Origin: Balneicella halophila
GTDB lineage: Bacteria; Bacteroidota; Bacteroidia; Bacteroidales; Balneicellaceae
Length of the DNA: 64,000 nucleotides
Assembly (NCBI RefSeq): GCF_003096835.1
Contig: NZ_QENZ01000003.1
Coordinates: 248,001 to 312,000, forward strand
Direction: 5' to 3'
Shown here: in pieces, positions 1 through 64,000 of the stretch
How positions within the stretch are numbered: position 1 is the stretch's first letter
How the letters are laid out: each line of letters starts with the position of its first letter
The notes under the pieces: generated by a model
The model's input: only the letters and a program-made list of their open reading frames with translations
Told to the model about the DNA's origin: nothing
Databases searched by the model: none
Made by a program: the position numbers and the translations under genes

Positions 1-1194
1 GTCTTATCATATGCTGTTTCTGTTATCGCCAATATCCCAGAAAATATAACTGTTGAGAATACTGAGAAAGATTTAGACTTCATCGGATTAGTAGCCATGA
101 TTGATCCACCAAGAGAGGAAGCTAAAAAAGCCATTGCTGACTGCCATACTGCTGGCATTACACCAGTGATGATTACTGGTGACCACCCAGTAACTGCTGA
201 AGCTATCGCCAGAGAAACAGGAATTATCCATAAGAGTACTGATAAAGCCATCACGGGTAGGGAGTTGCAACAAGTCGATGATTCAGAGTTTGAGAATACA
301 ATCGAAAACATCAAAGTCTATGCAAGAGTATCGCCCGAGCAAAAATTAAAAATTGTTCAAACCTTGCAAAATAAAGACTACTTCGTAGCGATGACAGGCG
401 ATGGAGTCAACGATGCACCAGCTTTACGTACAGCCAACATTGGCGTTGCAATGGGAATTACAGGAACTGACGTAAGTAAAGAAGCGGCACAGATGATTTT
501 GTTGGATGATAATTTTTCAACAATCATAAAAGCCGTTAAGGAAGGTCGTAGAATTTTTGACAACATTCGTAAATTCATTCGCTATACTCTCACTAGTAAC
601 GGCGGAGAGATTTGGACTATATTCTTAGCTCCCCTTCTGGGATTACCTATTCCCTTATTGCCGATTCATATTTTATGGATCAACCTAGTGACTGACGGGC
701 TTCCTGGCTTAGCCTACGTTGCAGAACCGGCTGAAGATAATATTTTGAAAAAACCACCTCGTAAATCCGACGAGAGCATATTCTCTGGGGGTATGGGTTG
801 GTATATTCTATGGGTTGGTTTACTTATGGGTGCTATTTGCATAGGCACTCAAGCTGGAGCTATTTACTTGGGAAATCCTAAATGGCAGACAATGATATTT
901 ACAGTTCTTTCGCTAAGTCAAATGGGACATGCTATGGCAGTAAGAAGTGAATACAAATCACTTTTCCAACAAGGTGTATTTAACAATATGTATCTCGTTG
1001 GAGCCGTACTGCTTACTGTGGTTCTTCAGCTAGCTGTTATTTATATTCCTTTTTTACAAAACATTTTTCATACTCAAGCCCTTACATTAGCCGAATTAGC
1101 AGCGTGTATGGGTATATCAAGTATTATATTTTGGGTAGTTGAACTAGTGAAGGTTATAAAAAGAAAGAAGTTAAAAGCTAAGAATTTAGTATAA
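1..1194 (+). CDS. P-type cation-transporting ATPase, C-terminal part (cut by window edge)
   Basis: The reading frame is open from base 1, so only the C-terminal part is present. The P-domain hinge signature TGDGVNDAPAL is visible, preceded by an N/P-domain stretch with MITGDHPVTA. It is followed by a C-terminal block of about six membrane helices that includes the conserved WINLVTDGLPGLA region. These are features of type II (Ca2+ or Na+/H+,K+-like) P-type ATPases, which pump cations across the cytoplasmic membrane using an aspartyl-phosphate intermediate. The phosphorylated DKTGT motif lies upstream of the window. The protein ends in a short basic tail. Type II membership is well supported; the transported ion (Ca2+ is most usual) cannot be decided from this fragment. 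Confidence 0.93.
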   Translation, partial: VLSYAVSVIANIPENITVENTEKDLDFIGLVAMIDPPREEAKKAIADCHTAGITPVMITGDHPVTAEAIARETGIIHKSTDKAITGRELQQVDDSEFENTIENIKVYARVSPEQKLKIVQTLQNKDYFVAMTGDGVNDAPALRTANIGVAMGITGTDVSKEAAQMILLDDNFSTIIKAVKEGRRIFDNIRKFIRYTLTSNGGEIWTIFLAPLLGLPIPLLPIHILWINLVTDGLPGLAYVAEPAEDNILKKPPRKSDESIFSGGMGWYILWVGLLMGAICIGTQAGAIYLGNPKWQTMIFTVLSLSQMGHAMAVRSEYKSLFQQGVFNNMYLVGAVLLTVVLQLAVIYIPFLQNIFHTQALTLAELAACMGISSIIFWVVELVKVIKRKKLKAKNLV

Positions 1195-1229
1195 AATTGT
1201 TTGCTAATGAGCATCAAATTAATTAGTTG

Positions 1230-1237
1230 TATCTTTG
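1230..1237 (+). promoter_or_regulatory. Bacteroidota -7 promoter box for the DEAD-box helicase
   Basis: TATCTTTG matches the TAnnTTTG -7 element of the Bacteroidota housekeeping sigma factor. It lies about 50 bases upstream of the ATG at 1289 and rules out a longer TTG-initiated reading frame that begins inside the box. Confidence 0.65.
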
Positions 1238-1288
1238 CAAACTCAAAGCAACAAAGCATCTCTAAATACTGTTGCAAAAATTACACAT

Positions 1289-2563
1289 ATGACATTTAAA
1301 CAATTAGGATTATCGGAAGCTATACTAAAAGCTGTCGAAGAAAAAGGATATAAAACGCCATCACCAATTCAGGCAAAATCTATTCCCCCCATATTGCAAG
1401 GACGAGATGTACTGGCGTCTGCACAAACAGGGACTGGAAAGACCGCAGGATTTACGTTACCAATATTGCAACGCCTAGAAGAATCAAACATTACTAAAAG
1501 AAAAGCAATAAGGGCATTAATCTTAACTCCAACCCGAGAATTAGCTGCTCAAATCTATGACAACATCAGCGAGTATAGTAAATATTTAGACATAAATTCC
1601 ACCGTTATTTTTGGCGGTGTGAAAGCTGGACCTCAAATACGTACCCTTAAGCAAGGAGTTGACATATTAGTTGCAACCCCTGGCAGACTGCTTGACTTGC
1701 ACAGCCAAAAAGAGCTCTTTTTGGATAAAGTTGAAGTTTTCATTTTAGATGAAGCAGATAGAATGCTCGACATGGGTTTTGTAAGAGATATTAATAAAAT
1801 AATGAGTCTATTACCTTCAAAAAGACAAAACTTAATGTTTTCGGCTACTTTCTCACCAGAAATAAAGAAGTTAGCTGGTGGTATTCTAAGAAACCCTGTT
1901 GCTGTAGAGGCCGCGCCTCAAAATAGTTCTGCCGACACTGTTTCCCATAAGGTATATTCAGTCAATAAAAGACAGAAAGCTGAAGTATTAATCAAACTTA
2001 TCAATGAAAATAATTGGAGTCAAGTTTTGGTATTCACACGCACTAAACACGGTGCTAATAATTTGACAAAAAAACTCAACAAAGCTAATATAAGCGCAGT
2101 AGCCATACATGGGAATAAAAGCCAAGGTGCTAGAACAAAAGCTCTTGCAGATTTTAAAGCAAAAGAAATAAGAATACTAGTAGCAACTGATATAGCTGCA
2201 CGGGGATTAGACATTCCATTATTGCCACATGTAATTAATTTTGAACTTCCGAACGTACCACAAGACTACATTCACCGTATTGGCAGAACAGGTAGAGCTG
2301 GAGCAGAAGGTGAAGCCATATCATTAGTATGCAGTGAAGAGACAGAATATTTAAAAGAGATAGAAAAATTATTAAAAGACACTATAGAACTAGAGATTAT
2401 AGAAGATTATGAACCCACAGATACTGCACCTCCTCTAAAAACATCAACCCAAAGTAAAACAAAAGGGCGCAACACACGAAATTCATCACAAAGAAGAAAT
2501 TATAAGAGTAGAAATAATTCTAACTCAAATAATAATAGCTTATCAAAGAGAAGCCGGAACTAA
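1289..2563 (+). CDS. DEAD-box ATP-dependent RNA helicase, RhlE-like
   Basis: A 424-residue helicase that unwinds structured RNA using ATP, probably in ribosome assembly or RNA turnover. Motifs appear in order: Q-motif region (F3 to about Q28), Walker A AQTGTGKT (45-52), PTRELA (81-86), DEAD (154-157), SAT (185-187) and [10 protein letters not shown] (329-338). The last roughly 45 residues form a low-complexity tail rich in Ser, Asn, Arg and Lys, typical of RNA-binding extensions in this family. I chose the ATG at 1289 because the upstream alternative (TTG at 1235) lies within the promoter box. It stands alone, with about 50 bases to the next gene. DEAD-box identity is certain; RhlE as the closest subfamily is an inference. 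Confidence 0.95.
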
Positions 2564-2616
2564 GATTGACTTGTGTGGATAATATTTGAGATAACTATAG
2601 ATAAAATTTTTTAGCT

Positions 2617-2874
2617 ATGAAGAAAAATAAAATAGCAATTGGGAGCATAGGGATTATTTTTGGTTATCTTATTTTCGCTCTTATCATTCACTTTGTTTCA
2701 AAGCCAGAAAATGAGGTAATAAAGCTACAACCTATAGAAAGTATTAAGATTTATTTCTTTGCATTGGTTTACTCGATGGGAAATTTGGGGTGGCTTATTG
2801 GAATTTTATTGTTATTAGGCTATATTGCACTATGCTATATCATAGCAATTTGGATTTTCAGACAATTAAGATGA
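2617..2874 (+). CDS. Small membrane protein, unknown function
   Basis: An 85-residue protein with two hydrophobic helices (about residues 7-27 and 52-80) joined by a polar loop; the C-terminus is short and basic. I recognise no family. Its stop overlaps the start of the following peptidase gene in an ATGA (2871-2874), so the two are probably translationally coupled and made together. That context suggests a membrane partner or anchor for the peptidase, but this is only inferred from position. Confidence 0.7.
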   Translation: MKKNKIAIGSIGIIFGYLIFALIIHFVSKPENEVIKLQPIESIKIYFFALVYSMGNLGWLIGILLLLGYIALCYIIAIWIFRQLR

Positions 2875-3686
2875 AGTATGCTTTATTAATTATACTTATT
2901 TTTAATATTTCATTTTGTGAAGCACAGACTAAACTAAAGGTTTACTATAAAAAGACGAGTATAGGATACCGTATTTATGCTGACAATAATGAATTCTGTC
3001 CTGTGAGTACTAAGTTTGATTTTTCACTGACAAATCTATTCGTAAAAGATGGTAAAAAACAAGCTTTTGTTATAGAACCGCTTGCAAAAGAACAACTTCT
3101 GACTTCACTTAATATTATTGATAAGCATAAAGCCTATGGATTCACTTACAACTTTACATCATATTTAGGAGATTATCGTGTGGATGAAGTAGATGAAAAA
3201 TATAACTACAGTTTGCCCTATAAAACCGGACAAGAGTTCCGTATAAATCAAGGCTACTTAGGAACCTCAACACATAAAAACGTGAATGCTTTAGATTTTT
3301 CATTGCCATTTGGAACCGAAGTCGTTGCAATAAGAGATGGAATTGTTGTGCGGGTTATCGAGAACCATCAAAGAGGTTGCCCAACAAAAGATTGTGCTTC
3401 TTACACTAATTATATTACCATATATCATTCAGATGGTACATTTGCAGAATATGCACATTTGAAACATGATGGGAGTTTGGTTAAAGAAGGCGATAAGGTG
3501 TTAAAAGATCAGTTGATTGGATTTAGTGGCAATACGGGATGGTGTTCTGGTCCTCATCTGCATATTGAAGTATATAAAAGAAACTTTAAAGTAAAAAAGA
3601 GTTTACAAACAAAATTTAGAATAGGTAACGGTGGGCAAACCGTGGGCTATCTAAAAGAAGGGGAAACCTACTTAAAAGATTATTAA
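2871..3686 (+). CDS. M23 family metallopeptidase (LytM domain), secreted
   Basis: A 271-residue secreted protein with a signal peptide ending near CEAQ (residue 19) and a C-terminal M23 domain that cuts peptide cross-links in peptidoglycan. Zinc ligands look intact: H135 and D142 (HKNVNALD), H196 in YAHL, and H229/H231 in GPHLH. A cysteine pair (CPTKDC, about 170-175) may form a disulfide in an inserted loop. The N-terminal 100 residues resemble no domain I can name. The start at 2871 gives a clean signal peptide; a longer frame from 2790 would overlap the upstream gene by 85 bases. It is followed two bases later by the HAD phosphatase gene, so the three genes form an operon. Confidence 0.93.
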   Translation: MKYALLIILIFNISFCEAQTKLKVYYKKTSIGYRIYADNNEFCPVSTKFDFSLTNLFVKDGKKQAFVIEPLAKEQLLTSLNIIDKHKAYGFTYNFTSYLGDYRVDEVDEKYNYSLPYKTGQEFRINQGYLGTSTHKNVNALDFSLPFGTEVVAIRDGIVVRVIENHQRGCPTKDCASYTNYITIYHSDGTFAEYAHLKHDGSLVKEGDKVLKDQLIGFSGNTGWCSGPHLHIEVYKRNFKVKKSLQTKFRIGNGGQTVGYLKEGETYLKDY

Positions 3687-3687
3687 A

Positions 3688-4368
3688 ATGAAATGCAAGA
3701 GATTTACAGATAAGGAGTTAATTATCTTTGATTTGGATGGAACGCTTATCAACAGTATTCCAGACCTTACATTGGCAACCAATAAAATGCTAAAACATTA
3801 TAAGCTACCCCCATTAACTATGGAAGAGGCAACGCCATATATAGGGAATGGTGCAAAAGCTTTGGTGGAAAGAGCACTTAATCATACAACTAAAGAACAA
3901 TCGGTTTCTGAAAACCTTACAGCAGAAGCGCTTGAAATCTACTTTAAGGCTTACGAAGAGGCACCTTGCAATGATACCTTTCTTTACCCAGGAGTAAAAG
4001 ATACATTAGTATATTTAAACAAGAAAGGCTATAGAATGGTGATATGCACAAACAAGCCCTTTCAATTTATCGAACCTATTTTAGAATGTTTAAGTATAAA
4101 ACACTTTTTCGAATCATGGATAGGAGCAGACTCTTTAGCTAAGCAAAAGCCTGAGCCCGATCCCTTATTATACTTTACCAAAAAGACGAAGATTCCTGTA
4201 GAGAAAACGATTATGATTGGTGACTCAAAAAATGATATTTTAGCCGCTCGTAATGCGAATATGCATAGCATCGGTTTTACCTACGGTTACAACTATAATG
4301 AGAATATTGCCGACTATAAACCTACAGTTGTTGCGAACAGTTTTTCAGAATTGAAAAGGGTGTTTTAA
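3688..4368 (+). CDS. gph: HAD hydrolase, phosphoglycolate phosphatase-like
   Basis: A 226-residue cytoplasmic phosphatase. Motif I is FDLDGTL with nucleophile D15 and acid D17. Motif II is the Thr of CTNKP, motif III the Lys of KQKPEPDP, and motif IV GDSKNDILAA. The helical cap between residues 20 and 100 is of the Gph/PGMB type. It hydrolyses a small phosphorylated metabolite, classically 2-phosphoglycolate from DNA repair; substrate assignment in this family is weak from sequence alone. It begins one base after the peptidase stop, so it is co-transcribed with it, although no functional link is evident. Confidence 0.85.
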   Translation: MKCKRFTDKELIIFDLDGTLINSIPDLTLATNKMLKHYKLPPLTMEEATPYIGNGAKALVERALNHTTKEQSVSENLTAEALEIYFKAYEEAPCNDTFLYPGVKDTLVYLNKKGYRMVICTNKPFQFIEPILECLSIKHFFESWIGADSLAKQKPEPDPLLYFTKKTKIPVEKTIMIGDSKNDILAARNANMHSIGFTYGYNYNENIADYKPTVVANSFSELKRVF

Positions 4369-4416
4369 TTCTAAATTTTGGAGCTAAAAAAGTTTCATTA
4401 TTTAGTAAATTTTATT

Positions 4417-4424
4417 TACTTTTG
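4417..4424 (+). promoter_or_regulatory. -7 promoter box of the TetR/export operon
   Basis: TACTTTTG fits TAnnTTTG and lies 45 bases before the ATG of the TetR gene. A palindrome starts five bases downstream (4430), covering the expected transcription start. Confidence 0.65.
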
Positions 4425-4429
4425 CAACT

Positions 4430-4447
4430 AATGAGTGAATGCTCATT
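4430..4447 (+). promoter_or_regulatory. Probable TetR operator (inverted repeat)
   Basis: The sequence AATGAG-TGAATG-CTCATT has perfect 6-base arms around a 6-base spacer. It lies between the -7 box and the start codon of the TetR gene, over the expected transcription start. A repressor bound here would block the whole TetR-TolC-HlyD-permease operon. The 18-bp size and the TGA/TCA-type half sites are usual for TetR-family autoregulatory operators. Binding itself is inferred. Confidence 0.6.
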
Positions 4448-4468
4448 TATTAAAAGACCACTATTCGT

Positions 4469-5071
4469 ATGGCAAGGCAAGTTGATGAGAATAAGATTAA
4501 TGCAATAAAAAAAGCCACTGTGGAGACTGTAGTTATTGACGGTATTTCAGGAGCTTCTATTTCAAAAATTGCATCTAAGGCTGGTGTATCCGTCGGCTAT
4601 CTTTATCGTTTTTATAAAGGTAAACGTGAGCTTTTAGAGGCTTTATTTGAAGAACGCTTTCAAATGATAAATAATCTTCTTCTAGATCAAGTTTATACAC
4701 AGAATTCAGTAGAAGATATAGTAACGTTTTTTGTAAAAACTATATACGAAATTGCGAACACAAGACCTCAATCAATTAGTTTTACACACAAACTCCTCTC
4801 TGATTTTTCATTTGAACTTCCAAAAGAATTCAAAAAAGATGTGACCAATATCTGCCAGAGACTCATTAAATTGGGACATAAAACTGGAGAAATAGATGCT
4901 GACATTACCGATGAAATAATCTATGTCCTTCTTGTAGGAGGCGTACTCAATTTTGTTAATATCCGACAAAGGAGAATATTTGAAGACAAAGAGTTTACCC
5001 AAGAAGATGTTGTTAAAACAACAGAACTTCTCTTAAAAGCTTTGTCTCCAAACTCAAAAAATAGTAACTAA
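4469..5071 (+). CDS. TetR/AcrR family transcriptional regulator
   Basis: A 200-residue DNA-binding repressor. The N-terminal helix-turn-helix (about residues 10-55, with ISKIASKAGVSVGYLYRFYKGK) is typical of TetR proteins; the all-helical C-terminal half would bind an inducer and dimerise. Its stop codon overlaps the ATG of the TolC gene (TAATG at 5069-5073), so it heads a five-gene export operon. Together with the palindrome at 4430-4447 this predicts autorepression relieved by a compound that the pump exports. The inducer is unknown. Confidence 0.93.
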   Translation: MARQVDENKINAIKKATVETVVIDGISGASISKIASKAGVSVGYLYRFYKGKRELLEALFEERFQMINNLLLDQVYTQNSVEDIVTFFVKTIYEIANTRPQSISFTHKLLSDFSFELPKEFKKDVTNICQRLIKLGHKTGEIDADITDEIIYVLLVGGVLNFVNIRQRRIFEDKEFTQEDVVKTTELLLKALSPNSKNSN

Positions 5072-6561
5072 TGAAAAAGATATATCTATCAGTACTTTTT
5101 ATCGGGTTTTTAGTGACTTCGATTCAGGCGCAGCGTAGTCTTACTTTAGATAGTTGCAGGGCATTGGCATTAAAAAACAATAAAGAACTGAGAATAAGCC
5201 AGGAAGAAGTGCAAATTGCTGCACTTAAAAGAAAAACGGCTTTAACGAATTACTACCCGAAAGTAACCGCAATGGGCGCCTATATGTTCCTGCCTGATGA
5301 GATTTCTCTTTTAGATGATACTCAAAAACAATCATTACCTCATTTAGGAACAAGCCTAGGAGCAGATTTTCAAAAAGCAGGCTCTCTTTTAGCACATAAA
5401 CATCCGCAGTTTGCTCCTTTGTTACAAGATGTAGGAGCTATTGTTTCACAAAACTTAGTGCCAAAACTTGATCAAATAGGAAATAGCCTAGTTCAAAGTT
5501 TAGATATTGATACTAAAAACCTATATGTAGGTGCAGTGAATTTTACTCAACCTATTTTTGTAGGAGGAAAGATACGAGCTTATGATAATATCACAAATTA
5601 CGCAACACAGATTGCAGAAAATAAAAATAGACTAACCACGCAAGAGGTGCTATTGCAAACAGATCAAGCCTATTGGAAAGTGGTTTCTCTAAGCAATAAA
5701 AAAAATCTTGCAGACAGCTATCTTGAGTTGCTTACAAAAATGGAAAGTGACATCGACAAAATGATAGAACAAGGAGTTGCCACAAAAGCGGATGGACTAA
5801 GCGTAAAAGTTAAGGTAAATGAGGCGGAAATGAAACAAACCAAAGTAAACAATGGTCTTAATTTAGCAAAGATGGCATTATGCCAGATCTGTGGAATTGA
5901 ATTGAATACCTCCATTACCCTTGCTGATGAAAAAAAGGAAAGCTTAACATTAACCTATATTTCAACAGAAAATAATACTGCCCTTGCTTTTGAAAACAGA
6001 CCTGAAATCCAATCACTTGAATTAGCGAATTTGGTATCAGAGCAAAAAGTAAAAGTTGAACGTTCTGAGTTTTTGCCCCAAGTAGCCTTCACAGGCAACT
6101 ATATAATTACCAACCCTTCAATTGACGATGGTATAAATAATGAGTTTCAAGGGATGTGGAGTTTAGGAGTTCAAATAAGTATTCCCATTTGGCACTGGGG
6201 AGAAGGTAAATATAAAGTCAATATCGCAAAATCAGAAAGAAACATTATTGATTATAAACTAGAGGAAACGAAAGAAAAAATTACCCTACAGGTTAATCAA
6301 GCCAATTTCAAAGTCAATGAAGCCAAGAAGCAACTCGCTATGACTGAGAAAAACATTGAAAAAGCAGAAGAAAACTTACGCTATGCTAAGTTGGGTTTTA
6401 AAGAAGGAATGATACCGTCTAGTGAGGTTTTAGAAGCCCATACTACTTGGTTTGATGCTCAATCGGAGAAAATAGATGCACAAATTGAAGTAAAGTTAAG
6501 CCAAGTTGAATTACAAAAGGCTTTAGGTATTCTTACTGAAAATAGGATAAATGAATTTTAA
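5071..6561 (+). CDS. TolC family outer-membrane efflux protein
   Basis: A 496-residue outer-membrane channel with a signal peptide (cleavage after SIQAQ, about residue 21) and two OEP repeats. Each repeat has the long alpha-helical hairpins and beta strands of TolC. The second repeat starts around residue 300 with the ENRPEIQSLELAN segment, a family hallmark. It would form the exit duct for the HlyD adaptor and permeases encoded downstream. It is translationally coupled to the TetR gene by a one-base overlap, and 14 bases separate it from the adaptor gene. The family is certain; the exported substrate is unknown. Confidence 0.93.
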   Translation: MKKIYLSVLFIGFLVTSIQAQRSLTLDSCRALALKNNKELRISQEEVQIAALKRKTALTNYYPKVTAMGAYMFLPDEISLLDDTQKQSLPHLGTSLGADFQKAGSLLAHKHPQFAPLLQDVGAIVSQNLVPKLDQIGNSLVQSLDIDTKNLYVGAVNFTQPIFVGGKIRAYDNITNYATQIAENKNRLTTQEVLLQTDQAYWKVVSLSNKKNLADSYLELLTKMESDIDKMIEQGVATKADGLSVKVKVNEAEMKQTKVNNGLNLAKMALCQICGIELNTSITLADEKKESLTLTYISTENNTALAFENRPEIQSLELANLVSEQKVKVERSEFLPQVAFTGNYIITNPSIDDGINNEFQGMWSLGVQISIPIWHWGEGKYKVNIAKSERNIIDYKLEETKEKITLQVNQANFKVNEAKKQLAMTEKNIEKAEENLRYAKLGFKEGMIPSSEVLEAHTTWFDAQSEKIDAQIEVKLSQVELQKALGILTENRINEF

Positions 6562-6575
6562 GAAAAACCATTGAT

Positions 6576-7568
6576 ATGATATCTCAAAAATCACAACAAA
6601 ATGATATGCTCTTAGCAGCACTTGCCTTTTTAGGTGTAGTTGCTGTGGTTGCTATTGTGGGCTTTTTCACATTGAAAAAAGGACCCGAGGTTATTCAAGG
6701 TCAAGTAGAAGTGAAAGAATATAGGGTTTCGGGCAAAGTCCCAGGACGAATTCGAGAATTCCGTGTGGATGAAGGACAAAAAATTCAAAAAGGAGATACC
6801 TTAGTCATACTTGAAGCTCCTGAAATAGAAGCAAAGCTTGACCAAGCTGAGGCTGCAGAACGGATGGCTAGAGCCCAAAATAAAAAGGCAAGAAAGGGTG
6901 CTAGAGAAGAGAAAAAACAGTCTGCCTATGAAATGTGGCAAAAAGCAAAAGCAAGTGTGGAAATCGCTCAAAAATCTTACGAGCGAATTAAAAATCTGTA
7001 TGAAGAGGGCGTTGTGACTGCACAACGTTTTGATGAGATTACTGCTAAAAGAGATGCCGCATTAGCTACCGAACGAGCTGCAAAGTCACAATATGATATG
7101 GCTAAAAATGGAGCAGAACAGGAAGACAAACTGAGTGCTGCAGCACAAGTACAAAGAGCACAAGGTGCGGTAGCAGAAGTCAACTCATATCTAAATGAAA
7201 TGTATCTAACTGCACCAATGGATGGCGAGGTTGCCGAAATCTTCCCACATATCGGGGAATTAGTAGGTACGGGCTCACCAATTATGAATGTATCTATGAT
7301 GCAAGAAATTTGGGTAACATTTAATGTAAGAGAAGACCTGCTTCCCAATTTTAAAATCGGGCAAGAAATCATTGCAAAAATACCAGGTTTGGGAAATAAA
7401 GACATTAAATTGAAAGTCTATATGATGCAAGATTTAGGCTCTTACGCAACATGGAAAGCGACAAAAAGTACTGGAGATTACGATTTCAAGACATTTGAAG
7501 TTAAAGCGAGACCCGTACAAAAGATGGAAGGACTACGCCCTGGAATGTCTGCAATTGTTACTAAATAA
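6576..7568 (+). CDS. HlyD family membrane fusion protein (periplasmic adaptor)
   Basis: A 330-residue adaptor with one N-terminal membrane helix (about residues 11-31), a lipoyl-type half (VSGKVPGRIREFRVDEG..KGD), a coiled-coil hairpin (about 85-205, rich in Ala, Lys, Glu), a second lipoyl half (LTAPMDGEVAEI) and a beta-barrel domain. It links inner-membrane permeases to the TolC channel. The stop overlaps the ATG of the first permease (TAATG at 7566-7570). The architecture is like EmrA/YhiI adaptors that work with ABC-2 permeases. Confidence 0.93.
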   Translation: MISQKSQQNDMLLAALAFLGVVAVVAIVGFFTLKKGPEVIQGQVEVKEYRVSGKVPGRIREFRVDEGQKIQKGDTLVILEAPEIEAKLDQAEAAERMARAQNKKARKGAREEKKQSAYEMWQKAKASVEIAQKSYERIKNLYEEGVVTAQRFDEITAKRDAALATERAAKSQYDMAKNGAEQEDKLSAAAQVQRAQGAVAEVNSYLNEMYLTAPMDGEVAEIFPHIGELVGTGSPIMNVSMMQEIWVTFNVREDLLPNFKIGQEIIAKIPGLGNKDIKLKVYMMQDLGSYATWKATKSTGDYDFKTFEVKARPVQKMEGLRPGMSAIVTK

Positions 7569-8749
7569 TGCAAAGGAAAACATCCCATATTAGTGCTTTT
7601 ATCACTCTCGTCATTCGTGAATGTAAACGCATGGTTTCAAGACCATTATACTTTTTCGGGATGATTTTTGTGCCTCTATTTTGCTTTTTATTCTTCCCAT
7701 CTTTGATGAAGCAGGGCTTACCAAAAAATATACCCATAGGCCTTGTAGATGAAGATAATTCTTCCCTATCCAGAAGAATTGGCAGAAATTTAGATGCAAT
7801 GGAACTGACACAAATTGTGCATCAATATGAGAGCGTCTCCAAAGCTAGAGAGGCAATTCAAAAGAATGAAATCTATGGTTTTATGTATCTGCCTGTTAAT
7901 TTATCAAAAGATGTAAAAGCACAACGACAACCAAAAATTTCATTTTATACCAACAATGCGTATATTGTTCCTGGCTCCCTCCTATTTAAGGATATGAAGA
8001 GAATGTCAGAGCTTACCGCCGCCGCAGTAAATAGGGAATTGATGTATGCTAGAGGAGCTAGCGAAAATAAAGTCCTTGCGACTTTACAGCCCATTGTTAT
8101 AGAATCGTATGCGCTTGGAAATCCATGGCTAAATTACTCTATTTACTTAACAAATATATTACTCCCGGGGTTACTTGGTCTTATGATTTTCATGATGACC
8201 GTTTATGCTATTGGTGTTGAAATAAAAGACAATACAGCCAGAGAATGGCTAAGTATAGGCAATCATTCTGTTACCTTAGCACTTACAGGTAAACTATTTC
8301 CCCATACCATCGTTTTTTTTCTAATGGGTGCTATTTACAATATCTACCTTTATGGTATTTTAAATTATCCTATTAACAGTGGAATATTTCCCATGCTATT
8401 GGCTACTTTCTTTTTCATATTGGCATCACAAGCATTTGGTATTTTTATGATTACCGTTATGCCATCGTTGCGTATGGGGCTGAGTTTTGCTTCACTTTGG
8501 GGAATGATTTCTTTTTCTATCTCAGGTTTTTCATTTCCTGCTATAGCAATGTACGCCCCATTACAAGCAGTCGGCTATTTATTCCCATTGAGACATTACT
8601 ATTTAATTTATGTAAGCCAAGCCCTCAACGGCTATCCACTAATTTATGCTTGGAAATATTATATCTTTTTACTGCTATTTATTTTATTTCCATTCTTAAC
8701 TCAAGGGCGATTGAAGAAAGCTCTCATTTATTTTAAATATATACCTTAA
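7568..8749 (+). CDS. ABC-2 type transporter permease (first of a pair)
   Basis: A 393-residue membrane protein with one N-terminal helix (about 26-46), a large periplasmic domain (about 50-190, with the family's GLVDEDNSSLSRRI start), and then five or six C-terminal helices. This is the ABC2_membrane_3 layout of YhhJ-type exporters. It overlaps the adaptor gene by one base and is followed after 10 bases by a second permease of the same family; the two probably form a heterodimer. No ATP-binding subunit is encoded nearby, and neither permease is fused to one. Confidence 0.9.
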   Translation: MQRKTSHISAFITLVIRECKRMVSRPLYFFGMIFVPLFCFLFFPSLMKQGLPKNIPIGLVDEDNSSLSRRIGRNLDAMELTQIVHQYESVSKAREAIQKNEIYGFMYLPVNLSKDVKAQRQPKISFYTNNAYIVPGSLLFKDMKRMSELTAAAVNRELMYARGASENKVLATLQPIVIESYALGNPWLNYSIYLTNILLPGLLGLMIFMMTVYAIGVEIKDNTAREWLSIGNHSVTLALTGKLFPHTIVFFLMGAIYNIYLYGILNYPINSGIFPMLLATFFFILASQAFGIFMITVMPSLRMGLSFASLWGMISFSISGFSFPAIAMYAPLQAVGYLFPLRHYYLIYVSQALNGYPLIYAWKYYIFLLLFILFPFLTQGRLKKALIYFKYIP

Positions 8750-8759
8750 ACTATTCGAA

Positions 8760-10019
8760 ATGTTACGAAGAAAAATACATAGCGGATTTTTAGGTGTCTT
8801 TCATATTTGGAAGTTGGAGATGAAAAAAATCTTTCGTGACGAAGGAATTATTTTGTTTTTCATCATTGTTCCTTTAGCATATCCTATTCTATATACGAGT
8901 CTTTACAATCCTGAAGTATTACGAGAACTACCTGTTGCTGTAGTCGACAACTCAAAGAGCGCTTTAAGTAGAGAGTATATACGAAAAGTGGATGCTACAC
9001 CAGATGTATCAGTACAATCAGTTAGTGTAGATATGCCAGCAGCCAAACGCTTAATGATGGAGGAGAAAGTATATGGAATCATTCACATACCTTCAGATTT
9101 CAGCACCAATATTATGCAAGCTGAAAAGCAAGCAATTGTGAGTGTCTTTATTGATATGGGAAGTCTGTTGTACTATAAGGCGATAATGGTCGCCAATACA
9201 GATGTATCGCTACAAATGAATAGAGAGATAAAAATACAGCGTAAATCAAGCACGGAGAGAGAGGAGCAGGTGTATGCTTATCCTATTGAATATGAGCATA
9301 TAAATATATTTAATTCAGCAAGTGGATTTGCCTCTTTTTTAATTCCTGCTGTTCTTATCTTAATATTACATCAAACATTATTACTTGGTGTGGGTTTGCT
9401 GGCGGGTACTGAAAGAGAACAAAGCAGATTCAATGACATGATTGCTCTGCATAAGCACCATAGAGGAACATTGCGCCTAATTTTAGGAAAAGGGCTCGCT
9501 TATTTTATGATTTATCTTTTTAATACTGCCTATGTACTTTTTTTAGTTCCAGCTTTTTTTAATTTACCACAATTAGGACATACATTTGATATTTTACTAT
9601 TCTTAATTCCTTTCTTGCTTGCAACAGTGTTTTTTTCTATGACTCTTTCCACACTTGTTCAAAATAGAGAGACCTGTATCGTTTTATTTGTATTTTCTTC
9701 AGTCCCGTTGTTATTTATATCTGGAATATCTTGGCCATCTACAGGAATTCCTCCATTTTGGGAAAGTGTTTCTTATCTTTTCCCCTCCACCTTTGGAATC
9801 AATGGATATGTAAGGCTTAGCAGTATGGGAGCTCAACTGCATCAGGTAAAATTTGAATTTATTGGACTTTACTTGCAGTTAGTATTTTATTTTATCACAA
9901 CATTTATAGTTTATCGTCGTGAAATCTTCATTAGTCAATTACATAAAAAACATCACTGGTCTAGACTTCGAAAAATAAGGGAGAAAGCAAATAGAACCTT
10001 TGCTAAAAAGCCTTTGTAA
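8760..10019 (+). CDS. ABC-2 type transporter permease (second of a pair)
   Basis: A 419-residue permease with the same layout as its neighbour: N-terminal helix near residues 30-50, a periplasmic domain opening with VAVVDNSKSALSREYIRKVD, then helices from about residue 195 on, and a basic cytoplasmic tail. The FISGISWPSTGIPPFW segment near residue 325 corresponds to the conserved ISGFSFP segment of the first permease. It is the last gene of the TetR-regulated export operon. It probably pairs with the first permease and an ATPase encoded elsewhere, or works without one. Confidence 0.9.
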   Translation: MLRRKIHSGFLGVFHIWKLEMKKIFRDEGIILFFIIVPLAYPILYTSLYNPEVLRELPVAVVDNSKSALSREYIRKVDATPDVSVQSVSVDMPAAKRLMMEEKVYGIIHIPSDFSTNIMQAEKQAIVSVFIDMGSLLYYKAIMVANTDVSLQMNREIKIQRKSSTEREEQVYAYPIEYEHINIFNSASGFASFLIPAVLILILHQTLLLGVGLLAGTEREQSRFNDMIALHKHHRGTLRLILGKGLAYFMIYLFNTAYVLFLVPAFFNLPQLGHTFDILLFLIPFLLATVFFSMTLSTLVQNRETCIVLFVFSSVPLLFISGISWPSTGIPPFWESVSYLFPSTFGINGYVRLSSMGAQLHQVKFEFIGLYLQLVFYFITTFIVYRREIFISQLHKKHHWSRLRKIREKANRTFAKKPL

Positions 10020-10144
10020 TCAATTAGATTTTTGCTTATTAGCTACTGATCATCTAATTCATAAGTTTATACCAAAATTTACAAGTATTCTTACAGGCTT
10101 TTGGATTCAACTCTAGGGTACTAAGTGATTCACGATATTATTCG

Positions 10145-10152
10145 TATCTTTG
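10145..10152 (+). promoter_or_regulatory. Orphan -7 promoter box (drives the candidate small RNA)
   Basis: TATCTTTG matches the -7 consensus perfectly. No protein gene follows on this strand before polA, which is encoded convergently. About 40 bases further on there is a hairpin with a T tract. No clear -33 TTG is seen at the usual distance. Confidence 0.5.
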
Positions 10153-10157
10153 CAACG

Positions 10158-10226
10158 AAGTTTTATGATTTCACAGTCATAATTCATCATTAAAAGGTAG
10201 TAGCTTCCACTTACTACCTTTTTTTG
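10158..10226 (+). ncRNA. Candidate intergenic small RNA
   Basis: The span between the -7 box at 10145-10152 and the T tract ending at 10225 would give a transcript of about 70 nt. It contains two hairpins: a perfect TTATGA...TCATAA stem (10163-10168 with 10177-10182, 8-nt loop) and the terminator stem (10193-10202 with 10212-10221). The only ORF is a 5-codon ATG-to-TAA frame at 10165. The flanking genes converge on it and need no leader here. No known RNA family is recognised. Transcription is inferred from promoter and terminator signals only. Confidence 0.4.
10193..10226 (+). terminator. Rho-independent terminator
   Basis: AAAGGTAGTA pairs perfectly with TACTACCTTT around a 9-base loop, followed by a T run (10220-10225) on the plus strand. 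On the minus strand the same stem is followed only by CTTTTAA-like sequence, so it may also serve polA weakly. Confidence 0.75.
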
Positions 10227-10237
10227 TTGGCTTAAAA

Positions 10238-13006
10238 TTAATGTGCTTCTAGCCAATTATCGCCCACTCCAATTTCTGCAGTCAATGGTACGCTAAGTTT
10301 TACGGCTTCTTCCATTCCAATCTTAATAATACGTTTTAGCTCTTCTAGCTCTGTTCTCAAACAATTAAAATTCAATTCATCATGCACTTGAATAATCATT
10401 TCAGATTTTAAACCTTCTTCTTTCATCATCTTGTGGATTCGAATCATTGCTAACTTGATAATATCTGCTGCAGAACCTTGAATAGGAGCATTAATAGCAT
10501 TACGCTCAGCAACGCCACGCACTATCGCATTATTGGAATTGATATCTTTCAAATAACGACGCCGTTGCATAATGGTTTCTACGTAGCCCCTTTTGCGTGC
10601 TTTATGCACAGCCTCATCCATAAATTCTTTGACTTTAGGATAAGTTTTGAAGTAACCATCAATTAACTGCTTTCCGTCGGTACGTGAAATATCTAAACGC
10701 TCTGCTAAGCCCCATGCAGAAATACCATAGATAATACCAAAATTGGCTGTTTTCGCTTGTCGTCTCATTTCAGGTGTCACTTCTTCTAATTTTACCTTAA
10801 AAACCTTTGCGGCAGTAGCGGTGTGGATATCCTCATTTCTATTAAATGCGGCTAACATTTCCTCGTCTTCACTAAGATGAGCCATGATCCTTAATTCTAT
10901 TTGAGAATAATCAGCAGAAACAAAAATGTGTTCGTCATCTGATGGAATAAAAGCTTTACGAATATACCGTCCTTGTTCTGTACGAATAGGGATATTTTGT
11001 AGATTAGGGTTCGTGGAACTCAGGCGACCTGTCGATGTCTCGGCTTGGTTAAATGTGGTATGGATACGACCTGTTTTTTCTGAAATATAATGAGGCAATG
11101 CTTCCACATATGTCGAAATCAATTTCGACAAAGAGCGGTATGCCAATATTTTATTAATAATGGGATGCTTGTCACGTAATTTTACTAAAACCTTCTCTGA
11201 TGTAGAATATTGTCCAGAAGCTGTCTTTTTGGCTTTACTGTTCAGTTGCATTTTACCAAACAGAACTTCTCCTAACTGTTTCGGTGATGCTACATTTAAG
11301 TCCGGTTCATCAGCCATTTCTTTAATTTCTGCTTCTATCTCGTTGAGTTCTTCCTCTAATTTTTTCTTATAGTCCGATAAAAGTTCAGTATCTATCGTAG
11401 CTCCATTGTACTCTAACTGTGCCAGTACCCATACCAAAGGAATCTCAATATTATGAAATAAATCTAAGACTTTCCTTTCTTCTAACGTAGGTTGTAATAG
11501 ATGTTGCACTCGTAAGGTTAAACTAGCCTCTTCACAAGCAAATTGATGCAAAGTTTCCAAACTGAGATTTTTTGCAGATTTTTTATCTCTTCCTTTCCCC
11601 AATAAATCCTCAAAACGTTTTGGCATATAATTGAGTAATTGATGAACCACATAATCAAAATCATGCTTTAATTCCGGTTGCAACACATAATGGGCTAATA
11701 GCGTATCCCATAATTTGTTTTTTACCTCAACTCCATTCCAAAAAAGCGTCAAAAGTACTTGTTTGCAATCATGTGCAATCATTGTTAAATTTTCATCCCC
11801 GAATATGTGGTGAAATTCTTGCAGTTCTGCCTTATCGCTTAAAGGTACGTAAAAGGCTTCATCTTCTTTTAGACTGACTGCAAAGCCTAGACAATCATAT
11901 GAATCTTTCTGAGTAATCATGCGTATCGAATAGCGTTCTACTAAACACATCTCGGCTCTTAAATCCTGTCTTCTTTCGGCAGTATCTATTAGGAAATAGC
12001 GCTGTATAGGTAAAGACTGTGATACTTTCTCTTCAGTGTATCCAAAGTTCCCATCATCAAAAAGTGAAGTTTGTTGAGAGCTATCTGCTTTTGTTTTATC
12101 AGTCGGTTTATTCTTTGAATCTATATTATTTGTGTTCTTATTGAAAATACGCTTAGATAAGGTAGCAAATTCCAACTCTCTGAAAATCTCTTGCAATGCT
12201 TCAAAATTTGGTTCTTCATGTTCTAGAGACTTAGCATCTAACTTAATTGGGACATCAAGCTTGATTGTAACCAACATTTTAGACATTCTTACTTGGTCTG
12301 CATATTCTATTAAATTTTGCTTCTGCTTCCCTTTAAGATCTTCAACATTATCTAATAGATTCTCTATACTCCCGTATTTTTCAATCAATTTTTGCGCTGT
12401 TTTTGGTCCAATACCAGGACATCCCGGAATATTATCCGAGGCATCTCCCATTAAGCCTAGTATATCAATTACCTGCAATGGATTTTCTATACCAAAACTT
12501 TCTCTAACTTCATCGACACCCCAAACTTCTTCTTCCTTTCTGCCTCCTCGTTTGGGCTTAAACATAAAGATATTTTTGGTGACTAACTGTGCATAATCTT
12601 TATCCGGAGTCATCATATAGACTTCAAAACCTTCATCAGCGGCTTGATGTGCTAAAGTTCCGATAACGTCATCTGCCTCATAATTATCTACAGAGAGACA
12701 TGGAATATTAAATCCTTCTATTATTTTCTGAATATAGGGAATAGAATCTCGTATCTCCTCCGGCATTGGAGGGCGTTGTGCCTTGTATTCTTTAAATTCT
12801 TCATGTCTAAATGTTTTTCCTTTTGGATCAAAAACGACAGCTATATGGGAAGGATTTTGTTTCTCTAAAACTTCTAATAAACTATTTGTAAATCCAAGTA
12901 TTGCCGAGGTGTTTAATCCATTTGAAGTAAATCGGGGATTTCTAATAAATGCGTAATAAGAACGATATATTAATGCATAAGCATCAAGTAAGAAAAGTTT
13001 TTTCAT
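10238..13006 (-). CDS. polA: DNA polymerase I with degenerate proofreading domain
   Basis: A 922-residue repair and Okazaki-fragment polymerase. The N-terminal 5'-3' exonuclease domain (residues 1-290) carries YEADDVIGT and GLMGDASDNIPG. The C-terminal polymerase domain has motif A DYSQIELR (699-706), motif B RRQAKTANFGIIYG (748-761) and motif C VHDEL (874-878), all intact. The central 3'-5' exonuclease fold (about 335-510) is recognisable but its catalytic positions are changed: Exo I reads ITQKDS where DTETDS is expected (365-370), Exo II lacks its Asp (about 412-420), and Exo III reads FACEE where YxxxD is expected (489-493). The start at 13006 is chosen because it begins MKKLFLLDAYALIYRS like other PolA proteins; the 34-residue upstream extension is not conserved-looking. 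Confidence 0.97.
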   Translation of the reverse strand: MKKLFLLDAYALIYRSYYAFIRNPRFTSNGLNTSAILGFTNSLLEVLEKQNPSHIAVVFDPKGKTFRHEEFKEYKAQRPPMPEEIRDSIPYIQKIIEGFNIPCLSVDNYEADDVIGTLAHQAADEGFEVYMMTPDKDYAQLVTKNIFMFKPKRGGRKEEEVWGVDEVRESFGIENPLQVIDILGLMGDASDNIPGCPGIGPKTAQKLIEKYGSIENLLDNVEDLKGKQKQNLIEYADQVRMSKMLVTIKLDVPIKLDAKSLEHEEPNFEALQEIFRELEFATLSKRIFNKNTNNIDSKNKPTDKTKADSSQQTSLFDDGNFGYTEEKVSQSLPIQRYFLIDTAERRQDLRAEMCLVERYSIRMITQKDSYDCLGFAVSLKEDEAFYVPLSDKAELQEFHHIFGDENLTMIAHDCKQVLLTLFWNGVEVKNKLWDTLLAHYVLQPELKHDFDYVVHQLLNYMPKRFEDLLGKGRDKKSAKNLSLETLHQFACEEASLTLRVQHLLQPTLEERKVLDLFHNIEIPLVWVLAQLEYNGATIDTELLSDYKKKLEEELNEIEAEIKEMADEPDLNVASPKQLGEVLFGKMQLNSKAKKTASGQYSTSEKVLVKLRDKHPIINKILAYRSLSKLISTYVEALPHYISEKTGRIHTTFNQAETSTGRLSSTNPNLQNIPIRTEQGRYIRKAFIPSDDEHIFVSADYSQIELRIMAHLSEDEEMLAAFNRNEDIHTATAAKVFKVKLEEVTPEMRRQAKTANFGIIYGISAWGLAERLDISRTDGKQLIDGYFKTYPKVKEFMDEAVHKARKRGYVETIMQRRRYLKDINSNNAIVRGVAERNAINAPIQGSAADIIKLAMIRIHKMMKEEGLKSEMIIQVHDELNFNCLRTELEELKRIIKIGMEEAVKLSVPLTAEIGVGDNWLEAH

Positions 13007-13119
13007 AAAAGAATATTCTTCATAATTTATAAATTGCAAGATACTGAATATTCTATAAAAACTACAGATGTTGCTCTTGCCATCTGGATTTTCTACATAG
13101 CATTTCAACTAAGATTATG

Positions 13120-13161
13120 CAAAAAATAAAGAGAACAATTAAATTTGAAACTGTTCTCTTT
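13120..13161 (-). terminator. Terminator of the AspT-family transporter gene
   Basis: A perfect 10-bp stem (AAAGAGAACA at 13128-13137 with TGTTCTCTTT at 13152-13161, 14-nt loop). On the minus strand it is followed by ATTTTTT (13127-13121), 25 bases after the transporter stop codon. It separates the transporter from polA. Confidence 0.8.
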
Positions 13162-13185
13162 GTGCATTATAATAGTTTTAAGAAT

Positions 13186-14856
13186 TTATGTCAAAAATAA
13201 AACCAAGAGTTGCGCCATCAAGATTCTTAAAAACATAGTAAGTGGATATACTGTTGCATACGCAGTTGCCTGTGCTTGAAGTGGTGCTATATTATTGGCA
13301 AATTCTAAAGCAGGCGGATCAGTCATAGAACCTGAAAGAAATCCGCAAATTGTCAGATAATTAATTTTCATCATCCGAGCTATCACTCCGACAACAAATA
13401 ATGGAACGAAAGTAATAATAGAAGCATATAGCATCCACATATAGCCTCCGCTAACAATAGTTTCCCAAAAGTGTTTACCTGAACCTAAGCCTACACAGCC
13501 GAGGAAAAGCACTATACCCATCTCACGTATAAAATAATTAGCACTCGGAGTCATATAAAAATCAAACCTGCCAATGCGACCTTTGTGCCCTAGTAATAGC
13601 GCAATAATTAATGGTCCTCCTGCGAGTCCTAATTTGGCTGGAGCTGGTAAGCCAGGAATAAATATAGGAATACTACCTAATAGAATACCTAGAAAGATAC
13701 CAATAAACAAAGGAGTTAGGTTGGGGTGTGATAGATCTCTGAGCGAATTTCCTAAGAAATTTGCTATCGCATCCATTTTTTCTCTACGCCCAACTACACG
13801 AATTGTATCTCCAAACTCCAGACGAGTTTCACCAGAAGGAATAATTTCTGATTCTCCACGAAATACTCTGGTAATATTAGCAGGGAATAATGACGATAGA
13901 TTTATGTCCATCAAACTTTTTCCTGCCAGTTTTCTATTGGTCATTCTGATATGGCGCATACTCAACTCTCCAGTAATTTCAAATTTCTTTTGAATGGATA
14001 CATCTCCTATGAGTAATTCTACATCGGACAATGCATCGCGCCCACATAACCCGATAAGAACATCACCTTTCTCCAAAAGCATCTTAGCCTCTGGAACAAC
14101 AAACTCATTATTTCTCCATACTCGAGAGACTACAAAGTCTTTATGAATAGTAGAAGTCAATGAAGCTAAGGTTTGTCCAAAAAGGTTCGGATTGCTTACT
14201 TCCGCTCTTATTGTTTGAATATTACCTGAAGAAGATGATACGTCTGCTTTATATTTCTGCACCTCATCATCTACTTTTATTTTAAAAAATATACGAACCA
14301 ATGCCATGACTAAAATAATTCCCAAAATTCCAAACGGATAAGCAACTGCGTATGCCATACCCGACAATTCTGAAAGTTCACTGCCATTAGCAAATTGATC
14401 TGTAATAAGTGACTGTACCGCACCCAAACTTGGGGTGTTCGTAACTGCCCCTGTGAAAAGTCCTGCCACTACTGCTGTATCTAAATCAAAAAGATATTTA
14501 ACTGCAAAAGCACAAGCTACACCTAACAAAACAATTAATGCAGCAAGCATATTTAGCTTGATTCCATTATTTTGCAAGGATGAGATAAACCGTGGTCCTA
14601 TTTCTATTCCTATAGAATAAACAAATAATATAAGCCCAAACTCTTTAACAAAGTGCAGTACATTATGATCGATATTTGCCCCTAAATGTCCCACAAGTAG
14701 GCCGACAAACAATACGCCTGCGATTCCTAATTTGAGGCTACCTAATCGTAACTTGCCTAAAAAGATTCCAAAGGCTCCAACTAATGCAAGAAAAAGCAAG
14801 GTTGATGCTGTTCCCGTTTCCGTAAATATTTCCAATAGCTTTGACATAAAAAACAT
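13186..14856 (-). CDS. AspT/YidE-family transporter under B12 riboswitch control
   Basis: A 556-residue inner-membrane antiporter of the aspartate:alanine exchanger family. Two YidE-duplication membrane blocks (about 10-180 and 380-556) flank two central RCK_C (TrkA-C) domains (about 205-370, with the GDVLIGLCG and GDTIRVVGR signatures). Family members include the Tetragenococcus Asp/Ala exchanger and the Corynebacterium succinate exporter SucE, so a dicarboxylate or amino acid is the likely substrate. A cobalamin riboswitch and its promoter lie upstream on the same strand, and a terminator follows, so this is a single-gene B12-repressed unit. The start could also be the ATG at 14847 (MSKLLEIF), three codons in. 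Confidence 0.9.
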   Translation of the reverse strand: MFFMSKLLEIFTETGTASTLLFLALVGAFGIFLGKLRLGSLKLGIAGVLFVGLLVGHLGANIDHNVLHFVKEFGLILFVYSIGIEIGPRFISSLQNNGIKLNMLAALIVLLGVACAFAVKYLFDLDTAVVAGLFTGAVTNTPSLGAVQSLITDQFANGSELSELSGMAYAVAYPFGILGIILVMALVRIFFKIKVDDEVQKYKADVSSSSGNIQTIRAEVSNPNLFGQTLASLTSTIHKDFVVSRVWRNNEFVVPEAKMLLEKGDVLIGLCGRDALSDVELLIGDVSIQKKFEITGELSMRHIRMTNRKLAGKSLMDINLSSLFPANITRVFRGESEIIPSGETRLEFGDTIRVVGRREKMDAIANFLGNSLRDLSHPNLTPLFIGIFLGILLGSIPIFIPGLPAPAKLGLAGGPLIIALLLGHKGRIGRFDFYMTPSANYFIREMGIVLFLGCVGLGSGKHFWETIVSGGYMWMLYASIITFVPLFVVGVIARMMKINYLTICGFLSGSMTDPPALEFANNIAPLQAQATAYATVYPLTMFLRILMAQLLVLFLT

Positions 14857-14905
14857 CTAATAATTAATTTTTCAAAAACATAACACACAAAGAAGGATTA
14901 GTACC

Positions 14906-14950
14906 CTGCTTTGTATCGCGAAAGCAGTTCATTCAAAATTTACGATACAA
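14906..14950 (-). promoter_or_regulatory. Probable riboswitch expression platform (alternative hairpins)
   Basis: Two overlapping stems compete. One is CTGCTTT/AAAGCAG (14906-14912 with 14921-14927). The other is TTGTATCG/CGATACAA (14911-14918 with 14943-14950), whose far arm overlaps the 3' strand of the aptamer's closing stem (14948-14952). Closing the aptamer would free the first hairpin; opening it would favour the second. No strong U tract follows, so control may be at translation or through a non-canonical terminator. Confidence 0.45.
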
Positions 14951-15107
14951 GACAGGTCTCCTGGCTCCCCCCGCTCCTAACACCTTCCCACTCTTTTTTA
15001 TACTGAGCAGTGGTTTTTGTTAGCAGTCTTCATAAGAGGTTTACAGTTGCGCGTCAGCCTATGATTCTCACATAGTTCCCTATTAAATCCGTTAAGATAT
15101 CTTGAGT
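14945..15107 (-). promoter_or_regulatory. Cobalamin (B12) riboswitch aptamer
   Basis: Read on the minus strand, the conserved core elements appear in order: AATAGGGAA (15084-15076), GTGAGAATC (about 15071-15063), the GCTGACGCGCAACTGT segment (about 15058-15043), a GTGGGAAGGTG peripheral segment (about 14991-14981) and the B12 box AGCCAGGAGACCTGTC (14966-14951). A closing stem pairs CAAGA (minus, 15104-15100) with TCTTG (minus, 14952-14948). Such elements usually turn the downstream gene off when adenosyl- or methylcobalamin is present. The only gene downstream is the AspT-family transporter. Confidence 0.95.
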
Positions 15108-15136
15108 CTATTTCACTATTTGGATGAACGAAAGTG

Positions 15137-15144
15137 CAAAGTTA
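15137..15144 (-). promoter_or_regulatory. -7 promoter box of the riboswitch/transporter transcript
   Basis: On the minus strand the bases read TAACTTTG, matching TAnnTTTG, about 30 bases upstream of the aptamer's closing stem. Confidence 0.6.
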
Positions 15145-15238
15145 ATCTTTTAAAAACAATGCCCTCTTTTTACGAGAATATTTTTTTAATATTATAGAAC
15201 ATCATTTAATTAAACTAATTAATCTTATAATAAAAATG

Positions 15239-15246
15239 TATCTTTG
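15239..15246 (+). promoter_or_regulatory. -7 promoter box of the beta-barrel protein gene
   Basis: TATCTTTG lies 16 bases before the ATG at 15263, so the leader is very short. It is divergent from the riboswitch promoter, about 95 bases away. Confidence 0.65.
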
Positions 15247-15262
15247 AAATAAAAACGAAGCG

Positions 15263-15778
15263 ATGAAATATTTTATATCCTTAATTTTCAGTTTGCTTTT
15301 ATTTACAGCGATACAAGCTCAAAAAATAGAAATTCCGAAAAAGTCTGTACCTAACCCTTGGAGGTTTGGTGGCGGTTTAGGACTATCCATCGGCAATAAC
15401 TCTACAGGGATCCATATCGCTCCTTCGATTGGTTATATGGTAAGTCCGAAATTGGAAACGGGGGTAACCCTCGCCTATACTTACAATAAATATGATGATT
15501 ATAAATACAACCTGTTTTCTGGCGGACTTTTTAGCAATTACCAGATTATTCCTGAACTGTTTACCAGAATACATTATGAATATTATACAGGGAATAGAAA
15601 ATACAACGGTCTTTCAGATACCTTTAACGAAAATTCATTATGGATAGGTGCTGGTTATCAAAATTACGGCAGAGTACGTTTCCAAACGGGCATCATGTAT
15701 AATGTCCTTCATGACAGTGATGACAGTGTTTTTGATAGTCCATGGCGTCCTTTTGCAGGAGTTAGTTTCTCTTTTTAG
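15263..15778 (+). CDS. Outer-membrane beta-barrel protein
   Basis: A 171-residue protein with a signal peptide (cleavage after AIQAQ, about residue 19) and alternating hydrophobic/aromatic strands typical of a small OmpA/OmpW-like beta barrel. The closing WRPFAGVSFSF ends in a C-terminal Phe, as expected for Bam-dependent outer-membrane insertion. No extracellular or enzymatic domain is apparent. It has its own promoter and sits divergent from the B12-controlled transporter. Function unknown; a porin or envelope-structure role is possible. Confidence 0.75.
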   Translation: MKYFISLIFSLLLFTAIQAQKIEIPKKSVPNPWRFGGGLGLSIGNNSTGIHIAPSIGYMVSPKLETGVTLAYTYNKYDDYKYNLFSGGLFSNYQIIPELFTRIHYEYYTGNRKYNGLSDTFNENSLWIGAGYQNYGRVRFQTGIMYNVLHDSDDSVFDSPWRPFAGVSFSF

Positions 15779-15829
15779 AGTACTGCATCATTTTTGCTCT
15801 TGTTAAAATCTAAAAACAGATAGAAAAGT

Positions 15830-16060
15830 ATGGGAGGATTAATTAGAATAATAGTTATAGCTCTTCTTGTATGGTACGGATTCAGAATAATATTCCGATA
15901 TATATTTCCTTTCATTTTAGGAAGCTATATTACCAGAGAAGAACAAAAAAATGTGAAGCAAGAAGGAGATGTAACGATACATCTCGATAAAAAGAGTCCT
16001 AGAGAAACTGAAGGTAAAGAACAGAAAGGCGAATATGTGGACTATGAAGAAATAGAGTAA
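15830..16060 (+). CDS. DUF4834-like small membrane protein
   Basis: A 76-residue protein with one N-terminal membrane helix (about 4-29, rich in aromatic and Arg residues) and a charged C-terminal tail ending GEYVDYEEIE. This layout and tail match my memory of the Bacteroidota family DUF4834, whose function is unknown. It is 50 bases after the beta-barrel gene and may be co-transcribed with it. A hairpin overlaps its stop codon. Confidence 0.65.
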   Translation: MGGLIRIIVIALLVWYGFRIIFRYIFPFILGSYITREEQKNVKQEGDVTIHLDKKSPRETEGKEQKGEYVDYEEIE

Positions 16061-16084
16061 GTTCTGTTTTTACAGAACGCTTAC
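16057..16084 (+). terminator. Hairpin at the end of the DUF4834-like gene
   Basis: GTAAG-TTCTG pairs with CAGAA-CG-CTTAC (a two-base bulge) around a TTTTTA loop. It starts within the stop codon. No T tract follows, so it is either an RNA 3'-end stabiliser or a weak terminator between this gene and the convergent prohibitin gene. Confidence 0.45.
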
Positions 16085-16123
16085 CCTACTATTCAAATAA
16101 ATATCGCAGGAAGTGTTGTTTGC

Positions 16124-16969
16124 TTACTGATTGCCTAAAATAATAGGCATGCCATCGTCGCCACTCCCAATTACGATAATTTTACTGTTTGGCGAATTTG
16201 CTAATTTTAATGTAGCTTCAATCCCTTTGTCTTGTAAAATTTTATCAGTAAGAGATGCACTTAGAATCTTATTGGCATCAGCCTTACCCTTTGCCTCGAT
16301 ACGTTGTCTTTCAGCTTCTTTCTGTGCTTTTTCCAAACGGAATTCATACTCTAAAGACTCCTGCTCTTGTCTCAATTTACGTTCGATAGCATCTTTGATC
16401 GTTGGAGGCAACGTAACATCACGTACCAAGATCTCTTTCAAGTCAATGTATTGATTATCTAAAATCTTTTTTGTCTCTTCGTAAATTTCTTCTTGAATGG
16501 CATCACGCTTAGTAGAATATAGTTGCTCTGGAGTATAACGCCCTACTACACTGCGCGCTGCAGATCTCATAGCTGGCTGGATAACTCGCTCCAAATATCT
16601 TTCACCTTTTTCTTTATGTAATTTACCAAGTTGTGCATATTCTGGAGAATACCAAGCGGTAATCTCCAACTGTATATCTAAACCATTAGATGATAATACT
16701 TTCATTTTTTCATACACCTCTTGTTGTCTTACTTCATATACGTACACTTTATTCCAAGGTGCTACAATATGAAACCCTTCATCCAATGGCGGTTTATCAG
16801 TAACAACCCCATCGCTAAAGCGCTTCCAGAGTACACCCGCTTCTCCAGCATCTATGGTTACCATTGAATTGAATAGGAGAATGACAAGAAAGAATCCTAA
16901 AATTATAAAAGGAACTAATATTTTGGGGAAATTGGAACGAGGAGTTCTAAAAGTTTGTTGAGTATTCAT
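16124..16969 (-). CDS. Prohibitin/SPFH-domain membrane protein
   Basis: A 281-residue protein with one N-terminal membrane helix (about 16-36), an SPFH domain (about 38-200, beginning VTIDAGEAGVLWKRFSDGV) and an Ala/Glu/Lys-rich coiled coil (about 200-245, LEYEFRLEKAQKEAERQRIEAKG). This matches the prohibitin/HflC group, which forms ring-shaped assemblies in the inner membrane that organise membrane domains or restrain FtsH protease. No FtsH gene is next to it. It is a single gene with its own promoter box. Confidence 0.92.
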   Translation of the reverse strand: MNTQQTFRTPRSNFPKILVPFIILGFFLVILLFNSMVTIDAGEAGVLWKRFSDGVVTDKPPLDEGFHIVAPWNKVYVYEVRQQEVYEKMKVLSSNGLDIQLEITAWYSPEYAQLGKLHKEKGERYLERVIQPAMRSAARSVVGRYTPEQLYSTKRDAIQEEIYEETKKILDNQYIDLKEILVRDVTLPPTIKDAIERKLRQEQESLEYEFRLEKAQKEAERQRIEAKGKADANKILSASLTDKILQDKGIEATLKLANSPNSKIIVIGSGDDGMPIILGNQ

Positions 16970-16995
16970 TGTTTGATTTTTTTATTATTTCTATT

Positions 16996-17003
16996 CAAAG
17001 ATA
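16996..17003 (-). promoter_or_regulatory. -7 promoter box of the prohibitin gene
   Basis: The minus strand reads TATCTTTG, 27 bases upstream of the start codon at 16969. Confidence 0.65.
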
Positions 17004-17146
17004 AGTTTATTTCTTCAAATACGTTTTATGAACTCAGATGAAAAATAATTAGTAACAAAATATGGTTTCTATGATTTGATGTCTGAAAAATAACGTATAT
17101 TTAAGATTCTTAATCTCTATCAACCAGGTTCGTTAAACGATATACT

Positions 17147-20100
17147 ATGAAATTCTCTTTTACACTTACATTCTTAATGCTACTATCACTACCCCTTTTT
17201 GCGCAAACAACTATATGGGAGGAAAACTTTAATTCACAAGTAGGCAAAGGCGTGTCAGGTGATGGCTCCGGTGGTATCTCTATAGATTTAGCTGGGGTAA
17301 ATTGGACTTTGGATTACAGTAACTGTACATTTACAGCAGATGATGATTATGTGAAAGTAAAGTCCTACTATTCTGGTGGACGTTTCAAAGCAAAAGATTG
17401 TGACGGTGAAGCTATTTGGGAGTCAGAAGCCATAACCATTACCAATTATACCGATATAAATATCTCTATAAAAGCTGGAGAAACAGGAAATTCTGTAAAT
17501 ATTGCTAAAAAATATATCAAATTCTACAGTGTGGTTGATGGTGTCGAAACACTTTTTGCAACGAATGGCAGTTTAGGTGATACTAATTTCCCATCTGCCA
17601 CTGCAAGTACGGTTGCCAGCACCGGTGATGAATTAAAAATTCGAATCAAGTTAAGGAGCGATTATGCCCAAGATGTCTTTTTTGATGATATTAAAGTAAC
17701 TGGAATCCTTTCCTCTACATCGGTAAATGATACAAACTCTGAGATTTCAGAAGCTGACATCCCCATACTTGCACAAACTATCTCAGTAGCTGACGCAAGC
17801 AATACCGCTAACAATGTATTTAAATTTCAAATTATTGATAAAGGAACAGCTGATGGGAAACCTACAAATGTTACAAGAATTATCCTCAAAAAAGGTGCAA
17901 CGAATACTTTAGATTGGTCAACAGAACTAGCAGAAGCTTCTATTGAATCAGGGGCTGATTCTTATGCAGGAACAATAACAGCAAACGAACTTATTTTTCA
18001 ACTTCCTACAGCCATTACGATTGCAGATGGGGATTCTAAAGAACTTATTTTGAAAATAAAAACAGTTAATAATCTTGCTGAAAATACACAATTTCAAACT
18101 TTTATTGACACCTCTCATGGATTCACGGCAAGCAACACAGGATCTACCTTTACTTCCACGCTCACTGCTCGCATTGTTTCTGCCATTACTACGTTTGATG
18201 TAAAAGCAACAAAACTTCGTTTCAAAGTACAACCTACGGATACGCAAATCAATACCATAATAACTCCAGCCATTAAAGTAGAAGCCGTTGACGCCAATGG
18301 AAATGTGGATACTGACTACGTGGCTGATGTAATACTTACAGCCACCAACATCAGTGGTACAACCACCGTGACTACAGTAAGTGGTACTGCTACTTTTGGT
18401 GATATCATGTTTTCAAATCCAGGTAGCAACAAAACTATTACTGCCAGTGCAGGTTCTCTATCTTCTGCAATTAGCAATGCATTTATTGTAGCTGATGCTA
18501 CTGATAATGATAGCGATATACTTTCACCATCTAGTCAAATAAGTGCAGTCACGATTGCCTCAACGGCAATTACACAAACTGATGCTGTTAAGGTATTTCG
18601 TTTTACGATAGAAGACCGTGGATCGCAAGATGGTAAAGCTACAATCCCGACACGTATCGTTCTCACTCCGGCAATCGGCAATACAGCAACTTGGACAGAA
18701 ACTATTTCAGGTGTTACACTCAGCGAGGGAACAATAAACGCAGTTGATATAAATGATAAAAAGATAATCATTGATCTAACAGGAATTTACATTGCTGATG
18801 GCAACTCGAAAGATATTGATTTTGGTGTTTTTCTAAAAAGTAATGTAACCGATAAGAGTAAATTACAATTTGAAATTCCTTCTACTCCTCATGAAAATTT
18901 AGCCAATGCAACAGGCTCCACCTTTTCAACAACTATTACAGGAGCTACTTCTGAAATTGCCACTATTAATGTAACAGCTACCAAAATTAAATTTACAAAG
19001 CAACCGCCTACAAGCGTTGTGAAAAATACTGCATTTGAATTAGAACTACTAGCCACGGATCTTTATGGAAATATAGATATGGACTATAATGAATCCGTAA
19101 TGTTGACAGCTGTAAACATTACAGGAACGACTTCCACAACTTTCAATATTGGCAAGGCAACTCTAGCCGCTGTAAAAATCTCTACGCCTGCACAAAATGT
19201 GAAGATATTAGCAACGAGCGGAAGCCTTGTGACAGAAACACAAGCATTTGAAGTAACTGACCAAATAGATGCAACTTCAATTATAAAATCTGCTACTTCA
19301 CCTGCAACTACAGATATTTCTCCTAATGAAACGAAGGAACTTTTTTCCTTTGAAATAGAAGACAAAGGTGGAGATGGTTATCCTACTAAAGTAACAAAAA
19401 TTGTTATTGTTCCTGCCAGTTCCAATCAGTTGGAATGGAGTGAGATTTTACAAAACGTTAGTCTAAAAAGCGGAGGAGCAATAGTGACTGCTTCAACCAC
19501 AATATCCGACTCTAAAATAGAAATGTCTATTGCTGAAAATAATCTCTCTATTGATGAAGGTACAACGAAAGTTTTCACATTGACAGGTACCTTGACTACG
19601 TCACCTATTGAAGAAGGCAAAATTATTGCTTTTGAAATTCCTGCAAACGGTCATCATGCTGAAAATTCAGCGACACAATCATCAAAATTCGCTACTGTCT
19701 TTGGTTCGTCAATTAAATCTACTAATATCAAAACTAAGATTGAAGCCACCAAAATAATCGTAACAAAACAGCCCACTGAAACACCAGCAGGTGAACCTAT
19801 TACGAAAAGTATTCTCGCTGAGTTAGTTGATGATTATGGGAATCTCGATAAAGACAACAACCTCGAAGTAGCAATGAGTGTAGCTAGTGGCACAGGGACT
19901 CTTTCTCCAACGAATGCACTCAGCCAAACTTTCAATCAAGGAATAGCTTTTTGGAAAAATCTTCTGTACAATCGCATTGAGAAAGCTGTCTTTAAAATTT
20001 CATCTAATTCGTTTTCAACAAATACAGCTCCCATTCTGTTTACTAAGGAACAATCTAGTATTATTACAAACAGTAACTCTCCAATTCAGAATGATACCAT

Positions 20101-23100
20101 TTCATCATCACGGAATACAGTCTCACAAGCTAAAGATCTTTTCAAATTTGTTATTAAGGATAAAGGAGATGATGGGCTTCCCTCTATTATACAGAAAATA
20201 CGATTGATAAAAGGGAAAGAATTTTCTCAGTCTAGATTGTATTATCTTATTGGGGGTATTATCCTAAAGCATAATGGCAGTGTTATTGGGCAAATTTCAA
20301 AATTGAGTAGTTCTAATGGCTATTCTGATGTTGAAATTGCTTTGAATACACCTTTGCTAGTTGCAGACGGCGATGAAGCTAAAATCACAGCAAGTATATT
20401 TTTGAGTACACATAAGAAATTGCAGGAAGGAGAAAAAATTCAATTAGCAATAGAGGACGAACATGGATGGACTATAGATAATGCGGGGAGTTTATTTATT
20501 TCTCCATTGCCTCAAGATATCATTTCTCCTATTTTTACGATAGATGCAATAGCTACGAATCTTGCTTTTGATGAAGTGCCTGAGGGTATTTCCATCAATT
20601 CTCCATTCTCTGTGACTATCATTGCTACAGACGAACAAGGCAATATTGATAAGGATTATAATGGGAAAGTAACTCTATCAAGGGAAGCTGGTACAGGAAT
20701 TTTGACATCAACAGCCTCTATGACGGTAAACTTTACCAATGGAAAAGCAACGTGGACTGAACTAAAATATGATACTGGAGAATCTTTGACTTTATTAGCA
20801 AGCTCTCCAGAGTTTGATCCTTTCGAGAGTCCAGTTATTAGCACACTTGATACTGATTCTGAATTAGTAAATCCAGACCAGCCATTGAATGATAATACTA
20901 TTTCCTCATTAATTACTGACGAAGACAATCCACATCCGATTTTCTCCTTTGCTGTAGTAGATAAAGGTACAGAGGATGATAAGCCAACGATATTGAAAAT
21001 GCTTACGTTCAAAAATGCGTTCCCAAACAATGGAGCCAACTGGAAAACCAATATCAGAGGGGCTGTCTTATTACAAGACGGCATACCCATAGCGACTACT
21101 GATAAAATCACTGAGGACGAAATTATTTTTTCCTCTACAAACGATATCGTATCTATTTCTAATGCTTCAAAAGAGAACTTAACTCTATCTATTTATTTGA
21201 AATATAACAATATAGAAGACAATAAAGTCATTCAGTGTAAAATTTCAAGTAATGACACTGACTTTTCTACAAATGGTGCAGGTACAGGCTTAGCAGATTT
21301 AGCAAATGATATTCTCTCTTCCAAAACGACTATTGAGGTCATAGCAACGAGAGTTGATTTCCTAAGTGTTCCTTATGCTTTGGAATCTTCAAAAGAGCTA
21401 TTTGACGTTAGCCTTGGAGCACGTGATAGTAATGGAAATATTGATACGGATTACTCTGAGTCTGTAAGCTTAAAGGACTCTCAAATTTTAACTTCAACTG
21501 ATTTTTCTAAAGGAATAGTCACACTCTCTAAACTTAGACAAAGTGGTGATGACAACTTTGAACTCATTGCAGAAAGTGGAAGTCTCAATAGTGCTTCCCA
21601 AGTTGTACAAATAAGTACAATTTCCATAGATTTAGATGACGATTTTGAGGATGGATCGCTACAAAGCTGGAACTCTTCAACTGATTGGAAAGCATCTATT
21701 CTTTCGCCAATCAATGGGACTCATTCATTAAAACACAACTTAAAGGAAGTTACCGGAACAAGTTATATTGCTAAATCTATTGGAGATTTTAATGTAAAAG
21801 ATGGCACTACAGTTTGGCGTTGGCAAATGAAAAATGGAGATTGGAATCCATCTTCTTCAAACAATTTCTATTATGTTCTTGCCTCTGAAAGCAATGATTT
21901 CTCTATAGGAACAAGCTACATCGTGGGAGTCAATCAATCGGATTCTGACAAATTATTAACTCTCTATAAGGTTCAGGATGGAAATACAACTACTCTGATT
22001 AGCTCCGAAATGTACTGGAATCAAGCTAATACTGCCGGTATTGAAGTAAAACTTAGCAGTGATGGCATTTGGAAACTATCTTATGACAATAATGGAGGAT
22101 TTGATAATCTCTACACAACGGGCACTGCAATAGATGCAGTTGTAGCACCTCAAACGATTTATTCCGGATTTGTATTCAACTATGCATCATCTTCAAGAGC
22201 CGGACTGTTCTGGGCTGATGATGTATTAACGTATCATTTTAAGACTGCACCCAAAGTGGATAGTTTGAAAGTGGTATCTGCCACGCAATTGCAACTTTTC
22301 TTCAATCAAACCATGGATAAAACGACAGTTGAGGACATTCAAAATTATACTATTGATAAAAATATCAATGTAATTAAAAGCGAACAGAACAAGCCTAATG
22401 AAGTAATTTTACACACGTCTGAATTACAGACTGACGTATATGAATTAATTCTCGCCAACTTAAAAAATGATGCTGACATTGAAATGCCGGATACTACATT
22501 ACGCTTTAATTATCTTTCTGATGCAAAAGCTGGCGATGTGATTATCAACGAAATCATGGCAGATGATAATCCTGCCGTGCAATTACCTGAGCGAGAATAT
22601 ATCGAGCTTTATAATACTACGGATAAACCATTCGTTACAACTGATTGGAAAATTACTATAGGAAATTATGAAAGAATATTCCCTACAGACACCATCCAAC
22701 CCGGAGAATATGTTATTCTTTGTAGTACTTCGGCGAAGGATGAACTCTCTATATATGGCAAGACCATAGTCATTACATCTTTTCCGGCTTTAACAAATAA
22801 GGAAGGAACAATAATTTTGAAAAATACTAAGGGAAATGAGATTGACAATGTAACCTACAGCAGCGATTGGTATAATGATGAAACTAAGAATGATGGCGGT
22901 TGGTCTTTAGAACGAATTGATGCTTCGGCTCCAAGCAACAGTCGTTCCAACTGGTCGGCATCGGTAGATGAACGAGGAGGTACGCCAGGAGAGAAAAACT
23001 CAATAGACGGTATCGTACTTGACGATACTCCTCCAAGTGTAACCCATGTGAGTCCTTCTTCTAAAACCCAATTAGTATTGACCATCAATGAACCCATAGA

Positions 23101-24166
23101 TGAAAATTATGCAAAAAAACTTGAATTATATGATGTAAATGGTATGGGTAATCCTGAATCAATTACTATTGCAGATGAAGGAAAGCAAATTACACTGAAT
23201 TTTAAGGAAGAATTTCAATACGGTAAAAATTATACCTTAACAATTAAGGAAATTATTGACTTATTTGGAAATGCATTAGAGAATTACAGTGCTGCATTCG
23301 GTTTGCCAGAACTCGCATTGCCTAATGAAGTGATTATAAACGAAATATTATTCAATCCTGTTTCAAACAATGTGGATTATGTAGAATTGTATAATAATTC
23401 TTCAAAGATTTTAAATTTATCGACACTATTCATTGCCACTCGTGATAGTAATAATGAGCTAAAATCTGTATATCCAATAGGCAAAACACCCAGACTATTA
23501 TCCTCTGGAGAATTCGTGGTACTTACCACAGATGCCAGCTTAGTTGCTGAACAGTATTTTGTGAAATATCCTGAAAAAATGTTAGAAATGAGCTTTTTGC
23601 CAAGTTTTCCTAATGATGAAGGCACAGTGGTCATACTTAATCAAGAATCTGTTGTAATTGATGAATTTCATTATACTGATGATATGCATCTCAAGCTATT
23701 AGTTTCCACTGACGGAGTCTCGCTAGAGCGTATTTATTATGATTTACCCACACAAGATGCTAACAATTGGCATTCTGCCGCTGAAATTGCAGGTTTTGGT
23801 ACACCGACTTATAAAAACTCTGTTTTCAGTGATAGTAAAACAATAGGGAATGAAATCTTCATTGAACCTAAAGTCTTTTCTCCTAATGGAGACGGTATAG
23901 ATGATATTATGCAAATTCACTACGAATTTGATGCTCCGGGACAAGTAGCTAATGTTATTGTATTCGACAGTAAAGGACGTCAGATTATTGACCTTGCTCG
24001 CAACTTAACTTTAGATACTAAAGGCGTTATTTCTTGGGACGGAGTCAATGCTACTAATGCACGGGCACGTACCGGACGCTATATTATATTTATTGAAATA
24101 TTTGATTTGAATGGTAACGTGAAAAACTATAAAAGGAGTTGTGTGCTACATGGTCTTTTTAAATAA
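17147..24166 (+). CDS. Giant secreted repeat protein with lamin-tail domains and sorting CTD
   Basis: A 2339-residue surface or secreted protein with a signal peptide ending LFAQ (about residue 20). Visible order: an N-terminal jelly-roll-like region (20-190); five degenerate repeats of about 260 residues (about 191-1494), each with a D(K/R)G..D(G/D)KPT segment and a D.(N/Y)GN(I/V)D.DY segment; a carbohydrate-binding or laminin-like region (about 1500-1700); then Ig-like segments alternating with two lamin-tail domains, beginning VIINEIMADDNPA (about 1798) and VIINEILFNPVSN (about 2063). The C-terminus (from about 2241, PKVFSPNGDGIDD) is of the gliding-motility/type IX secretion type B class. 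This predicts export by T9SS. No catalytic domain is seen; adhesion or extracellular matrix is the likely role. Confidence 0.88.
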   Translation: MKFSFTLTFLMLLSLPLFAQTTIWEENFNSQVGKGVSGDGSGGISIDLAGVNWTLDYSNCTFTADDDYVKVKSYYSGGRFKAKDCDGEAIWESEAITITNYTDINISIKAGETGNSVNIAKKYIKFYSVVDGVETLFATNGSLGDTNFPSATASTVASTGDELKIRIKLRSDYAQDVFFDDIKVTGILSSTSVNDTNSEISEADIPILAQTISVADASNTANNVFKFQIIDKGTADGKPTNVTRIILKKGATNTLDWSTELAEASIESGADSYAGTITANELIFQLPTAITIADGDSKELILKIKTVNNLAENTQFQTFIDTSHGFTASNTGSTFTSTLTARIVSAITTFDVKATKLRFKVQPTDTQINTIITPAIKVEAVDANGNVDTDYVADVILTATNISGTTTVTTVSGTATFGDIMFSNPGSNKTITASAGSLSSAISNAFIVADATDNDSDILSPSSQISAVTIASTAITQTDAVKVFRFTIEDRGSQDGKATIPTRIVLTPAIGNTATWTETISGVTLSEGTINAVDINDKKIIIDLTGIYIADGNSKDIDFGVFLKSNVTDKSKLQFEIPSTPHENLANATGSTFSTTITGATSEIATINVTATKIKFTKQPPTSVVKNTAFELELLATDLYGNIDMDYNESVMLTAVNITGTTSTTFNIGKATLAAVKISTPAQNVKILATSGSLVTETQAFEVTDQIDATSIIKSATSPATTDISPNETKELFSFEIEDKGGDGYPTKVTKIVIVPASSNQLEWSEILQNVSLKSGGAIVTASTTISDSKIEMSIAENNLSIDEGTTKVFTLTGTLTTSPIEEGKIIAFEIPANGHHAENSATQSSKFATVFGSSIKSTNIKTKIEATKIIVTKQPTETPAGEPITKSILAELVDDYGNLDKDNNLEVAMSVASGTGTLSPTNALSQTFNQGIAFWKNLLYNRIEKAVFKISSNSFSTNTAPILFTKEQSSIITNSNSPIQNDTISSSRNTVSQAKDLFKFVIKDKGDDGLPSIIQKIRLIKGKEFSQSRLYYLIGGIILKHNGSVIGQISKLSSSNGYSDVEIALNTPLLVADGDEAKITASIFLSTHKKLQEGEKIQLAIEDEHGWTIDNAGSLFISPLPQDIISPIFTIDAIATNLAFDEVPEGISINSPFSVTIIATDEQGNIDKDYNGKVTLSREAGTGILTSTASMTVNFTNGKATWTELKYDTGESLTLLASSPEFDPFESPVISTLDTDSELVNPDQPLNDNTISSLITDEDNPHPIFSFAVVDKGTEDDKPTILKMLTFKNAFPNNGANWKTNIRGAVLLQDGIPIATTDKITEDEIIFSSTNDIVSISNASKENLTLSIYLKYNNIEDNKVIQCKISSNDTDFSTNGAGTGLADLANDILSSKTTIEVIATRVDFLSVPYALESSKELFDVSLGARDSNGNIDTDYSESVSLKDSQILTSTDFSKGIVTLSKLRQSGDDNFELIAESGSLNSASQVVQISTISIDLDDDFEDGSLQSWNSSTDWKASILSPINGTHSLKHNLKEVTGTSYIAKSIGDFNVKDGTTVWRWQMKNGDWNPSSSNNFYYVLASESNDFSIGTSYIVGVNQSDSDKLLTLYKVQDGNTTTLISSEMYWNQANTAGIEVKLSSDGIWKLSYDNNGGFDNLYTTGTAIDAVVAPQTIYSGFVFNYASSSRAGLFWADDVLTYHFKTAPKVDSLKVVSATQLQLFFNQTMDKTTVEDIQNYTIDKNINVIKSEQNKPNEVILHTSELQTDVYELILANLKNDADIEMPDTTLRFNYLSDAKAGDVIINEIMADDNPAVQLPEREYIELYNTTDKPFVTTDWKITIGNYERIFPTDTIQPGEYVILCSTSAKDELSIYGKTIVITSFPALTNKEGTIILKNTKGNEIDNVTYSSDWYNDETKNDGGWSLERIDASAPSNSRSNWSASVDERGGTPGEKNSIDGIVLDDTPPSVTHVSPSSKTQLVLTINEPIDENYAKKLELYDVNGMGNPESITIADEGKQITLNFKEEFQYGKNYTLTIKEIIDLFGNALENYSAAFGLPELALPNEVIINEILFNPVSNNVDYVELYNNSSKILNLSTLFIATRDSNNELKSVYPIGKTPRLLSSGEFVVLTTDASLVAEQYFVKYPEKMLEMSFLPSFPNDEGTVVILNQESVVIDEFHYTDDMHLKLLVSTDGVSLERIYYDLPTQDANNWHSAAEIAGFGTPTYKNSVFSDSKTIGNEIFIEPKVFSPNGDGIDDIMQIHYEFDAPGQVANVIVFDSKGRQIIDLARNLTLDTKGVISWDGVNATNARARTGRYIIFIEIFDLNGNVKNYKRSCVLHGLFK
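17718..21630 (+). repeat. Five tandem ~260-residue degenerate coding repeats
   Basis: Units start near 17718, 18488, 19253, 20044 and 20845 within the giant protein gene, each roughly 770-800 bases. Each unit has a first half resembling a choice-of-anchor or calx-beta-like strand set and a second half resembling an invasin/Ig-like domain with the GNIDxDY signature. Nucleotide identity between units is clearly low, so the duplication is old. Confidence 0.75.
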
Positions 24167-24181
24167 GCCTTTTAATAAACA

Positions 24182-25366
24182 CTATCTCACTTGTAAAACC
24201 AAACCTTTCAGATATTCACTCTCCGGGTGATAAACACTTACAGGATGGTCTTGCGGTTGGGAAAGTTGCTCAAGTATAGTAACTTCTCTACCTGCTTCAG
24301 TTGCTGCTTGAAAAATAACCCTTCTAAAATCTTCACGTGATACCACTTGTGAACAGGAGAAAGTAAATATTATTCCATCTTTAGGAATACGTTCCATAGC
24401 TAATCGGTTTAGACGTCTGTAGCCTTTCAAAGCATTATCCAATACTTTCTTATGTTTTGCAAATGCCGGTGGATCCAGAATAATTACATCAAAATCTTGT
24501 GCTTTATCTTCAACATAATCAAAAGCATCAGCAACTTCAGATTGATGACGAGATTCATTATTAAAATTAAGGGCAACGTTTTTTTCAGTTAATTTTATAG
24601 CTCGCTCTGATGCATCTACAGAAACCACTTTTTTTGCCCCTCCTCTTAAAGCGTACACTGAAAAACCACCTGAATAGCAACAAATATTTAAAACTCTTTT
24701 GTCTTTGGAGTACTCCTCAAGTAGTGCTCTATTCTTCCTTTGGTCAACGAAAAATCCTGTTTTTTGACCTTTTTGAAAGTCAATATAAAACTTCAAGTCA
24801 TTTTCAGAAGCTGTAATTTGTTCTGCATTTCCTAAAAGCCATTGGTTTTCAGTTTCCAAATCAGCATTTTTAGGTAAAGTTTCAGCAGATTTATCATAGA
24901 TTCCCTTCAATTTTTCTCCTAAAACAGATTTTAATGCTCTTACAATTTCGTCCTGAATTAAATAGGCAAAAACCGTATGTGCTTGATAAACCACGTATCC
25001 ATTGTAATAATCAAGAATCAACCCGGGTATATTATCACTTTCACCAAAAACTAAACGGAAGATTTGACTTTCTTTTTCTAAATTAGCTAAGCTACGACGT
25101 TCATAAGCATCAGCAATACGTTGCTTCCAAAATTCGAAATCAATAACCACATCTTCAAAAGCCAATAACCTTACAGATATAGAGCCTATCTGAGTATATC
25201 CTAAAGCTAAAAAAATCCCATTGCTATTTTCTACTCTTACAATATCGCCTTCCTGAGTAGGTTCAGACGCACCATTTATTGCTCCGGAAAAAATCCACGG
25301 ATGTCTTAATGTTACCGAGCGTCCTTTGCCTTTCTTTAATTTTATGATTGGGTAGTTATTTGTCAT
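24182..25366 (-). CDS. SAM-dependent rRNA cytosine methyltransferase (RlmI-like)
   Basis: A 394-residue methyltransferase with an N-terminal PUA domain (about 1-80), an EEHUD-like middle segment with GLILDYYNGYVVYQ, and a Rossmann methyltransferase domain. The SAM site is VLNICCYSGGFSVYA and the catalytic region DPPAFAKHKK. RlmI methylates C1962 of 23S rRNA in E. coli; this member probably does similar work. FFVDQRKNR is a strong family signature. It overlaps the RNase D-like gene by 11 bases and is last in a three-gene operon. Confidence 0.93.
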   Translation of the reverse strand: MTNNYPIIKLKKGKGRSVTLRHPWIFSGAINGASEPTQEGDIVRVENSNGIFLALGYTQIGSISVRLLAFEDVVIDFEFWKQRIADAYERRSLANLEKESQIFRLVFGESDNIPGLILDYYNGYVVYQAHTVFAYLIQDEIVRALKSVLGEKLKGIYDKSAETLPKNADLETENQWLLGNAEQITASENDLKFYIDFQKGQKTGFFVDQRKNRALLEEYSKDKRVLNICCYSGGFSVYALRGGAKKVVSVDASERAIKLTEKNVALNFNNESRHQSEVADAFDYVEDKAQDFDVIILDPPAFAKHKKVLDNALKGYRRLNRLAMERIPKDGIIFTFSCSQVVSREDFRRVIFQAATEAGREVTILEQLSQPQDHPVSVYHPESEYLKGLVLQVR

Positions 25367-25937
25367 TATTCATTAGTTTTTGATAAATAAGAAGTGGAAC
25401 CCACGCATCAGTAGCAGCATATCGTATTTGGGCTTCTGTTAATGGTTCTGCCTCCCAATTGGAAACTTGCTGCCCTTTTGATATGCGGAAACCTAAAGTA
25501 ATAGCTCCCATTTTTTTCAAGGAAATATCTTCTATGCCGTACTTCTTAACTAAAGTTTGCAATTCTACAAAACTATCTCTTTTTACAGGGAAAAAAAGAT
25601 TTAGTTGTTTTACATCATCCCGAATAGCAGCACCAACTTTCAGTATTTTTTTATTATTCAACAACCATCTTAAAGAATTAAAATTTTCCAGTTTCTGTAA
25701 TTGAAATAGAAAAACTTCTTCAGCATTCGCAAGTTGCAACAAGGCTGTCTGATAATGTACTCCTTTTTTGAAAGCGGGACGTGTTTCTGTATCAAAACCC
25801 AAAACTGAATACCTTGCTAAGCGTTCTACAGCTTCATCAACTTTACTGTCTTCATCAATCAAAGTTATTTTACCTTCATATCCAACAACTTCCAAACTCT
25901 CTAAATCCTCTTTACTGATATTTTTATCAAAGCTCAT
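25356..25937 (-). CDS. 3'-5' exonuclease, RNase D-like
   Basis: A 193-residue single-domain DEDD exonuclease. Exo I is LGFDTET (about 44-50), Exo II lies around GAAIRDDVKQL, and Exo III is Y in ATDAWVPL (Y172-x3-D176), giving the DEDDy type. It lacks the HRDC domain of full RNase D. Likely substrates are the 3' ends of RNA or DNA. It overlaps genes on both sides by 11 bases each, a sign of tight coupling with DUF5063 and the methyltransferase. Confidence 0.92.
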   Translation of the reverse strand: MSFDKNISKEDLESLEVVGYEGKITLIDEDSKVDEAVERLARYSVLGFDTETRPAFKKGVHYQTALLQLANAEEVFLFQLQKLENFNSLRWLLNNKKILKVGAAIRDDVKQLNLFFPVKRDSFVELQTLVKKYGIEDISLKKMGAITLGFRISKGQQVSNWEAEPLTEAQIRYAATDAWVPLLIYQKLMNNDK

Positions 25938-26460
25938 CCGAATCCTCCTGTTTTGTTATGATATGGTGAATAGCTCTCAATGCATTTACCGTGTATTGTC
26001 CCCAATGGTCAGTGAAGTCTGATTGCAGTTTCCATAGAGCTTCTTCCACTAATTCCTCTGTTCCTAAATGGAAATTTGTTAAGAAATCCCGTAAATCCTG
26101 ATAAATATCTGCAAAATTCTCAGCCAGACTCACAACAATAGGCTCTGCATTGAATTCTATACGTTTATCAAAAACCTCCAGATATTCGTTATCTTCTCCT
26201 AACTTATCTTTTAAACCTAAAAATATTGCCATCCAATCGTCTTCTGTGACATAAGCCTGTATAAAGCCATCTTCACTCTCTCTAACTTCTGGTAAAAGAC
26301 TCGCTTTTAGATACAATAAAGGCAATAACTTTTGCATCCGTTCTACAAAAATATCCTTCTCATGCTCAGCTTGTCGTTCTAACATTGCACAATATTCTGC
26401 AACAACCGTAACAAATTCTAAAACATTCGCATTTGTTGATAAGTGCTGTTCCGTATTCAT
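25927..26460 (-). CDS. DUF5063 domain protein
   Basis: A 177-residue, acidic, all-helical cytoplasmic protein that I recognise as DUF5063 from its N-terminal FVTVVAEYCAMLE and the LLPLLYLKASLLPEV segment. Function is unknown. The start at 26460 is chosen because the promoter box lies at 26476-26483, inside any longer frame. It is the first gene of the operon with the RNase D-like exonuclease and rRNA methyltransferase, which hints at an RNA-related role by association only. Confidence 0.85.
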   Translation of the reverse strand: MNTEQHLSTNANVLEFVTVVAEYCAMLERQAEHEKDIFVERMQKLLPLLYLKASLLPEVRESEDGFIQAYVTEDDWMAIFLGLKDKLGEDNEYLEVFDKRIEFNAEPIVVSLAENFADIYQDLRDFLTNFHLGTEELVEEALWKLQSDFTDHWGQYTVNALRAIHHIITKQEDSDEL

Positions 26461-26475
26461 ATTCCTAATTTTGTA

Positions 26476-26483
26476 CAAATATA
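26476..26483 (-). promoter_or_regulatory. -7 promoter box of the DUF5063 operon
   Basis: The minus strand reads TATATTTG, 15 bases upstream of the start codon at 26460, giving a very short leader. Confidence 0.6.
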
Positions 26484-26530
26484 AGGACAATAAAATAGCT
26501 TATAAGTAAAACGCCCATTAAAAAAATGGT

Positions 26531-26562
26531 TTTGATGGTTACATATAATGTCGTTACTTTTG
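26531..26562 (+). promoter_or_regulatory. Complete -33/-7 promoter of the EI24 gene
   Basis: TTTG (26531-26534), a 20-base spacer, then TACTTTTG (26555-26562) match both halves of the Bacteroidota promoter. It lies inside a longer reading frame starting at 26548, which shows that the true start is the ATG at 26581. Confidence 0.7.
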
Positions 26563-26580
26563 AATAGTCATAAAAATCTT

Positions 26581-27363
26581 ATGAAAGCATTTAGAGAATT
26601 TGGTCTTGCCATACAATGTTACAATAGAGGCTTTAAACTTTTATTCCATAAAAAGATTCGCCTTTTTCTGTTTATTCCCATCGTTATTAATATATTACTA
26701 ATTGTAGGAGGATATTCTCTAATCACGAATTTCACCGATGGACTTTCAGAAAAGATTTTCCAACTCACAGGAGCAGAGAATTTGACGTTCTGGGGTTCAG
26801 CATACTTTGATGAACTTATTTATGGAATTTTTTACTTCACCTTCAATGTGTTGTTTATCTTAAGTTTAATTCTTTATGGGGGATTTCTTATCATTATCAT
26901 CATGTCTCCTTTTTTTTCTATAATTTCAGAACGTATTGAGAGTCTAGAGACAGGAGTAGATTATCCATTCTCAATAAAGAAAGCATTACAAGATATATGG
27001 AGAGGAATTAAAATCACAGTCCGTAATGCAGTTGTTCAACTATTGCTTTCTGTAGTTATATTTATCATCGGATTTATTCCCATACTTGGTGCTTTTGCTC
27101 CCATTCTTCTCTTTGTAACATCTTCTTTCTTCTATGGAGCTTCCTTTATGGATTTTGGTATGGAACGTCACTACCCAACTATCAGAGAAAGTATTTCTTT
27201 CATTCGACAACATCGTGTCGCTACATTTGGAGTTGGGGCACTATTCGCGTTGAGCTTATTTCTACCTCTATGTAACTTGTTCTTAGCTGCTTTTGTAGCT
27301 ATATGGTCAGTTATAGCTGGAACATTAGTCATATTAAAGATTCAGAATAAGCAATTTTATTAA
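26581..27363 (+). CDS. EI24/CysZ-like membrane protein
   Basis: A 260-residue integral membrane protein with four main hydrophobic regions (about 28-50, 75-110, 150-185, 215-250) and long amphipathic segments, matching the EI24 (Pfam) family that includes the sulfate transporter CysZ. In Bacteroidota members the substrate is unknown and no sulfur genes are adjacent, so calling it a sulfate permease is not justified. It is followed after 48 bases by the NfeD gene and may share its transcript. Confidence 0.85.
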   Translation: MKAFREFGLAIQCYNRGFKLLFHKKIRLFLFIPIVINILLIVGGYSLITNFTDGLSEKIFQLTGAENLTFWGSAYFDELIYGIFYFTFNVLFILSLILYGGFLIIIIMSPFFSIISERIESLETGVDYPFSIKKALQDIWRGIKITVRNAVVQLLLSVVIFIIGFIPILGAFAPILLFVTSSFFYGASFMDFGMERHYPTIRESISFIRQHRVATFGVGALFALSLFLPLCNLFLAAFVAIWSVIAGTLVILKIQNKQFY

Positions 27364-27411
27364 ATTAATAAAAAAATACTATTTTTAAGGTCTCTTTAGC
27401 AATCATAAACT

Positions 27412-28818
27412 ATGATACGTTCTATCCTATATATCTTACTTTTATTTATTAGTTTGTCTAATGCGCTCTGGGCACAAGAGAGAGCAGATTCTAAAAAAAA
27501 GCAAAAAGTATATCAGTTTGAACTCAATGATGAGATAGGCCCGGGAAGTTGGAGAAAAATGCAACAAGCACTTGCCGAAGCAAAAACAGAAAATGCCGAT
27601 ATTTTCTTAATTCATATGAATACCTACGGGGGTGCTTTAGTAGCCGCAGATTCTATGCGTACTGCTATTTTGCAATATCCCATTCCTACTTATGTATTTA
27701 TTGATAACAACGCGGCCTCAGCCGGTGCATTGATTTCTATAGCCTGTGATAGTATTTATATGAGACCCGGGGCAAATATTGGAGCAGCAACAGTGGTTAA
27801 TGGTACTGATGGACAGGCTATGCCAGACAAATACCAATCGTATATGCGCTCTATGATGCGAGCAACTGCAGAGGCTCACGGAGGTGATACGATCAATAAA
27901 AATGGAAAACAGATTATAAAATGGCGTCGTAACCCTGCTATTGCAGAAGCTATGGTTGATGACCGACTCGCAGTTCCTAATGTTATTGACTCAGGAAAGA
28001 CACTCACTTTTACTACTAACGAAGCCATTCTTCATGGATTTTGCGAGGCGAAAGCTGAATCTGTTGAAGAAATTTTACAAAGAGCTAATGTTATCAATTA
28101 TGAAATTAAAAATTATGAACCTACGGCATTACAAAATATTATTAGTTTTTTAGTGAATCCAATACTCCAATCAGTATTGATAATGCTACTCATTGGGGGA
28201 ATATGGTTTGAGTTACAATCGCCAGGTATCGGCTTTCCTTTAGCGGTAGCAGGTCTTGCTGCTCTGCTGTATTTTATGCCTCTCATTTTAGAAGGTCTTG
28301 CAGCCTACTGGGAAATTGCTTTATTTATACTTGGAGTTATCTTACTCTTGGTAGAATTTCTAATTATTCCAGGGTTTGGAGTACCCGGAATTATAGGAAG
28401 TATTCTTATTTTTATAGGATTGGTTCTAAGTATGGTTGATACTTTAGATTTTGACTTTAACCCTACGCAATCTTACAACGCTTTATTGCAAGCGGTCTTC
28501 CAAATTTCTATATCTTTTATTGTTTTTATGGCTATTGCCTTTACGTTTGGAAGTACATTTTTTAGAACAAAAGCTTTTCAAAGAATAGCCTTAAATACAC
28601 AAATGAAAAATGACGCAGGCTATATCAGTACAAAAAATAGTCTGCGTAACTATATCGGAAAAGAAGGAATTGTTTTCTCCGATTTACGACCTTCAGGAAG
28701 CATTGAAGTAGATGGTGAATATCTCGATGCCGTCGCTATATCAGGTCTTATTCCAAAAGGAGAAAAAATTATCGTTAAAAAATATACCATGGGGCAACTT
28801 TACGTTGAAGAAGTCTAG
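27412..28818 (+). CDS. NfeD family membrane serine protease
   Basis: A 468-residue protein with a signal peptide (cleavage after WAQE, about 21-24), an N-terminal ClpP-class protease domain (about 30-220), four membrane helices (about 240-390) and a C-terminal OB-fold (about 405-468, GKEGIVFSDLRPSGSIEVDG). The catalytic Ser is in NNAASAGALIS and the Lys in PDKYQSYM, as in other NfeD/SPPA-like Ser-Lys proteases. Family members act with SPFH proteins in membrane quality control; the prohibitin-like SPFH gene lies 11 kb away, so a partnership is only possible. Its end overlaps the convergent kdsB gene by four bases. Confidence 0.93.
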   Translation: MIRSILYILLLFISLSNALWAQERADSKKKQKVYQFELNDEIGPGSWRKMQQALAEAKTENADIFLIHMNTYGGALVAADSMRTAILQYPIPTYVFIDNNAASAGALISIACDSIYMRPGANIGAATVVNGTDGQAMPDKYQSYMRSMMRATAEAHGGDTINKNGKQIIKWRRNPAIAEAMVDDRLAVPNVIDSGKTLTFTTNEAILHGFCEAKAESVEEILQRANVINYEIKNYEPTALQNIISFLVNPILQSVLIMLLIGGIWFELQSPGIGFPLAVAGLAALLYFMPLILEGLAAYWEIALFILGVILLLVEFLIIPGFGVPGIIGSILIFIGLVLSMVDTLDFDFNPTQSYNALLQAVFQISISFIVFMAIAFTFGSTFFRTKAFQRIALNTQMKNDAGYISTKNSLRNYIGKEGIVFSDLRPSGSIEVDGEYLDAVAISGLIPKGEKIIVKKYTMGQLYVEEV

Positions 28819-29567
28819 GCGTTATTTTTTTGTTTGTTTACCCGTTTGAGATCGTCTGGAGTATCTATTCCAATAGACTCATGCGTCGTTTCTAAAACAA
28901 TAACAGTAAACCCTTCCTCTAACCAACGAAGTTGCTCTAAGGACTCTAACTTCTCAATTTCTCCTTCAGGAAGTTCCACAATTTGATTAAGTACCTCCTT
29001 GCGGTAAGCATACATTCCAATATGTTTTAAGTATTTATGCTCCTCCACCCAGTCGTCTTTAAAAGCATCACGGCAATATGGAATAACTGAACGGCTAAAA
29101 TATAAAGCTTGTCTTTTCTTCCCGCGTACCACTTTCACGATATTGGCACTAAAAAGGTCTTCCGTTTCCTTTATTCTTTTACCAAAAGTAGCGATATCAA
29201 TATTTTCATCTGTTCCAAAAACTTCAAACAATGCTTTTATTTGGTCTGGATGAATGAAAGGCTCATCACCTTGTACATTTATGACAACATCAAATTGCAT
29301 TCCGTGATCACTCTCAGCAATATGTGCTGCCTCTCTGCATCTTTCTGTACCATTGGAGTGCTCGCCAGTTAAGACAACTTTTCCACCAAACTCTTCAACC
29401 GCCTTAACGATACGTTCATCATCTGTAGCAACTAGTACAGGATAATCTGTTTTAATAGCTTGCTCATACGTATGCTGAATCATAGGCTTGTCATTTATCA
29501 ATGCCAATGGTTTCCCGGGAAACCGAGTAGAATCGTAACGTGCTGGAATGATAACAAGTGGTTGCAT
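28815..29567 (-). CDS. kdsB: 3-deoxy-manno-octulosonate cytidylyltransferase
   Basis: A 250-residue enzyme that makes CMP-Kdo from CTP and Kdo for the inner core of lipopolysaccharide. The N-terminal nucleotide-binding motif is IIPARYDSTRFPGKPL (6-21), followed by LVATDDERI and the metal/CTP site VQGDEPF (about 99-105); length equals that of other KdsB proteins. It is the third gene of the dsbD-mgsA-kdsB operon, two bases after mgsA, and its presence shows a Kdo-containing outer membrane. Confidence 0.97.
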   Translation of the reverse strand: MQPLVIIPARYDSTRFPGKPLALINDKPMIQHTYEQAIKTDYPVLVATDDERIVKAVEEFGGKVVLTGEHSNGTERCREAAHIAESDHGMQFDVVINVQGDEPFIHPDQIKALFEVFGTDENIDIATFGKRIKETEDLFSANIVKVVRGKKRQALYFSRSVIPYCRDAFKDDWVEEHKYLKHIGMYAYRKEVLNQIVELPEGEIEKLESLEQLRWLEEGFTVIVLETTHESIGIDTPDDLKRVNKQKNNA

Positions 29568-29569
29568 AT

Positions 29570-30049
29570 CTATTTATTTATATCTATTTTTCTTGAAAGA
29601 TAATCTTGGTAATTTTTGCGTTCGGGGTTATAATCCTCATGAAATAATGGAGAAGAAATAATGAAGTCTGCTGTAGCCTTATTGGTCGCAGTTGGTATAT
29701 TATATAAGGAAGCAATACGTAGAAGAGCTTTTACATCAACATCATGTGGCTGTGGTTCCATAGGATCCCAAAGAAAAATCATCACATCAACTTTCTCCTC
29801 TGCTATCAAAGCCCCCATTTGTTGATCCCCTCCTAATGGTCCTGATTTTAGTCTAATCACTTCAGGTGCCTTTTCGTCATATTTTTCACATTTTTTCTCT
29901 AACGCTTCTTCTACTACAAGCCCTGTAGTTCCTGTACACACCATAGTGTGGGGAATCAATTCATACCAATTAAACAATACCCAGTCTTTCAAATCTTGCT
30001 TTCGATTATCATGAGCAACAAGAGCTATCGTTTTTTTGCGCTTTTCCAT
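29570..30049 (-). CDS. mgsA: Methylglyoxal synthase
   Basis: A 159-residue enzyme that converts dihydroxyacetone phosphate to methylglyoxal and phosphate, a glycolytic bypass that recovers phosphate. The family residues are present: H13 in ALVAHDNRK, TGTTG (39-43) for phosphate binding, catalytic D75 in GPLGGDQQ and H102 in PHDVD. The length is normal. It follows dsbD after 14 bases. Confidence 0.97.
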   Translation of the reverse strand: MEKRKKTIALVAHDNRKQDLKDWVLFNWYELIPHTMVCTGTTGLVVEEALEKKCEKYDEKAPEVIRLKSGPLGGDQQMGALIAEEKVDVMIFLWDPMEPQPHDVDVKALLRIASLYNIPTATNKATADFIISSPLFHEDYNPERKNYQDYLSRKIDINK

Positions 30050-30063
30050 CTTATCCGATTTAC

Positions 30064-32097
30064 TTATTTTAAGGTACTCTTATTCTTAAATGATTCTAAC
30101 CCACAATTTAGGAAAGTTTCAAAATCCTCATGATCAGATGTGTATCCAATTGGTTGCGTTAATAATGTTTTTCCATCATAATCCATCAACACATAAAATG
30201 GTTGTGAATTGGAATTAAAGTAGGCTGTCTGGAAATGTGCCCATTTATGACCATAATTTTCTAACAATCGCTTACCTCCATTAATCCGGTTGACATAGAC
30301 CTGTTCTGTCTCAGGGAGATCTCGCTTATCATCAATATGTAATGAAATCAATACGTATTCATTCCTGATTATTTTATCAACGGAACTAACTGACCAAACA
30401 TGTTCCTCCATTTTTCTACAATTTACACAAGCGAAGCCTGTAAAGTCTAAAAGTACTGGCTTATTTGCACTTTTCGCATAAGCTAATCCGTCTTTTAAAT
30501 TATCAAAACATTGTAAGTTGTTTGGACAATGCTTTGGATGGAAAATACTATAACCAACTGGTGGTGCCAATCCACTCAATATCTTCAATGGAGGATAGCT
30601 CTGCTTCTCTTCACTATAGAAAAGTCCTGATACTAAATAAACTGTAAATGCAGCCGTAATAAGACCTAAAGTTATTCTTGTGGCAGATAGTTTTTTTAAT
30701 TTGGAATCGTGTGGAAAACGAATAACACCAAATAAATACAATGCCATAGCTGCAAAAATTATTATCCAAAGCACCAAGAACGTTTCAATCTTCAAAATTC
30801 CCCAATTCTTAACTAAGTCTGCATTGGATAGGAACTTTAGGGCTAAAGCCAATTCTAAGAATCCAAGAACTACCTTTACGGTATTTAGCCAACCTCCGGA
30901 TTTTGGCATTTTATTGAGCCAATTTGGGAACATGGCAAAAAGCGCAAATGGTAAACCTAACGCGACTCCGAAACCTGCCATTCCTGAGGTTAATTGCCAA
31001 GCACCGCCATCAGATGATAGAGATCCTGCCAAAAGTGAGCCTAAGATAGGTCCTGTACAAGAAAAAGACACTAATGCCAAAGTCAATGCCATAAAGAAGA
31101 TCCCAATAATTCCCCCTGCTCCCTCAGCACTTGACGTTTTTGCCATCCAACTGTTTGGCAACGTCAATTCATAATAGCCAAAGAATGAAAATGCAAAGAA
31201 TATGAAGATGACAAAAAATGCAATATTTAACCATATATTTGTTGAAATATCATTTAGAATGTCCGGATTAATAGTATCCAACAAATGGAATGGAATACTC
31301 AATAAAAGATATACTAAGAGAATAAAAAATCCATATAAAATAGCATTTCTTGTCCCATTTCCTTTTGCACTCTGTTTCGTAAAAAAACTTACTGTTAAAG
31401 GAATCATAGGAAAAACGCAGGGTGTGAGTAAAGCAATCAGTCCACCAAGAAATCCTAAAATAAAAATCGTCCAAATTCCCTGATCTTCTTCATCTAACTG
31501 CGAATCATCTGTAATACCACAATTCTTATCAGTTCTCATGATATCTCCTGGTACCATTCCATAAAGCTCCATGTTGACCTTTTCGGCATCAATGACGATA
31601 TCATCTTCGGATTCATTTTCAGCAACAGTGGCTGCTTCTTCTGATAATGTGAAGAGAAACTCTTCTTCAGTTGGCGGAGTACATTGAGTATCATCACAAG
31701 ACATAAAACGAACAAAACCTTTTATCGGTTTGTTAATGTCTAAAACCTTTATTTTTTGTGTAAAAACAGCCTGATCATGAAACTTAGTCAATTCCATGTC
31801 AAAGATATCATCATGCTTTGTTTCTCTGTTGTTTTCTGATTCAATGGTCTTACCTATCAGTTCGAAACTCTCAGAATCTTCGAAATTGAAAGTAGTAGGT
31901 ATTGGACCTCCTTCATCTATATGTTGCGAATACATTGAAGAACCTTCGTCTATGTTAGCATAAAAGATTAACTCGTATTCATTGTCAGATATTTTTTTGC
32001 TATCAAACTCCCAAGAAACGGGATTATACATTTGTGCAAAGACAGTGAAGGCTGTTACAAATAATAAGCTTGCTAAAAATCCTATTTTTTTTATCAT
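30064..32097 (-). CDS. dsbD: DsbD-type thiol:disulfide interchange protein
   Basis: A 677-residue three-part protein. A signal peptide (FAQM, about 21) leads into an N-terminal periplasmic DsbD_N-like domain (25-160) with CDDTQC. A central block of about eight membrane helices (210-490) has the paired cysteines of TPCVFPMIPL and FSCTGP. A C-terminal thioredoxin-like domain (about 530-677) has active site CVNC. Electrons pass from cytoplasmic thioredoxin through these to periplasmic proteins, for example the TlpA protein encoded just upstream. First gene of a three-gene operon. Confidence 0.93.
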   Translation of the reverse strand: MIKKIGFLASLLFVTAFTVFAQMYNPVSWEFDSKKISDNEYELIFYANIDEGSSMYSQHIDEGGPIPTTFNFEDSESFELIGKTIESENNRETKHDDIFDMELTKFHDQAVFTQKIKVLDINKPIKGFVRFMSCDDTQCTPPTEEEFLFTLSEEAATVAENESEDDIVIDAEKVNMELYGMVPGDIMRTDKNCGITDDSQLDEEDQGIWTIFILGFLGGLIALLTPCVFPMIPLTVSFFTKQSAKGNGTRNAILYGFFILLVYLLLSIPFHLLDTINPDILNDISTNIWLNIAFFVIFIFFAFSFFGYYELTLPNSWMAKTSSAEGAGGIIGIFFMALTLALVSFSCTGPILGSLLAGSLSSDGGAWQLTSGMAGFGVALGLPFALFAMFPNWLNKMPKSGGWLNTVKVVLGFLELALALKFLSNADLVKNWGILKIETFLVLWIIIFAAMALYLFGVIRFPHDSKLKKLSATRITLGLITAAFTVYLVSGLFYSEEKQSYPPLKILSGLAPPVGYSIFHPKHCPNNLQCFDNLKDGLAYAKSANKPVLLDFTGFACVNCRKMEEHVWSVSSVDKIIRNEYVLISLHIDDKRDLPETEQVYVNRINGGKRLLENYGHKWAHFQTAYFNSNSQPFYVLMDYDGKTLLTQPIGYTSDHEDFETFLNCGLESFKNKSTLK

Positions 32098-32164
32098 CTC
32101 TTAATTGTTTACATTTTTTTACACACACCAAGTATATGTCTAAACTACTACCATTCTCAATTTG

Positions 32165-32172
32165 CAAATATA
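32165..32172 (-). promoter_or_regulatory. -7 promoter box of dsbD-mgsA-kdsB
   Basis: The minus strand reads TATATTTG, 68 bases upstream of the dsbD start codon. Confidence 0.55.
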
Positions 32173-32220
32173 ATTATAAAGTTTAGAGAACACATAAAAA
32201 AATTCAAACACTGCGGATAA

Positions 32221-32253
32221 TAAAAATAGGCAAAGCCGAAGCCTTGCCTATTT
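32221..32253 (-). terminator. Terminator of the TlpA gene
   Basis: A perfect 10-bp stem (AAATAGGCAA at 32224-32233 with TTGCCTATTT at 32244-32253). On the minus strand the stem's own T-rich end continues into TTTTTA. It sits 24 bases past the stop codon of the TlpA gene. Confidence 0.8.
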
Positions 32254-32277
32254 CATAAGTGCTATGAGATAGTGTGA

Positions 32278-33645
32278 TTATTTTTTTAACCACTCATCTA
32301 ATAATGTTCTGATTTCATCTGTTGATGGTCTTGGTGCATCAGCAGTGATGATATTTCCCTCTTTGTCTAACAATATAAAACGAGGGATACCATTAATCTT
32401 ATAATCTTGAACTAATGAGGATTTCCAAGCTTCTTTTGCATGTAGCTGAATACCTTTCAAATCTTGATCTTTGACCATCTTTTCCCAATCATTTTTCTTC
32501 TCATCAATAGAAATACTCACAAAGTGTACTGCTTTATTATGATAGTCTTTTTCTAGTTGCTTTAGGAAAGGAATTTCTCTCTTACATGGTCCGCACCAAG
32601 TTGCCCATACATCGATATAAACGAGTTTTCCTTTAAGATCATCTAATGAAACATCTTTCCCATTAATATTTGGATAGGTGAATTTTGGAGAAGGCTTACC
32701 TTCTGAAAGCTCACTTGCTGATGATAAAAACTTATCAACGTCTTTAATTACATCTTCATCAGAAGTTAGTGACTTAATTCTATCAGCTTCTGCTTTAGCG
32801 TCTTTAGCCCCTAAACTCAATCCTTGTGATAAACTCCTAGCCATATCTGTCTTTAAAGACTCTATTCCTGCACCTTTAACTTCATTTAAAACCTCATCTC
32901 TATCATTAGCATCATCATAATATCTGTTGATAAAATGAGAAAGTACTAATTGCTTGTATATGCCTATTTCATTATAATCCTTTTCATTATCATATGTCAA
33001 GCTTTCTAAAGGTTTTGTGATTGATTCTGGTGCTTCATAATCTTCTTTTTTAGTCACATAAGCATGATATTCAGGATATAAAGAAAGGTTATATAGGTAG
33101 TCATACTCGATGGTTTTCTTTTCTAGTTCTATAAATTTTTCTGGTAAATTCTTTGTAGAATCTAGTCTTTTAGTTTCCTCTTCATTCATTGATTTCATTG
33201 TTTCCAAGAATTTATCTTCTTCCATACCGAAAATACCTTGAAAACCGCCTAATTTGGCAACTTTTTCTCTAGATGCTTTATTTTTATCTGCTAGATATTT
33301 GTTTACAGCTACGGCTTTACCATCAGAAAAAGAAAGAGGATTTTCTGAATTAGAAATATCAACAGTCACATTTAGATTGTCGCCTTGCTCTAAATACATC
33401 GGTAGGTTTGCTCTCCCGATTTGCAGTGTGTAGTAGCCCGTTTTTATAGGTTGTAAAGTATCAGCAAAGGTACCATCCTCTTTAACCTCAATCACTTGTG
33501 AGAAGTCATAAGCTCCTCTGACTCTGATTTCTTTTAGTCCAGATACATTTTCCAATTTACCTGAAAGCACCGTATAGTCGGGTGCTTCTTTAGTACAAGC
33601 TACAATAACTAAAGTTGCAATAGCTATCCACAATAATTTTTTCAT
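32278..33645 (-). CDS. TlpA-family thioredoxin lipoprotein with DUF4369-like N-terminus
   Basis: A 455-residue envelope protein. The N-terminus is a lipoprotein signal with lipobox IVAC (Cys about residue 17), followed by a DUF4369-type beta domain (about 25-110), a helical linker (110-310) and a thioredoxin/AhpC-TSA domain (about 320-455) with active site WCGPC in WATWCGPCKREIPF. It reduces or isomerises disulfides in the periplasm. The start at 33645 gives the proper lipoprotein signal; two Met codons further upstream add only a non-hydrophobic extension. It has its own promoter and terminator. Confidence 0.92.
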   Translation of the reverse strand: MKKLLWIAIATLVIVACTKEAPDYTVLSGKLENVSGLKEIRVRGAYDFSQVIEVKEDGTFADTLQPIKTGYYTLQIGRANLPMYLEQGDNLNVTVDISNSENPLSFSDGKAVAVNKYLADKNKASREKVAKLGGFQGIFGMEEDKFLETMKSMNEEETKRLDSTKNLPEKFIELEKKTIEYDYLYNLSLYPEYHAYVTKKEDYEAPESITKPLESLTYDNEKDYNEIGIYKQLVLSHFINRYYDDANDRDEVLNEVKGAGIESLKTDMARSLSQGLSLGAKDAKAEADRIKSLTSDEDVIKDVDKFLSSASELSEGKPSPKFTYPNINGKDVSLDDLKGKLVYIDVWATWCGPCKREIPFLKQLEKDYHNKAVHFVSISIDEKKNDWEKMVKDQDLKGIQLHAKEAWKSSLVQDYKINGIPRFILLDKEGNIITADAPRPSTDEIRTLLDEWLKK

Positions 33646-33680
33646 AATTTTCATTTTTATAATAATATTCAATAATTTTT

Positions 33681-33688
33681 CAAAGTTA
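33681..33688 (-). promoter_or_regulatory. -7 promoter box of the TlpA gene
   Basis: The minus strand reads TAACTTTG, 36 bases upstream of the ATG at 33645 and just after the yciO stop codon. Confidence 0.6.
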
Positions 33689-33693
33689 CAGTT

Positions 33694-34302
33694 TTATTTT
33701 AATTCACCCATGCCTTGTCTTTCAATGTTAAAGGGTTGCTCTGTACAGTTCACTATTGTAGAGGCAACATTCTTCCCATATCCTCCGTTTATAACCATCT
33801 CCACTTGATTTCCATATTTTTCATAAATCAGTTCGGGATCAGTAGTATATTCTACGACCATATCTTCATCTTTTATGGAAGTAGTAACTAACGGGTTTCC
33901 TAACGTCTCAGCAATAGTGAGAATAATTTCGTTGTTTGGGATACGAATTCCTATCTCTGTCCTTTTCCCGCCAAGCTTTTTCTGCATTGCTCTATTCGTT
34001 GGTAGTATAAAAGTGAAAGCTCCTGGCAGATTTCTCTTTAAAAGTTTGAATACTTCATCATCTAAACGAACATAATCGGACAATTGGCTGATACTGCTCC
34101 CTATAATTGAAAAGAAAGCTTTGTCTGCTTTGATTCCTTTTAATTGAGCCATCTTTTTGATAGCTTTGGGTTGCATCATATCACAGCCGAGAGCGTAAAT
34201 AGTATCCGTAGGATAGACAATAACGCCTCCGCCTTTCAGCACTTTGACAACTTGATCAATAACTTGCTGGTCCGGATTCTTTTCGTATAGCCTAATAAAC
34301 AT
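33694..34302 (-). CDS. yciO: YciO-type Sua5/YrdC family protein
   Basis: A 202-residue protein with the YrdC fold. The start GGGVIVYPTDTIYALGCD and the segments PGAFTFILP and IGIRIPNN resemble E. coli YciO more than the tRNA-modifying enzyme TsaC. The KRxxx(K/R) signature of TsaC is replaced by KADKAFFSII. TsaC/Sua5 makes threonylcarbamoyl-AMP for t6A in tRNA; YciO has weak or no such activity and its role is unclear. It follows the transaldolase gene after 12 bases, in the same operon. Confidence 0.85.
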   Translation of the reverse strand: MFIRLYEKNPDQQVIDQVVKVLKGGGVIVYPTDTIYALGCDMMQPKAIKKMAQLKGIKADKAFFSIIGSSISQLSDYVRLDDEVFKLLKRNLPGAFTFILPTNRAMQKKLGGKRTEIGIRIPNNEIILTIAETLGNPLVTTSIKDEDMVVEYTTDPELIYEKYGNQVEMVINGGYGKNVASTIVNCTEQPFNIERQGMGELK

Positions 34303-34314
34303 TTCTTATAAAAT

Positions 34315-34971
34315 TTATCCGTTAAGTTTCTTATGGTCAGCAAGAAACTGTGCCAATCCACTGTCTGTCAATGGATGCTTTAATAAGCCTTTAATTGCTG
34401 AAAGCGGGCAAGTTGCTACGTCTGCACCAATCTTTGCACATTCTACAATGTGCATCGTATGACGTACTGAAGCCGCTAAAATCTCAGTATCATAGGTATA
34501 GTTATCAAAAACTTCACGAATCTCCTCAATTAAGAGCAATCCATCTGCAGAAATGTCATCTAAACGCCCAATAAATGGCGATACATAAGTTGCACCTGCT
34601 TTTGCAGCCAACAATGCTTGTCCTGCTGAGAATATTAAAGTACAGTTAGTACGGATTCCCTTAGAAGTTAAATATTTAATCGCTTTTATACCATCAAGAG
34701 TTACCGGAACTTTCACAACAATTTGTTCATGTAATTTTGCTAACGCTTCTCCTTCTTTAATCATTCCTTCATAATCAGTGGCAATGACCTCTGCACTCAC
34801 ATCACCATCTACAATATTACAAATATCTATGTAGTGTTTGTTGCAAGCTTCTTCACCTTTTATACCCTCCTTTGCCATAAGCGAAGGGTTGGTGGTAACG
34901 CCATCCAACACGCCTAATTGTTGTGCCTCTTTAATTTGCTCTAAGTTTGCTGTGTCTAAAAAAAACTTCAT
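34315..34971 (-). CDS. Transaldolase, short (FSA/TalC) type
   Basis: A 218-residue TIM-barrel enzyme starting [16 protein letters not shown] with GVTTNPSL. The Schiff-base Lys is the second Lys-type position of VKVPVT (about residue 86). It transfers dihydroxyacetone units in the non-oxidative pentose phosphate pathway, or cleaves fructose 6-phosphate as in FsaA. The two activities are hard to separate by sequence alone; a small transaldolase is the usual form in Bacteroidota. First gene of a two-gene unit. Confidence 0.93.
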
Positions 34972-35018
34972 ATTTCCTTTTATTATTTAATGTTTATTTC
35001 TTTTTATCTCTTGATTCT

Positions 35019-35026
35019 CAAAAGTA
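35019..35026 (-). promoter_or_regulatory. -7 promoter box of the transaldolase-yciO unit
   Basis: The minus strand reads TACTTTTG, 48 bases upstream of the transaldolase start. Confidence 0.6.
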
Positions 35027-35030
35027 TAAC

Positions 35031-36284
35031 CTATTCTTTAAAATCTGGGTATAATAAGTATTTTTTTCTTTTATTTTTAAATATAACTAAATCTTCTCGC
35101 CAGCTTTCTCTAATTTGATCCTCTCTCCAGCCGTATCGGATCTGTTCTCTCAACATAGATGTGCCTGAAAGCAATTCAAAATTCGTTTTAAAGAAAAGAT
35201 TCTTCAACCGACTTTTTTTATAAGCTCTCATCAACCATTGTAGTTCTAATTTATCCAATCTCCTGGGGAAATGCCTTAGATTTTCTCCATAGCACCTTAT
35301 TCCCTTATGCTTAGGATGTTGCGCTCCTGCTGTTGGTTCAGGAATAAACATATAATTAAAATCTCTAGAATCTAAATATGGACTCCCATAGATTTCGAAT
35401 GGTGTATTGGTACCTCTGCCAATGCTCACATTCGTTTGCTCAAATAAACATAACGATGGATATAGATTTACAGACTGGGCTGTGGGAAGATTTGGTGAAG
35501 GTTTAATCGGCAGTTTATAGTTGGTCTTATGTGTCCATCCCTTTAGTTCTACAATAGTCAATTCGCAAGAAAGAGTGTCAGGAAGCCAATGTTCTCCTTC
35601 TATCATTAATGCATATTCCCCTATAGTCATTCCATATATGATAGGTACAGGATGCATTCCGATAAAAGATTGGAATTCTTTCTCCATAACAGGACCATCT
35701 ACATAATGACCATTGGGATTTGGTCGATCTAGAACTATCAAAGGGATAGAGTTCTCTGCACATGCTTCCATTACATAATGTAAAGTAGAAATATAAGTGT
35801 AGAATCGAACTCCCACATCTTGGATATCAAAGACAACTACGTCAATGTTTTCTAATTGTTTCGCTTGTGGCTTCTTGTATTTGCCATGCAGAGAATAAAT
35901 CGGCAAGCCCGTTTTAGTATCTATCCTATTTTTAATATTCGCTCCAGCATCATGTTCTCCCCTAAAACCATGTTCAGGTGCAAATATTGACTTAACTTCT
36001 ATTTCCTCACTCAGCAAATAATCTACTATATGTAGTTCACCTACAACACTATCTTGTTCATTAAATAATCGTAAAACTCCCGTATGATTAGTAACTACAG
36101 CTACATTCTTATCTTGTAATAAAGGTAAATAGGCTTCGGTATTTTCAGCACCAACTTTTACTATTTTTTTAGTAGTTACTCTCTTTTCTTTGTCATCCTT
36201 ACTTATTTTCTTACCATTACAGTTTCCCAGTAGAATCAGTAAACTTATAATAAGTGTCGAAATTTTCAGCTTATTCATCATCAT
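35031..36284 (-). CDS. DUF1343 exo-beta-N-acetylmuramidase (NamZ-like) lipoprotein
   Basis: A 417-residue lipoprotein (lipobox LLGNC, Cys about residue 23) with a DUF1343 domain. The conserved VAVVTNHTGV, FAPEHGFRGEHDAGA and GVRFYTYISTL segments are present. Characterised members (NamZ of Bacillus and of Tannerella) remove MurNAc from the non-reducing ends of peptidoglycan fragments, so a role in wall recycling is expected. The start region has three consecutive Met codons; 36284 is the furthest. It overlaps the preceding TonB_C/MORN gene by 14 bases and is in its operon. Confidence 0.9.
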   Translation of the reverse strand: MMMNKLKISTLIISLLILLGNCNGKKISKDDKEKRVTTKKIVKVGAENTEAYLPLLQDKNVAVVTNHTGVLRLFNEQDSVVGELHIVDYLLSEEIEVKSIFAPEHGFRGEHDAGANIKNRIDTKTGLPIYSLHGKYKKPQAKQLENIDVVVFDIQDVGVRFYTYISTLHYVMEACAENSIPLIVLDRPNPNGHYVDGPVMEKEFQSFIGMHPVPIIYGMTIGEYALMIEGEHWLPDTLSCELTIVELKGWTHKTNYKLPIKPSPNLPTAQSVNLYPSLCLFEQTNVSIGRGTNTPFEIYGSPYLDSRDFNYMFIPEPTAGAQHPKHKGIRCYGENLRHFPRRLDKLELQWLMRAYKKSRLKNLFFKTNFELLSGTSMLREQIRYGWREDQIRESWREDLVIFKNKRKKYLLYPDFKE

Positions 36285-37173
36285 ATTTCAATTTAAATTC
36301 AATAGGAACCTGATACCAAACGCTTACCTTCTTTCCATTCAGTTCTCCCGGTTTGAATCTTGGCAATTTTTTTACTGCTCGAACTGAAGCTTTTTCCAAG
36401 CTATTGCAGACGCCTCTTAAAGTTACAACTTCTCCTATACTTCCATCCTTTTCTACAACGAATTTTAATTTTACGGTTCCTTCTATCCCTTTATCTTTTA
36501 CTGTTGAAGGATATGTTATTTTTTGTGCTATTTTTCTTAAAATTCCCTTATCTCCTCCTTTAAAATGAGGCATCTCCCTTTTTTTAGGATTTTTGTCTAT
36601 CAATACATTGATTAGGCTGTCATTTCTATATAATGCTTTGTATTCAAGATTTTTCAGACTATCATACCTTTCTTTATAACCGTCCTTCTTTCCTGCCTTA
36701 TAATTTGTAATAACTCTTTCATTCTTTGTTTGAAAAGTCCAAGCACCTTCTTTTTTATCATTGATAAATGTACCTGCTTTTCTAGGTTTTCCATTATTTT
36801 TATGAGAATAATATCTCCAAACTCCTTGTTTCTTTCCTAAATGATACTCACCTTTCACCCAAATATTTCCATTATCATACCATTCCGTGTAGGAACCGTG
36901 TTCCGTTGATAGGTAGGTATTGTGATATTCAATCTCGTGGGTTTTGACCAATTTATCGGGATTTATAATCTTCTTGACCAATACACTGTCCGCTCGTTTT
37001 TCTATGATATAGATATAATCTATGTATATAAGTTGGGCATCCTTAGTAAAAAAGGGCTTATACTTTTGTATCAGTTTCTTTTGTTTAGGACTAAATGATG
37101 TTTCCTGCGCACAGACATCTTGAACTAATGTAATCGTAACTGCTAAAATTAGGGCATGGAGTAGTAATCGCAT
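36271..37173 (-). CDS. Secreted TonB C-terminal domain protein with MORN-like repeats
   Basis: A 300-residue protein with a cleavable-looking signal (cleavage after VCAQE), MORN-type repeats (about 90-165, with GSYTEWYDNGN, GVWRYYSHKN and GAWTFQ) and a C-terminal TonB_C domain (about 215-297, starting at ITYPSTVKDKGIEGTVKLKF). Ordinary TonB has an N-terminal membrane anchor and a Pro-rich spacer; neither is seen, so energy transduction by ExbBD is unlikely. The start at 37173 is chosen since the promoter box ends at 37200. It is followed by the overlapping NamZ-like gene. Confidence 0.85.
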   Translation of the reverse strand: MRLLLHALILAVTITLVQDVCAQETSFSPKQKKLIQKYKPFFTKDAQLIYIDYIYIIEKRADSVLVKKIINPDKLVKTHEIEYHNTYLSTEHGSYTEWYDNGNIWVKGEYHLGKKQGVWRYYSHKNNGKPRKAGTFINDKKEGAWTFQTKNERVITNYKAGKKDGYKERYDSLKNLEYKALYRNDSLINVLIDKNPKKREMPHFKGGDKGILRKIAQKITYPSTVKDKGIEGTVKLKFVVEKDGSIGEVVTLRGVCNSLEKASVRAVKKLPRFKPGELNGKKVSVWYQVPIEFKLKYDDE

Positions 37174-37199
37174 CTTATAAATTTTAAGTTCAATCACTT

Positions 37200-37207
37200 C
37201 AAAGATA
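37200..37207 (-). promoter_or_regulatory. -7 promoter box of the TonB_C/MORN-NamZ unit
   Basis: The minus strand reads TATCTTTG, 27 bases upstream of the ATG at 37173. Confidence 0.65.
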
Positions 37208-37291
37208 CTAAAATCATAACTACATTATTTCCTAAACACTAAATTATTCTATAAGAAAAATAAACAATTCGTATCGTTCCTAAAAACTCTC

Positions 37292-37879
37292 CTACAGAAA
37301 ATAACCAATAAAGAAACTGACTCCTAAGCAAAATCCTGCATAGACTTGCATAGAATTATGTGCTTGTAGCCAAAGTCTAGAAGTACCTAAAAGTCCTGCC
37401 AAGAAGATAACGAATAAGGGTAGCCAAGAATAAAAGGAAAAAACAAACACAATGGCTAACATGCCACCAACAGCTGCCATATGCAAACTTATTTTCCAAA
37501 ATCTAGTAATAATTATCAGTATCAATAAAAAAACTGTGAGCGCGAAAAACATTTTGGAAAATAAATGAGGGAGGCTTGCCACTTTAGCCATCAACTGGTA
37601 ACAGATATAATACATAAACGCACCAAACAATAACGGTAGTGTTCTTTCCTTTCGATTTCTTATCTTCATTGAACTAACGACACCTTTAATTCGAAGAAAT
37701 GCTACAAAAAGAAACGGCATGAAGCAGGTGAGAACAAAAACAGTTCCTAAAATAATAAATGATGCTTTCCCTGGCAATAAACCACCCAAGGGTGTAGCTA
37801 AAAGCATTACCAAGACCGCATAGAAAGGCATGAGCAAGGGATGCAACAGCACGGAAACAATGCTTGCAATACGAGTCAT
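37292..37879 (-). CDS. PAP2-like membrane protein
   Basis: A 195-residue protein with about six membrane helices. Elements resembling the PAP2 phosphatase motifs are visible in order: RNRKERTLP (about 72-80) for KxxxxxxRP, SLHMA (about 132-136) for SGH, and SRLWLQAH (about 165-172) for SRxxxxxH. PAP2 proteins dephosphorylate lipids such as phosphatidic acid or undecaprenyl pyrophosphate. The usual Asp after the last His is Gln here, so activity is uncertain. It overlaps rpoN by one base (TAATG), the last gene of the asnS operon. Confidence 0.7.
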   Translation of the reverse strand: MTRIASIVSVLLHPLLMPFYAVLVMLLATPLGGLLPGKASFIILGTVFVLTCFMPFLFVAFLRIKGVVSSMKIRNRKERTLPLLFGAFMYYICYQLMAKVASLPHLFSKMFFALTVFLLILIIITRFWKISLHMAAVGGMLAIVFVFSFYSWLPLFVIFLAGLLGTSRLWLQAHNSMQVYAGFCLGVSFFIGYFL

Positions 37880-39324
37880 TACAATTCTTTCCTTAAGCGG
37901 GCAATAGGAATTCCTAAATTTTCTCTATACTTTGCAACAGTACGGCGTGCAATCAAATAAGACTTTTCCTGTAAAATTTCTGCCAATTTTTCATCGGTAA
38001 GTGGCTTTCTTTTATCTTCACCATCTACACAATCTTGTAATATTCTCTTGATTTCACGTGTTGATACTTCTTCACCAGACTCTGTCATCATTGATTCAGA
38101 AAAGAAATATTTTAGTGGAAATACACCAAAGTGTGTTTGTACATACTTTGAATTTGATACTCGCGATATGGTTGAAATATCTAAATCTGTATCTTCAGCA
38201 ATATCTTTCAAAATCATTGGCTTTAGCATTTTCTCATCACCATCAATGAAAAATTTCTCTTGGCGAATCATAATAGCATTCATGACCGAAATGAGTGTCT
38301 GCTGACGTTGGCGTACAGCATCTACAAACCATTTAGCTGCGTTAATCTTTTGTTTAACAAAAACAGCAGCATCTTTCTTTGCTTTCCCGTCTTTTTTGGA
38401 GCCTCTCAACACATCTTTATATTGCTCACTAACTCTCAATTCTGGAACATTTCGTGCATTGAGTGACATTTTAAGCTCTCCATCATGCATTTCTATAATG
38501 AAATCAGGAGTTATGTAGGCTGCACCCTGAGTAGAACTTTGAGAATATGCGCTTCCAGGCTTGGGATTTAATCGAGTTATTTCCTCAACAATATCGCGCA
38601 ATTCATCACGTGACACTTCCAGTTTTTTAATTAATTTTTGGTAGTTCTTTTTTGTAAATAGATCAAAATAATTCGTAATAATCTGGAGTGCTTTATCTTG
38701 CTCATCCGTCCTATCCTTTATTTTCTTAAGTTGTAAAGCCAAACACTCTTGCAAGTTTCGAGCACCAACTCCTGGTGGGTCAAAGTCCTGAACAACAAGC
38801 AATAAACGCTCTAAGGTTTTGATATCTACATCTACATTTGCTGCAAAGACTAGATCGTCAACAATAGCGTCTAATTCTCTGCGTAGGTAACCATCTTCAT
38901 CAATATTGCCTACAATGAATTCTGCAATCTTACGCTCCTCTTCGCTCAACTGGATACGTAAACCGAGCTGGCGCTCTAAATGTTCATGAAAACTCTCTCC
39001 CCTCGAGAAAGGAATGTCTTCATATTTGTCATCAGATGAGTAATTATTGGCTCGCAAGCGATAAGAAGGCATCTCATCCTCATCTTCAATATAATCATCT
39101 ATACTAAATTCCTCGTTCTCCGCAGGATTCTCATCCTGTTCTTCATTTTGTTGCTCATCTTTATTAGTATATTCATCTTGTTCCTCCAATAAAGGATTTT
39201 CCTCTAACTCCTTTTTTACCCTTTGTTCAAATTGTAAAGTAGGAAGTTCCAACAATTTCACTATTTGAATTTGTTGGGGGGAAAGCTTTTGTTGCAGCTT
39301 CAGCTGCTGTACCTGTTTGAGCAT
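37879..39324 (-). CDS. rpoN: RNA polymerase sigma-54 factor
   Basis: A 481-residue alternative sigma factor. Region I at the N-terminus is Gln/Leu-rich (LKLQQKLSPQQIQIVKLLEL), followed by an acidic region II (about 45-90), the core-binding region and a C-terminal DNA-binding region ending with the RpoN box ARRTVAKYRE. It reads -24/-12 promoters with AAA+ enhancer-binding proteins. It lies between asnS (25 bases upstream) and a PAP2-like gene (one-base overlap). No sigma-54 activator is in the window. Confidence 0.97.
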   Translation of the reverse strand: MLKQVQQLKLQQKLSPQQIQIVKLLELPTLQFEQRVKKELEENPLLEEQDEYTNKDEQQNEEQDENPAENEEFSIDDYIEDEDEMPSYRLRANNYSSDDKYEDIPFSRGESFHEHLERQLGLRIQLSEEERKIAEFIVGNIDEDGYLRRELDAIVDDLVFAANVDVDIKTLERLLLVVQDFDPPGVGARNLQECLALQLKKIKDRTDEQDKALQIITNYFDLFTKKNYQKLIKKLEVSRDELRDIVEEITRLNPKPGSAYSQSSTQGAAYITPDFIIEMHDGELKMSLNARNVPELRVSEQYKDVLRGSKKDGKAKKDAAVFVKQKINAAKWFVDAVRQRQQTLISVMNAIMIRQEKFFIDGDEKMLKPMILKDIAEDTDLDISTISRVSNSKYVQTHFGVFPLKYFFSESMMTESGEEVSTREIKRILQDCVDGEDKRKPLTDEKLAEILQEKSYLIARRTVAKYRENLGIPIARLRKEL

Positions 39325-39349
39325 CTAGTTTATCTCCTCTATCTATATA

Positions 39350-40786
39350 TTAAAATCTTGCATTTTTAGGTGTTCTTGGGAATGGTATTACATCTCGAAT
39401 ATTGCCCATGCCTGTTACAAACAACACCATGCGCTCGAATCCTAAGCCAAACCCACTATGAACCACTGTACCAAAACGGCGAGTATCTAAATACCAGCTC
39501 ATTTCTTCTTTAGGAATATTCATCTCATCCATACGTTGTTCCAGTTTGTCTAATCGCTCCTCTCGCTGTGAACCTCCTATGACTTCTCCAATCTGTGGGA
39601 AAAGTACATCCATAGCCGCTACCGTTTTTCCATCATCGTTTTGTCGCATATAAAATGCTTTGATATCCTTTGGATAATCATAAATAATTACTGGTTTTTG
39701 AAACTTCTTCTCCACTAGATAGCGTTCATGCTCTGATTGTAAATCTACTCCCCATTCATCAATAGGATATTGGAAACGTTTCTTTTTATTTGGTTTTGAG
39801 TTCCTCAATATATTAAAAGCCTCTGTATAGCTTATTTTCTCAAAATCATTTTCAACGACAAATCGAAGCTTTTCAATCAATTCCATGGATTGATCTTCTT
39901 GCTTCATTACTTTCTCTTCTTCCTGAAGTCTTTTACTTAAAAACTCCAAGTCTTCCATACAATTATCAAGGACATAATTAATAATGGATTTTGTAAAATC
40001 CTCAGCTAACTCCATGTCATCTTGCAAATCATAGAAAGCCATCTCAGGCTCTATCATCCAAAACTCTGCTAAATGCCGTGTCGTATTGGAATTCTCAGCT
40101 CTAAAAGTGGGACCAAATGTATATATTTTACCTAAAGCAGTAGCTGCCAACTCTCCCTCTAACTGTCCTGAAACCGTAAGGTTTGTTTCTTTTCCAAAGA
40201 AGTCTTCACTATAATCTATCTTTCCATCTTCCGTACGAGGCGGATTTTCTGCATCAAGTGTAGTAACACGAAACATTTCTCCAGCACCCTCAGCATCAGA
40301 TGCAGTTATAATTGGACTATGAAAATAATAAAATCCATTTTTATTAAAATAATTGTGAATAGCGTATGAAACTGCATGACGAATGCGAAATACAGCACCA
40401 AAAGTTGCAGTTCTGAAACGCAAATGTGCATTCTCTCGTAAAAATTCTAAAGAGTGTTTTTTTGGTTGTATCGGATACTCATCAGGATCACAAGTTCCTA
40501 ATACTGTTATTTTGTCGGCTTGTAATTCTATATTTTGAGTTCCAGAGGATGCAACAATCTTTCCCTCAACTTCCAGCGATGCTCCAGAGGTAATTTGTTT
40601 TAACAAATCCTCTTCAAATTTCGGATGATCTGCTACGACTTGCAAGTTTTGAAAAGTAGACCCGTCATTTAAAGCTATAAATGATAAATGTTTATTCCCA
40701 CGGCGAGTGCGTACCCAGCCTCTAAGCGTGACTTCCTCATCTACTTTTGATTTGGCAAGAATCTCCTTAATCGTTATTCCTCTCAT
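39350..40786 (-). CDS. asnS: Asparagine-tRNA ligase
   Basis: A 478-residue class II aminoacyl-tRNA synthetase that charges tRNA-Asn. It has an N-terminal OB-fold (about 15-110, with [12 protein letters not shown]) and class II motifs: motif 2 [19 protein letters not shown] (about 220-240) and motif 3 [12 protein letters not shown] near the C-terminus. The start at 40786 (MRGITIKEI) follows an AAGGAA-like ribosome site and fits the promoter box at 40818; a longer frame overlaps the transcription start. Confidence 0.97.
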
Positions 40787-40817
40787 CGTTCTTTTTTCCT
40801 TGTTTGTAATTAACACA

Positions 40818-40825
40818 CAAAAATA
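40818..40825 (-). promoter_or_regulatory. -7 promoter box of asnS-rpoN-PAP2
   Basis: The minus strand reads TATTTTTG, 32 bases upstream of the asnS start at 40786. Confidence 0.6.
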
Positions 40826-40881
40826 GCAAATAATAACATACAGTGGTACAATTATTGAGAAAGGATGTGGATTTTTTTAAT

Positions 40882-40910
40882 AAAAAAAGACTGGCTAAAT
40901 ACCAGTCTTT
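40882..40910 (-). terminator. Terminator of the tRNA-Val gene
   Basis: AAAGACTGG (40886-40894) pairs perfectly with CCAGTCTTT (40902-40910) around a 7-base loop. On the minus strand the stem runs into TTTTTTTA. It follows the tRNA 3' end by about 10 bases. Confidence 0.85.
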
Positions 40911-40919
40911 AAATTAGTG

Positions 40920-40994
40920 TGGGCGAAGAGGGATTCGAACCCCCGACCCCCTGGGTGTAAACCAGGTGCTCTGAACCAACTGAGCTATTCGCCC
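40920..40994 (-). tRNA. tRNA-Val (anticodon TAC)
   Basis: On the minus strand a complete cloverleaf is seen. The acceptor stem GGGCGAA pairs with TTCGCCC, the D arm is GCTC...GAGC, the anticodon stem CCTGG/CCAGG encloses loop TTTACAC (anticodon TAC), and the T arm contains GGTTCGAATCC. The discriminator base is A; the CCA end is not encoded and must be added. It reads GUA and related valine codons. It has its own promoter and terminator. Confidence 0.97.
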
Positions 40995-41006
40995 CAATTG
41001 CGTGTG

Positions 41007-41014
41007 CAAATGTA
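41007..41014 (-). promoter_or_regulatory. -7 promoter box of tRNA-Val
   Basis: The minus strand reads TACATTTG, 12 bases upstream of the tRNA 5' end. Confidence 0.6.
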
Positions 41015-41204
41015 GTATATTTTATTTATTCTACAAATCCATCTATTAAAAATTTTCATTTTTTGTAAAAACAACTGCAATATTACCTCAAAGAAAAGGA
41101 ATGATGACCTCTCGGTTAAACTACTGCTAACTTACTGTTAACTCGTATTTTAGGAAGGATTTCTTGATTATTTTCGTAGCAGTAAAACAAAAAAGCCTTT
41201 GACA

Positions 41205-42092
41205 ATGAGAAGCGCCTATATTTTACTCGTCCTTTTCAACTCTCTTCTCTTTGAGACTTGCTCCATCACACCCACAAATATAAATACAGATCATTCATTT
41301 TCTACAGAAGAAAACTTAGCATACGGTAAGGAGGATACACAGACCTTAGACCTTTATATTTCAGAAAATGTAATTGACAGCATACCGATGGTCATTTTAG
41401 TACATGGTGGAGCATGGTTTTTCGTAGAAAAAGAAACTTTGAATCCTGTTCAAGAATTTCTTGCAAAAAACAATATCCCGAGTGCCAACATCAATTATCG
41501 TTTAAATAAAGGCAACATCACTTATAAAGAACAGTTAGAAGATATTGATTTAGCAGTAAATTACCTAAAAGAAAAAGCGGATAGTCTATCACTTCCATGT
41601 CGCTTCATCTTGTTTGGTGAAAGTGCAGGAGCTCACTTGTCGTTGCTTTATGGATATCAAAATCCTGAGTGCGTAGAGAAAATTATTTCATTAGCAGCTC
41701 CTACAGACTTTTTTTCAGAGACATATACGGGAAATAGGATTTATCATTGGTACACAAAATACTTTTTCGAACTGGCTACTAGAGGAAAATATTCTGATGA
41801 TAAATCACTTAATATATTCAAAGAGGCAAGTCCAATTAGCAACGCCTCCAATGTCCCTACACTTATTCTTCAAGGAACAAGCGATAGGGTCGTTGATATG
41901 AGTCAAGCTTTATCTTTAGATTCTGTGCTTACCAAAAAAAATGTGCCTCACAAGTTAGTGCTTATGGAAGGTGGTATTCATGTCTCACCCCGTCTGTCTT
42001 GGTGGAGAGACAAAGTAATCTACCCTGAGATGCTTTCTTTTTTGAAAAATGACATAAAAAAGGTATCGAAACCAATAACTGCATCTATTTAA
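41205..42092 (+). CDS. Alpha/beta hydrolase (HSL-type esterase), exported
   Basis: A 295-residue hydrolase with an N-terminal signal region that contains a possible lipobox Cys (FETC, about residue 18). The fold's motifs are present: oxyanion HGGAWFF (about 67-73), nucleophile Ser in GESAGAHLS (about 147), acid Asp in GTSDRVVD and the catalytic His in EGGIHV. It cleaves an ester or peptide-like bond; the substrate is unknown. The ATG at 41205 is preferred to an in-frame TTG six bases earlier. It ends four bases from the convergent recO gene. Confidence 0.85.
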   Translation: MRSAYILLVLFNSLLFETCSITPTNINTDHSFSTEENLAYGKEDTQTLDLYISENVIDSIPMVILVHGGAWFFVEKETLNPVQEFLAKNNIPSANINYRLNKGNITYKEQLEDIDLAVNYLKEKADSLSLPCRFILFGESAGAHLSLLYGYQNPECVEKIISLAAPTDFFSETYTGNRIYHWYTKYFFELATRGKYSDDKSLNIFKEASPISNASNVPTLILQGTSDRVVDMSQALSLDSVLTKKNVPHKLVLMEGGIHVSPRLSWWRDKVIYPEMLSFLKNDIKKVSKPITASI

Positions 42093-42096
42093 TAAG

Positions 42097-42816
42097 CTAT
42101 CCGAAAACTTCGTGGAGCACCTCCAAACTCTTAAACTTTCCTAAGTCCTGAAAGTGATAGGTATAATATTGGAGCACTTTCTCTAAAAAAGCGTTTCTTT
42201 TTTCCCGCGAGAGAGGGATTGCATCACAAGCTACCCACGTTTTATTTTGCAAGGTTTTCCATAATGTGGAATGCCCACTCGTAAGACTATCAATTTCTGA
42301 AAATGGGCTAAACTCTCCTTGTGAAATATTCAAATAGGAATGCTCCGCGTCATGTTCCTCTGGCTGAATACCTAAATAAGCTGTTAGTTTTACCAAAAAA
42401 GCTAAGTGAAAATTTGTTCCTTTGATGTTTTCATCATCTAGAAAGACAATGGCATCTTTCAAAAAAGAGAATAAGGACTCATCAGCTTCCTGCGCATATT
42501 GTAAAACTTTACTCAGTAGCTCCGCTATAAAAAATGCAATACTATTCTTAACTTGATTAAAAGGAATATCTTGGAATAATTTAGATGAAGTGGCACCATT
42601 GCCCATATACATTTCCTTTTGTGGTTTATAGTCAATTGGGATTTCGACTAGAGCCAAAGGTTGTAAAAAATGCAGTTTATTTTTGGACTTTCTTGATTTT
42701 GATGATTTAAAGATAAAAGACTGACGTCCGTAATCCCTCGTGTAGATGTGAGCAATCATTCCATTATCTCCGTATCGAAAATATCGTAAAACGATGCCTA
42801 GCGTCTGCTTCCTCAT
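42097..42816 (-). CDS. recO: DNA repair protein RecO
   Basis: A 239-residue recombination mediator that loads RecA on SSB-coated DNA with RecR. The N-terminal OB-fold (about 1-80) begins with TLGIVLRYFRYGDNGMIAHIYTRD, typical of RecO; the rest is helical. The zinc-binding cysteines of some RecO proteins are absent. The start at 42816 is chosen because the promoter box (42837-42844) lies within a longer frame that begins at 42855. The gene is divergent from valS. Confidence 0.9.
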   Translation of the reverse strand: MRKQTLGIVLRYFRYGDNGMIAHIYTRDYGRQSFIFKSSKSRKSKNKLHFLQPLALVEIPIDYKPQKEMYMGNGATSSKLFQDIPFNQVKNSIAFFIAELLSKVLQYAQEADESLFSFLKDAIVFLDDENIKGTNFHLAFLVKLTAYLGIQPEEHDAEHSYLNISQGEFSPFSEIDSLTSGHSTLWKTLQNKTWVACDAIPLSREKRNAFLEKVLQYYTYHFQDLGKFKSLEVLHEVFG

Positions 42817-42836
42817 TCTATCTCTTTGCTTTTTTG

Positions 42837-42844
42837 CAAAGTTA
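42837..42844 (-). promoter_or_regulatory. -7 promoter box of recO
   Basis: The minus strand reads TAACTTTG, 20 bases upstream of the recO start at 42816. Confidence 0.65.
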
Positions 42845-42877
42845 GGGATTTTCATAGCCTAATTCCCATAGAATCAC

Positions 42878-42885
42878 TATTTTTG
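42878..42885 (+). promoter_or_regulatory. -7 promoter box of valS
   Basis: TATTTTTG lies 32 bases upstream of the valS ATG, divergent from the recO box 33 bases away, so the two -33 regions overlap. Confidence 0.6.
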
Positions 42886-42917
42886 CATTTTAAAAGTATC
42901 AAAAAAAGGTCTATTTT

Positions 42918-45521
42918 ATGGAAATTCCTGCAAAATATCAACATACAAAAGCAGAAAACAAATGGTATAACTATTGGTTAGACAACCAATTTTTTCACTC
43001 TACTCCTGATGAGCGTGAGCCTTACACTATCGTGATACCTCCACCAAACGTAACTGGTGTATTACATATGGGACACATGCTAAATAATACCATACAAGAC
43101 GTATTGGCAAGAAGAGCGAGAATGGAGGGAAAAAATGTATGTTGGGTTCCAGGGACTGACCATGCATCTATTGCAACAGAGGCTAAAGTTGTCAATAAAT
43201 TAAGAGAAGAAGGCATTACGAAAGACCAGCTTACTCGCGAATCTTTCATGGAGCATGCATGGGAATGGAAGGAAAAGCATGGAGGCATCATTTTAGAACA
43301 ATTGAAAAAATTGGGTGCTTCTTGTGATTGGGAGCGTACTCGATTTACAATGGATAAGGAATTGTATGATTCTGTCATAAAAGTATTTATCGATTTATAT
43401 GAAAAAGGATTGATTTACCGAGGCGTTAGAATGGTAAATTGGGATCCTGTGGCAAAAACAGCTGTTTCTGATGAAGAGGTTATTCATAAGGAGGAACAGT
43501 CAAAACTGTATTATCTACGTTATCAAATAGAAGGGGAAGAGGATTATATCACTATTGCAACCACTCGTCCTGAAACTATTCTAGGAGATACGGCAGTCTG
43601 TGTAAATCCTAATGATGAGCGTTTTACGAAATATGCAGGAAAAAAATGCATCGTTCCTCTAGTAAATCGAGCAGTACCGATTATCCAAGACGAATATGTA
43701 GATATTGAGTTTGGGACCGGTGCTTTGAAGATAACTCCAGCCCATGATGAGAATGACTACGAAATAGGAATGCGTCACAAGTTAGAGACTATTGACATTT
43801 TTAATGATAATGGTACATTGAGCGAAGCCGCTGAACTATTTGTAGATAAAGATAGATTTGAAGTAAGAGATTTGATTATTCCTGAGCTTGAAAAAGCGGG
43901 TAACCTTGTAAAAATAGAAGACTATACGAATAAAGTAGGCTATTCGGAACGTACCGATGCCGTTATAGAACCGAAATTATCAGCACAATGGTTCCTAAAA
44001 ATGTCAGAGCTAGCAAAACCTGCATTGGAGCACGTGATGAATGACGATATTAAATTCCATCCTGCAAAATTCAAAAATGTATATCGTCACTGGATGGAAA
44101 ATATCCGTGACTGGTGCATTTCTCGTCAATTGTGGTGGGGACAGCGTATTCCTGTTTATTATTTCGACAATGGCGAATATGTGGTGGCTTCATCAATCGA
44201 TGAAGCTCTTCGTAAAGCTGAAGAAAAAACAGGCAAAACCTACACTGAAGCTGACTTATGTCAAGATGAAGATGTTTTGGATACTTGGTTTTCTTCTTGG
44301 CTCTGGCCAATTTCTGTTTTCAATGGAATTAATAAACCTGACAATAAAGATATCAATTATTATTATCCTACAAATGATTTAATCACAGGTCCTGATATTA
44401 TATTCTTTTGGGTGGCACGTATGATTATGGCAGGATTTGAATATCGTAAAGAAATCCCATTCAAAAATGTTTATTTCACAGGAATTGTTCGTGATAGTCA
44501 ACGTCGTAAAATGTCTAAACAATTAGGAAACTCTCCTGACCCTCTAGATTTGATAAAGGAATATGGTGCAGATGGAGTACGTGTAGGGATATTGTTGAGT
44601 GCTCCTGCCGGTGGCGACTTATTATATGAAGACAGTCTTGTAGAGCAAGGAAGAAACTTTACGACAAAGATTTGGAATACATTCCGTTTGGTAAAAAGCT
44701 GGAATGCAGAGGATAAATCACAGCCAAAATACGCAGCAACAGCTGTGGCTTGGTTTGAACAAAAATTGGCACAAGAAGCCTCAAAACTAAATGAGCAATT
44801 AAAGTCATATCGAATCTCTGAAGCATTAATGACTGCATACACTTTGATACGTGATGATTTTTCATCTTGGTATTTAGAAGCTGTAAAACCACCTTTTGGT
44901 GAAGCAATGGATAGAACTACCTATGATGCCAGTGTGAATTTTTTAGAACAGTTAATGCAATTATTACATCCTTTTATGCCTTTCGTAACAGAAGAGGTTT
45001 GGCAATTATTACGCGAGCGAGAAGACGGAGAATCGCTAATGGTTACTACTCTACCAAATTATACAAATGAAGATGCATCACTTTTAGAAGATATTCAAGT
45101 AGCTCAAGAAGTAGTTACAGCAATTCGTACGATTCGAAAGGATAAAAACATTGGATTTAAGGAAGAGCTGACACTCACAGTTTCTCACGAAATACCTTGC
45201 ACTGAAGTTATCGAAAAAATGGGGAATATCAGCGAAACTACAGTAACTGGTGAAAAACCTGAACAATCTATAGGGTTCACGGTAAATAACACTTCTTGCT
45301 ACATTCCTATGACTGGAGCTATTGATATAGAGGCTGAACGTAAAAAGATTACCGAAGAACTGGATTATACCAAGGGGTTCTTGAACAGTGTAACTAAGAA
45401 ATTGAGCAACGAGCGCTTTGTAAATAACGCACCAGAGAAGGTGGTGGCGATAGAACAGAAGAAAAAAGCTGATGCAGAGGCAAAAATTGCAGAGCTAGAA
45501 GCTCAGTTAAAAGCGTTGTAA
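42918..45521 (+). CDS. valS: Valine-tRNA ligase
   Basis: An 867-residue class I synthetase that charges tRNA-Val. The HIGH motif appears as HMGH in [15 protein letters not shown] (about 42-56) and KMSKS as KMSKQ in [14 protein letters not shown] (about 530). The editing CP1 domain carries [13 protein letters not shown] and the C-terminus has a coiled-coil arm (about 805-867). Length is typical for bacterial ValRS. It is a single-gene unit with its own promoter. A tRNA-Val gene lies 2 kb away on the other strand. Confidence 0.97.
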
Positions 45522-45587
45522 GCATAATTGTCATTTTGAACATTGTGAAAAATCTCAAATTAGTTGACATGCCGTAAGATACTTCGC

Positions 45588-45595
45588 TATCTTTG
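45588..45595 (+). promoter_or_regulatory. -7 promoter box of the S4-domain gene
   Basis: TATCTTTG lies 45 bases upstream of the ATG at 45641, with a TTG at 45564-45566 at the -33 distance (21-base spacer). Confidence 0.65.
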
Positions 45596-45640
45596 AACAT
45601 GACATTGTAAATACAAGGTATTAAAATAGAAAGTGGAACA

Positions 45641-46027
45641 ATGAGTGAAATTGACAAAATACGTGTTGATAAGTGGTTGTGGGCTGTTCGTATCTTCAAA
45701 ACTCGAAGTCAAGCAGCTGAAGCTTGCAAGAAACGCCATGTATTTATCAATGGAGAAATTGCGAAACCTTCAAGAGAAGTTCAAGAAGGAGACATCGTAG
45801 GTGTAAAACGTGCTCCTATTACCTATGAATACAAAGTATTAGCCATTAGTGGGAAACGTATGGGAGCTAAACTCACTCCTGATTTTGTAAAAGATGTAAC
45901 ACCACAAGAGCAATTGGATTTATTAGAAGCTACGAAAACAAGAGGTTTTGAATATCGTGACAGAGGTCTGGGGCGTCCTACAAAACAAGAAAGACGGATG
46001 ATTGAAAAGTTAAAAGGTTTAAAATAA
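45641..46027 (+). CDS. S4-domain RNA-binding protein, Hsp15-like
   Basis: A 128-residue basic protein. The S4 domain (about 6-65) starts KIRVDKWLWAVRIFKTRSQAAEAC and includes FINGEIAKPSREV. The basic tail has GLGRPTKQERRMIEKLK. E. coli Hsp15 (HslR) binds stalled 50S subunits that carry peptidyl-tRNA and helps to recycle them; the length and architecture fit. It is the first gene before DUF4924 (12 bases later). Confidence 0.92.
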   Translation: MSEIDKIRVDKWLWAVRIFKTRSQAAEACKKRHVFINGEIAKPSREVQEGDIVGVKRAPITYEYKVLAISGKRMGAKLTPDFVKDVTPQEQLDLLEATKTRGFEYRDRGLGRPTKQERRMIEKLKGLK

Positions 46028-46039
46028 TATCTCAAGAAA

Positions 46040-46585
46040 ATGCTCATAGCACAAGAAAAAAAGAAAGAAAATTTAGCTGAATACATTTTGTATATGTGGC
46101 AAGTTGAGGATTTCATCCGAGCCTGTAAATTTGATATGAATTGTATCGAAAAGCAACGTGTAAATCCGTTTGACGTTTCAGGAGATCTTAAAAAACAAAT
46201 TTACGATTGGTATGAGAATCTCCTAATAATGATGCAAAAGGAGAAAATTCAGAAAAAAGGACATTTACAGATTTTAAAGAACAATGTGGACGAACTCACT
46301 GAACTTCATTTTGCCCTATTGCACAAAAAACATGATCCACAATACCGACAACTCTTTACCTCGGCAGCACAGACACTTTTAGAGATGCGACAAAATAGCA
46401 AAGCAGATGATGAAACGAGCGATATCGAAATAGCTCTAACCACACTTTATGGAGTTTTGTTGCTACGTCTGTCAGGTAAAGGAGTCAGTAAAGAAACGAT
46501 GCAAGGCATCCACCCCCTTAGTAGGTTACTAGCCTATTTATCTAAAGCTTACAAAGAAGTTGAAGAGGAATTATCAAAAAAATAA
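46040..46585 (+). CDS. DUF4924 family protein
   Basis: A 181-residue all-helical cytoplasmic protein beginning MLIAQEKKKENLAEYILYMWQ, with QVEDFIRACKFD. I recognise it as DUF4924, a Bacteroidota family of unknown function. It follows the S4-domain gene after 12 bases and precedes a DMT transporter after 8 bases, so the three probably share a transcript. Confidence 0.85.
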   Translation: MLIAQEKKKENLAEYILYMWQVEDFIRACKFDMNCIEKQRVNPFDVSGDLKKQIYDWYENLLIMMQKEKIQKKGHLQILKNNVDELTELHFALLHKKHDPQYRQLFTSAAQTLLEMRQNSKADDETSDIEIALTTLYGVLLLRLSGKGVSKETMQGIHPLSRLLAYLSKAYKEVEEELSKK

Positions 46586-46593
46586 CTGTTTAT

Positions 46594-47517
46594 ATGAAAA
46601 GATTCTTACCCATCATACTTTTACTAATAATTTCATTAGCCTGGGGAGCATCCTTCTCGGTAAGATTCGAGGCTCTAAAAGCTTATTCAGACACGCAAGT
46701 TGCACTTTTCCAAATCTTCGGAGCAGGAATCTTTTTCCTTCCATTAATGTGGAAAACTGCAAAAAAACTTAGCAGAGAGAATTTTCCCATCTTATTCCTA
46801 TCTGGATTTTTAGGGAATGTACTCACTTCTGTATTTTATGCACTAGCACAGTCTCGCACAGATGTTTCCGTAACAAGCATTCTAAGTGCACTGGGACCCA
46901 TCGTTGTTTTTATAGAGGGCATATTAATCTACAAACAACGGTTCTCGCTGAGTGCTTTACTCGCCTTGTTATTAGGGTTACTGGGAGTTTGCATATTAAT
47001 ATTTGGAGATTCCATAGCATTTAATATTGACCCTTTCTCATTAAGTTTCCAGGAGAGTTTATCCTTTCAAAACACTTCCTTGTTGGGAATATTTTATGTA
47101 CTCATGGCGGTAATAGCAGGTTCAAGTAATATTGTTTTGATTGGATATGCCATGCCTAAACTATCAGGAACTGAAATTGCTACGATTACATTCATGATTT
47201 TTGGTCCCATAGCTTTTGTTTTTCTACTGGGAACAAACTTCAGCAGTGCATTAGAAAGCGAGGCGTTCGCACATAGTAGTTGGATGCTTGTCTTATTGGC
47301 ATTTATTACATTTATAGGTACGGTTGGATTTAACGAACTCATTAAACGCTCATCTCCGCTACTAGCCTCATTATCAACGTATCTTATTTTATTTATTGGA
47401 GTTGCTATGGGTGTATTTCTGACAGGTAGCGAATTCGAATGGAAACACTTTTGGTCTATTATTTGTATCTTTATCGGAGTATATTGGATAAACAAACCAC
47501 AAGTATCCAATTCATAA
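46594..47517 (+). CDS. DMT/EamA family transporter
   Basis: A 307-residue inner-membrane protein with ten hydrophobic helices in two EamA repeats (about 3-130 and 165-300). The start SLAWGASFSVRFEALKAYSD has the family's WG(A/S)xF motif. These proteins export amino acids, nucleobases or other metabolites; the substrate cannot be predicted here. Third gene after the S4 and DUF4924 genes. Confidence 0.9.
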   Translation: MKRFLPIILLLIISLAWGASFSVRFEALKAYSDTQVALFQIFGAGIFFLPLMWKTAKKLSRENFPILFLSGFLGNVLTSVFYALAQSRTDVSVTSILSALGPIVVFIEGILIYKQRFSLSALLALLLGLLGVCILIFGDSIAFNIDPFSLSFQESLSFQNTSLLGIFYVLMAVIAGSSNIVLIGYAMPKLSGTEIATITFMIFGPIAFVFLLGTNFSSALESEAFAHSSWMLVLLAFITFIGTVGFNELIKRSSPLLASLSTYLILFIGVAMGVFLTGSEFEWKHFWSIICIFIGVYWINKPQVSNS

Positions 47518-47529
47518 GCGGATTACATC

Positions 47530-48573
47530 ATGAAAAAGCTCATCGGAATACTACTCGTACTTTGCAGTATCACAGTAACCAATGCAAAAGAAGAAACTAT
47601 CACTAAAACTATTGATGCTACAGGAATAGAAATTCTAAAGATTGATAGCAAGTATGGTAAAATTATCATTGAAAATTGGGATAAGCAAGAAATTGCTATA
47701 GAAGCCATCATAAGTGCCCAGAGCAAGAAAGAAGAAACGATGGAGAAAATGCTGAGAAATGTCAGCGTAAAAATTAATGATAAAGGAAACTACTTAGATG
47801 TAAGTACTAATTTCGGCACTTTTTTTTCTTTTATTAAATTTTCAAACAAACTATTTAATAATGGTGATTTTTCTATCGATTATTATATCAAAATGCCTAA
47901 TAATATTTCGTTAGATATTTCATTGCACAATGGAGATATTATTCTGTATGAAAGAGATGCTGATGTAAGACTAAATCATAGCTCTGGCTATATTTCCTCA
48001 CAAACAATCCACGGAAAAAGCTCTTTTGAACTAAAAGACAGTCATCTGAAAATAAGCCAAGTAGGTGATTTATCTTTTAATACAAGAAACAGCAGTTTAA
48101 TGATTGAAAAGGCAAACTTGCTAAAAGGGGAAAGTTATAATTCGAAATTAGAAATTGGCGAAGTTGGCACTTTTGATGCGAAATCGATGAGAGATGAATT
48201 TAATCTAAGACAGGCATCACAAATTATTGTAAACAGTACGCTCACAGACATTGTCGTTGATAGATTGGACATGTCAGGAATTTTAAATCCTGACTATGGT
48301 TCTGTGACGATAAAAGAAATAACTCCTAATTTTGACGAATTGAAGATGAATAGCAAGGGAGCTCAAGTCTCAGTGTTTTTAGGAGACACGCCAGCAAATA
48401 TAGCGATTAGTCATCATTCTTCTACTAAGATGCTAATTCCTGAAAATCTTGGGATAAATATGAGGTTCGGGGAAACTCAAAAGGATTTTATTACTACTGG
48501 AACTATTGGCGACCCCACAGCCCCCAGCCAAATCCTTATTAATGCTAGAGGGGGCAGTCTTCAATTGCAATAA
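47530..48573 (+). CDS. Secreted beta-helix protein, DUF4097-like
   Basis: A 347-residue protein with a signal peptide (cleavage after VTNAK, about residue 19) and repeated short beta strands (for example IDSKYGKIIIENWDKQEI, LHNGDIILYERDA) like the putative-adhesin DUF4097 fold. Such proteins often accompany anti-sigma or envelope-stress genes, but none is adjacent here. It follows the DMT gene after 12 bases and ends before a bidirectional hairpin. Function unknown. Confidence 0.7.
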   Translation: MKKLIGILLVLCSITVTNAKEETITKTIDATGIEILKIDSKYGKIIIENWDKQEIAIEAIISAQSKKEETMEKMLRNVSVKINDKGNYLDVSTNFGTFFSFIKFSNKLFNNGDFSIDYYIKMPNNISLDISLHNGDIILYERDADVRLNHSSGYISSQTIHGKSSFELKDSHLKISQVGDLSFNTRNSSLMIEKANLLKGESYNSKLEIGEVGTFDAKSMRDEFNLRQASQIIVNSTLTDIVVDRLDMSGILNPDYGSVTIKEITPNFDELKMNSKGAQVSVFLGDTPANIAISHHSSTKMLIPENLGINMRFGETQKDFITTGTIGDPTAPSQILINARGGSLQLQ

Positions 48574-48596
48574 AAACTCTCTTATAGTGATATCAT

Positions 48597-48633
48597 AAAA
48601 AAGTGGATAAGAATATTTCTTACCCACTTTTAA
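48597..48633 (+). terminator. Bidirectional terminator between converging genes
   Basis: AAAGTGG-A-TAAGAA pairs with TTCTTA-C-CCACTTT (one mismatch) around a short AT loop. A runs precede it and T runs follow it on the plus strand, so it can end transcription of the DUF4097-like gene and of the OsmC gene coming from the other side. Confidence 0.75.
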
Positions 48634-48660
48634 AATTGCCATATTTAGCAATTATTAGAA

Positions 48661-49098
48661 CTATTCAGTAACTGCTACTTTTATTACAGTTTCATTCTCA
48701 ATATTATCAGCTACAGGACAACGTTTCTCTGCTTCATGAATAAGTGCTTCTTTTTCATCTTTTGATAATGATGGAGCATCAAGCTTCACTGATAGACGTA
48801 GCTCGGTAAATCCAGCTCTACCCTCTTCGGTATTTCCCATTAAGAATGCTTTGTCAATATCACCTTCAAGATTAACCTCCATATTCTTAACTTCGAGTTT
48901 CCGCTGATTTGCAATAATACGAGTAATAGCACATAGACAGCCTGCTAAACCAGACAGATAATACTCTAAAGGATTAGCACCTAAATCTGAGCCCCCAGCA
49001 GCCTTTGGTTGATCTATCACCATATCATGAGAAGCCTTAATGTCTGTTTTGAAAGTGCTACCCATTGTAGCTGTTACTTTCATTGTTGAAGTTGCCAT
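48661..49098 (-). CDS. OsmC family peroxiredoxin-like protein
   Basis: A 145-residue protein with the OsmC/Ohr fold. The core helix GLAGCLCAITRIIANQRK carries one of the redox cysteines, and EKRCPVADNI the second. This two-Cys arrangement suits a thiol-dependent hydroperoxide reductase. It begins with beta strands (MKVTATMGSTFKTDI) as in YhfA-type OsmC. Single gene; no OhrR regulator nearby. Confidence 0.9.
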   Translation of the reverse strand: MATSTMKVTATMGSTFKTDIKASHDMVIDQPKAAGGSDLGANPLEYYLSGLAGCLCAITRIIANQRKLEVKNMEVNLEGDIDKAFLMGNTEEGRAGFTELRLSVKLDAPSLSKDEKEALIHEAEKRCPVADNIENETVIKVAVTE

Positions 49099-49147
49099 AA
49101 TGTTTGTTTTTTAAGTTAAAAAAATACTTATCTTATTCTATTTAAGC

Positions 49148-50338
49148 TTAGGAAATCACACCTAATTCTTTACCAATTTTAAGAAATGCCTCAGCAGCCT
49201 TATCTAAATGCTCTTTCTCGTGTCCTGCAGAAAGCTGAATACGAATACGAGCTTGTCCTTTTGGTACTACAGGATAATAGAATCCAGTTACATAAATACC
49301 TTCGTCTAACAGCTTAGCAGCAAATTCTTGTGAAAGTGGTGCATCATATAGCATCAGTGCCAGAATTGCAGATTCTGTAGGTTTTATATCAAATCCTGCA
49401 CTACTTAATTTATCTTTGAGATAAGATGCATTATCCATTAATTTATCACGCAAATCTGTAGATTCTTCCAACATATCAAACACTGCAATTGAAGCACCAA
49501 CAATTATTGGAGTCAATGAGTTTGAAAACAAATAAGGACGAGAACGTTGACGCAACATATCGATAATCTCTTTCTTCCCTGTAGTGAAACCACCCATAGC
49601 ACCACCTAAACCTTTACCTAGCGTACTGGTAATAATATCTACTCTATCCATACAGTTGTGATGCTCATGAGTACCACGTCCAGTTTTACCAATGAAACCA
49701 GAAGCGTGACTGTCATCTACCATTACCATAGCATCATACTTCTCTGCTAAATCACATATCTCATTTAGCTTAGCAATATCACCATCCATTGAAAATACAC
49801 CATCAGTAACAATAATTCGGAATCTTTGTTCTTGTGAAGCTTTTAATTGCTCCTCTAAATCCTTCATGTCAGCATGTTTATAGCGGTATCTAGCTGCTTT
49901 ACACAAGCGTACTCCATCAATAATAGAAGCATGGTTCAATTCATCAGATATAATCGCATCTTCTTTAGTTAATAATGGTTCAAAAACACCTCCATTAGCA
50001 TCAAAACAGGCAGCATATAAGATGGTATCTTCCATTCCAAAAAACTTAGCAATCTTTTCCTCTAGTTCTTTGTGAATATCCTGTGTTCCGCAGATAAAAC
50101 GAACAGAAGACATACCATATCCTCTTTCATCTAACACCTTGTGAGCTGCCTCTATCACTTTAGGATGAGAAGACAACCCCAAATAGTTGTTTGCACAAAA
50201 GTTTAAAACTTCCTCGCCGGTGCTTACTTTAATAGCCGCCGACTGAGGAGTAGTAATAATACGTTCTTTTTTATATAATCCCGCATCTTTAATCTCTTGT
50301 AATTCTTGTTGTAAATGATCTTTAAATTTACCGTACAT
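49148..50338 (-). CDS. kbl: Glycine C-acetyltransferase (2-amino-3-ketobutyrate CoA ligase)
   Basis: A 396-residue PLP enzyme of the alpha-oxoamine synthase family. The PLP lysine is in [14 protein letters not shown], the cofactor-stacking His/Asp in [12 protein letters not shown], and [12 protein letters not shown] lies near the N-terminus. It cleaves 2-amino-3-ketobutyrate to glycine and acetyl-CoA, the second step of threonine breakdown. Threonine dehydrogenase is not next to it. The FabK-like gene lies 15 bases upstream. The serine palmitoyltransferase/AONS alternatives are less likely given overall similarity to Kbl. Confidence 0.93.
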
Positions 50339-50353
50339 AACCTATGCTTTATT

Positions 50354-51304
50354 TTATAATTTATGATATTTTTTTACATTATCTAATGCTTTATTGTAAG
50401 TAGAAATAATATCGTCCATTATTTCTTGTACCGTTTCTACTTTGTCAAGCTTGGAAGCAATTTGACCAATTTCTAATTCTCCCTCTTCCAAGTCTCCTTC
50501 AAAGATACCTTTTTTTGCTCTTCCTTTTCCTAAAAGTTCTTGCAATTCTTCTTTTACACCTCCTTTATTTTCCATCTCAAAAACCTTTTCAAAGAAGGCG
50601 TTCTTTATGAGTCTTGTAGGTGCTAATTTCTTTAGTACTAATAGGGTTTCTCCCTCATCGGTTTTTATCACTTCTTTCTTGAAAAGCTCATGAGAGGAGG
50701 ATTCCGCACAAACTGCAAAACGACTTCCAATTTGCACACCATCAGCACCAAGTATTTGAGCTGCTAATAAACTCTCGCCTCCATACATTCCTCCGGCAGC
50801 TAATAATGGAGTGCTCACTTCTTTAGTGACTTTTTGCAACAAAGGAAAACTAGCAGTCTCTTCTCTACCGTTGTGTCCGCCGGCCTCAAAACCTTCTGCT
50901 ACAATTGCATCTACTCCAGCATCTTCACATTTTTTTGCAAAGAAAGTGCTCGAAACTACATGAGCTACCTTAATTCCATGCTCTTGTAAAGTTGGTGTCC
51001 ATTTTTTAGGACTTCCGGCAGAAGTAAAAACAATAGGCACCTTTTCTTCAATGATGATATCCATTATTTTTTCAATCTCCGGATACATTAAAGGAACATT
51101 TACACCATAGGGTTTTGAAGTTGCCTTCTTCATTTTTTGAATATGTTCTTGCAACACTTCAGGATGCATAGATCCAGCTCCTAATAGTCCTAAACCACCT
51201 GCTTCACTCACAGCACTTGCAAGCCTCCAGCCACTACACCACACCATTCCTGCTTGTATTACAGGATATTTAATTCCAAATAATTCACAAATTCTATTAC
51301 TCAT
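50354..51304 (-). CDS. FabK-like flavin enoyl reductase / nitronate monooxygenase family
   Basis: A 316-residue FMN-dependent TIM-barrel protein. Signatures: YPVIQAGMVWCSG (about 12-24), GFEAGGHNGREE (about 140-151, with the catalytic His), LLAAGGMYGG and GADGVQIGSRF. The family includes nitronate monooxygenases and the FabK enoyl-ACP reductase of fatty acid synthesis. The EAGGHxG form favours a FabK/2-NPD class I-like member. The two functions cannot be separated by eye. It is upstream of kbl by 15 bases. Confidence 0.82.
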   Translation of the reverse strand: MSNRICELFGIKYPVIQAGMVWCSGWRLASAVSEAGGLGLLGAGSMHPEVLQEHIQKMKKATSKPYGVNVPLMYPEIEKIMDIIIEEKVPIVFTSAGSPKKWTPTLQEHGIKVAHVVSSTFFAKKCEDAGVDAIVAEGFEAGGHNGREETASFPLLQKVTKEVSTPLLAAGGMYGGESLLAAQILGADGVQIGSRFAVCAESSSHELFKKEVIKTDEGETLLVLKKLAPTRLIKNAFFEKVFEMENKGGVKEELQELLGKGRAKKGIFEGDLEEGELEIGQIASKLDKVETVQEIMDDIISTYNKALDNVKKYHKL

Positions 51305-51435
51305 TTTTCTCTTTTTCTAATTCCTCTTGTAAAATTAATATAATCTTATAAAATAAGATAGTATTTGTTCTATAACAGACTTAAAACCTCACATTAACTT
51401 TAAACATATGAACACAAATAAATTAGATATTGTTG

Positions 51436-51443
51436 TATATTTG
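51436..51443 (+). promoter_or_regulatory. -7 promoter box of nhaD
   Basis: TATATTTG lies 26 bases upstream of the ATG at 51469 and inside a longer TTG-initiated frame, which is therefore rejected. Confidence 0.6.
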
Positions 51444-51468
51444 CATGCATAATCCAAAAAATTACACT

Positions 51469-52824
51469 ATGATTAGCTTAGTTGTCGCCATTTTTATCAT
51501 TGGTTATTTGTGTATCGCTTTTGAACATCCACTTCGTCTAGACAAGACCGCACCAGCCTTATTAATGGCTGCACTTTGTTGGGCGGTCTATGCCATAGGG
51601 TTTAGAAACTCTGGTATGCCTCTGCTCGACATGAATACACACCAAGAACTTTTTTATGACCCCTCAATAGGACATGAAAGTTTTGACTCTTTTCTACAGG
51701 TTCTTCTTCATCATTTAGGTAAAACTGCAGAAATTCTGATTTTCTTGATTGGTGCGATGACTATTGTTGAAATTATTGACTTACATAATGGATTTGCCAT
51801 CATAAAACAGTGGGTAAAAACAAGAAATAAAAAGAAACTACTTTGGATTGTTGCTATTTTAGCATTTGTTCTATCTGCTATTATTGATAACCTTACAGCA
51901 ACTATCGTATTGATTACGATATTACGAAAATTAATTCATGATAGACCTACACGTCTTTGGTATGCGGGATTAATTGTAATTGCGGCTAATGCCGGAGGTG
52001 CTTGGTCTCCAATTGGGGATGTAACTACTACAATGCTTTGGATAGCTAATAAAACTTCTGTCGCATTACTTATCGAACATTTACTATTGCCTTCAGCTAT
52101 TTGTATGTTAGTCCCAGTAATTATAGCTTCTATGCTTCCTCCATTCAAAGGGGATATTCCTGAGGCTCCTGCTAATTCAGAAGAAGAGCTTTTATTGAGT
52201 AGTAAAACGATATTATTCCTTGGATTAGGTGGTATTTTATCTGTGCCTTTTTTCAAAACATTTACACATTTGCCACCATGGGTAGGAATGATATTAGCAT
52301 TGAGTATTGTTTGGCTGGTCTCTGAATATGTTATTCCTGAAAGAGACTGGACACATGAAAAACGTCGAAAATATTCTGTCCATAAAGCTTTAGCGAAAAT
52401 TGAGATGAATAGTATTTTGTTCTTCTTAGGAATCTTGATGGCGGTTGCCGCACTAGAAAGCATAGGTGTGTTATTCCATGCACAAGAATGGCTTACAGAA
52501 ACAGTCCCAAATACCAATGTTGTCATATTATTGCTTGGAGTAGCCTCTGCTATTATCGACAATGTTCCATTGGTTGCTGCATCTATAGGAATGTATGGTT
52601 CTGCTTTTCCAATTGATCATTCTGCTTGGCACTTTATTGCCTATGCTGCAGGAACAGGAGGTAGTATGCTCATCATAGGTTCTGCTGCTGGTGTAGCAGC
52701 TATGGGAATGGAGCGAATTAATTTCATTTGGTATTTGAAAAAAATCACTTGGTTGGCTGTTTTAGGATATCTAGCTGGTGCTTTGGTATTCTATTTGATG
52801 TTTGGAGTACACGTAGCCGGATAG
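51469..52824 (+). CDS. nhaD: Na+/H+ antiporter, NhaD type
   Basis: A 451-residue inner-membrane antiporter with about 12 helices. Conserved NhaD segments are seen: FVLSAIIDNLTATIV, GGAWSPIGDVTTTMLW, ASAIIDNVPLVAASIGMY and TGGSMLIIGSAAGVAAMG. Paired IIDN motifs carry the ion-binding Asp residues. It exchanges cytoplasmic Na+ (or Li+) for protons, useful at high salt or alkaline pH. The exbB gene follows after 13 bases. Confidence 0.95.
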   Translation: MISLVVAIFIIGYLCIAFEHPLRLDKTAPALLMAALCWAVYAIGFRNSGMPLLDMNTHQELFYDPSIGHESFDSFLQVLLHHLGKTAEILIFLIGAMTIVEIIDLHNGFAIIKQWVKTRNKKKLLWIVAILAFVLSAIIDNLTATIVLITILRKLIHDRPTRLWYAGLIVIAANAGGAWSPIGDVTTTMLWIANKTSVALLIEHLLLPSAICMLVPVIIASMLPPFKGDIPEAPANSEEELLLSSKTILFLGLGGILSVPFFKTFTHLPPWVGMILALSIVWLVSEYVIPERDWTHEKRRKYSVHKALAKIEMNSILFFLGILMAVAALESIGVLFHAQEWLTETVPNTNVVILLLGVASAIIDNVPLVAASIGMYGSAFPIDHSAWHFIAYAAGTGGSMLIIGSAAGVAAMGMERINFIWYLKKITWLAVLGYLAGALVFYLMFGVHVAG

Positions 52825-52837
52825 TAAATCTATTTTT

Positions 52838-53479
52838 ATGAAACAAAGTTTTTTAGAATTTGTAACAGGTGGAAGCTGGTCAGGCAATTTATTAATGCTT
52901 GTACTTTTTGCACTCTCCATTGTTGCCGTCTATATATTTGCTGAACGAATTATTATTTTACAAAAAACGAAAAAAGAAATCCAATCTTTTGTAAAAAATA
53001 TGCATGGATTGATTTCTAACAATAAACTTAATGAAAGCATGGATCTTGTACAAAATCATGATTCAATAGCTGCTATCGTTCTTAGAAAATCCTTACAAAC
53101 CATCGGAAAAAGAGACATCGGAATTAACGAAGCGAATCTAGTCATAGATACTATTGGCAATAATGAGATTACGCAATTGGAAAAGGGCTTTTCCATGCTT
53201 GCCAGTATTGCAGGAGGTGCTCCAATGATTGGTTTTTTAGGTACTGTAATCGGTATGGTACAAGCTTTCTACGAAATGTCCGCACAAGAAGGGGGAAGCT
53301 TTGAAGTGGCTGCACTATCTCAAGGTATTTATACTGCTATGTTTACAACGGTAGGTGGTCTAGCCGTCGGTATTATCGCCTATTTTGCCTATAATTACTT
53401 AATTTCTCGATTGAAGAGAATAACTATCGCTTTGGAAGCTGTTAAGATTGACTATATTGAGCTTAGAAATCATCAATAA
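52838..53479 (+). CDS. exbB: MotA/TolQ/ExbB proton channel protein
   Basis: A 213-residue inner-membrane protein with one N-terminal helix (about 18-38) and two more (about 115-140 and 165-190). The core GGAPMIGFLGTVIGMVQAF and GIYTAMFTTVGGLAVGI are the TolQ/ExbB hallmark. With ExbD it turns the proton gradient into work at the outer membrane (TonB or Tol system). It overlaps exbD by one base. It follows nhaD, with no TonB gene next to it. Confidence 0.93.
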   Translation: MKQSFLEFVTGGSWSGNLLMLVLFALSIVAVYIFAERIIILQKTKKEIQSFVKNMHGLISNNKLNESMDLVQNHDSIAAIVLRKSLQTIGKRDIGINEANLVIDTIGNNEITQLEKGFSMLASIAGGAPMIGFLGTVIGMVQAFYEMSAQEGGSFEVAALSQGIYTAMFTTVGGLAVGIIAYFAYNYLISRLKRITIALEAVKIDYIELRNHQ

Positions 53480-53865
53480 TGGCTATTAGTCCCAGAAATA
53501 AAATTGACCCTAATTTCAGCGTATCATCAATGACTGATATCATTTTCCTGTTATTGATTTTTTTTATGGTAAGTTCTACCTTTATTCAAACTAAAGGCAT
53601 AATGGTGGATAAGCCAGAGAGTAAAACGGCTACTTCCGAACCAGTTATTGTTATTATTTCTATTGATAAGGATGGAGAGTATTTTTACGAACAAGAACGA
53701 GCATCCTTGCAAGAGATAGAGAGTAAGTTAGCCTTAAAAAAACGTATTGATAAAGATGTTTCAATTTCAGTAAATGCTGAAAAAACAGTCCCTATTCAAA
53801 AATTGGTAAATCTTATGGATATTGCACGACGAAATGAATTGAAAATTGTATTGGCGACAAAATAA
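53479..53865 (+). CDS. exbD: ExbD/TolR family protein
   Basis: A 128-residue protein with an N-terminal helix (about 17-38) that carries the key Asp in SMTDIIFLLLIFFMV, followed by a periplasmic domain (about 50-128). It forms the channel with ExbB. Translation is probably coupled through the TAATG overlap at 53477-53481. It ends 10 bases from the convergent EnvC-like gene. Confidence 0.93.
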   Translation: MAISPRNKIDPNFSVSSMTDIIFLLLIFFMVSSTFIQTKGIMVDKPESKTATSEPVIVIISIDKDGEYFYEQERASLQEIESKLALKKRIDKDVSISVNAEKTVPIQKLVNLMDIARRNELKIVLATK

Positions 53866-53875
53866 GTTATACTCC

Positions 53876-55045
53876 TTATTTTTTTCTAAGCCAATATTTG
53901 GGATTTTGTCTTGAGGTATTCTTCCATATCTGTAATTTCATTACAGTGGCTCCGTCGCTACCCGTTGCAATCTTACCCAAACTTTGTCCTGTTTGTATTT
54001 TATCACCCTTCTTTACATAAAGATTAATCAGATTTGCGTAAACACTTAGGTAAGAGCCATGTTTGATTATCACCGTACTATTCAGTCCTGGGATACTTAA
54101 TACTTGCGACACCTCACCATTGAAAACCGCTTTACAAGTACTTCCTTTTTGTGCAGTAATGTCAATACCATCATTTCTTACTTTGACTGTTTTCAATATG
54201 GGATGAGCATGCTCACCAAATGCTGAAGAAATAAAACCATCCACAGGCCATGGGAGTTTTCCTTTATTCGCAATAAAGGATTTTCCTAACTGAATATCTG
54301 CTTTTGTAGGAGGCTTTTTTCTCTCTTTCTTCGCAGTTCGTGCAATAAGTTTTTCTATCTGCTTCTTTAAGTTTCGTTCCCGTTGCTGTTGTACTTTTAG
54401 GCGAGAAAGCAAGTCTTTTTCTTTTGCCTTTAATCGGTTTATTTCTTTCTGCTGTTCTTTCTTTTTAGCATCTAATGTTTGCTGAGCCTGTTGCTCCTTT
54501 TCAACTAAACTCTCTTTCTCTGTTTTCAGTGCTACAACCTTTTGAACATTCTCATTGACACTGTCTTTTAGGTTTTTAAGTACAGAAAGTTGATTGTAAG
54601 TATAGTCGTTAACCTGCTCAAAATATTTATATCTATTATAAGCCTGTGAAAAATCTTCTGATGCAAAAATATAAATCCATTTGTCGAGAGTTCCATTTTG
54701 ATAATATGCACTCACAAGCAGTTCTCCATAAACTTTCTTCAGTTTCTCCTGTTTATCATTAAATACTTGTATTTGTTTGTTCGAATGATCAATAGCTTTT
54801 TGTAACTCTTCCACTTCATCACGATAGAGCTTTACAGAAGTCTCACGAGTCTTAATATCTTGTTGCAGTGCTTTTAATTTTGATAATGAACTGCTTTGCT
54901 TTGTTCTTACGCTTTTTAATATCTTGTTCGTATATTCTAATTCTTTTTTATTCTTCTCTTGCTTTTTCTTTAAGTCAGAAACATTCTGGGCATTGAGGTT
55001 TCCAATGCCCAAGCATAGTAGCATTATGAGGAAGAATTTATTCAT
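53876..55045 (-). CDS. EnvC-like murein hydrolase activator with degenerate LytM domain
   Basis: A 389-residue secreted protein with a signal peptide (cleavage after NLNAQ, about residue 20), a very long coiled coil (about 24-245, Lys/Glu/Gln-rich) and a C-terminal LytM/M23 fold (about 260-389, PVDGFISSAFGEHAHPI). The zinc ligands are lost: HxGxD reads NDGID, the active-site YAHL reads YANL and the final HLH reads KLQ. Like E. coli EnvC it cannot cut and should activate an amidase at division. FtsEX is not adjacent. Last gene of the dut operon. Confidence 0.9.
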   Translation of the reverse strand: MNKFFLIMLLCLGIGNLNAQNVSDLKKKQEKNKKELEYTNKILKSVRTKQSSSLSKLKALQQDIKTRETSVKLYRDEVEELQKAIDHSNKQIQVFNDKQEKLKKVYGELLVSAYYQNGTLDKWIYIFASEDFSQAYNRYKYFEQVNDYTYNQLSVLKNLKDSVNENVQKVVALKTEKESLVEKEQQAQQTLDAKKKEQQKEINRLKAKEKDLLSRLKVQQQRERNLKKQIEKLIARTAKKERKKPPTKADIQLGKSFIANKGKLPWPVDGFISSAFGEHAHPILKTVKVRNDGIDITAQKGSTCKAVFNGEVSQVLSIPGLNSTVIIKHGSYLSVYANLINLYVKKGDKIQTGQSLGKIATGSDGATVMKLQIWKNTSRQNPKYWLRKK

Positions 55046-55940
55046 GTATTTCTTCGTACTTTTTACTGATTTTAAAAGGAAAACTTAAATTTTCTTTATT
55101 CACCTCTAAATCATAGACTGTAATAGTCAGAACAATCTTCTCAAATTGTCTTTTATTATCCTTCAGTAACTCACGTTGAACTGTAGTCGTTATTTTCTGG
55201 GGAAATAAATCCTTTTCGTTATATTCTTTATAATCATTATACTTCAAATTCAGACTTACGGTCTGTTGCCCTTTGTTAGCACCAAAAAGCTGTGTATCAT
55301 ACACATCTACACTTTCCAGGCGCATTAGGTCTGGTGTTATTCGTAGAATTTGTAAAGTGCTTCCCTCCATTCCAGTAAGATCTTTATATTCTTTCCAGTA
55401 TTGTTTGTTTTTCCATTTTTTGGAATAAAAAAGATAGTGCGTTTTTGTTTTTTTCCCTTTAAAATTACGATGAAATGGAATGTCTTTTTCTATTCTGTAC
55501 TCAGGCAATCGATTTGTAAAGATACTCTGGACTAAATCAAAGTCTAATTCTAAATTAAAACGTTTATTCAGATACTCATAATTTGTAATCATATATTCCC
55601 GATGCAGTCTATCAATAAAAGCGACAGTGTCAGGAGTTAATTTTACTCGCATACCTTCCATACCCATTTTTGATATGGAGAGCCAGATAATACTATCTTT
55701 TAGGATTCTTACACTGCCTCTGAATTCTTGCTTTTTACCATCATGCTCATAGGAAATATTGATTTTTTTAATATTCAGTGTGTTAAAATCTAAATAATTC
55801 TCCACTGTTTCCCTGTAGAGTTTTGCATCACTCATTCCCCTAAGTCGCTTGGACTCTCGCTTAACATCCTTACCTTGGCGCACTGCACAGGAACTTATCA
55901 GTGCAACAAACAGAATCACTATAATTGTTTTTAACTTCAT
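55038..55940 (-). CDS. DUF4292 lipoprotein
   Basis: A 300-residue lipoprotein with lipobox ISSC (Cys about residue 18) and a beta-strand-rich body like LolA/LolB folds, with KMGMEGMRVKLTPDTVAFIDR (split here as KMGMEGMRV and TPDTVAFID). I recognise DUF4292, a Bacteroidota envelope family of unknown function. It overlaps the EnvC-like gene by 8 bases and follows the TPR gene after 6 bases. A lipoprotein-handling or envelope role is inferred from fold and location. Confidence 0.85.
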   Translation of the reverse strand: MKLKTIIVILFVALISSCAVRQGKDVKRESKRLRGMSDAKLYRETVENYLDFNTLNIKKINISYEHDGKKQEFRGSVRILKDSIIWLSISKMGMEGMRVKLTPDTVAFIDRLHREYMITNYEYLNKRFNLELDFDLVQSIFTNRLPEYRIEKDIPFHRNFKGKKTKTHYLFYSKKWKNKQYWKEYKDLTGMEGSTLQILRITPDLMRLESVDVYDTQLFGANKGQQTVSLNLKYNDYKEYNEKDLFPQKITTTVQRELLKDNKRQFEKIVLTITVYDLEVNKENLSFPFKISKKYEEIHE

Positions 55941-55946
55941 AGGATA

Positions 55947-57650
55947 TTAGTCGTTATTCTTTATTTTTTCTTGCAAACGTTCCGTCTCTGGGTCAGGTAG
56001 ACTTAAAGCCTTTCTCCACTCTTTCTTTGCTTGTTCAGATTTCCCTAATTTATACAATATATCTCCATAATGTTCCCACATCTCAGAAGAAGCTTCTTCA
56101 TTCTCTAAATTTTTGATAGCTTTTTCCATATATTTCAAAGCTTCTCTATATCTTCCTTGTTGATGGAGTACCCATGCATAAGTATCTAAATATGTTGCAT
56201 TATTCTCCTCTTGCTCTAATGTTTTTCGACTCATTGCTTCCGCCTTCTCCAAGTTTTCATTTTCTAAGGATAAGAAATAGGCATAATTATTTAATATCAA
56301 AACGTTATCGGGGTTGGCATTAAGCAGTTCTTCAAACAAATCAAAAGCTTTCTGCTTTTTACCGCTCTTATAATAAACATCAGCAAGTAACTCTCTAATA
56401 TCTTCTTGGGTTTCTGAGTCTTTAGCATACAAGTATCCAGTGGTTAGCGATGCCTCTGCAACAGCATATTCTTTCTTTTGCGATGCGGCTAAACCTTTAA
56501 ACAAATAAAACAGATGCTGTTGCGGATAATATTCAATTCCTTTCTTAGCTAATTCATACAATTCATCCCACTCTTGCTTGATATTGTGAATGATTGACAT
56601 CTGCGCCAATCCATTATAGTTTGTAGGATCTATATCTAAAGCTTTTTCCAGCACCTTTTCACTTTTCTCATAGTCCTGTGCTTCACCATATTCTTGGGCT
56701 TTAAAAAGGTAGCCAATTGCATTTTCGGGATATTTATCAATGAGCAAACTCGACAAAGTATCTCTATAAACTTTTGATTGCTCTGTAGTATCAGCTTGTA
56801 ACAGCCCTATCACTCCAGCAACATTAGCATTCTCATCAACTTCTCCACTCTTAATAGCTCCTTTCAAGGCTTTATAAGCATTTGGGTAGTCATTTACTCC
56901 CATGTAGTAACGTGCCAACATCATATTAGCCACCCCAGATATGGTATCCAATTTCGTAATTTTTTCAAACGTTTTAGCGACTTTCTTTTCATCTCCTTCC
57001 TCCTCATAGCGCATAGCTAAGAGACTATAATACTCTGAGTTCTTTGGCTCTTTTTTAATCAGTTTCTTTAATTCAGCCAATCCCTCCTCGGGTTTCCCGG
57101 CTTTGGAATACAATCCTTGTTTTCTTGCCATCATATTAAAGTCAGCACCGTACTGTTCTTCCCAAACATCATAAAGTTTTAAAGCTTCCTCCCATGATTC
57201 GGAACTTTCATATAGCATCATGCTTTTTTGCAGGTAAAAAGGATTTTGAGTTTCCATCTTAGCTAATTCAGCGTAAGCCTTAGCAGATTGCTTTAATAAT
57301 CCTCTGCTTTCTAGAATCTCCGCTAATTGCAATTGGAACCAATTGTTCGAAGGAGCTATTGCTACAGCTTTACGACTATGTGTCAGCGCTACTTCCAAGT
57401 CATTGACTGCTATCGCAATATTTGCCAGTTCATAGTGTGCCGTAGCACATGTATTATCTACAGCAATGCATTGGTTGTATATACTGATTGCCTTTTGAAC
57501 ATTCCCATGTGCTAAAGCATCTTTTGCCTCGACGAGGTAGTAATTTACCTGTCTATCTTTGTCTACACCATCTTCTTTGACATCTTGAGCAAATACCCCG
57601 AAGGTGCTTGCTATCAAGATGATAAGACTGAGTATGTGTTTATATTTCAT
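55947..57650 (-). CDS. Secreted tetratricopeptide-repeat protein
   Basis: A 567-residue protein with a signal peptide (cleavage after GVFAQ, about residue 22) and around 12 TPR units filling residues 40-560. Examples are ATAHYELANIAIAVNDLEVA and NALNNYAYFLSLENENLEKA-like repeats. It has no enzyme domain and would act as a periplasmic scaffold. The start at 57650 gives the signal peptide; a 22-residue upstream extension overlaps the dut gene end. It is second in the conserved dut/TPR/DUF4292/EnvC-like order. Confidence 0.9.
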   Translation of the reverse strand: MKYKHILSLIILIASTFGVFAQDVKEDGVDKDRQVNYYLVEAKDALAHGNVQKAISIYNQCIAVDNTCATAHYELANIAIAVNDLEVALTHSRKAVAIAPSNNWFQLQLAEILESRGLLKQSAKAYAELAKMETQNPFYLQKSMMLYESSESWEEALKLYDVWEEQYGADFNMMARKQGLYSKAGKPEEGLAELKKLIKKEPKNSEYYSLLAMRYEEEGDEKKVAKTFEKITKLDTISGVANMMLARYYMGVNDYPNAYKALKGAIKSGEVDENANVAGVIGLLQADTTEQSKVYRDTLSSLLIDKYPENAIGYLFKAQEYGEAQDYEKSEKVLEKALDIDPTNYNGLAQMSIIHNIKQEWDELYELAKKGIEYYPQQHLFYLFKGLAASQKKEYAVAEASLTTGYLYAKDSETQEDIRELLADVYYKSGKKQKAFDLFEELLNANPDNVLILNNYAYFLSLENENLEKAEAMSRKTLEQEENNATYLDTYAWVLHQQGRYREALKYMEKAIKNLENEEASSEMWEHYGDILYKLGKSEQAKKEWRKALSLPDPETERLQEKIKNND

Positions 57651-57657
57651 AAATATT

Positions 57658-58092
57658 TTACTTTTTACCTGTATGCCCAAATCCACCAGCTCCGCGTTCG
57701 GTATCGGAGAGTTCATCTACTTCCTCGATAGTCACTTGCTCATGCTTAGCTATTACCATTTGACAGATACGCTCTCCATGTTCGATAGTTACAGTTTCAT
57801 TAGAAAGGTTTACAACAATTACACCAATCTCTCCACGATAATCTGCATCAATCGTGCCTGGCGAATTGAGTAATGTAATTCCTTGCTTCAAAGCTAATCC
57901 GCTACGGGGGCGCAATTGTGCTTCATATCCTTCGGGTAATTCTATACGCAATCCTGTGGGTATCAGTGTACGTTCTAGGGATTTTAGTGTTATTGGTTCC
58001 TCTAGGTTTGCTCTTAAATCCAAGCCTGCAGACAATGTAGTTGCATACGCGGGCATAGGATTTTTAGAAGTATTGATTATTTTTAATTTCAT
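57658..58092 (-). CDS. dut: dUTP diphosphatase
   Basis: A 144-residue trimeric enzyme that hydrolyses dUTP to dUMP and keeps uracil out of DNA. The five motifs are present: SAGLDLRA (about 22-29), PRSGLALK (about 62-69), [14 protein letters not shown] (about 76-89), GERICQMVI (about 102-110) and the C-terminal [11 protein letters not shown]. It heads the operon with the TPR, DUF4292 and EnvC-like genes. Confidence 0.97.
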
Positions 58093-58122
58093 CTTTTCGT
58101 TTGTCGATTAAATATCTCCTTA

Positions 58123-58130
58123 CAAAGATA
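58123..58130 (-). promoter_or_regulatory. -7 promoter box of the dut operon
   Basis: The minus strand reads TATCTTTG, 30 bases upstream of the dut start. Confidence 0.65.
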
Positions 58131-58217
58131 ACAATTTCAGTAGCTTAAGAATATAGAACAGTTGTTAAAAATGGTTAGACAAGCAAGTAATGCCAATTCC
58201 TTGTGCATGATTTTTAG

Positions 58218-58225
58218 TAACTTTG
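58218..58225 (+). promoter_or_regulatory. -7 promoter box upstream of the small membrane protein and mutL
   Basis: TAACTTTG lies 18 bases upstream of the ATG at 58244, divergent from the dut promoter. Confidence 0.6.
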
Positions 58226-58243
58226 TGAAAACTTGAATTGAAT

Positions 58244-58576
58244 ATGGCATTATTTACCAAACAAAGGAAACCGAGAGGCTTAACACGAAAACCAATATAT
58301 TGGGATCCTGAAAAAGAAGAACGTGAAGCTAGAGAACAACGGATAAAAGCAGAATTAGGAATTACATCTGATGATAAAAATTCTACAGGAATTTACCGCC
58401 CGGAAATTAAAGGAAAGTTTCGAAGCGCTCACCTTGGTAGCCGTGATGAAATAAAAGAAGTAAAAAGGAAAAGTATTCGTAGAACCATTATTTTTTTCTT
58501 CATTTTGATTGCATTACTGTATTTAATGATAGCAGCCTTGCCATTCTTAGAGCAATTCCTTGAAAAATTTGTTTAA
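58244..58576 (+). CDS. Small membrane protein upstream of mutL
   Basis: A 110-residue protein with a basic, disordered N-terminal half (about 1-75, with RKPIYWDPEKEEREAR) and one C-terminal membrane helix (about 80-104). It has no family I can name, but proteins of this layout are commonly found next to mutL in Bacteroidota, as far as I recall. Six bases separate it from mutL, so they share a transcript. A TTG six bases upstream is a less likely start. Function unknown. Confidence 0.75.
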   Translation: MALFTKQRKPRGLTRKPIYWDPEKEEREAREQRIKAELGITSDDKNSTGIYRPEIKGKFRSAHLGSRDEIKEVKRKSIRRTIIFFFILIALLYLMIAALPFLEQFLEKFV

Positions 58577-58582
58577 AGATTT

Positions 58583-60385
58583 ATGACAGATATTATTAGA
58601 GTCCTGCCAGATGCTATAGCCAATCAAATTGCAGCAGGAGAAGTCGTTCAACGACCTGCATCAGTAGTTAAGGAACTATTGGACAACGCACTGGATGCAG
58701 GAGCAACTCATATTGAAATTATATTAGAACAAGCAGGTAAAAACCTGATTAAAATTATTGATAATGGTAAAGGGATGTCTATGACAGATGCCCGTATGGC
58801 TTTTGAGCGACATGCAACTTCTAAAATTGAAAAAGCTGACGACCTTTTTGCCATTCGAACGATGGGCTTCCGTGGTGAAGCGCTTGCTTCTATTGCCGCA
58901 GTAGCACATGTTGAACTCAAAACCTGTACTGCGGAGCAAGAACTTGGAACCTATATTGCTGTAAATGGTTCAGAATTAATTACACAAGAGCCTGTCAACT
59001 GCCCTAAAGGGAGCCAGTTTACTATTAAGAATCTCTTCTTTAATATTCCTGCTCGCCGAAAGTTTTTAAAAACAAACGCCACCGAATTACGCCACATAAT
59101 ACAACAAGTACAGCGTATTGCATTAGCTTATCCTGAAGTAAGTTTTCATTTAGAACATGATGGAAATGAGATTTATCAACTCCCAAAAACAAAACTAAAG
59201 CAACGAATTGTTCATCTTTTCGGAAACACAATCCAAACAAATCTTATTGCGATACAAAGCGAAACTTCATATTCATCACTAGAAGGTTATATTGGGAAAC
59301 CCGAGAAAGCAAAAAAGAACTTTGGGGAACAATTTTTCTTCGCCAACAATCGTTATATTCGTCATCCCTATTTGCATAAAGCAGTAATGGAAGCTTATGG
59401 TAATCTGCTACCTTCAGAATCTATTCCTGCTTATTTTATTTTTATAAATATTGACCCCAATCTTTTGGATGTAAACATACACCCAACAAAAACAGAAGTA
59501 AAGTTTGAAGATGAACGTACTCTTTTTCAGATAGTTCTTGCAACTGTAAAAGAAGCTCTGGGCAAACACAATATAACTCCGTCTATCGATTTTGAGATAG
59601 ACAGAAGTTTTGAGATACCGACTGCAACCAACGCTAAAGATATAAAAGCCCCTGAAATTTCTGTGGATCCTAATTTCAACCCGTTTAAGCAAGAAAACAA
59701 TGGAAGTAGCTTCTCAAAATTTAAGACAGAACGTGGAACCAAGGGCTGGGAAAGTTTTTATGATTTTGAAGATCTGCCTATGGAGGATACTTCTCAACAA
59801 ATATCATTTGAAGAAAAGGAACAAGCCAATATAGGACTTTTTCAAGTAAAGGGTAAATATATCCTCTCACAAGTTAAGTCCGGGCTTATGATTATCAATC
59901 AAAAAAGGGCACACGAGCGAATTGTATTTGAACAACTATTTAAACTCTCTAAGGAGAAAAATATCACAACGCAACGTCTGCTTTTTCCACATATAATTTC
60001 ACTCTCTGCAACGGAGATGACAACATTTAACGAAATAGCTGAGGAATTAAAAACTTTAGGATTTGATATTGACCTGTTTAGTAAAGACTCTATCGCTATC
60101 AATGGAATGCCCGGGGGCATCACCTTAGAAAATCCTGAGCAGTTTATTCAAGACATTCTAAATAATTATAACGGAAAAAAACTTCTGGATGAACAACTCC
60201 GAAAATCTATCATAGAAACTTTGGCAAAAATGTCAAGCTTACAAAAAGCTCAATCATTATCACCGGAGGAGAGGCAACAACTTATTGACGCATTATTTGC
60301 ATGCAACACACCAAATCATACACCAAGTGGTAAGAAAATTGTTCACATTTTGCCACTAGAGGAAATAGACAAATACTTCAGTTAG
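58583..60385 (+). CDS. mutL: DNA mismatch repair protein MutL
   Basis: A 600-residue mismatch repair protein. The N-terminal GHKL ATPase has ELLDNALDAGA (about 32-42), DNGKGM and GFRGEALASI. The transducer domain ends with the DVNIHPTKTEVKF motif (about 298-310). The C-terminal dimerisation domain (about 420-600) follows a variable linker. The endonuclease motif DQHAxxExxxxE reads NQKRAHERIVFE from N439, with the Asp and His replaced, so nicking activity is doubtful. MutS is not in the window. Confidence 0.96.
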   Translation: MTDIIRVLPDAIANQIAAGEVVQRPASVVKELLDNALDAGATHIEIILEQAGKNLIKIIDNGKGMSMTDARMAFERHATSKIEKADDLFAIRTMGFRGEALASIAAVAHVELKTCTAEQELGTYIAVNGSELITQEPVNCPKGSQFTIKNLFFNIPARRKFLKTNATELRHIIQQVQRIALAYPEVSFHLEHDGNEIYQLPKTKLKQRIVHLFGNTIQTNLIAIQSETSYSSLEGYIGKPEKAKKNFGEQFFFANNRYIRHPYLHKAVMEAYGNLLPSESIPAYFIFINIDPNLLDVNIHPTKTEVKFEDERTLFQIVLATVKEALGKHNITPSIDFEIDRSFEIPTATNAKDIKAPEISVDPNFNPFKQENNGSSFSKFKTERGTKGWESFYDFEDLPMEDTSQQISFEEKEQANIGLFQVKGKYILSQVKSGLMIINQKRAHERIVFEQLFKLSKEKNITTQRLLFPHIISLSATEMTTFNEIAEELKTLGFDIDLFSKDSIAINGMPGGITLENPEQFIQDILNNYNGKKLLDEQLRKSIIETLAKMSSLQKAQSLSPEERQQLIDALFACNTPNHTPSGKKIVHILPLEEIDKYFS

Positions 60386-60399
60386 CCGAAGAAAAATTG

Positions 60400-60407
60400 T
60401 AAATTTG
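60400..60407 (+). promoter_or_regulatory. -7 promoter box of the rhomboid operon
   Basis: TAAATTTG lies 32 bases upstream of the ATG at 60440. Confidence 0.55.
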
Positions 60408-60439
60408 CCACTGCTAAATTAAAACAGAATACAAAGGAT

Positions 60440-61180
60440 ATGAATAATTACCGTCCCATGCAAGGCATACCACCAGTAGTAAAAAATCTATTGATTATCA
60501 ATACATTATTACTCTTTGGAATGTTTGCCTTAGAGAGAATGAATATTGATTTAACAAATTACTTAGGCCTATTTTTCCCGGGTTCTAAATGGTTTTTACC
60601 ACACCAATTTGTGACTTCCATGTTTATGCACGCAAACTTTTCACATCTGTTTTTCAATATGTTTGCGTTGTTTATGTTCGGAAGAATTTTAGAAACCGTA
60701 TGGGGTGGCAAGCGTTTCCTTATCTATTATATGGTCACTGGTGTCGGTGCCGTTTTGTTACATTCGTTAGTGAATTATATTCAAGCCTATCCTATCTTAC
60801 AGAATATTTCAGAACAAGAACTAAACCTTGTAATTGATCAAGGAAAAGAGGCCTTGATGATAGGAAAGAATTTCGTAGATCCAGATTTAAGTAAATTAAA
60901 CCTGATTTATAATGTCCCTGTAGTAGGTGCTTCGGGAGCTGTTTTCGGTATTCTACTGGCTTTTGGTATGTTATTTCCCAATACAGAGCTTATGCTTTTA
61001 TTTCCTCCCATACCAATAAAAGCGAAGTATTTTGTCATTGGATACGGTGTACTTGAGCTTTATTTTGGTGTTGCCAATTTTCAGGGAGACAATGTGGCAC
61101 ATTTTGCACACTTAGGCGGGATGCTCTTTGGCTTTATTTTATTAAAATATTGGAAGGCCGATCGAAATAAATTTTATTAA
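60440..61180 (+). CDS. Rhomboid family intramembrane serine protease (first)
   Basis: A 246-residue protein with six or seven helices. Rhomboid motifs: HANFSHLFFNMFALFMFG (loop/helix 2 His-Asn), catalytic Ser165 in GASGAVFG and catalytic His in AHFAHLGGMLFG. Rhomboids cut other membrane proteins within the bilayer. Its stop overlaps the ATG of a second rhomboid (TAATG at 61178-61182), so the two are made together. Confidence 0.93.
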   Translation: MNNYRPMQGIPPVVKNLLIINTLLLFGMFALERMNIDLTNYLGLFFPGSKWFLPHQFVTSMFMHANFSHLFFNMFALFMFGRILETVWGGKRFLIYYMVTGVGAVLLHSLVNYIQAYPILQNISEQELNLVIDQGKEALMIGKNFVDPDLSKLNLIYNVPVVGASGAVFGILLAFGMLFPNTELMLLFPPIPIKAKYFVIGYGVLELYFGVANFQGDNVAHFAHLGGMLFGFILLKYWKADRNKFY

Positions 61181-62049
61181 TGATGATGTTTCAAAACTAC
61201 AGACGATATACGAATCCTTTTACCCAACAATTTCAACAAGAAGTTCATCGTAAAGATTTGTTGAGTCAAATTATAGGTATTAATGTTTTTGTTTTTTTAC
61301 TTATTACGATTTCAGGTATTTTTTTCTTTTTAGCTGGCATAAAGGAAAATCCGATAGTTCGTTTACTCTCTGTACCTTCCAGCTTTGATGTTTTTCTTCG
61401 ACGTCCGTGGGGAATTATAACCTATATGTTTACACATAAGGGCTTATTTCATCTATTATTTAATATGCTTTTATTATTTTGGATGGGAAAACTATTTGTA
61501 AAATATTTTGATACAAAAAAGTTGCTTTGGATATACATAGGGGGTGGTATCGGAGGGGCTCTTTTGTATATGCTCGCCTATAATTACTTGCCAGTTTTTG
61601 CTACTGCTAATCCATATAGCTTTGCTATTGGTGCCTCTGCCTCAGTAATGGCAATTTTTTTTGCCGTAGCATTATACAATCCCTCGTATTCGATTTATCT
61701 TCTTTTTATAGGTCGCATTAAAATGTTGCATTTAGCAATCGCTTTTATCGCATTGGATTTATTAATGTTGCCCGGGAGTAATCCTGGCGGACATATTTCA
61801 CATCTCGGAGGTGCACTTGTCGGAGTTTTATTTGCGCTGTGGATGAAACAACAACCACAAAAATTCTCCCAAAGAAAAGCACAGACGAGAACAACCTATA
61901 AGCATGCAAAAGATTTTCAATATAATGCTGCAAAGAAACAAGAAGAAGAGTATATCAATGAGATTCTCGATAAAATATCTAAATCCGGATATGAAAGCTT
62001 GACAGCTAAGGAACGTAAAGCCCTGTTCAAATCAAGCTATAAGAAATGA
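61180..62049 (+). CDS. Rhomboid family intramembrane serine protease (second)
   Basis: A 289-residue paralogue of the first. It has HKGLFHLLFNMLLLFWMG, catalytic Ser153 in GASASVMAIFF and His in HISHLGGALVG, so it keeps the Ser-His dyad despite the GASA variant. After the last helix comes a polar tail (about 235-289) with a short helical module ISKSGYESLTAKERKALF, seen in Bacteroidota rhomboids. An endonuclease/phosphatase gene starts three bases later. Confidence 0.92.
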   Translation: MMMFQNYRRYTNPFTQQFQQEVHRKDLLSQIIGINVFVFLLITISGIFFFLAGIKENPIVRLLSVPSSFDVFLRRPWGIITYMFTHKGLFHLLFNMLLLFWMGKLFVKYFDTKKLLWIYIGGGIGGALLYMLAYNYLPVFATANPYSFAIGASASVMAIFFAVALYNPSYSIYLLFIGRIKMLHLAIAFIALDLLMLPGSNPGGHISHLGGALVGVLFALWMKQQPQKFSQRKAQTRTTYKHAKDFQYNAAKKQEEEYINEILDKISKSGYESLTAKERKALFKSSYKK

Positions 62050-62052
62050 TCA

Positions 62053-63084
62053 ATGATTAAGCGTCTTGTATTACTTCTGAATATCGTATGTGTCTTAGGT
62101 TTATTAATGGCATATCTTTCTCCATATATTCCACCAACTGTTTGGTATATTCCACAACTTTTTGGTCTCTTTTATCCTTATTTTCTCTTTTTTAATGTTT
62201 GCTTCTTAACTTTCTGGCTAGTATTCAAAAGAACTTATGCAATTTATTCTTTCATTACTATTCTTATGGGTTTTGGATTTATCTCAAGAGTCTATAAATG
62301 GAACGATATACCAGTTCCCGAGAGTAATGAAGTAATTAAACTTCTGTCTTACAATGTCAAAAAGTTTGGCACTTCATCTGAGGGCAAGACAGTAAACCCC
62401 AAGCCTCTTTTTGAATTTGTAAGTCAACAAAACGCTGATATTTCCTGTTTTCAAGAATACAGTAACTCTCGATACGTAAAATATGGGAAGTCTGTATTGG
62501 AAGATCTTTATACTTATGCTCATTTCAATGGAGAATTAGCTACATTCAGTAAGTTTCCCATACTCAAAAAACAAAATATTTCATTTTGTAAAAACCATTA
62601 TGCAAAGGGAATAATTACAGATATACTCATCGAAAAGGACACCTTGCGGATAATTAATGTACACTTAGAGTCCAATCAACTTTCCTCTAAGAATAAGAAA
62701 GATTTGGAAGAAGTTGTGAATAAAAAGCAAGGTTTTGAAAAGCTAAGATCAATCGCAGGTAAACTAAAGCGGGCATCTTTTCATAGGGTCATTCAGGTAG
62801 AGAAAATAGTGGATATTGTTGAAGAATCACCCTATAAAATAATTGTCTGTGGCGATTTTAATGACATCCCTCTTTCTTATTCATATGGAAGAATTAACAA
62901 ACTGCTAGATGATAGTTTCGTAGAAGCCGGAGAAAATTTTGGACTTACATTTTCAGAAGGGAATATAAATGTTAGGATTGATTATATCTTTTCCAAAACT
63001 CCTTTCTATAAGCACGAAGCCCACTCAATAAAACACTCTGACCACAAACCAATTACGGCATTTACTAAAATAAATTTAGAATGA
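62053..63084 (+). CDS. Endonuclease/exonuclease/phosphatase-fold membrane protein
   Basis: A 343-residue protein with three N-terminal membrane helices (about 1-85) and a C-terminal EEP domain (about 95-343). Its motifs are LLSYNVKKFG, the metal-binding Glu of CFQEYSN, INVHLESNQLSS, VCGDFNDIP and the terminal SDHKPITA. The domain hydrolyses phosphodiesters or phosphomonoesters, perhaps a lipid phosphatase given the membrane anchor. It is the third gene after the two rhomboids. Confidence 0.9.
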   Translation: MIKRLVLLLNIVCVLGLLMAYLSPYIPPTVWYIPQLFGLFYPYFLFFNVCFLTFWLVFKRTYAIYSFITILMGFGFISRVYKWNDIPVPESNEVIKLLSYNVKKFGTSSEGKTVNPKPLFEFVSQQNADISCFQEYSNSRYVKYGKSVLEDLYTYAHFNGELATFSKFPILKKQNISFCKNHYAKGIITDILIEKDTLRIINVHLESNQLSSKNKKDLEEVVNKKQGFEKLRSIAGKLKRASFHRVIQVEKIVDIVEESPYKIIVCGDFNDIPLSYSYGRINKLLDDSFVEAGENFGLTFSEGNINVRIDYIFSKTPFYKHEAHSIKHSDHKPITAFTKINLE

Positions 63085-63125
63085 TTCTTTATTAAACTTT
63101 AATGTTCTAAAACATTGAAAGCCTA

Positions 63126-63141
63126 TCGAAATCGATTTCGA
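63126..63141 (+). promoter_or_regulatory. 16-bp perfect palindrome at the vor promoter (putative operator)
   Basis: TCGAAATCGATTTCGA is its own reverse complement and ends seven bases before the -7 box at 63149-63156, in the spacer region where a repressor would block polymerase. A run of 16 perfect positions is unusual in this AT-rich DNA. The cognate factor is unknown. Confidence 0.5.
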
Positions 63142-63148
63142 AAGTATT

Positions 63149-63156
63149 TATTTTTG
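63149..63156 (+). promoter_or_regulatory. -7 promoter box of the vor operon
   Basis: TATTTTTG lies 34 bases before the ATG of the ferredoxin-type gene at 63190. Confidence 0.6.
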
Positions 63157-63189
63157 TAACACGATTAAAAATAACCAAAAAGAAATATT

Positions 63190-63432
63190 ATGGCTAAAGT
63201 AAAAGGAGCTGTGGTAGTTGACATAGAGAAATGTAAAGGCTGTGGCATTTGCATTGATGACTGCCCAACAGATACACTCGCATTTGAAAGAGCTGTTAAT
63301 GGTAAAGGATATCATTATGCTTACATGAAGGCACCTGAACTTTGCATCGGTTGTTCAAACTGTGCAATCTCTTGTCCAGATACCGTGATAACAGTGTATA
63401 GAGTAAAACCAGAAAGAAAGAAAACATCTTAA
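63190..63432 (+). CDS. 2-oxoacid:ferredoxin oxidoreductase, ferredoxin-like subunit
   Basis: An 80-residue protein with two 4Fe-4S clusters: CKGCGICIDDCP (about 16-27) and CIGCSNCAISCP (about 56-67). It is the delta (VorD/KorD-like) electron-carrying subunit. The alpha subunit gene begins two bases after its stop codon. The complex oxidises branched-chain or other 2-oxoacids to acyl-CoA and reduces ferredoxin, typical of anaerobes. Confidence 0.92.
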   Translation: MAKVKGAVVVDIEKCKGCGICIDDCPTDTLAFERAVNGKGYHYAYMKAPELCIGCSNCAISCPDTVITVYRVKPERKKTS

Positions 63433-63434
63433 TT

Positions 63435-64000
63435 ATGTCAGACGTAAAACTACTCAAAGGTAACGAAGTTATTGCTGAAGCAGCAATTCGTTGCGGTTGT
63501 GATGGATATTTTGGGTACCCAATTACCCCTCAATCAGAAGTAATGGAAACCCTCATGGAAAGAGCTCCATGGAATACTACAGGAATGGTTGTACTTCAAG
63601 CAGAAAGTGAAGTTGCAGCAATAAATATGGTCTATGGCGGAGCATGTTGTGGCAAAAAAGTAATGACCTCTTCTTCAAGCCCAGGTGTGAGTTTAAAACA
63701 AGAAGGAATCAGCTACTTATGCGGTGCAGAATTACCTTGTCTTATTGTAAATGTGCAAAGAGGAGGTCCTGGATTAGGAACCATACAACCTTCACAAGCT
63801 GATTATTTCCAAACAGTAAAAGGTGGTGGTCATGGTGACTACAAGCTCATTGTATTAGCACCAAACTCAGTTCAGGAAATGAATGACTTTGTTGATTTAG
63901 GATTTGAACTTTCTTTCAAGTACAGAGTTCCTGCAATGATTTTGAGCGATGGTATGATAGGACAAATGATGGAGAAAGTAACCTTAAGTCCTAAAAAACC
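63435..64000 (+). CDS. vorB: 2-oxoacid:ferredoxin oxidoreductase alpha subunit (VorB-like), partial
   Basis: About 188 residues are visible before the window ends and the frame stays open. It begins MSDVKLLKGNEVIAEAAIR, followed by GYPITPQSEVMETL and QAESEVAAINMVYGGACCGKKVMTSSSSPG, the pyrimidine-binding alpha-domain signature of the VorB/KorA/PorA group, then NVQRGGPGLGTIQPSQ. VorB (3-methyl-2-oxobutanoate) is favoured by the neighbouring short ferredoxin gene; KorA is the alternative. Confidence 0.93.
   Translation, partial: MSDVKLLKGNEVIAEAAIRCGCDGYFGYPITPQSEVMETLMERAPWNTTGMVVLQAESEVAAINMVYGGACCGKKVMTSSSSPGVSLKQEGISYLCGAELPCLIVNVQRGGPGLGTIQPSQADYFQTVKGGGHGDYKLIVLAPNSVQEMNDFVDLGFELSFKYRVPAMILSDGMIGQMMEKVTLSPKK

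Follow-up and report, generated by a model that had tools for sequence, protein, structure and literature searches.

In Balneicella halophila a cobalamin riboswitch stands ahead of a transporter gene, in a unit that holds no gene for B12 synthesis, B12 uptake or a B12 enzyme, and this raises the question of what the vitamin would control there. The preliminary description of the 64,000-nucleotide stretch of DNA analysed here (the window) had proposed a B12-linked valve for succinate, with a cobalamin-related substrate as the alternative. We examined the riboswitch, the transporter, their relatives and their gene neighbourhoods, and weighed these readings against others.

The riboswitch and its leader

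A cmscan search matched RF00174 (cobalamin riboswitch) at 14934–15119 on the minus strand over the full length of the model (positions 1–189 of 189), scoring 87.4 bits where the gathering score is 31.5 (E = 3.3e-20), which bears out the riboswitch first noticed at this site. TAnnTTTG is the consensus of the Bacteroidota -7 promoter element, and the sequence TAACTTTG at 15137–15144 (minus strand) fits it as a predicted promoter, in line with the one first claimed for this unit. The same box lies ahead of 11 of the 14 riboswitches that were compared by eye, that of B. halophila included. A sigma-70 scan returned zero sites 5' of the aptamer on the minus strand.

The L5 half of the predicted kissing loop reads CGCG (15050–15053, minus strand); 11 of the 25 compared sites have CCCG instead. 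A local fold places the P13 hairpin of the expression platform, with a 7 bp stem, at 14906–14927 (minus strand); it folds at -7.7 kcal/mol when 14890–14945 is taken alone, and a different fold is preferred when the stretch is extended to the start codon. Its loop carries the complement of L5, CGCG, at 14917–14920 (minus strand, L13), and similar P13-like hairpins were seen in the riboswitches of relatives. Over the 25 sites the two loops covary, with CGCG/CGCG in 12 of 13 sites that have a CGCG L5 and CCCG/CGGG in 8 of 11 that have a CCCG L5; the CGCG returned by the kissing-loop script for the carboxylase riboswitch of G709 was not counted as an L13. Judged by complementarity and covariation, the B. 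halophila riboswitch is thus of a kind with a swapped L5–L13 pair and a P13 platform hairpin, and we infer that it binds cobalamin and represses.

The transporter and its unit

The gene behind the riboswitch (13186–14856, minus strand) encodes 556 residues, with a second in-frame ATG at 14847 as a possible alternative start. Two stretches of PF06826 (Asp-Al_Ex) and two of PF02080 (TrkA_C) give it the architecture of the AspT/AAEx family (TC 2.A.81), in agreement with the family first assigned to it. Its score of 621 bits exceeds the cut-off of 449 for NCBIfam NF003007/PRK03818 'putative transporter', which we take to be the YidE model. The protein also passes TIGR01625, the AspT/YidE/YbjL duplication domain (244 versus 72 bits), and falls below the AspT equivalog cut-off (TIGR03802, 238 versus 547 bits).

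Solved AspT structures are the sole full-length structure matches of the transporter (E = 3e-24). Arg76 in TM3 of AspT, for which a title cited in PMC9527358 reports a part in transport, aligns with an acidic residue, Glu, at a position counted by hand. TM3 of the transporter reads IGIEIGPRF and its clade shares the motif G-x-[D/E]-x-G-P-R-F, whereas GLQVGPGF stands there in 14 of 18 ordinary YidE homologues of the order, and Q or K plus G or S in all 18; the transporter lacks the GLQVGPGF motif, a criterion of our own that is unpublished. Since the TM3 motif is specific to the clade, cargo is not transferable to it from AspT or from ordinary YidE.

These observations bear on another reading, in which the protein is an exchanger of amino acids or further acids, for example aspartate for alanine or glutamate, and B12 control tunes the balance of nitrogen or redox instead of venting a blocked intermediate. 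The structure matches favour it, as do the several acids that the family is described as handling in the abstract of PMC9527358, a metY-type gene after the transporter in G709, and a gene pair in G760, discussed below, that might be a threonine/serine exporter. We nevertheless regard this explanation as improbable: the AspT score is far short of its cut-off, the Arg76 site is acidic, and several neighbours of the transporter indicate propionyl-CoA or succinyl-CoA metabolism.

Downstream of the gene, a hairpin of 13 pairs followed by a T-run (13128–13161, minus strand; the enclosing stretch folds at -17.0 kcal/mol) looks like the terminator that had been proposed, but the pattern alone is no better than chance, because shuffled sequences average 1.6 such sites against the one found. 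The next gene on the minus strand is polA, with its ATG at 13006. The transcript probably carries the transporter gene only, as the preliminary description had it.

Recurrence among relatives and the company of the transporter

The transporter belongs to a clade with branch support of 100/100. Whether orthologues elsewhere carry the riboswitch had been raised at the outset, and 8 of the 26 clade members proved to have it ahead of the transporter. None of the 18 ordinary YidE homologues does (Fisher p = 0.014); within this set, 12 were searched with stricter filters that lose weak matches and seven (L025, L026, L028, L029, L037, L054 and L058) have less than 3 kb upstream. With near-duplicates merged the counts are 7/24 and 0/18 (p = 0.014), and in a stricter Fisher test on loci with about 3 kb or more upstream they are 8/22 and 0/11 (p = 0.031). 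In 18 of the 26 clade members a riboswitch at the transporter was not found within the sequence examined, which extended about 3 kb or more upstream in 14 and less in 4; the closest relative, L007 (74% identity), is among these 18. From the 14 homologue loci, L010 (taken as the G122 stretch), L018 and L019 (38 and 37% identity) and L020 (a fragment) were left out of the tree; among the distant matches 12 served as controls, and L032, L034–L036 and L040–L045 were omitted as partial or more distant.

Linkage is spread over several families within the order and extends to a MAG that carries the label Ignavibacteriota. The eight linked loci show five operon layouts, with the transporter alone, before or after acyl-CoA carboxylase genes, after nrdD, or after metE. 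The description of the transporter as lone fits B. halophila, G004 and L008, but not the other genomes, where it lies in apparent operons. Cobalamin riboswitches are common in the order (39 of 41 genomes), which could suggest that a genuine riboswitch came to lie before the transporter as a chance relict of no importance, as could the riboswitch-free closest relative and another B. halophila riboswitch that has no clear gene behind it. Against this stand the recurrence in 8/26 members and five layouts, the covarying kissing loop and the 0/18 among ordinary YidE homologues, and we consider such a relict very unlikely.

The partners of the transporter include metE in L016, where the cobalamin riboswitch precedes metE and pckA (GTP) lies downstream, and nrdD in G701 and G233, both of which also have NrdJ. 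A cobalamin riboswitch stands before nrdD in these two genomes and in G213 and G709 (the G213 nrdD being identified by eye). The commonest partner is an acyl-CoA carboxylase, present or as remnants in 5 of 26 clade members: its genes adjoin the transporter, on either side, in G213, G709, G704 and G150, and decayed BC and CT pieces lie upstream of it in G090. Genes read as cobalamin genes lie just 5' of the G213 transporter.

Because the carboxylase adjoins the transporter, methylmalonate is a serious rival cargo. According to this explanation, propionyl-CoA would be carboxylated at low B12 to methylmalonyl-CoA that methylmalonyl-CoA mutase (MCM) cannot use, and methylmalonate, or another acid derived from the carboxylase product, would be exported. 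It is favoured by the four carboxylase-transporter neighbourhoods and the G090 remnants, by carboxylase units in G164, G120 and G142 that follow the CGCG-L5 riboswitch variant without a transporter, and by the pairs in G704 and G150, which have no outlet via MCM. However, scores do not tie the enzyme to propionyl-CoA: the carboxyltransferases tested (G213, G709 and G164) reach 722–761 bits where the MmdA model requires 999, and the biotin carboxylase of G709 passes the acetyl-CoA carboxylase model TIGR00514 (674 versus 626.5 bits). The solitary transporters of B. halophila, G004 and L008, and a 4-hydroxybutyrate operon that favours succinate, also weigh against methylmalonate, which we judge unlikely while keeping it in view.

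MCM is encoded in all eight genomes with the linkage. It was found in 20 of the 23 genomes searched. In 12 of these 20 the transporter has no riboswitch, nor has it one in the three genomes without MCM (G704, G150 and G790). G760, G100, G728, G120, G142, G664, G033, G128 and G702 lay outside this search. A riboswitch-controlled substitute belongs in a genome that also holds the B12-dependent enzyme being replaced, and this is the case in 8/8 linked genomes, as it is in the 12 unlinked ones.

The B. halophila genome has five RF00174 matches above the cut-off and one below. It encodes MCM, methylmalonyl-CoA epimerase and NrdJ, and the carboxyltransferase gene adjoining the epimerase gene is read as mmdA. 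Two of the other riboswitches precede TonB and BtuFC-like genes (the best model of the permease is BtuC, under its cut-off), and one has no clear gene behind it. The organism seems able to make B12, as judged mostly by eye, and B12 shortage may therefore be rare.

The cobalamin-related cargo offered as the original alternative, a precursor or similar compound, would suit a riboswitch family that often serves B12 uptake or synthesis, and the apparent cobalamin genes directly upstream in G213. It is, however, highly improbable, because in G704 and G150, which lack MCM and have no NrdJ above cut-off, clade members adjoin a carboxylase; in B. halophila, moreover, the transporter unit has no B12 gene and TonB and BtuFC-like genes already lie behind two other riboswitches.

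A possible outlet at the methylmalonyl-CoA mutase node

The conversion of succinate to propionate is among the main steps that depend on B12 in gut and rumen Bacteroidota, and the acid released matters to hosts and cross-feeding microbes. From sequence and gene context, we give close to an even chance to the reading of the unit as a B12-repressed relief valve for the MCM node, most likely releasing succinate. When cobalamin is ample, the aptamer would bind it, the L5–L13 kissing loop would form and transporter expression would be kept low. When cobalamin is scarce, MCM would be unable to convert succinyl-CoA to methylmalonyl-CoA and propionate production would halt; the riboswitch would then permit synthesis of the transporter, which would discharge the accumulating dicarboxylate (succinate being the likeliest) and thereby let fumarate reduction and glycolysis continue.

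What the sequences show directly is the riboswitch with its covarying kissing loop, the gene family, the recurrence, and genes for MCM and epimerase in the B. halophila genome; that the switch turns expression off, that transport runs outward and that the cargo is succinate we infer from context. The OFF direction is suggested by the CGCG-L5 variant, because it also precedes a TonB/cobalamin-salvage unit and shares a regulon with metE and nrdD. An ON switch, considered in view of one carboxylase unit near mutAB, was rejected on these same grounds.

What had been proposed as a succinate valve gains from its context, namely the recurrence, MCM in 8/8 linked genomes, B12-independent enzymes (metE, nrdD) among the apparent operon partners, a YjjPB-like pair and the 4-hydroxybutyrate operon. 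It is weakened by a carboxylase partner that succinate export does not explain, in two genomes that moreover have no MCM, by the absence of linkage in 12 of 20 genomes with MCM, by NrdJ in B. halophila and by the acidic residue at the Arg76 position. In excerpts of PMC11575231, X. ruminicola KHP1 is described as making propionate only with added cobalamin, succinate then being lower (P = 0.07), which favours the valve. The strain is also described there as having no riboswitch near the pathway genes, and such a valve is thus not obligatory for succinate producers. Also on the opposing side, a Fibrobacter succinogenes strain with a frameshifted yidE and six other variations is reported to produce succinate equally to the wild type (PMC5442110, in excerpt).

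The valve would be a B12 riboswitch releasing a B12-independent substitute, which is a known kind; substitution for MCM would be the new part. Riboswitches of metE and other B12-independent isozymes have the same aptamer family and, in the passages of PMC9600662 on metE, hold the substitute down while B12 is plentiful, whereas the substitute here would be a transporter that discards the MCM substrate rather than a second enzyme for the reaction. In Veillonella the same riboswitch family acts at the same metabolic step, unlike here on the B12 enzyme gene itself (mutA in PMC9600662, the large subunit in PMC7160235, both in excerpt). SucE1 of C. glutamicum (PMC9527358) and E. coli YjjPB (PMC10717943) are reported succinate exporters, and the excerpts on them make no mention of B12 control; SucE1 shares with the B. 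halophila transporter its membership of the AAEx family. E. coli YidE presumably shares NF003007/PRK03818 with the B. halophila transporter. Its overexpression is described in an excerpt of a review (PMC12861294) as raising glutarate titre by 38%, with YidE as a potential glutarate transporter; we did not count this as proof, given that the clade has a TM3 motif of its own, one defined against ordinary homologues of this order. Our literature search returned no paper linking 'cobalamin riboswitch' with 'AspT' or with 'propionyl-CoA carboxylase'.

A search of 393 genomes for the CGCG-L5 variant gave 14 sites, three of them seeds; the pattern was written from the transporter riboswitches, and the search is therefore not free of bias. 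Six of the 11 non-seed sites precede genes read as MCM-node genes. The variant stands before BC-BCCP-CT without a transporter in G164 (near mutAB) and G120, and before CT-BC-BCCP in G142, where a 94-aa ORF between riboswitch and carboxyltransferase, taken by eye for a metE remnant, was dropped after zero Pfam matches. In G100 it precedes an apparently complete operon from succinyl-CoA through 4-hydroxybutyryl-CoA to crotonyl-CoA, another non-seed site precedes a 4-hydroxybutyrate CoA-transferase, and the last of the six precedes an exporter-like pair in G760. Outside these six, the variant in G128 lies before a TonB receptor gene, and the genes after it look, by eye, like cobalamin salvage genes. 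A cobalamin riboswitch before 4-hydroxybutyryl-CoA dehydratase in Tannerella (PMC7160235) matches the G100 operon; the excerpt groups it with adenosylcobalamin biosynthesis and does not connect it with succinate or MCM.

It is conceivable, though we would place it somewhat short of even, that in Bacteroidota and relatives cobalamin riboswitches, notably the CGCG/CGCG variant, act as a points-switch at the succinyl-CoA/methylmalonyl-CoA node. Low B12 would open B12-independent outlets (YidE-clade and YjjPB-like exporters, the 4-hydroxybutyrate route to crotonyl-CoA, acyl-CoA carboxylase), and one vitamin would set the release of propionate, succinate or butyrate precursors. If so, the riboswitch would couple vitamin supply directly to the choice of fermentation product, a transporter clade so far without a function would gain a testable one, and B12 riboswitches would be seen to control substitute exits as well as substitute enzymes, and perhaps to do so in two unrelated exporter families. 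The second of these families is represented in G760, where the variant precedes a ThrE-family pair arranged like YjjP-YjjB, the YjjB-like part of which reaches 87 of 249 bits on the NCBIfam model; the YjjPB and 4-hydroxybutyrate gene names rest in part on layout. The ThrE family also includes threonine/serine exporters.

The riboswitch-transporter unit

The preliminary description had placed a cobalamin riboswitch, with its own promoter, ahead of an AspT/YidE-family transporter gene followed by a terminator. The riboswitch was borne out by a full-length RF00174 match of 87.4 bits (14934-15119, minus strand), and is followed on the same strand by a small hairpin, P13 (14927-14906), and by the transporter gene (13186-14856, 556 aa), within which a 139-aa ORF lies on the opposite strand. 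A -7 box (TAACTTTG, 15144-15137, minus strand) and a terminator-like hairpin (13161-13128, minus strand) flank the unit, but a sigma-70 scan of the minus strand found no promoter upstream of the aptamer, and the terminator pattern, taken by itself, is no more frequent than in shuffled sequence. Transcription of the transporter as a single gene is therefore graded as plausible only. The next minus-strand gene is polA (ATG at 13006), towards which a perfect E. coli-type TTGACA-17-TATAAT is directed (13194-13166, minus strand); this match overlaps the transporter stop codon and is probably a coincidence in a Bacteroidota genome.

The transporter carries two stretches each of Asp-Al_Ex and TrkA_C, and scores above the cut-offs of the YidE/YbjL duplication domain TIGR01625 and of NF003007/PRK03818 (621 bits, cut-off 449), which we take to be the YidE model. 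It falls below the cut-off of the AspT model (238/547 bits); AspT entries are its only full-length matches among solved structures (best E 3e-24). In the alignment with solved AspT, Arg76 of TM3 corresponds to a Glu of the transporter (position counted by hand). The clade of 26 such transporters is separated from 18 ordinary YidE homologues by a branch with 100/100 support, and its TM3 motif is G-x-[D/E]-x-G-P-R-F, S and N replacing the acidic residue in genomes G090 and G704, respectively (IGIDTGPRF of G150, missed by the motif script, was taken from the printed translation); the ordinary homologues have GLQVGPGF (14/18) or near variants (4/18). The cargo should therefore not be inferred from AspT, nor simply from YidE.

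Recurrence of the link

Clade members were drawn from a genome contig collection, two genome sets at the level of the order (247 and 393) and one at that of the phylum (395), with overlap between these sets. When these orthologues were surveyed, the link was found to recur: an RF00174 riboswitch lies upstream, in the same direction, in 8 of the 26 clade members and in none of the 18 ordinary homologues (Fisher p 0.014, unchanged after merging near-duplicates). The other 18 clade members had no riboswitch at the gathering score, 14 of them having approximately 3 kb or more upstream; 7 of the ordinary homologues had less than 3 kb. Restricted to loci with approximately 3 kb or more, the comparison is 8/22 versus 0/11 (p 0.031, or 0.033 with near-duplicates merged). 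Besides our genome, the linked members are G004 (61% identity), L008 (68% identity; a weaker aptamer, 39.8 bits), G213, where the transporter precedes acyl-CoA carboxylase genes in the order carboxyltransferase-biotin carboxylase-BCCP, G709, where it lies between biotin carboxylase-BCCP-carboxyltransferase and a metY-type gene, G701 and G233, where it follows nrdD and a gene judged nrdG-like by eye, and L016, from a MAG labelled Ignavibacteriota, where it follows metE. Linked members occur in different parts of the clade tree, so that the link must have arisen or disappeared more than once. L007, whose transporter is the nearest to ours (74% identity), has no riboswitch. It comes from a MAG assigned by name to Acidobacteria (DolJOral78, perhaps of dolphin-mouth origin judging by that name), and is possibly a mis-binned Bacteroidota contig.

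Kissing loop and genes behind the CGCG variant

L5 and L13, the two halves of the kissing loop, were compared at 25 riboswitch sites. L5 is CGCG at 13 of these, and a script found a downstream CGCG, usually in the loop of a hairpin resembling GCTTT...AAAGC, at all except G033 (12/13); beyond the four sites where the pattern was first noticed (own, G004, L008, G213), 8/9 agree. At the 11 sites where L5 is CCCG, CGGG follows in 8, and was not found at the G709 carboxylase, the G760 pfl and the second G728 sites. By this sequence comparison one L5-L13 base pair is swapped from C-G to G-C, which is good evidence that the predicted expression platform of our riboswitch is real.

A CGCG-L5 core pattern drawn from the same four riboswitches was run on 393 genomes of the order, and gave 14 sites in 13 genomes, of which 3 were seeds (own, G004, G213). 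Of the 11 non-seed sites, RF00174 was applied to the nine outside G702 and confirmed all of them. By our reading, six of the 11 concern the succinyl-CoA/methylmalonyl-CoA node, three resemble B12 uptake and two (G664, G033) are unclear. Without a transporter, the variant precedes biotin carboxylase-BCCP-carboxyltransferase in G164 (mutAB near; MutB 1306 bits) and G120, and a 94-aa ORF followed by carboxyltransferase-biotin carboxylase-BCCP in G142. In G100 it heads 4-hydroxybutyryl-CoA dehydratase (853 bits to 1u8v; CxxxC at 98, Hx6C at 291), a NifU-like ORF, 4-hydroxybutyrate CoA-transferase (592 bits to 3eh7), and an iron alcohol dehydrogenase and acylating-type aldehyde dehydrogenase, both named at family level only; in G728 it precedes 4-hydroxybutyrate CoA-transferase (517 bits to 3eh7). 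Two ThrE-family genes (PF06738, PF12821) in a YjjP-YjjB-like layout follow it in G760; such a pair could also be a threonine/serine exporter. Two more cobalamin riboswitches of G760 (L109:2054-5976) precede pyruvate formate-lyase (TIGR01255) and an nrdD-like gene, adjoining the YjjPB-like pair, and this set suggests a broader B12-linked fermentation shift. The remaining sites precede a TonB receptor and genes resembling, by eye, cobalamin salvage (G128), and a TonB receptor and a lipoprotein (G702).

This proposed wider regulon at the methylmalonyl-CoA mutase (MCM) node is of greater interest than the putative valve. Riboswitch control of B12-independent substitutes such as metE is already known (PMC9600662), and in PMC7160235 a Tannerella cobalamin riboswitch upstream of 4-hydroxybutyryl-CoA dehydratase is filed under adenosylcobalamin biosynthesis. 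A literature search that covered few subscription journals found no paper linking a cobalamin riboswitch with AspT or with propionyl-CoA carboxylase.

A putative valve at the MCM node

Our genome (2.09 Mb, 98% complete) has five RF00174 matches above cut-off. Besides that of the transporter, two head TonB/BtuFC-like uptake units and one an operon for cobalamin synthesis and cobalt uptake, by ORF content assigned mostly by eye; NCBIfam backs the TonB receptor and uroporphyrinogen-III methyltransferase, and BtuC and CbiL are the best models of the corresponding genes, yet with scores below cut-offs. The fifth (G000:C4:387998-388175, minus strand; L005:1240-1678) lies between prmC and ligA, pointing away from ligA; its L5 TTCCG is complementary, by eye, to a downstream CGGAA, and no clear gene lies behind it. 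Nearby on the same strand, a single ORF reaches 90 aa, a 95-aa frame that overlaps prmC and extends across a palindromic terminator. The target of this riboswitch may be a short RNA. The single PF02310 (B12-binding) match of the genome is the MCM large subunit, preceded by a MutA-like gene (558 bits, cut-off 617); no MetH, which we take to carry PF02310, was seen through this domain, and NrdJ is a second B12 enzyme. Downstream of methylmalonyl-CoA epimerase (148 bits, cut-off 115) lie a carboxyltransferase gene (PF01039) and small ORFs that by eye are OadG-like and a biotin carrier. From these MCM, epimerase and carboxyltransferase genes, a succinate-to-propionate route thus appears to be encoded. 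Another of the three carboxyltransferase genes (L072:1420-4466; G000:C3 near 1,034,303) is followed by an ORF resembling, by eye, transcarboxylase 5S or an oxaloacetate decarboxylase subunit.

The preliminary description proposed that low B12 derepresses a dicarboxylate (succinate) exporter, and we regard this as the best single explanation, with a confidence just short of even. Cobalamin riboswitches mostly repress (PMC11575231), and repression by B12 also agrees with the occurrence of these riboswitches at metE, nrdD and TonB/salvage genes. When B12 is short MCM would stall and, with fumarate reduction going on, succinate would accumulate; in Xylanibacter ruminicola KHP1, propionate is formed only with added cobalamin, and succinate is then lower (P=0.07; PMC11575231). 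Low B12 would then induce the exporter in our genome, the YjjPB-like pair in G760 and a succinyl-CoA-to-crotonyl-CoA route in G100, which would be different exits from one blocked node. MCM is present in all eight linked genomes. In the three of 23 genomes without MCM (G704, G150, G790) the transporter has no riboswitch, which a switch serving to offset MCM failure would predict, although this sample is small (n=3) and 12 MCM-bearing genomes also lack the link.

Among the observations that do not fit the valve are the riboswitch-free L007, the possible threonine/serine export by the G760 pair, and a Fibrobacter strain with yidE broken among other variations, whose succinate output equals that of wild type (PMC5442110). 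Nor does succinate export explain why the carboxylase, the commonest transporter partner (intact in G213, G709, G704 and G150, decayed in G090), would rise under B12 shortage. Export of methylmalonate would account for this rise, and this cargo is a serious, though less likely, rival; an unrelated role of the carboxylase would also explain it, the tested carboxyltransferases scoring below the MmdA cut-off and the G709 biotin carboxylase above that of an acetyl-CoA carboxylase model. In the 1.2 Mb genome G090, the transporter is preceded by decayed pieces of both carboxyltransferase and biotin carboxylase genes (L086:9524-11092), whose intact counterparts stand in the same order in its sister G709.
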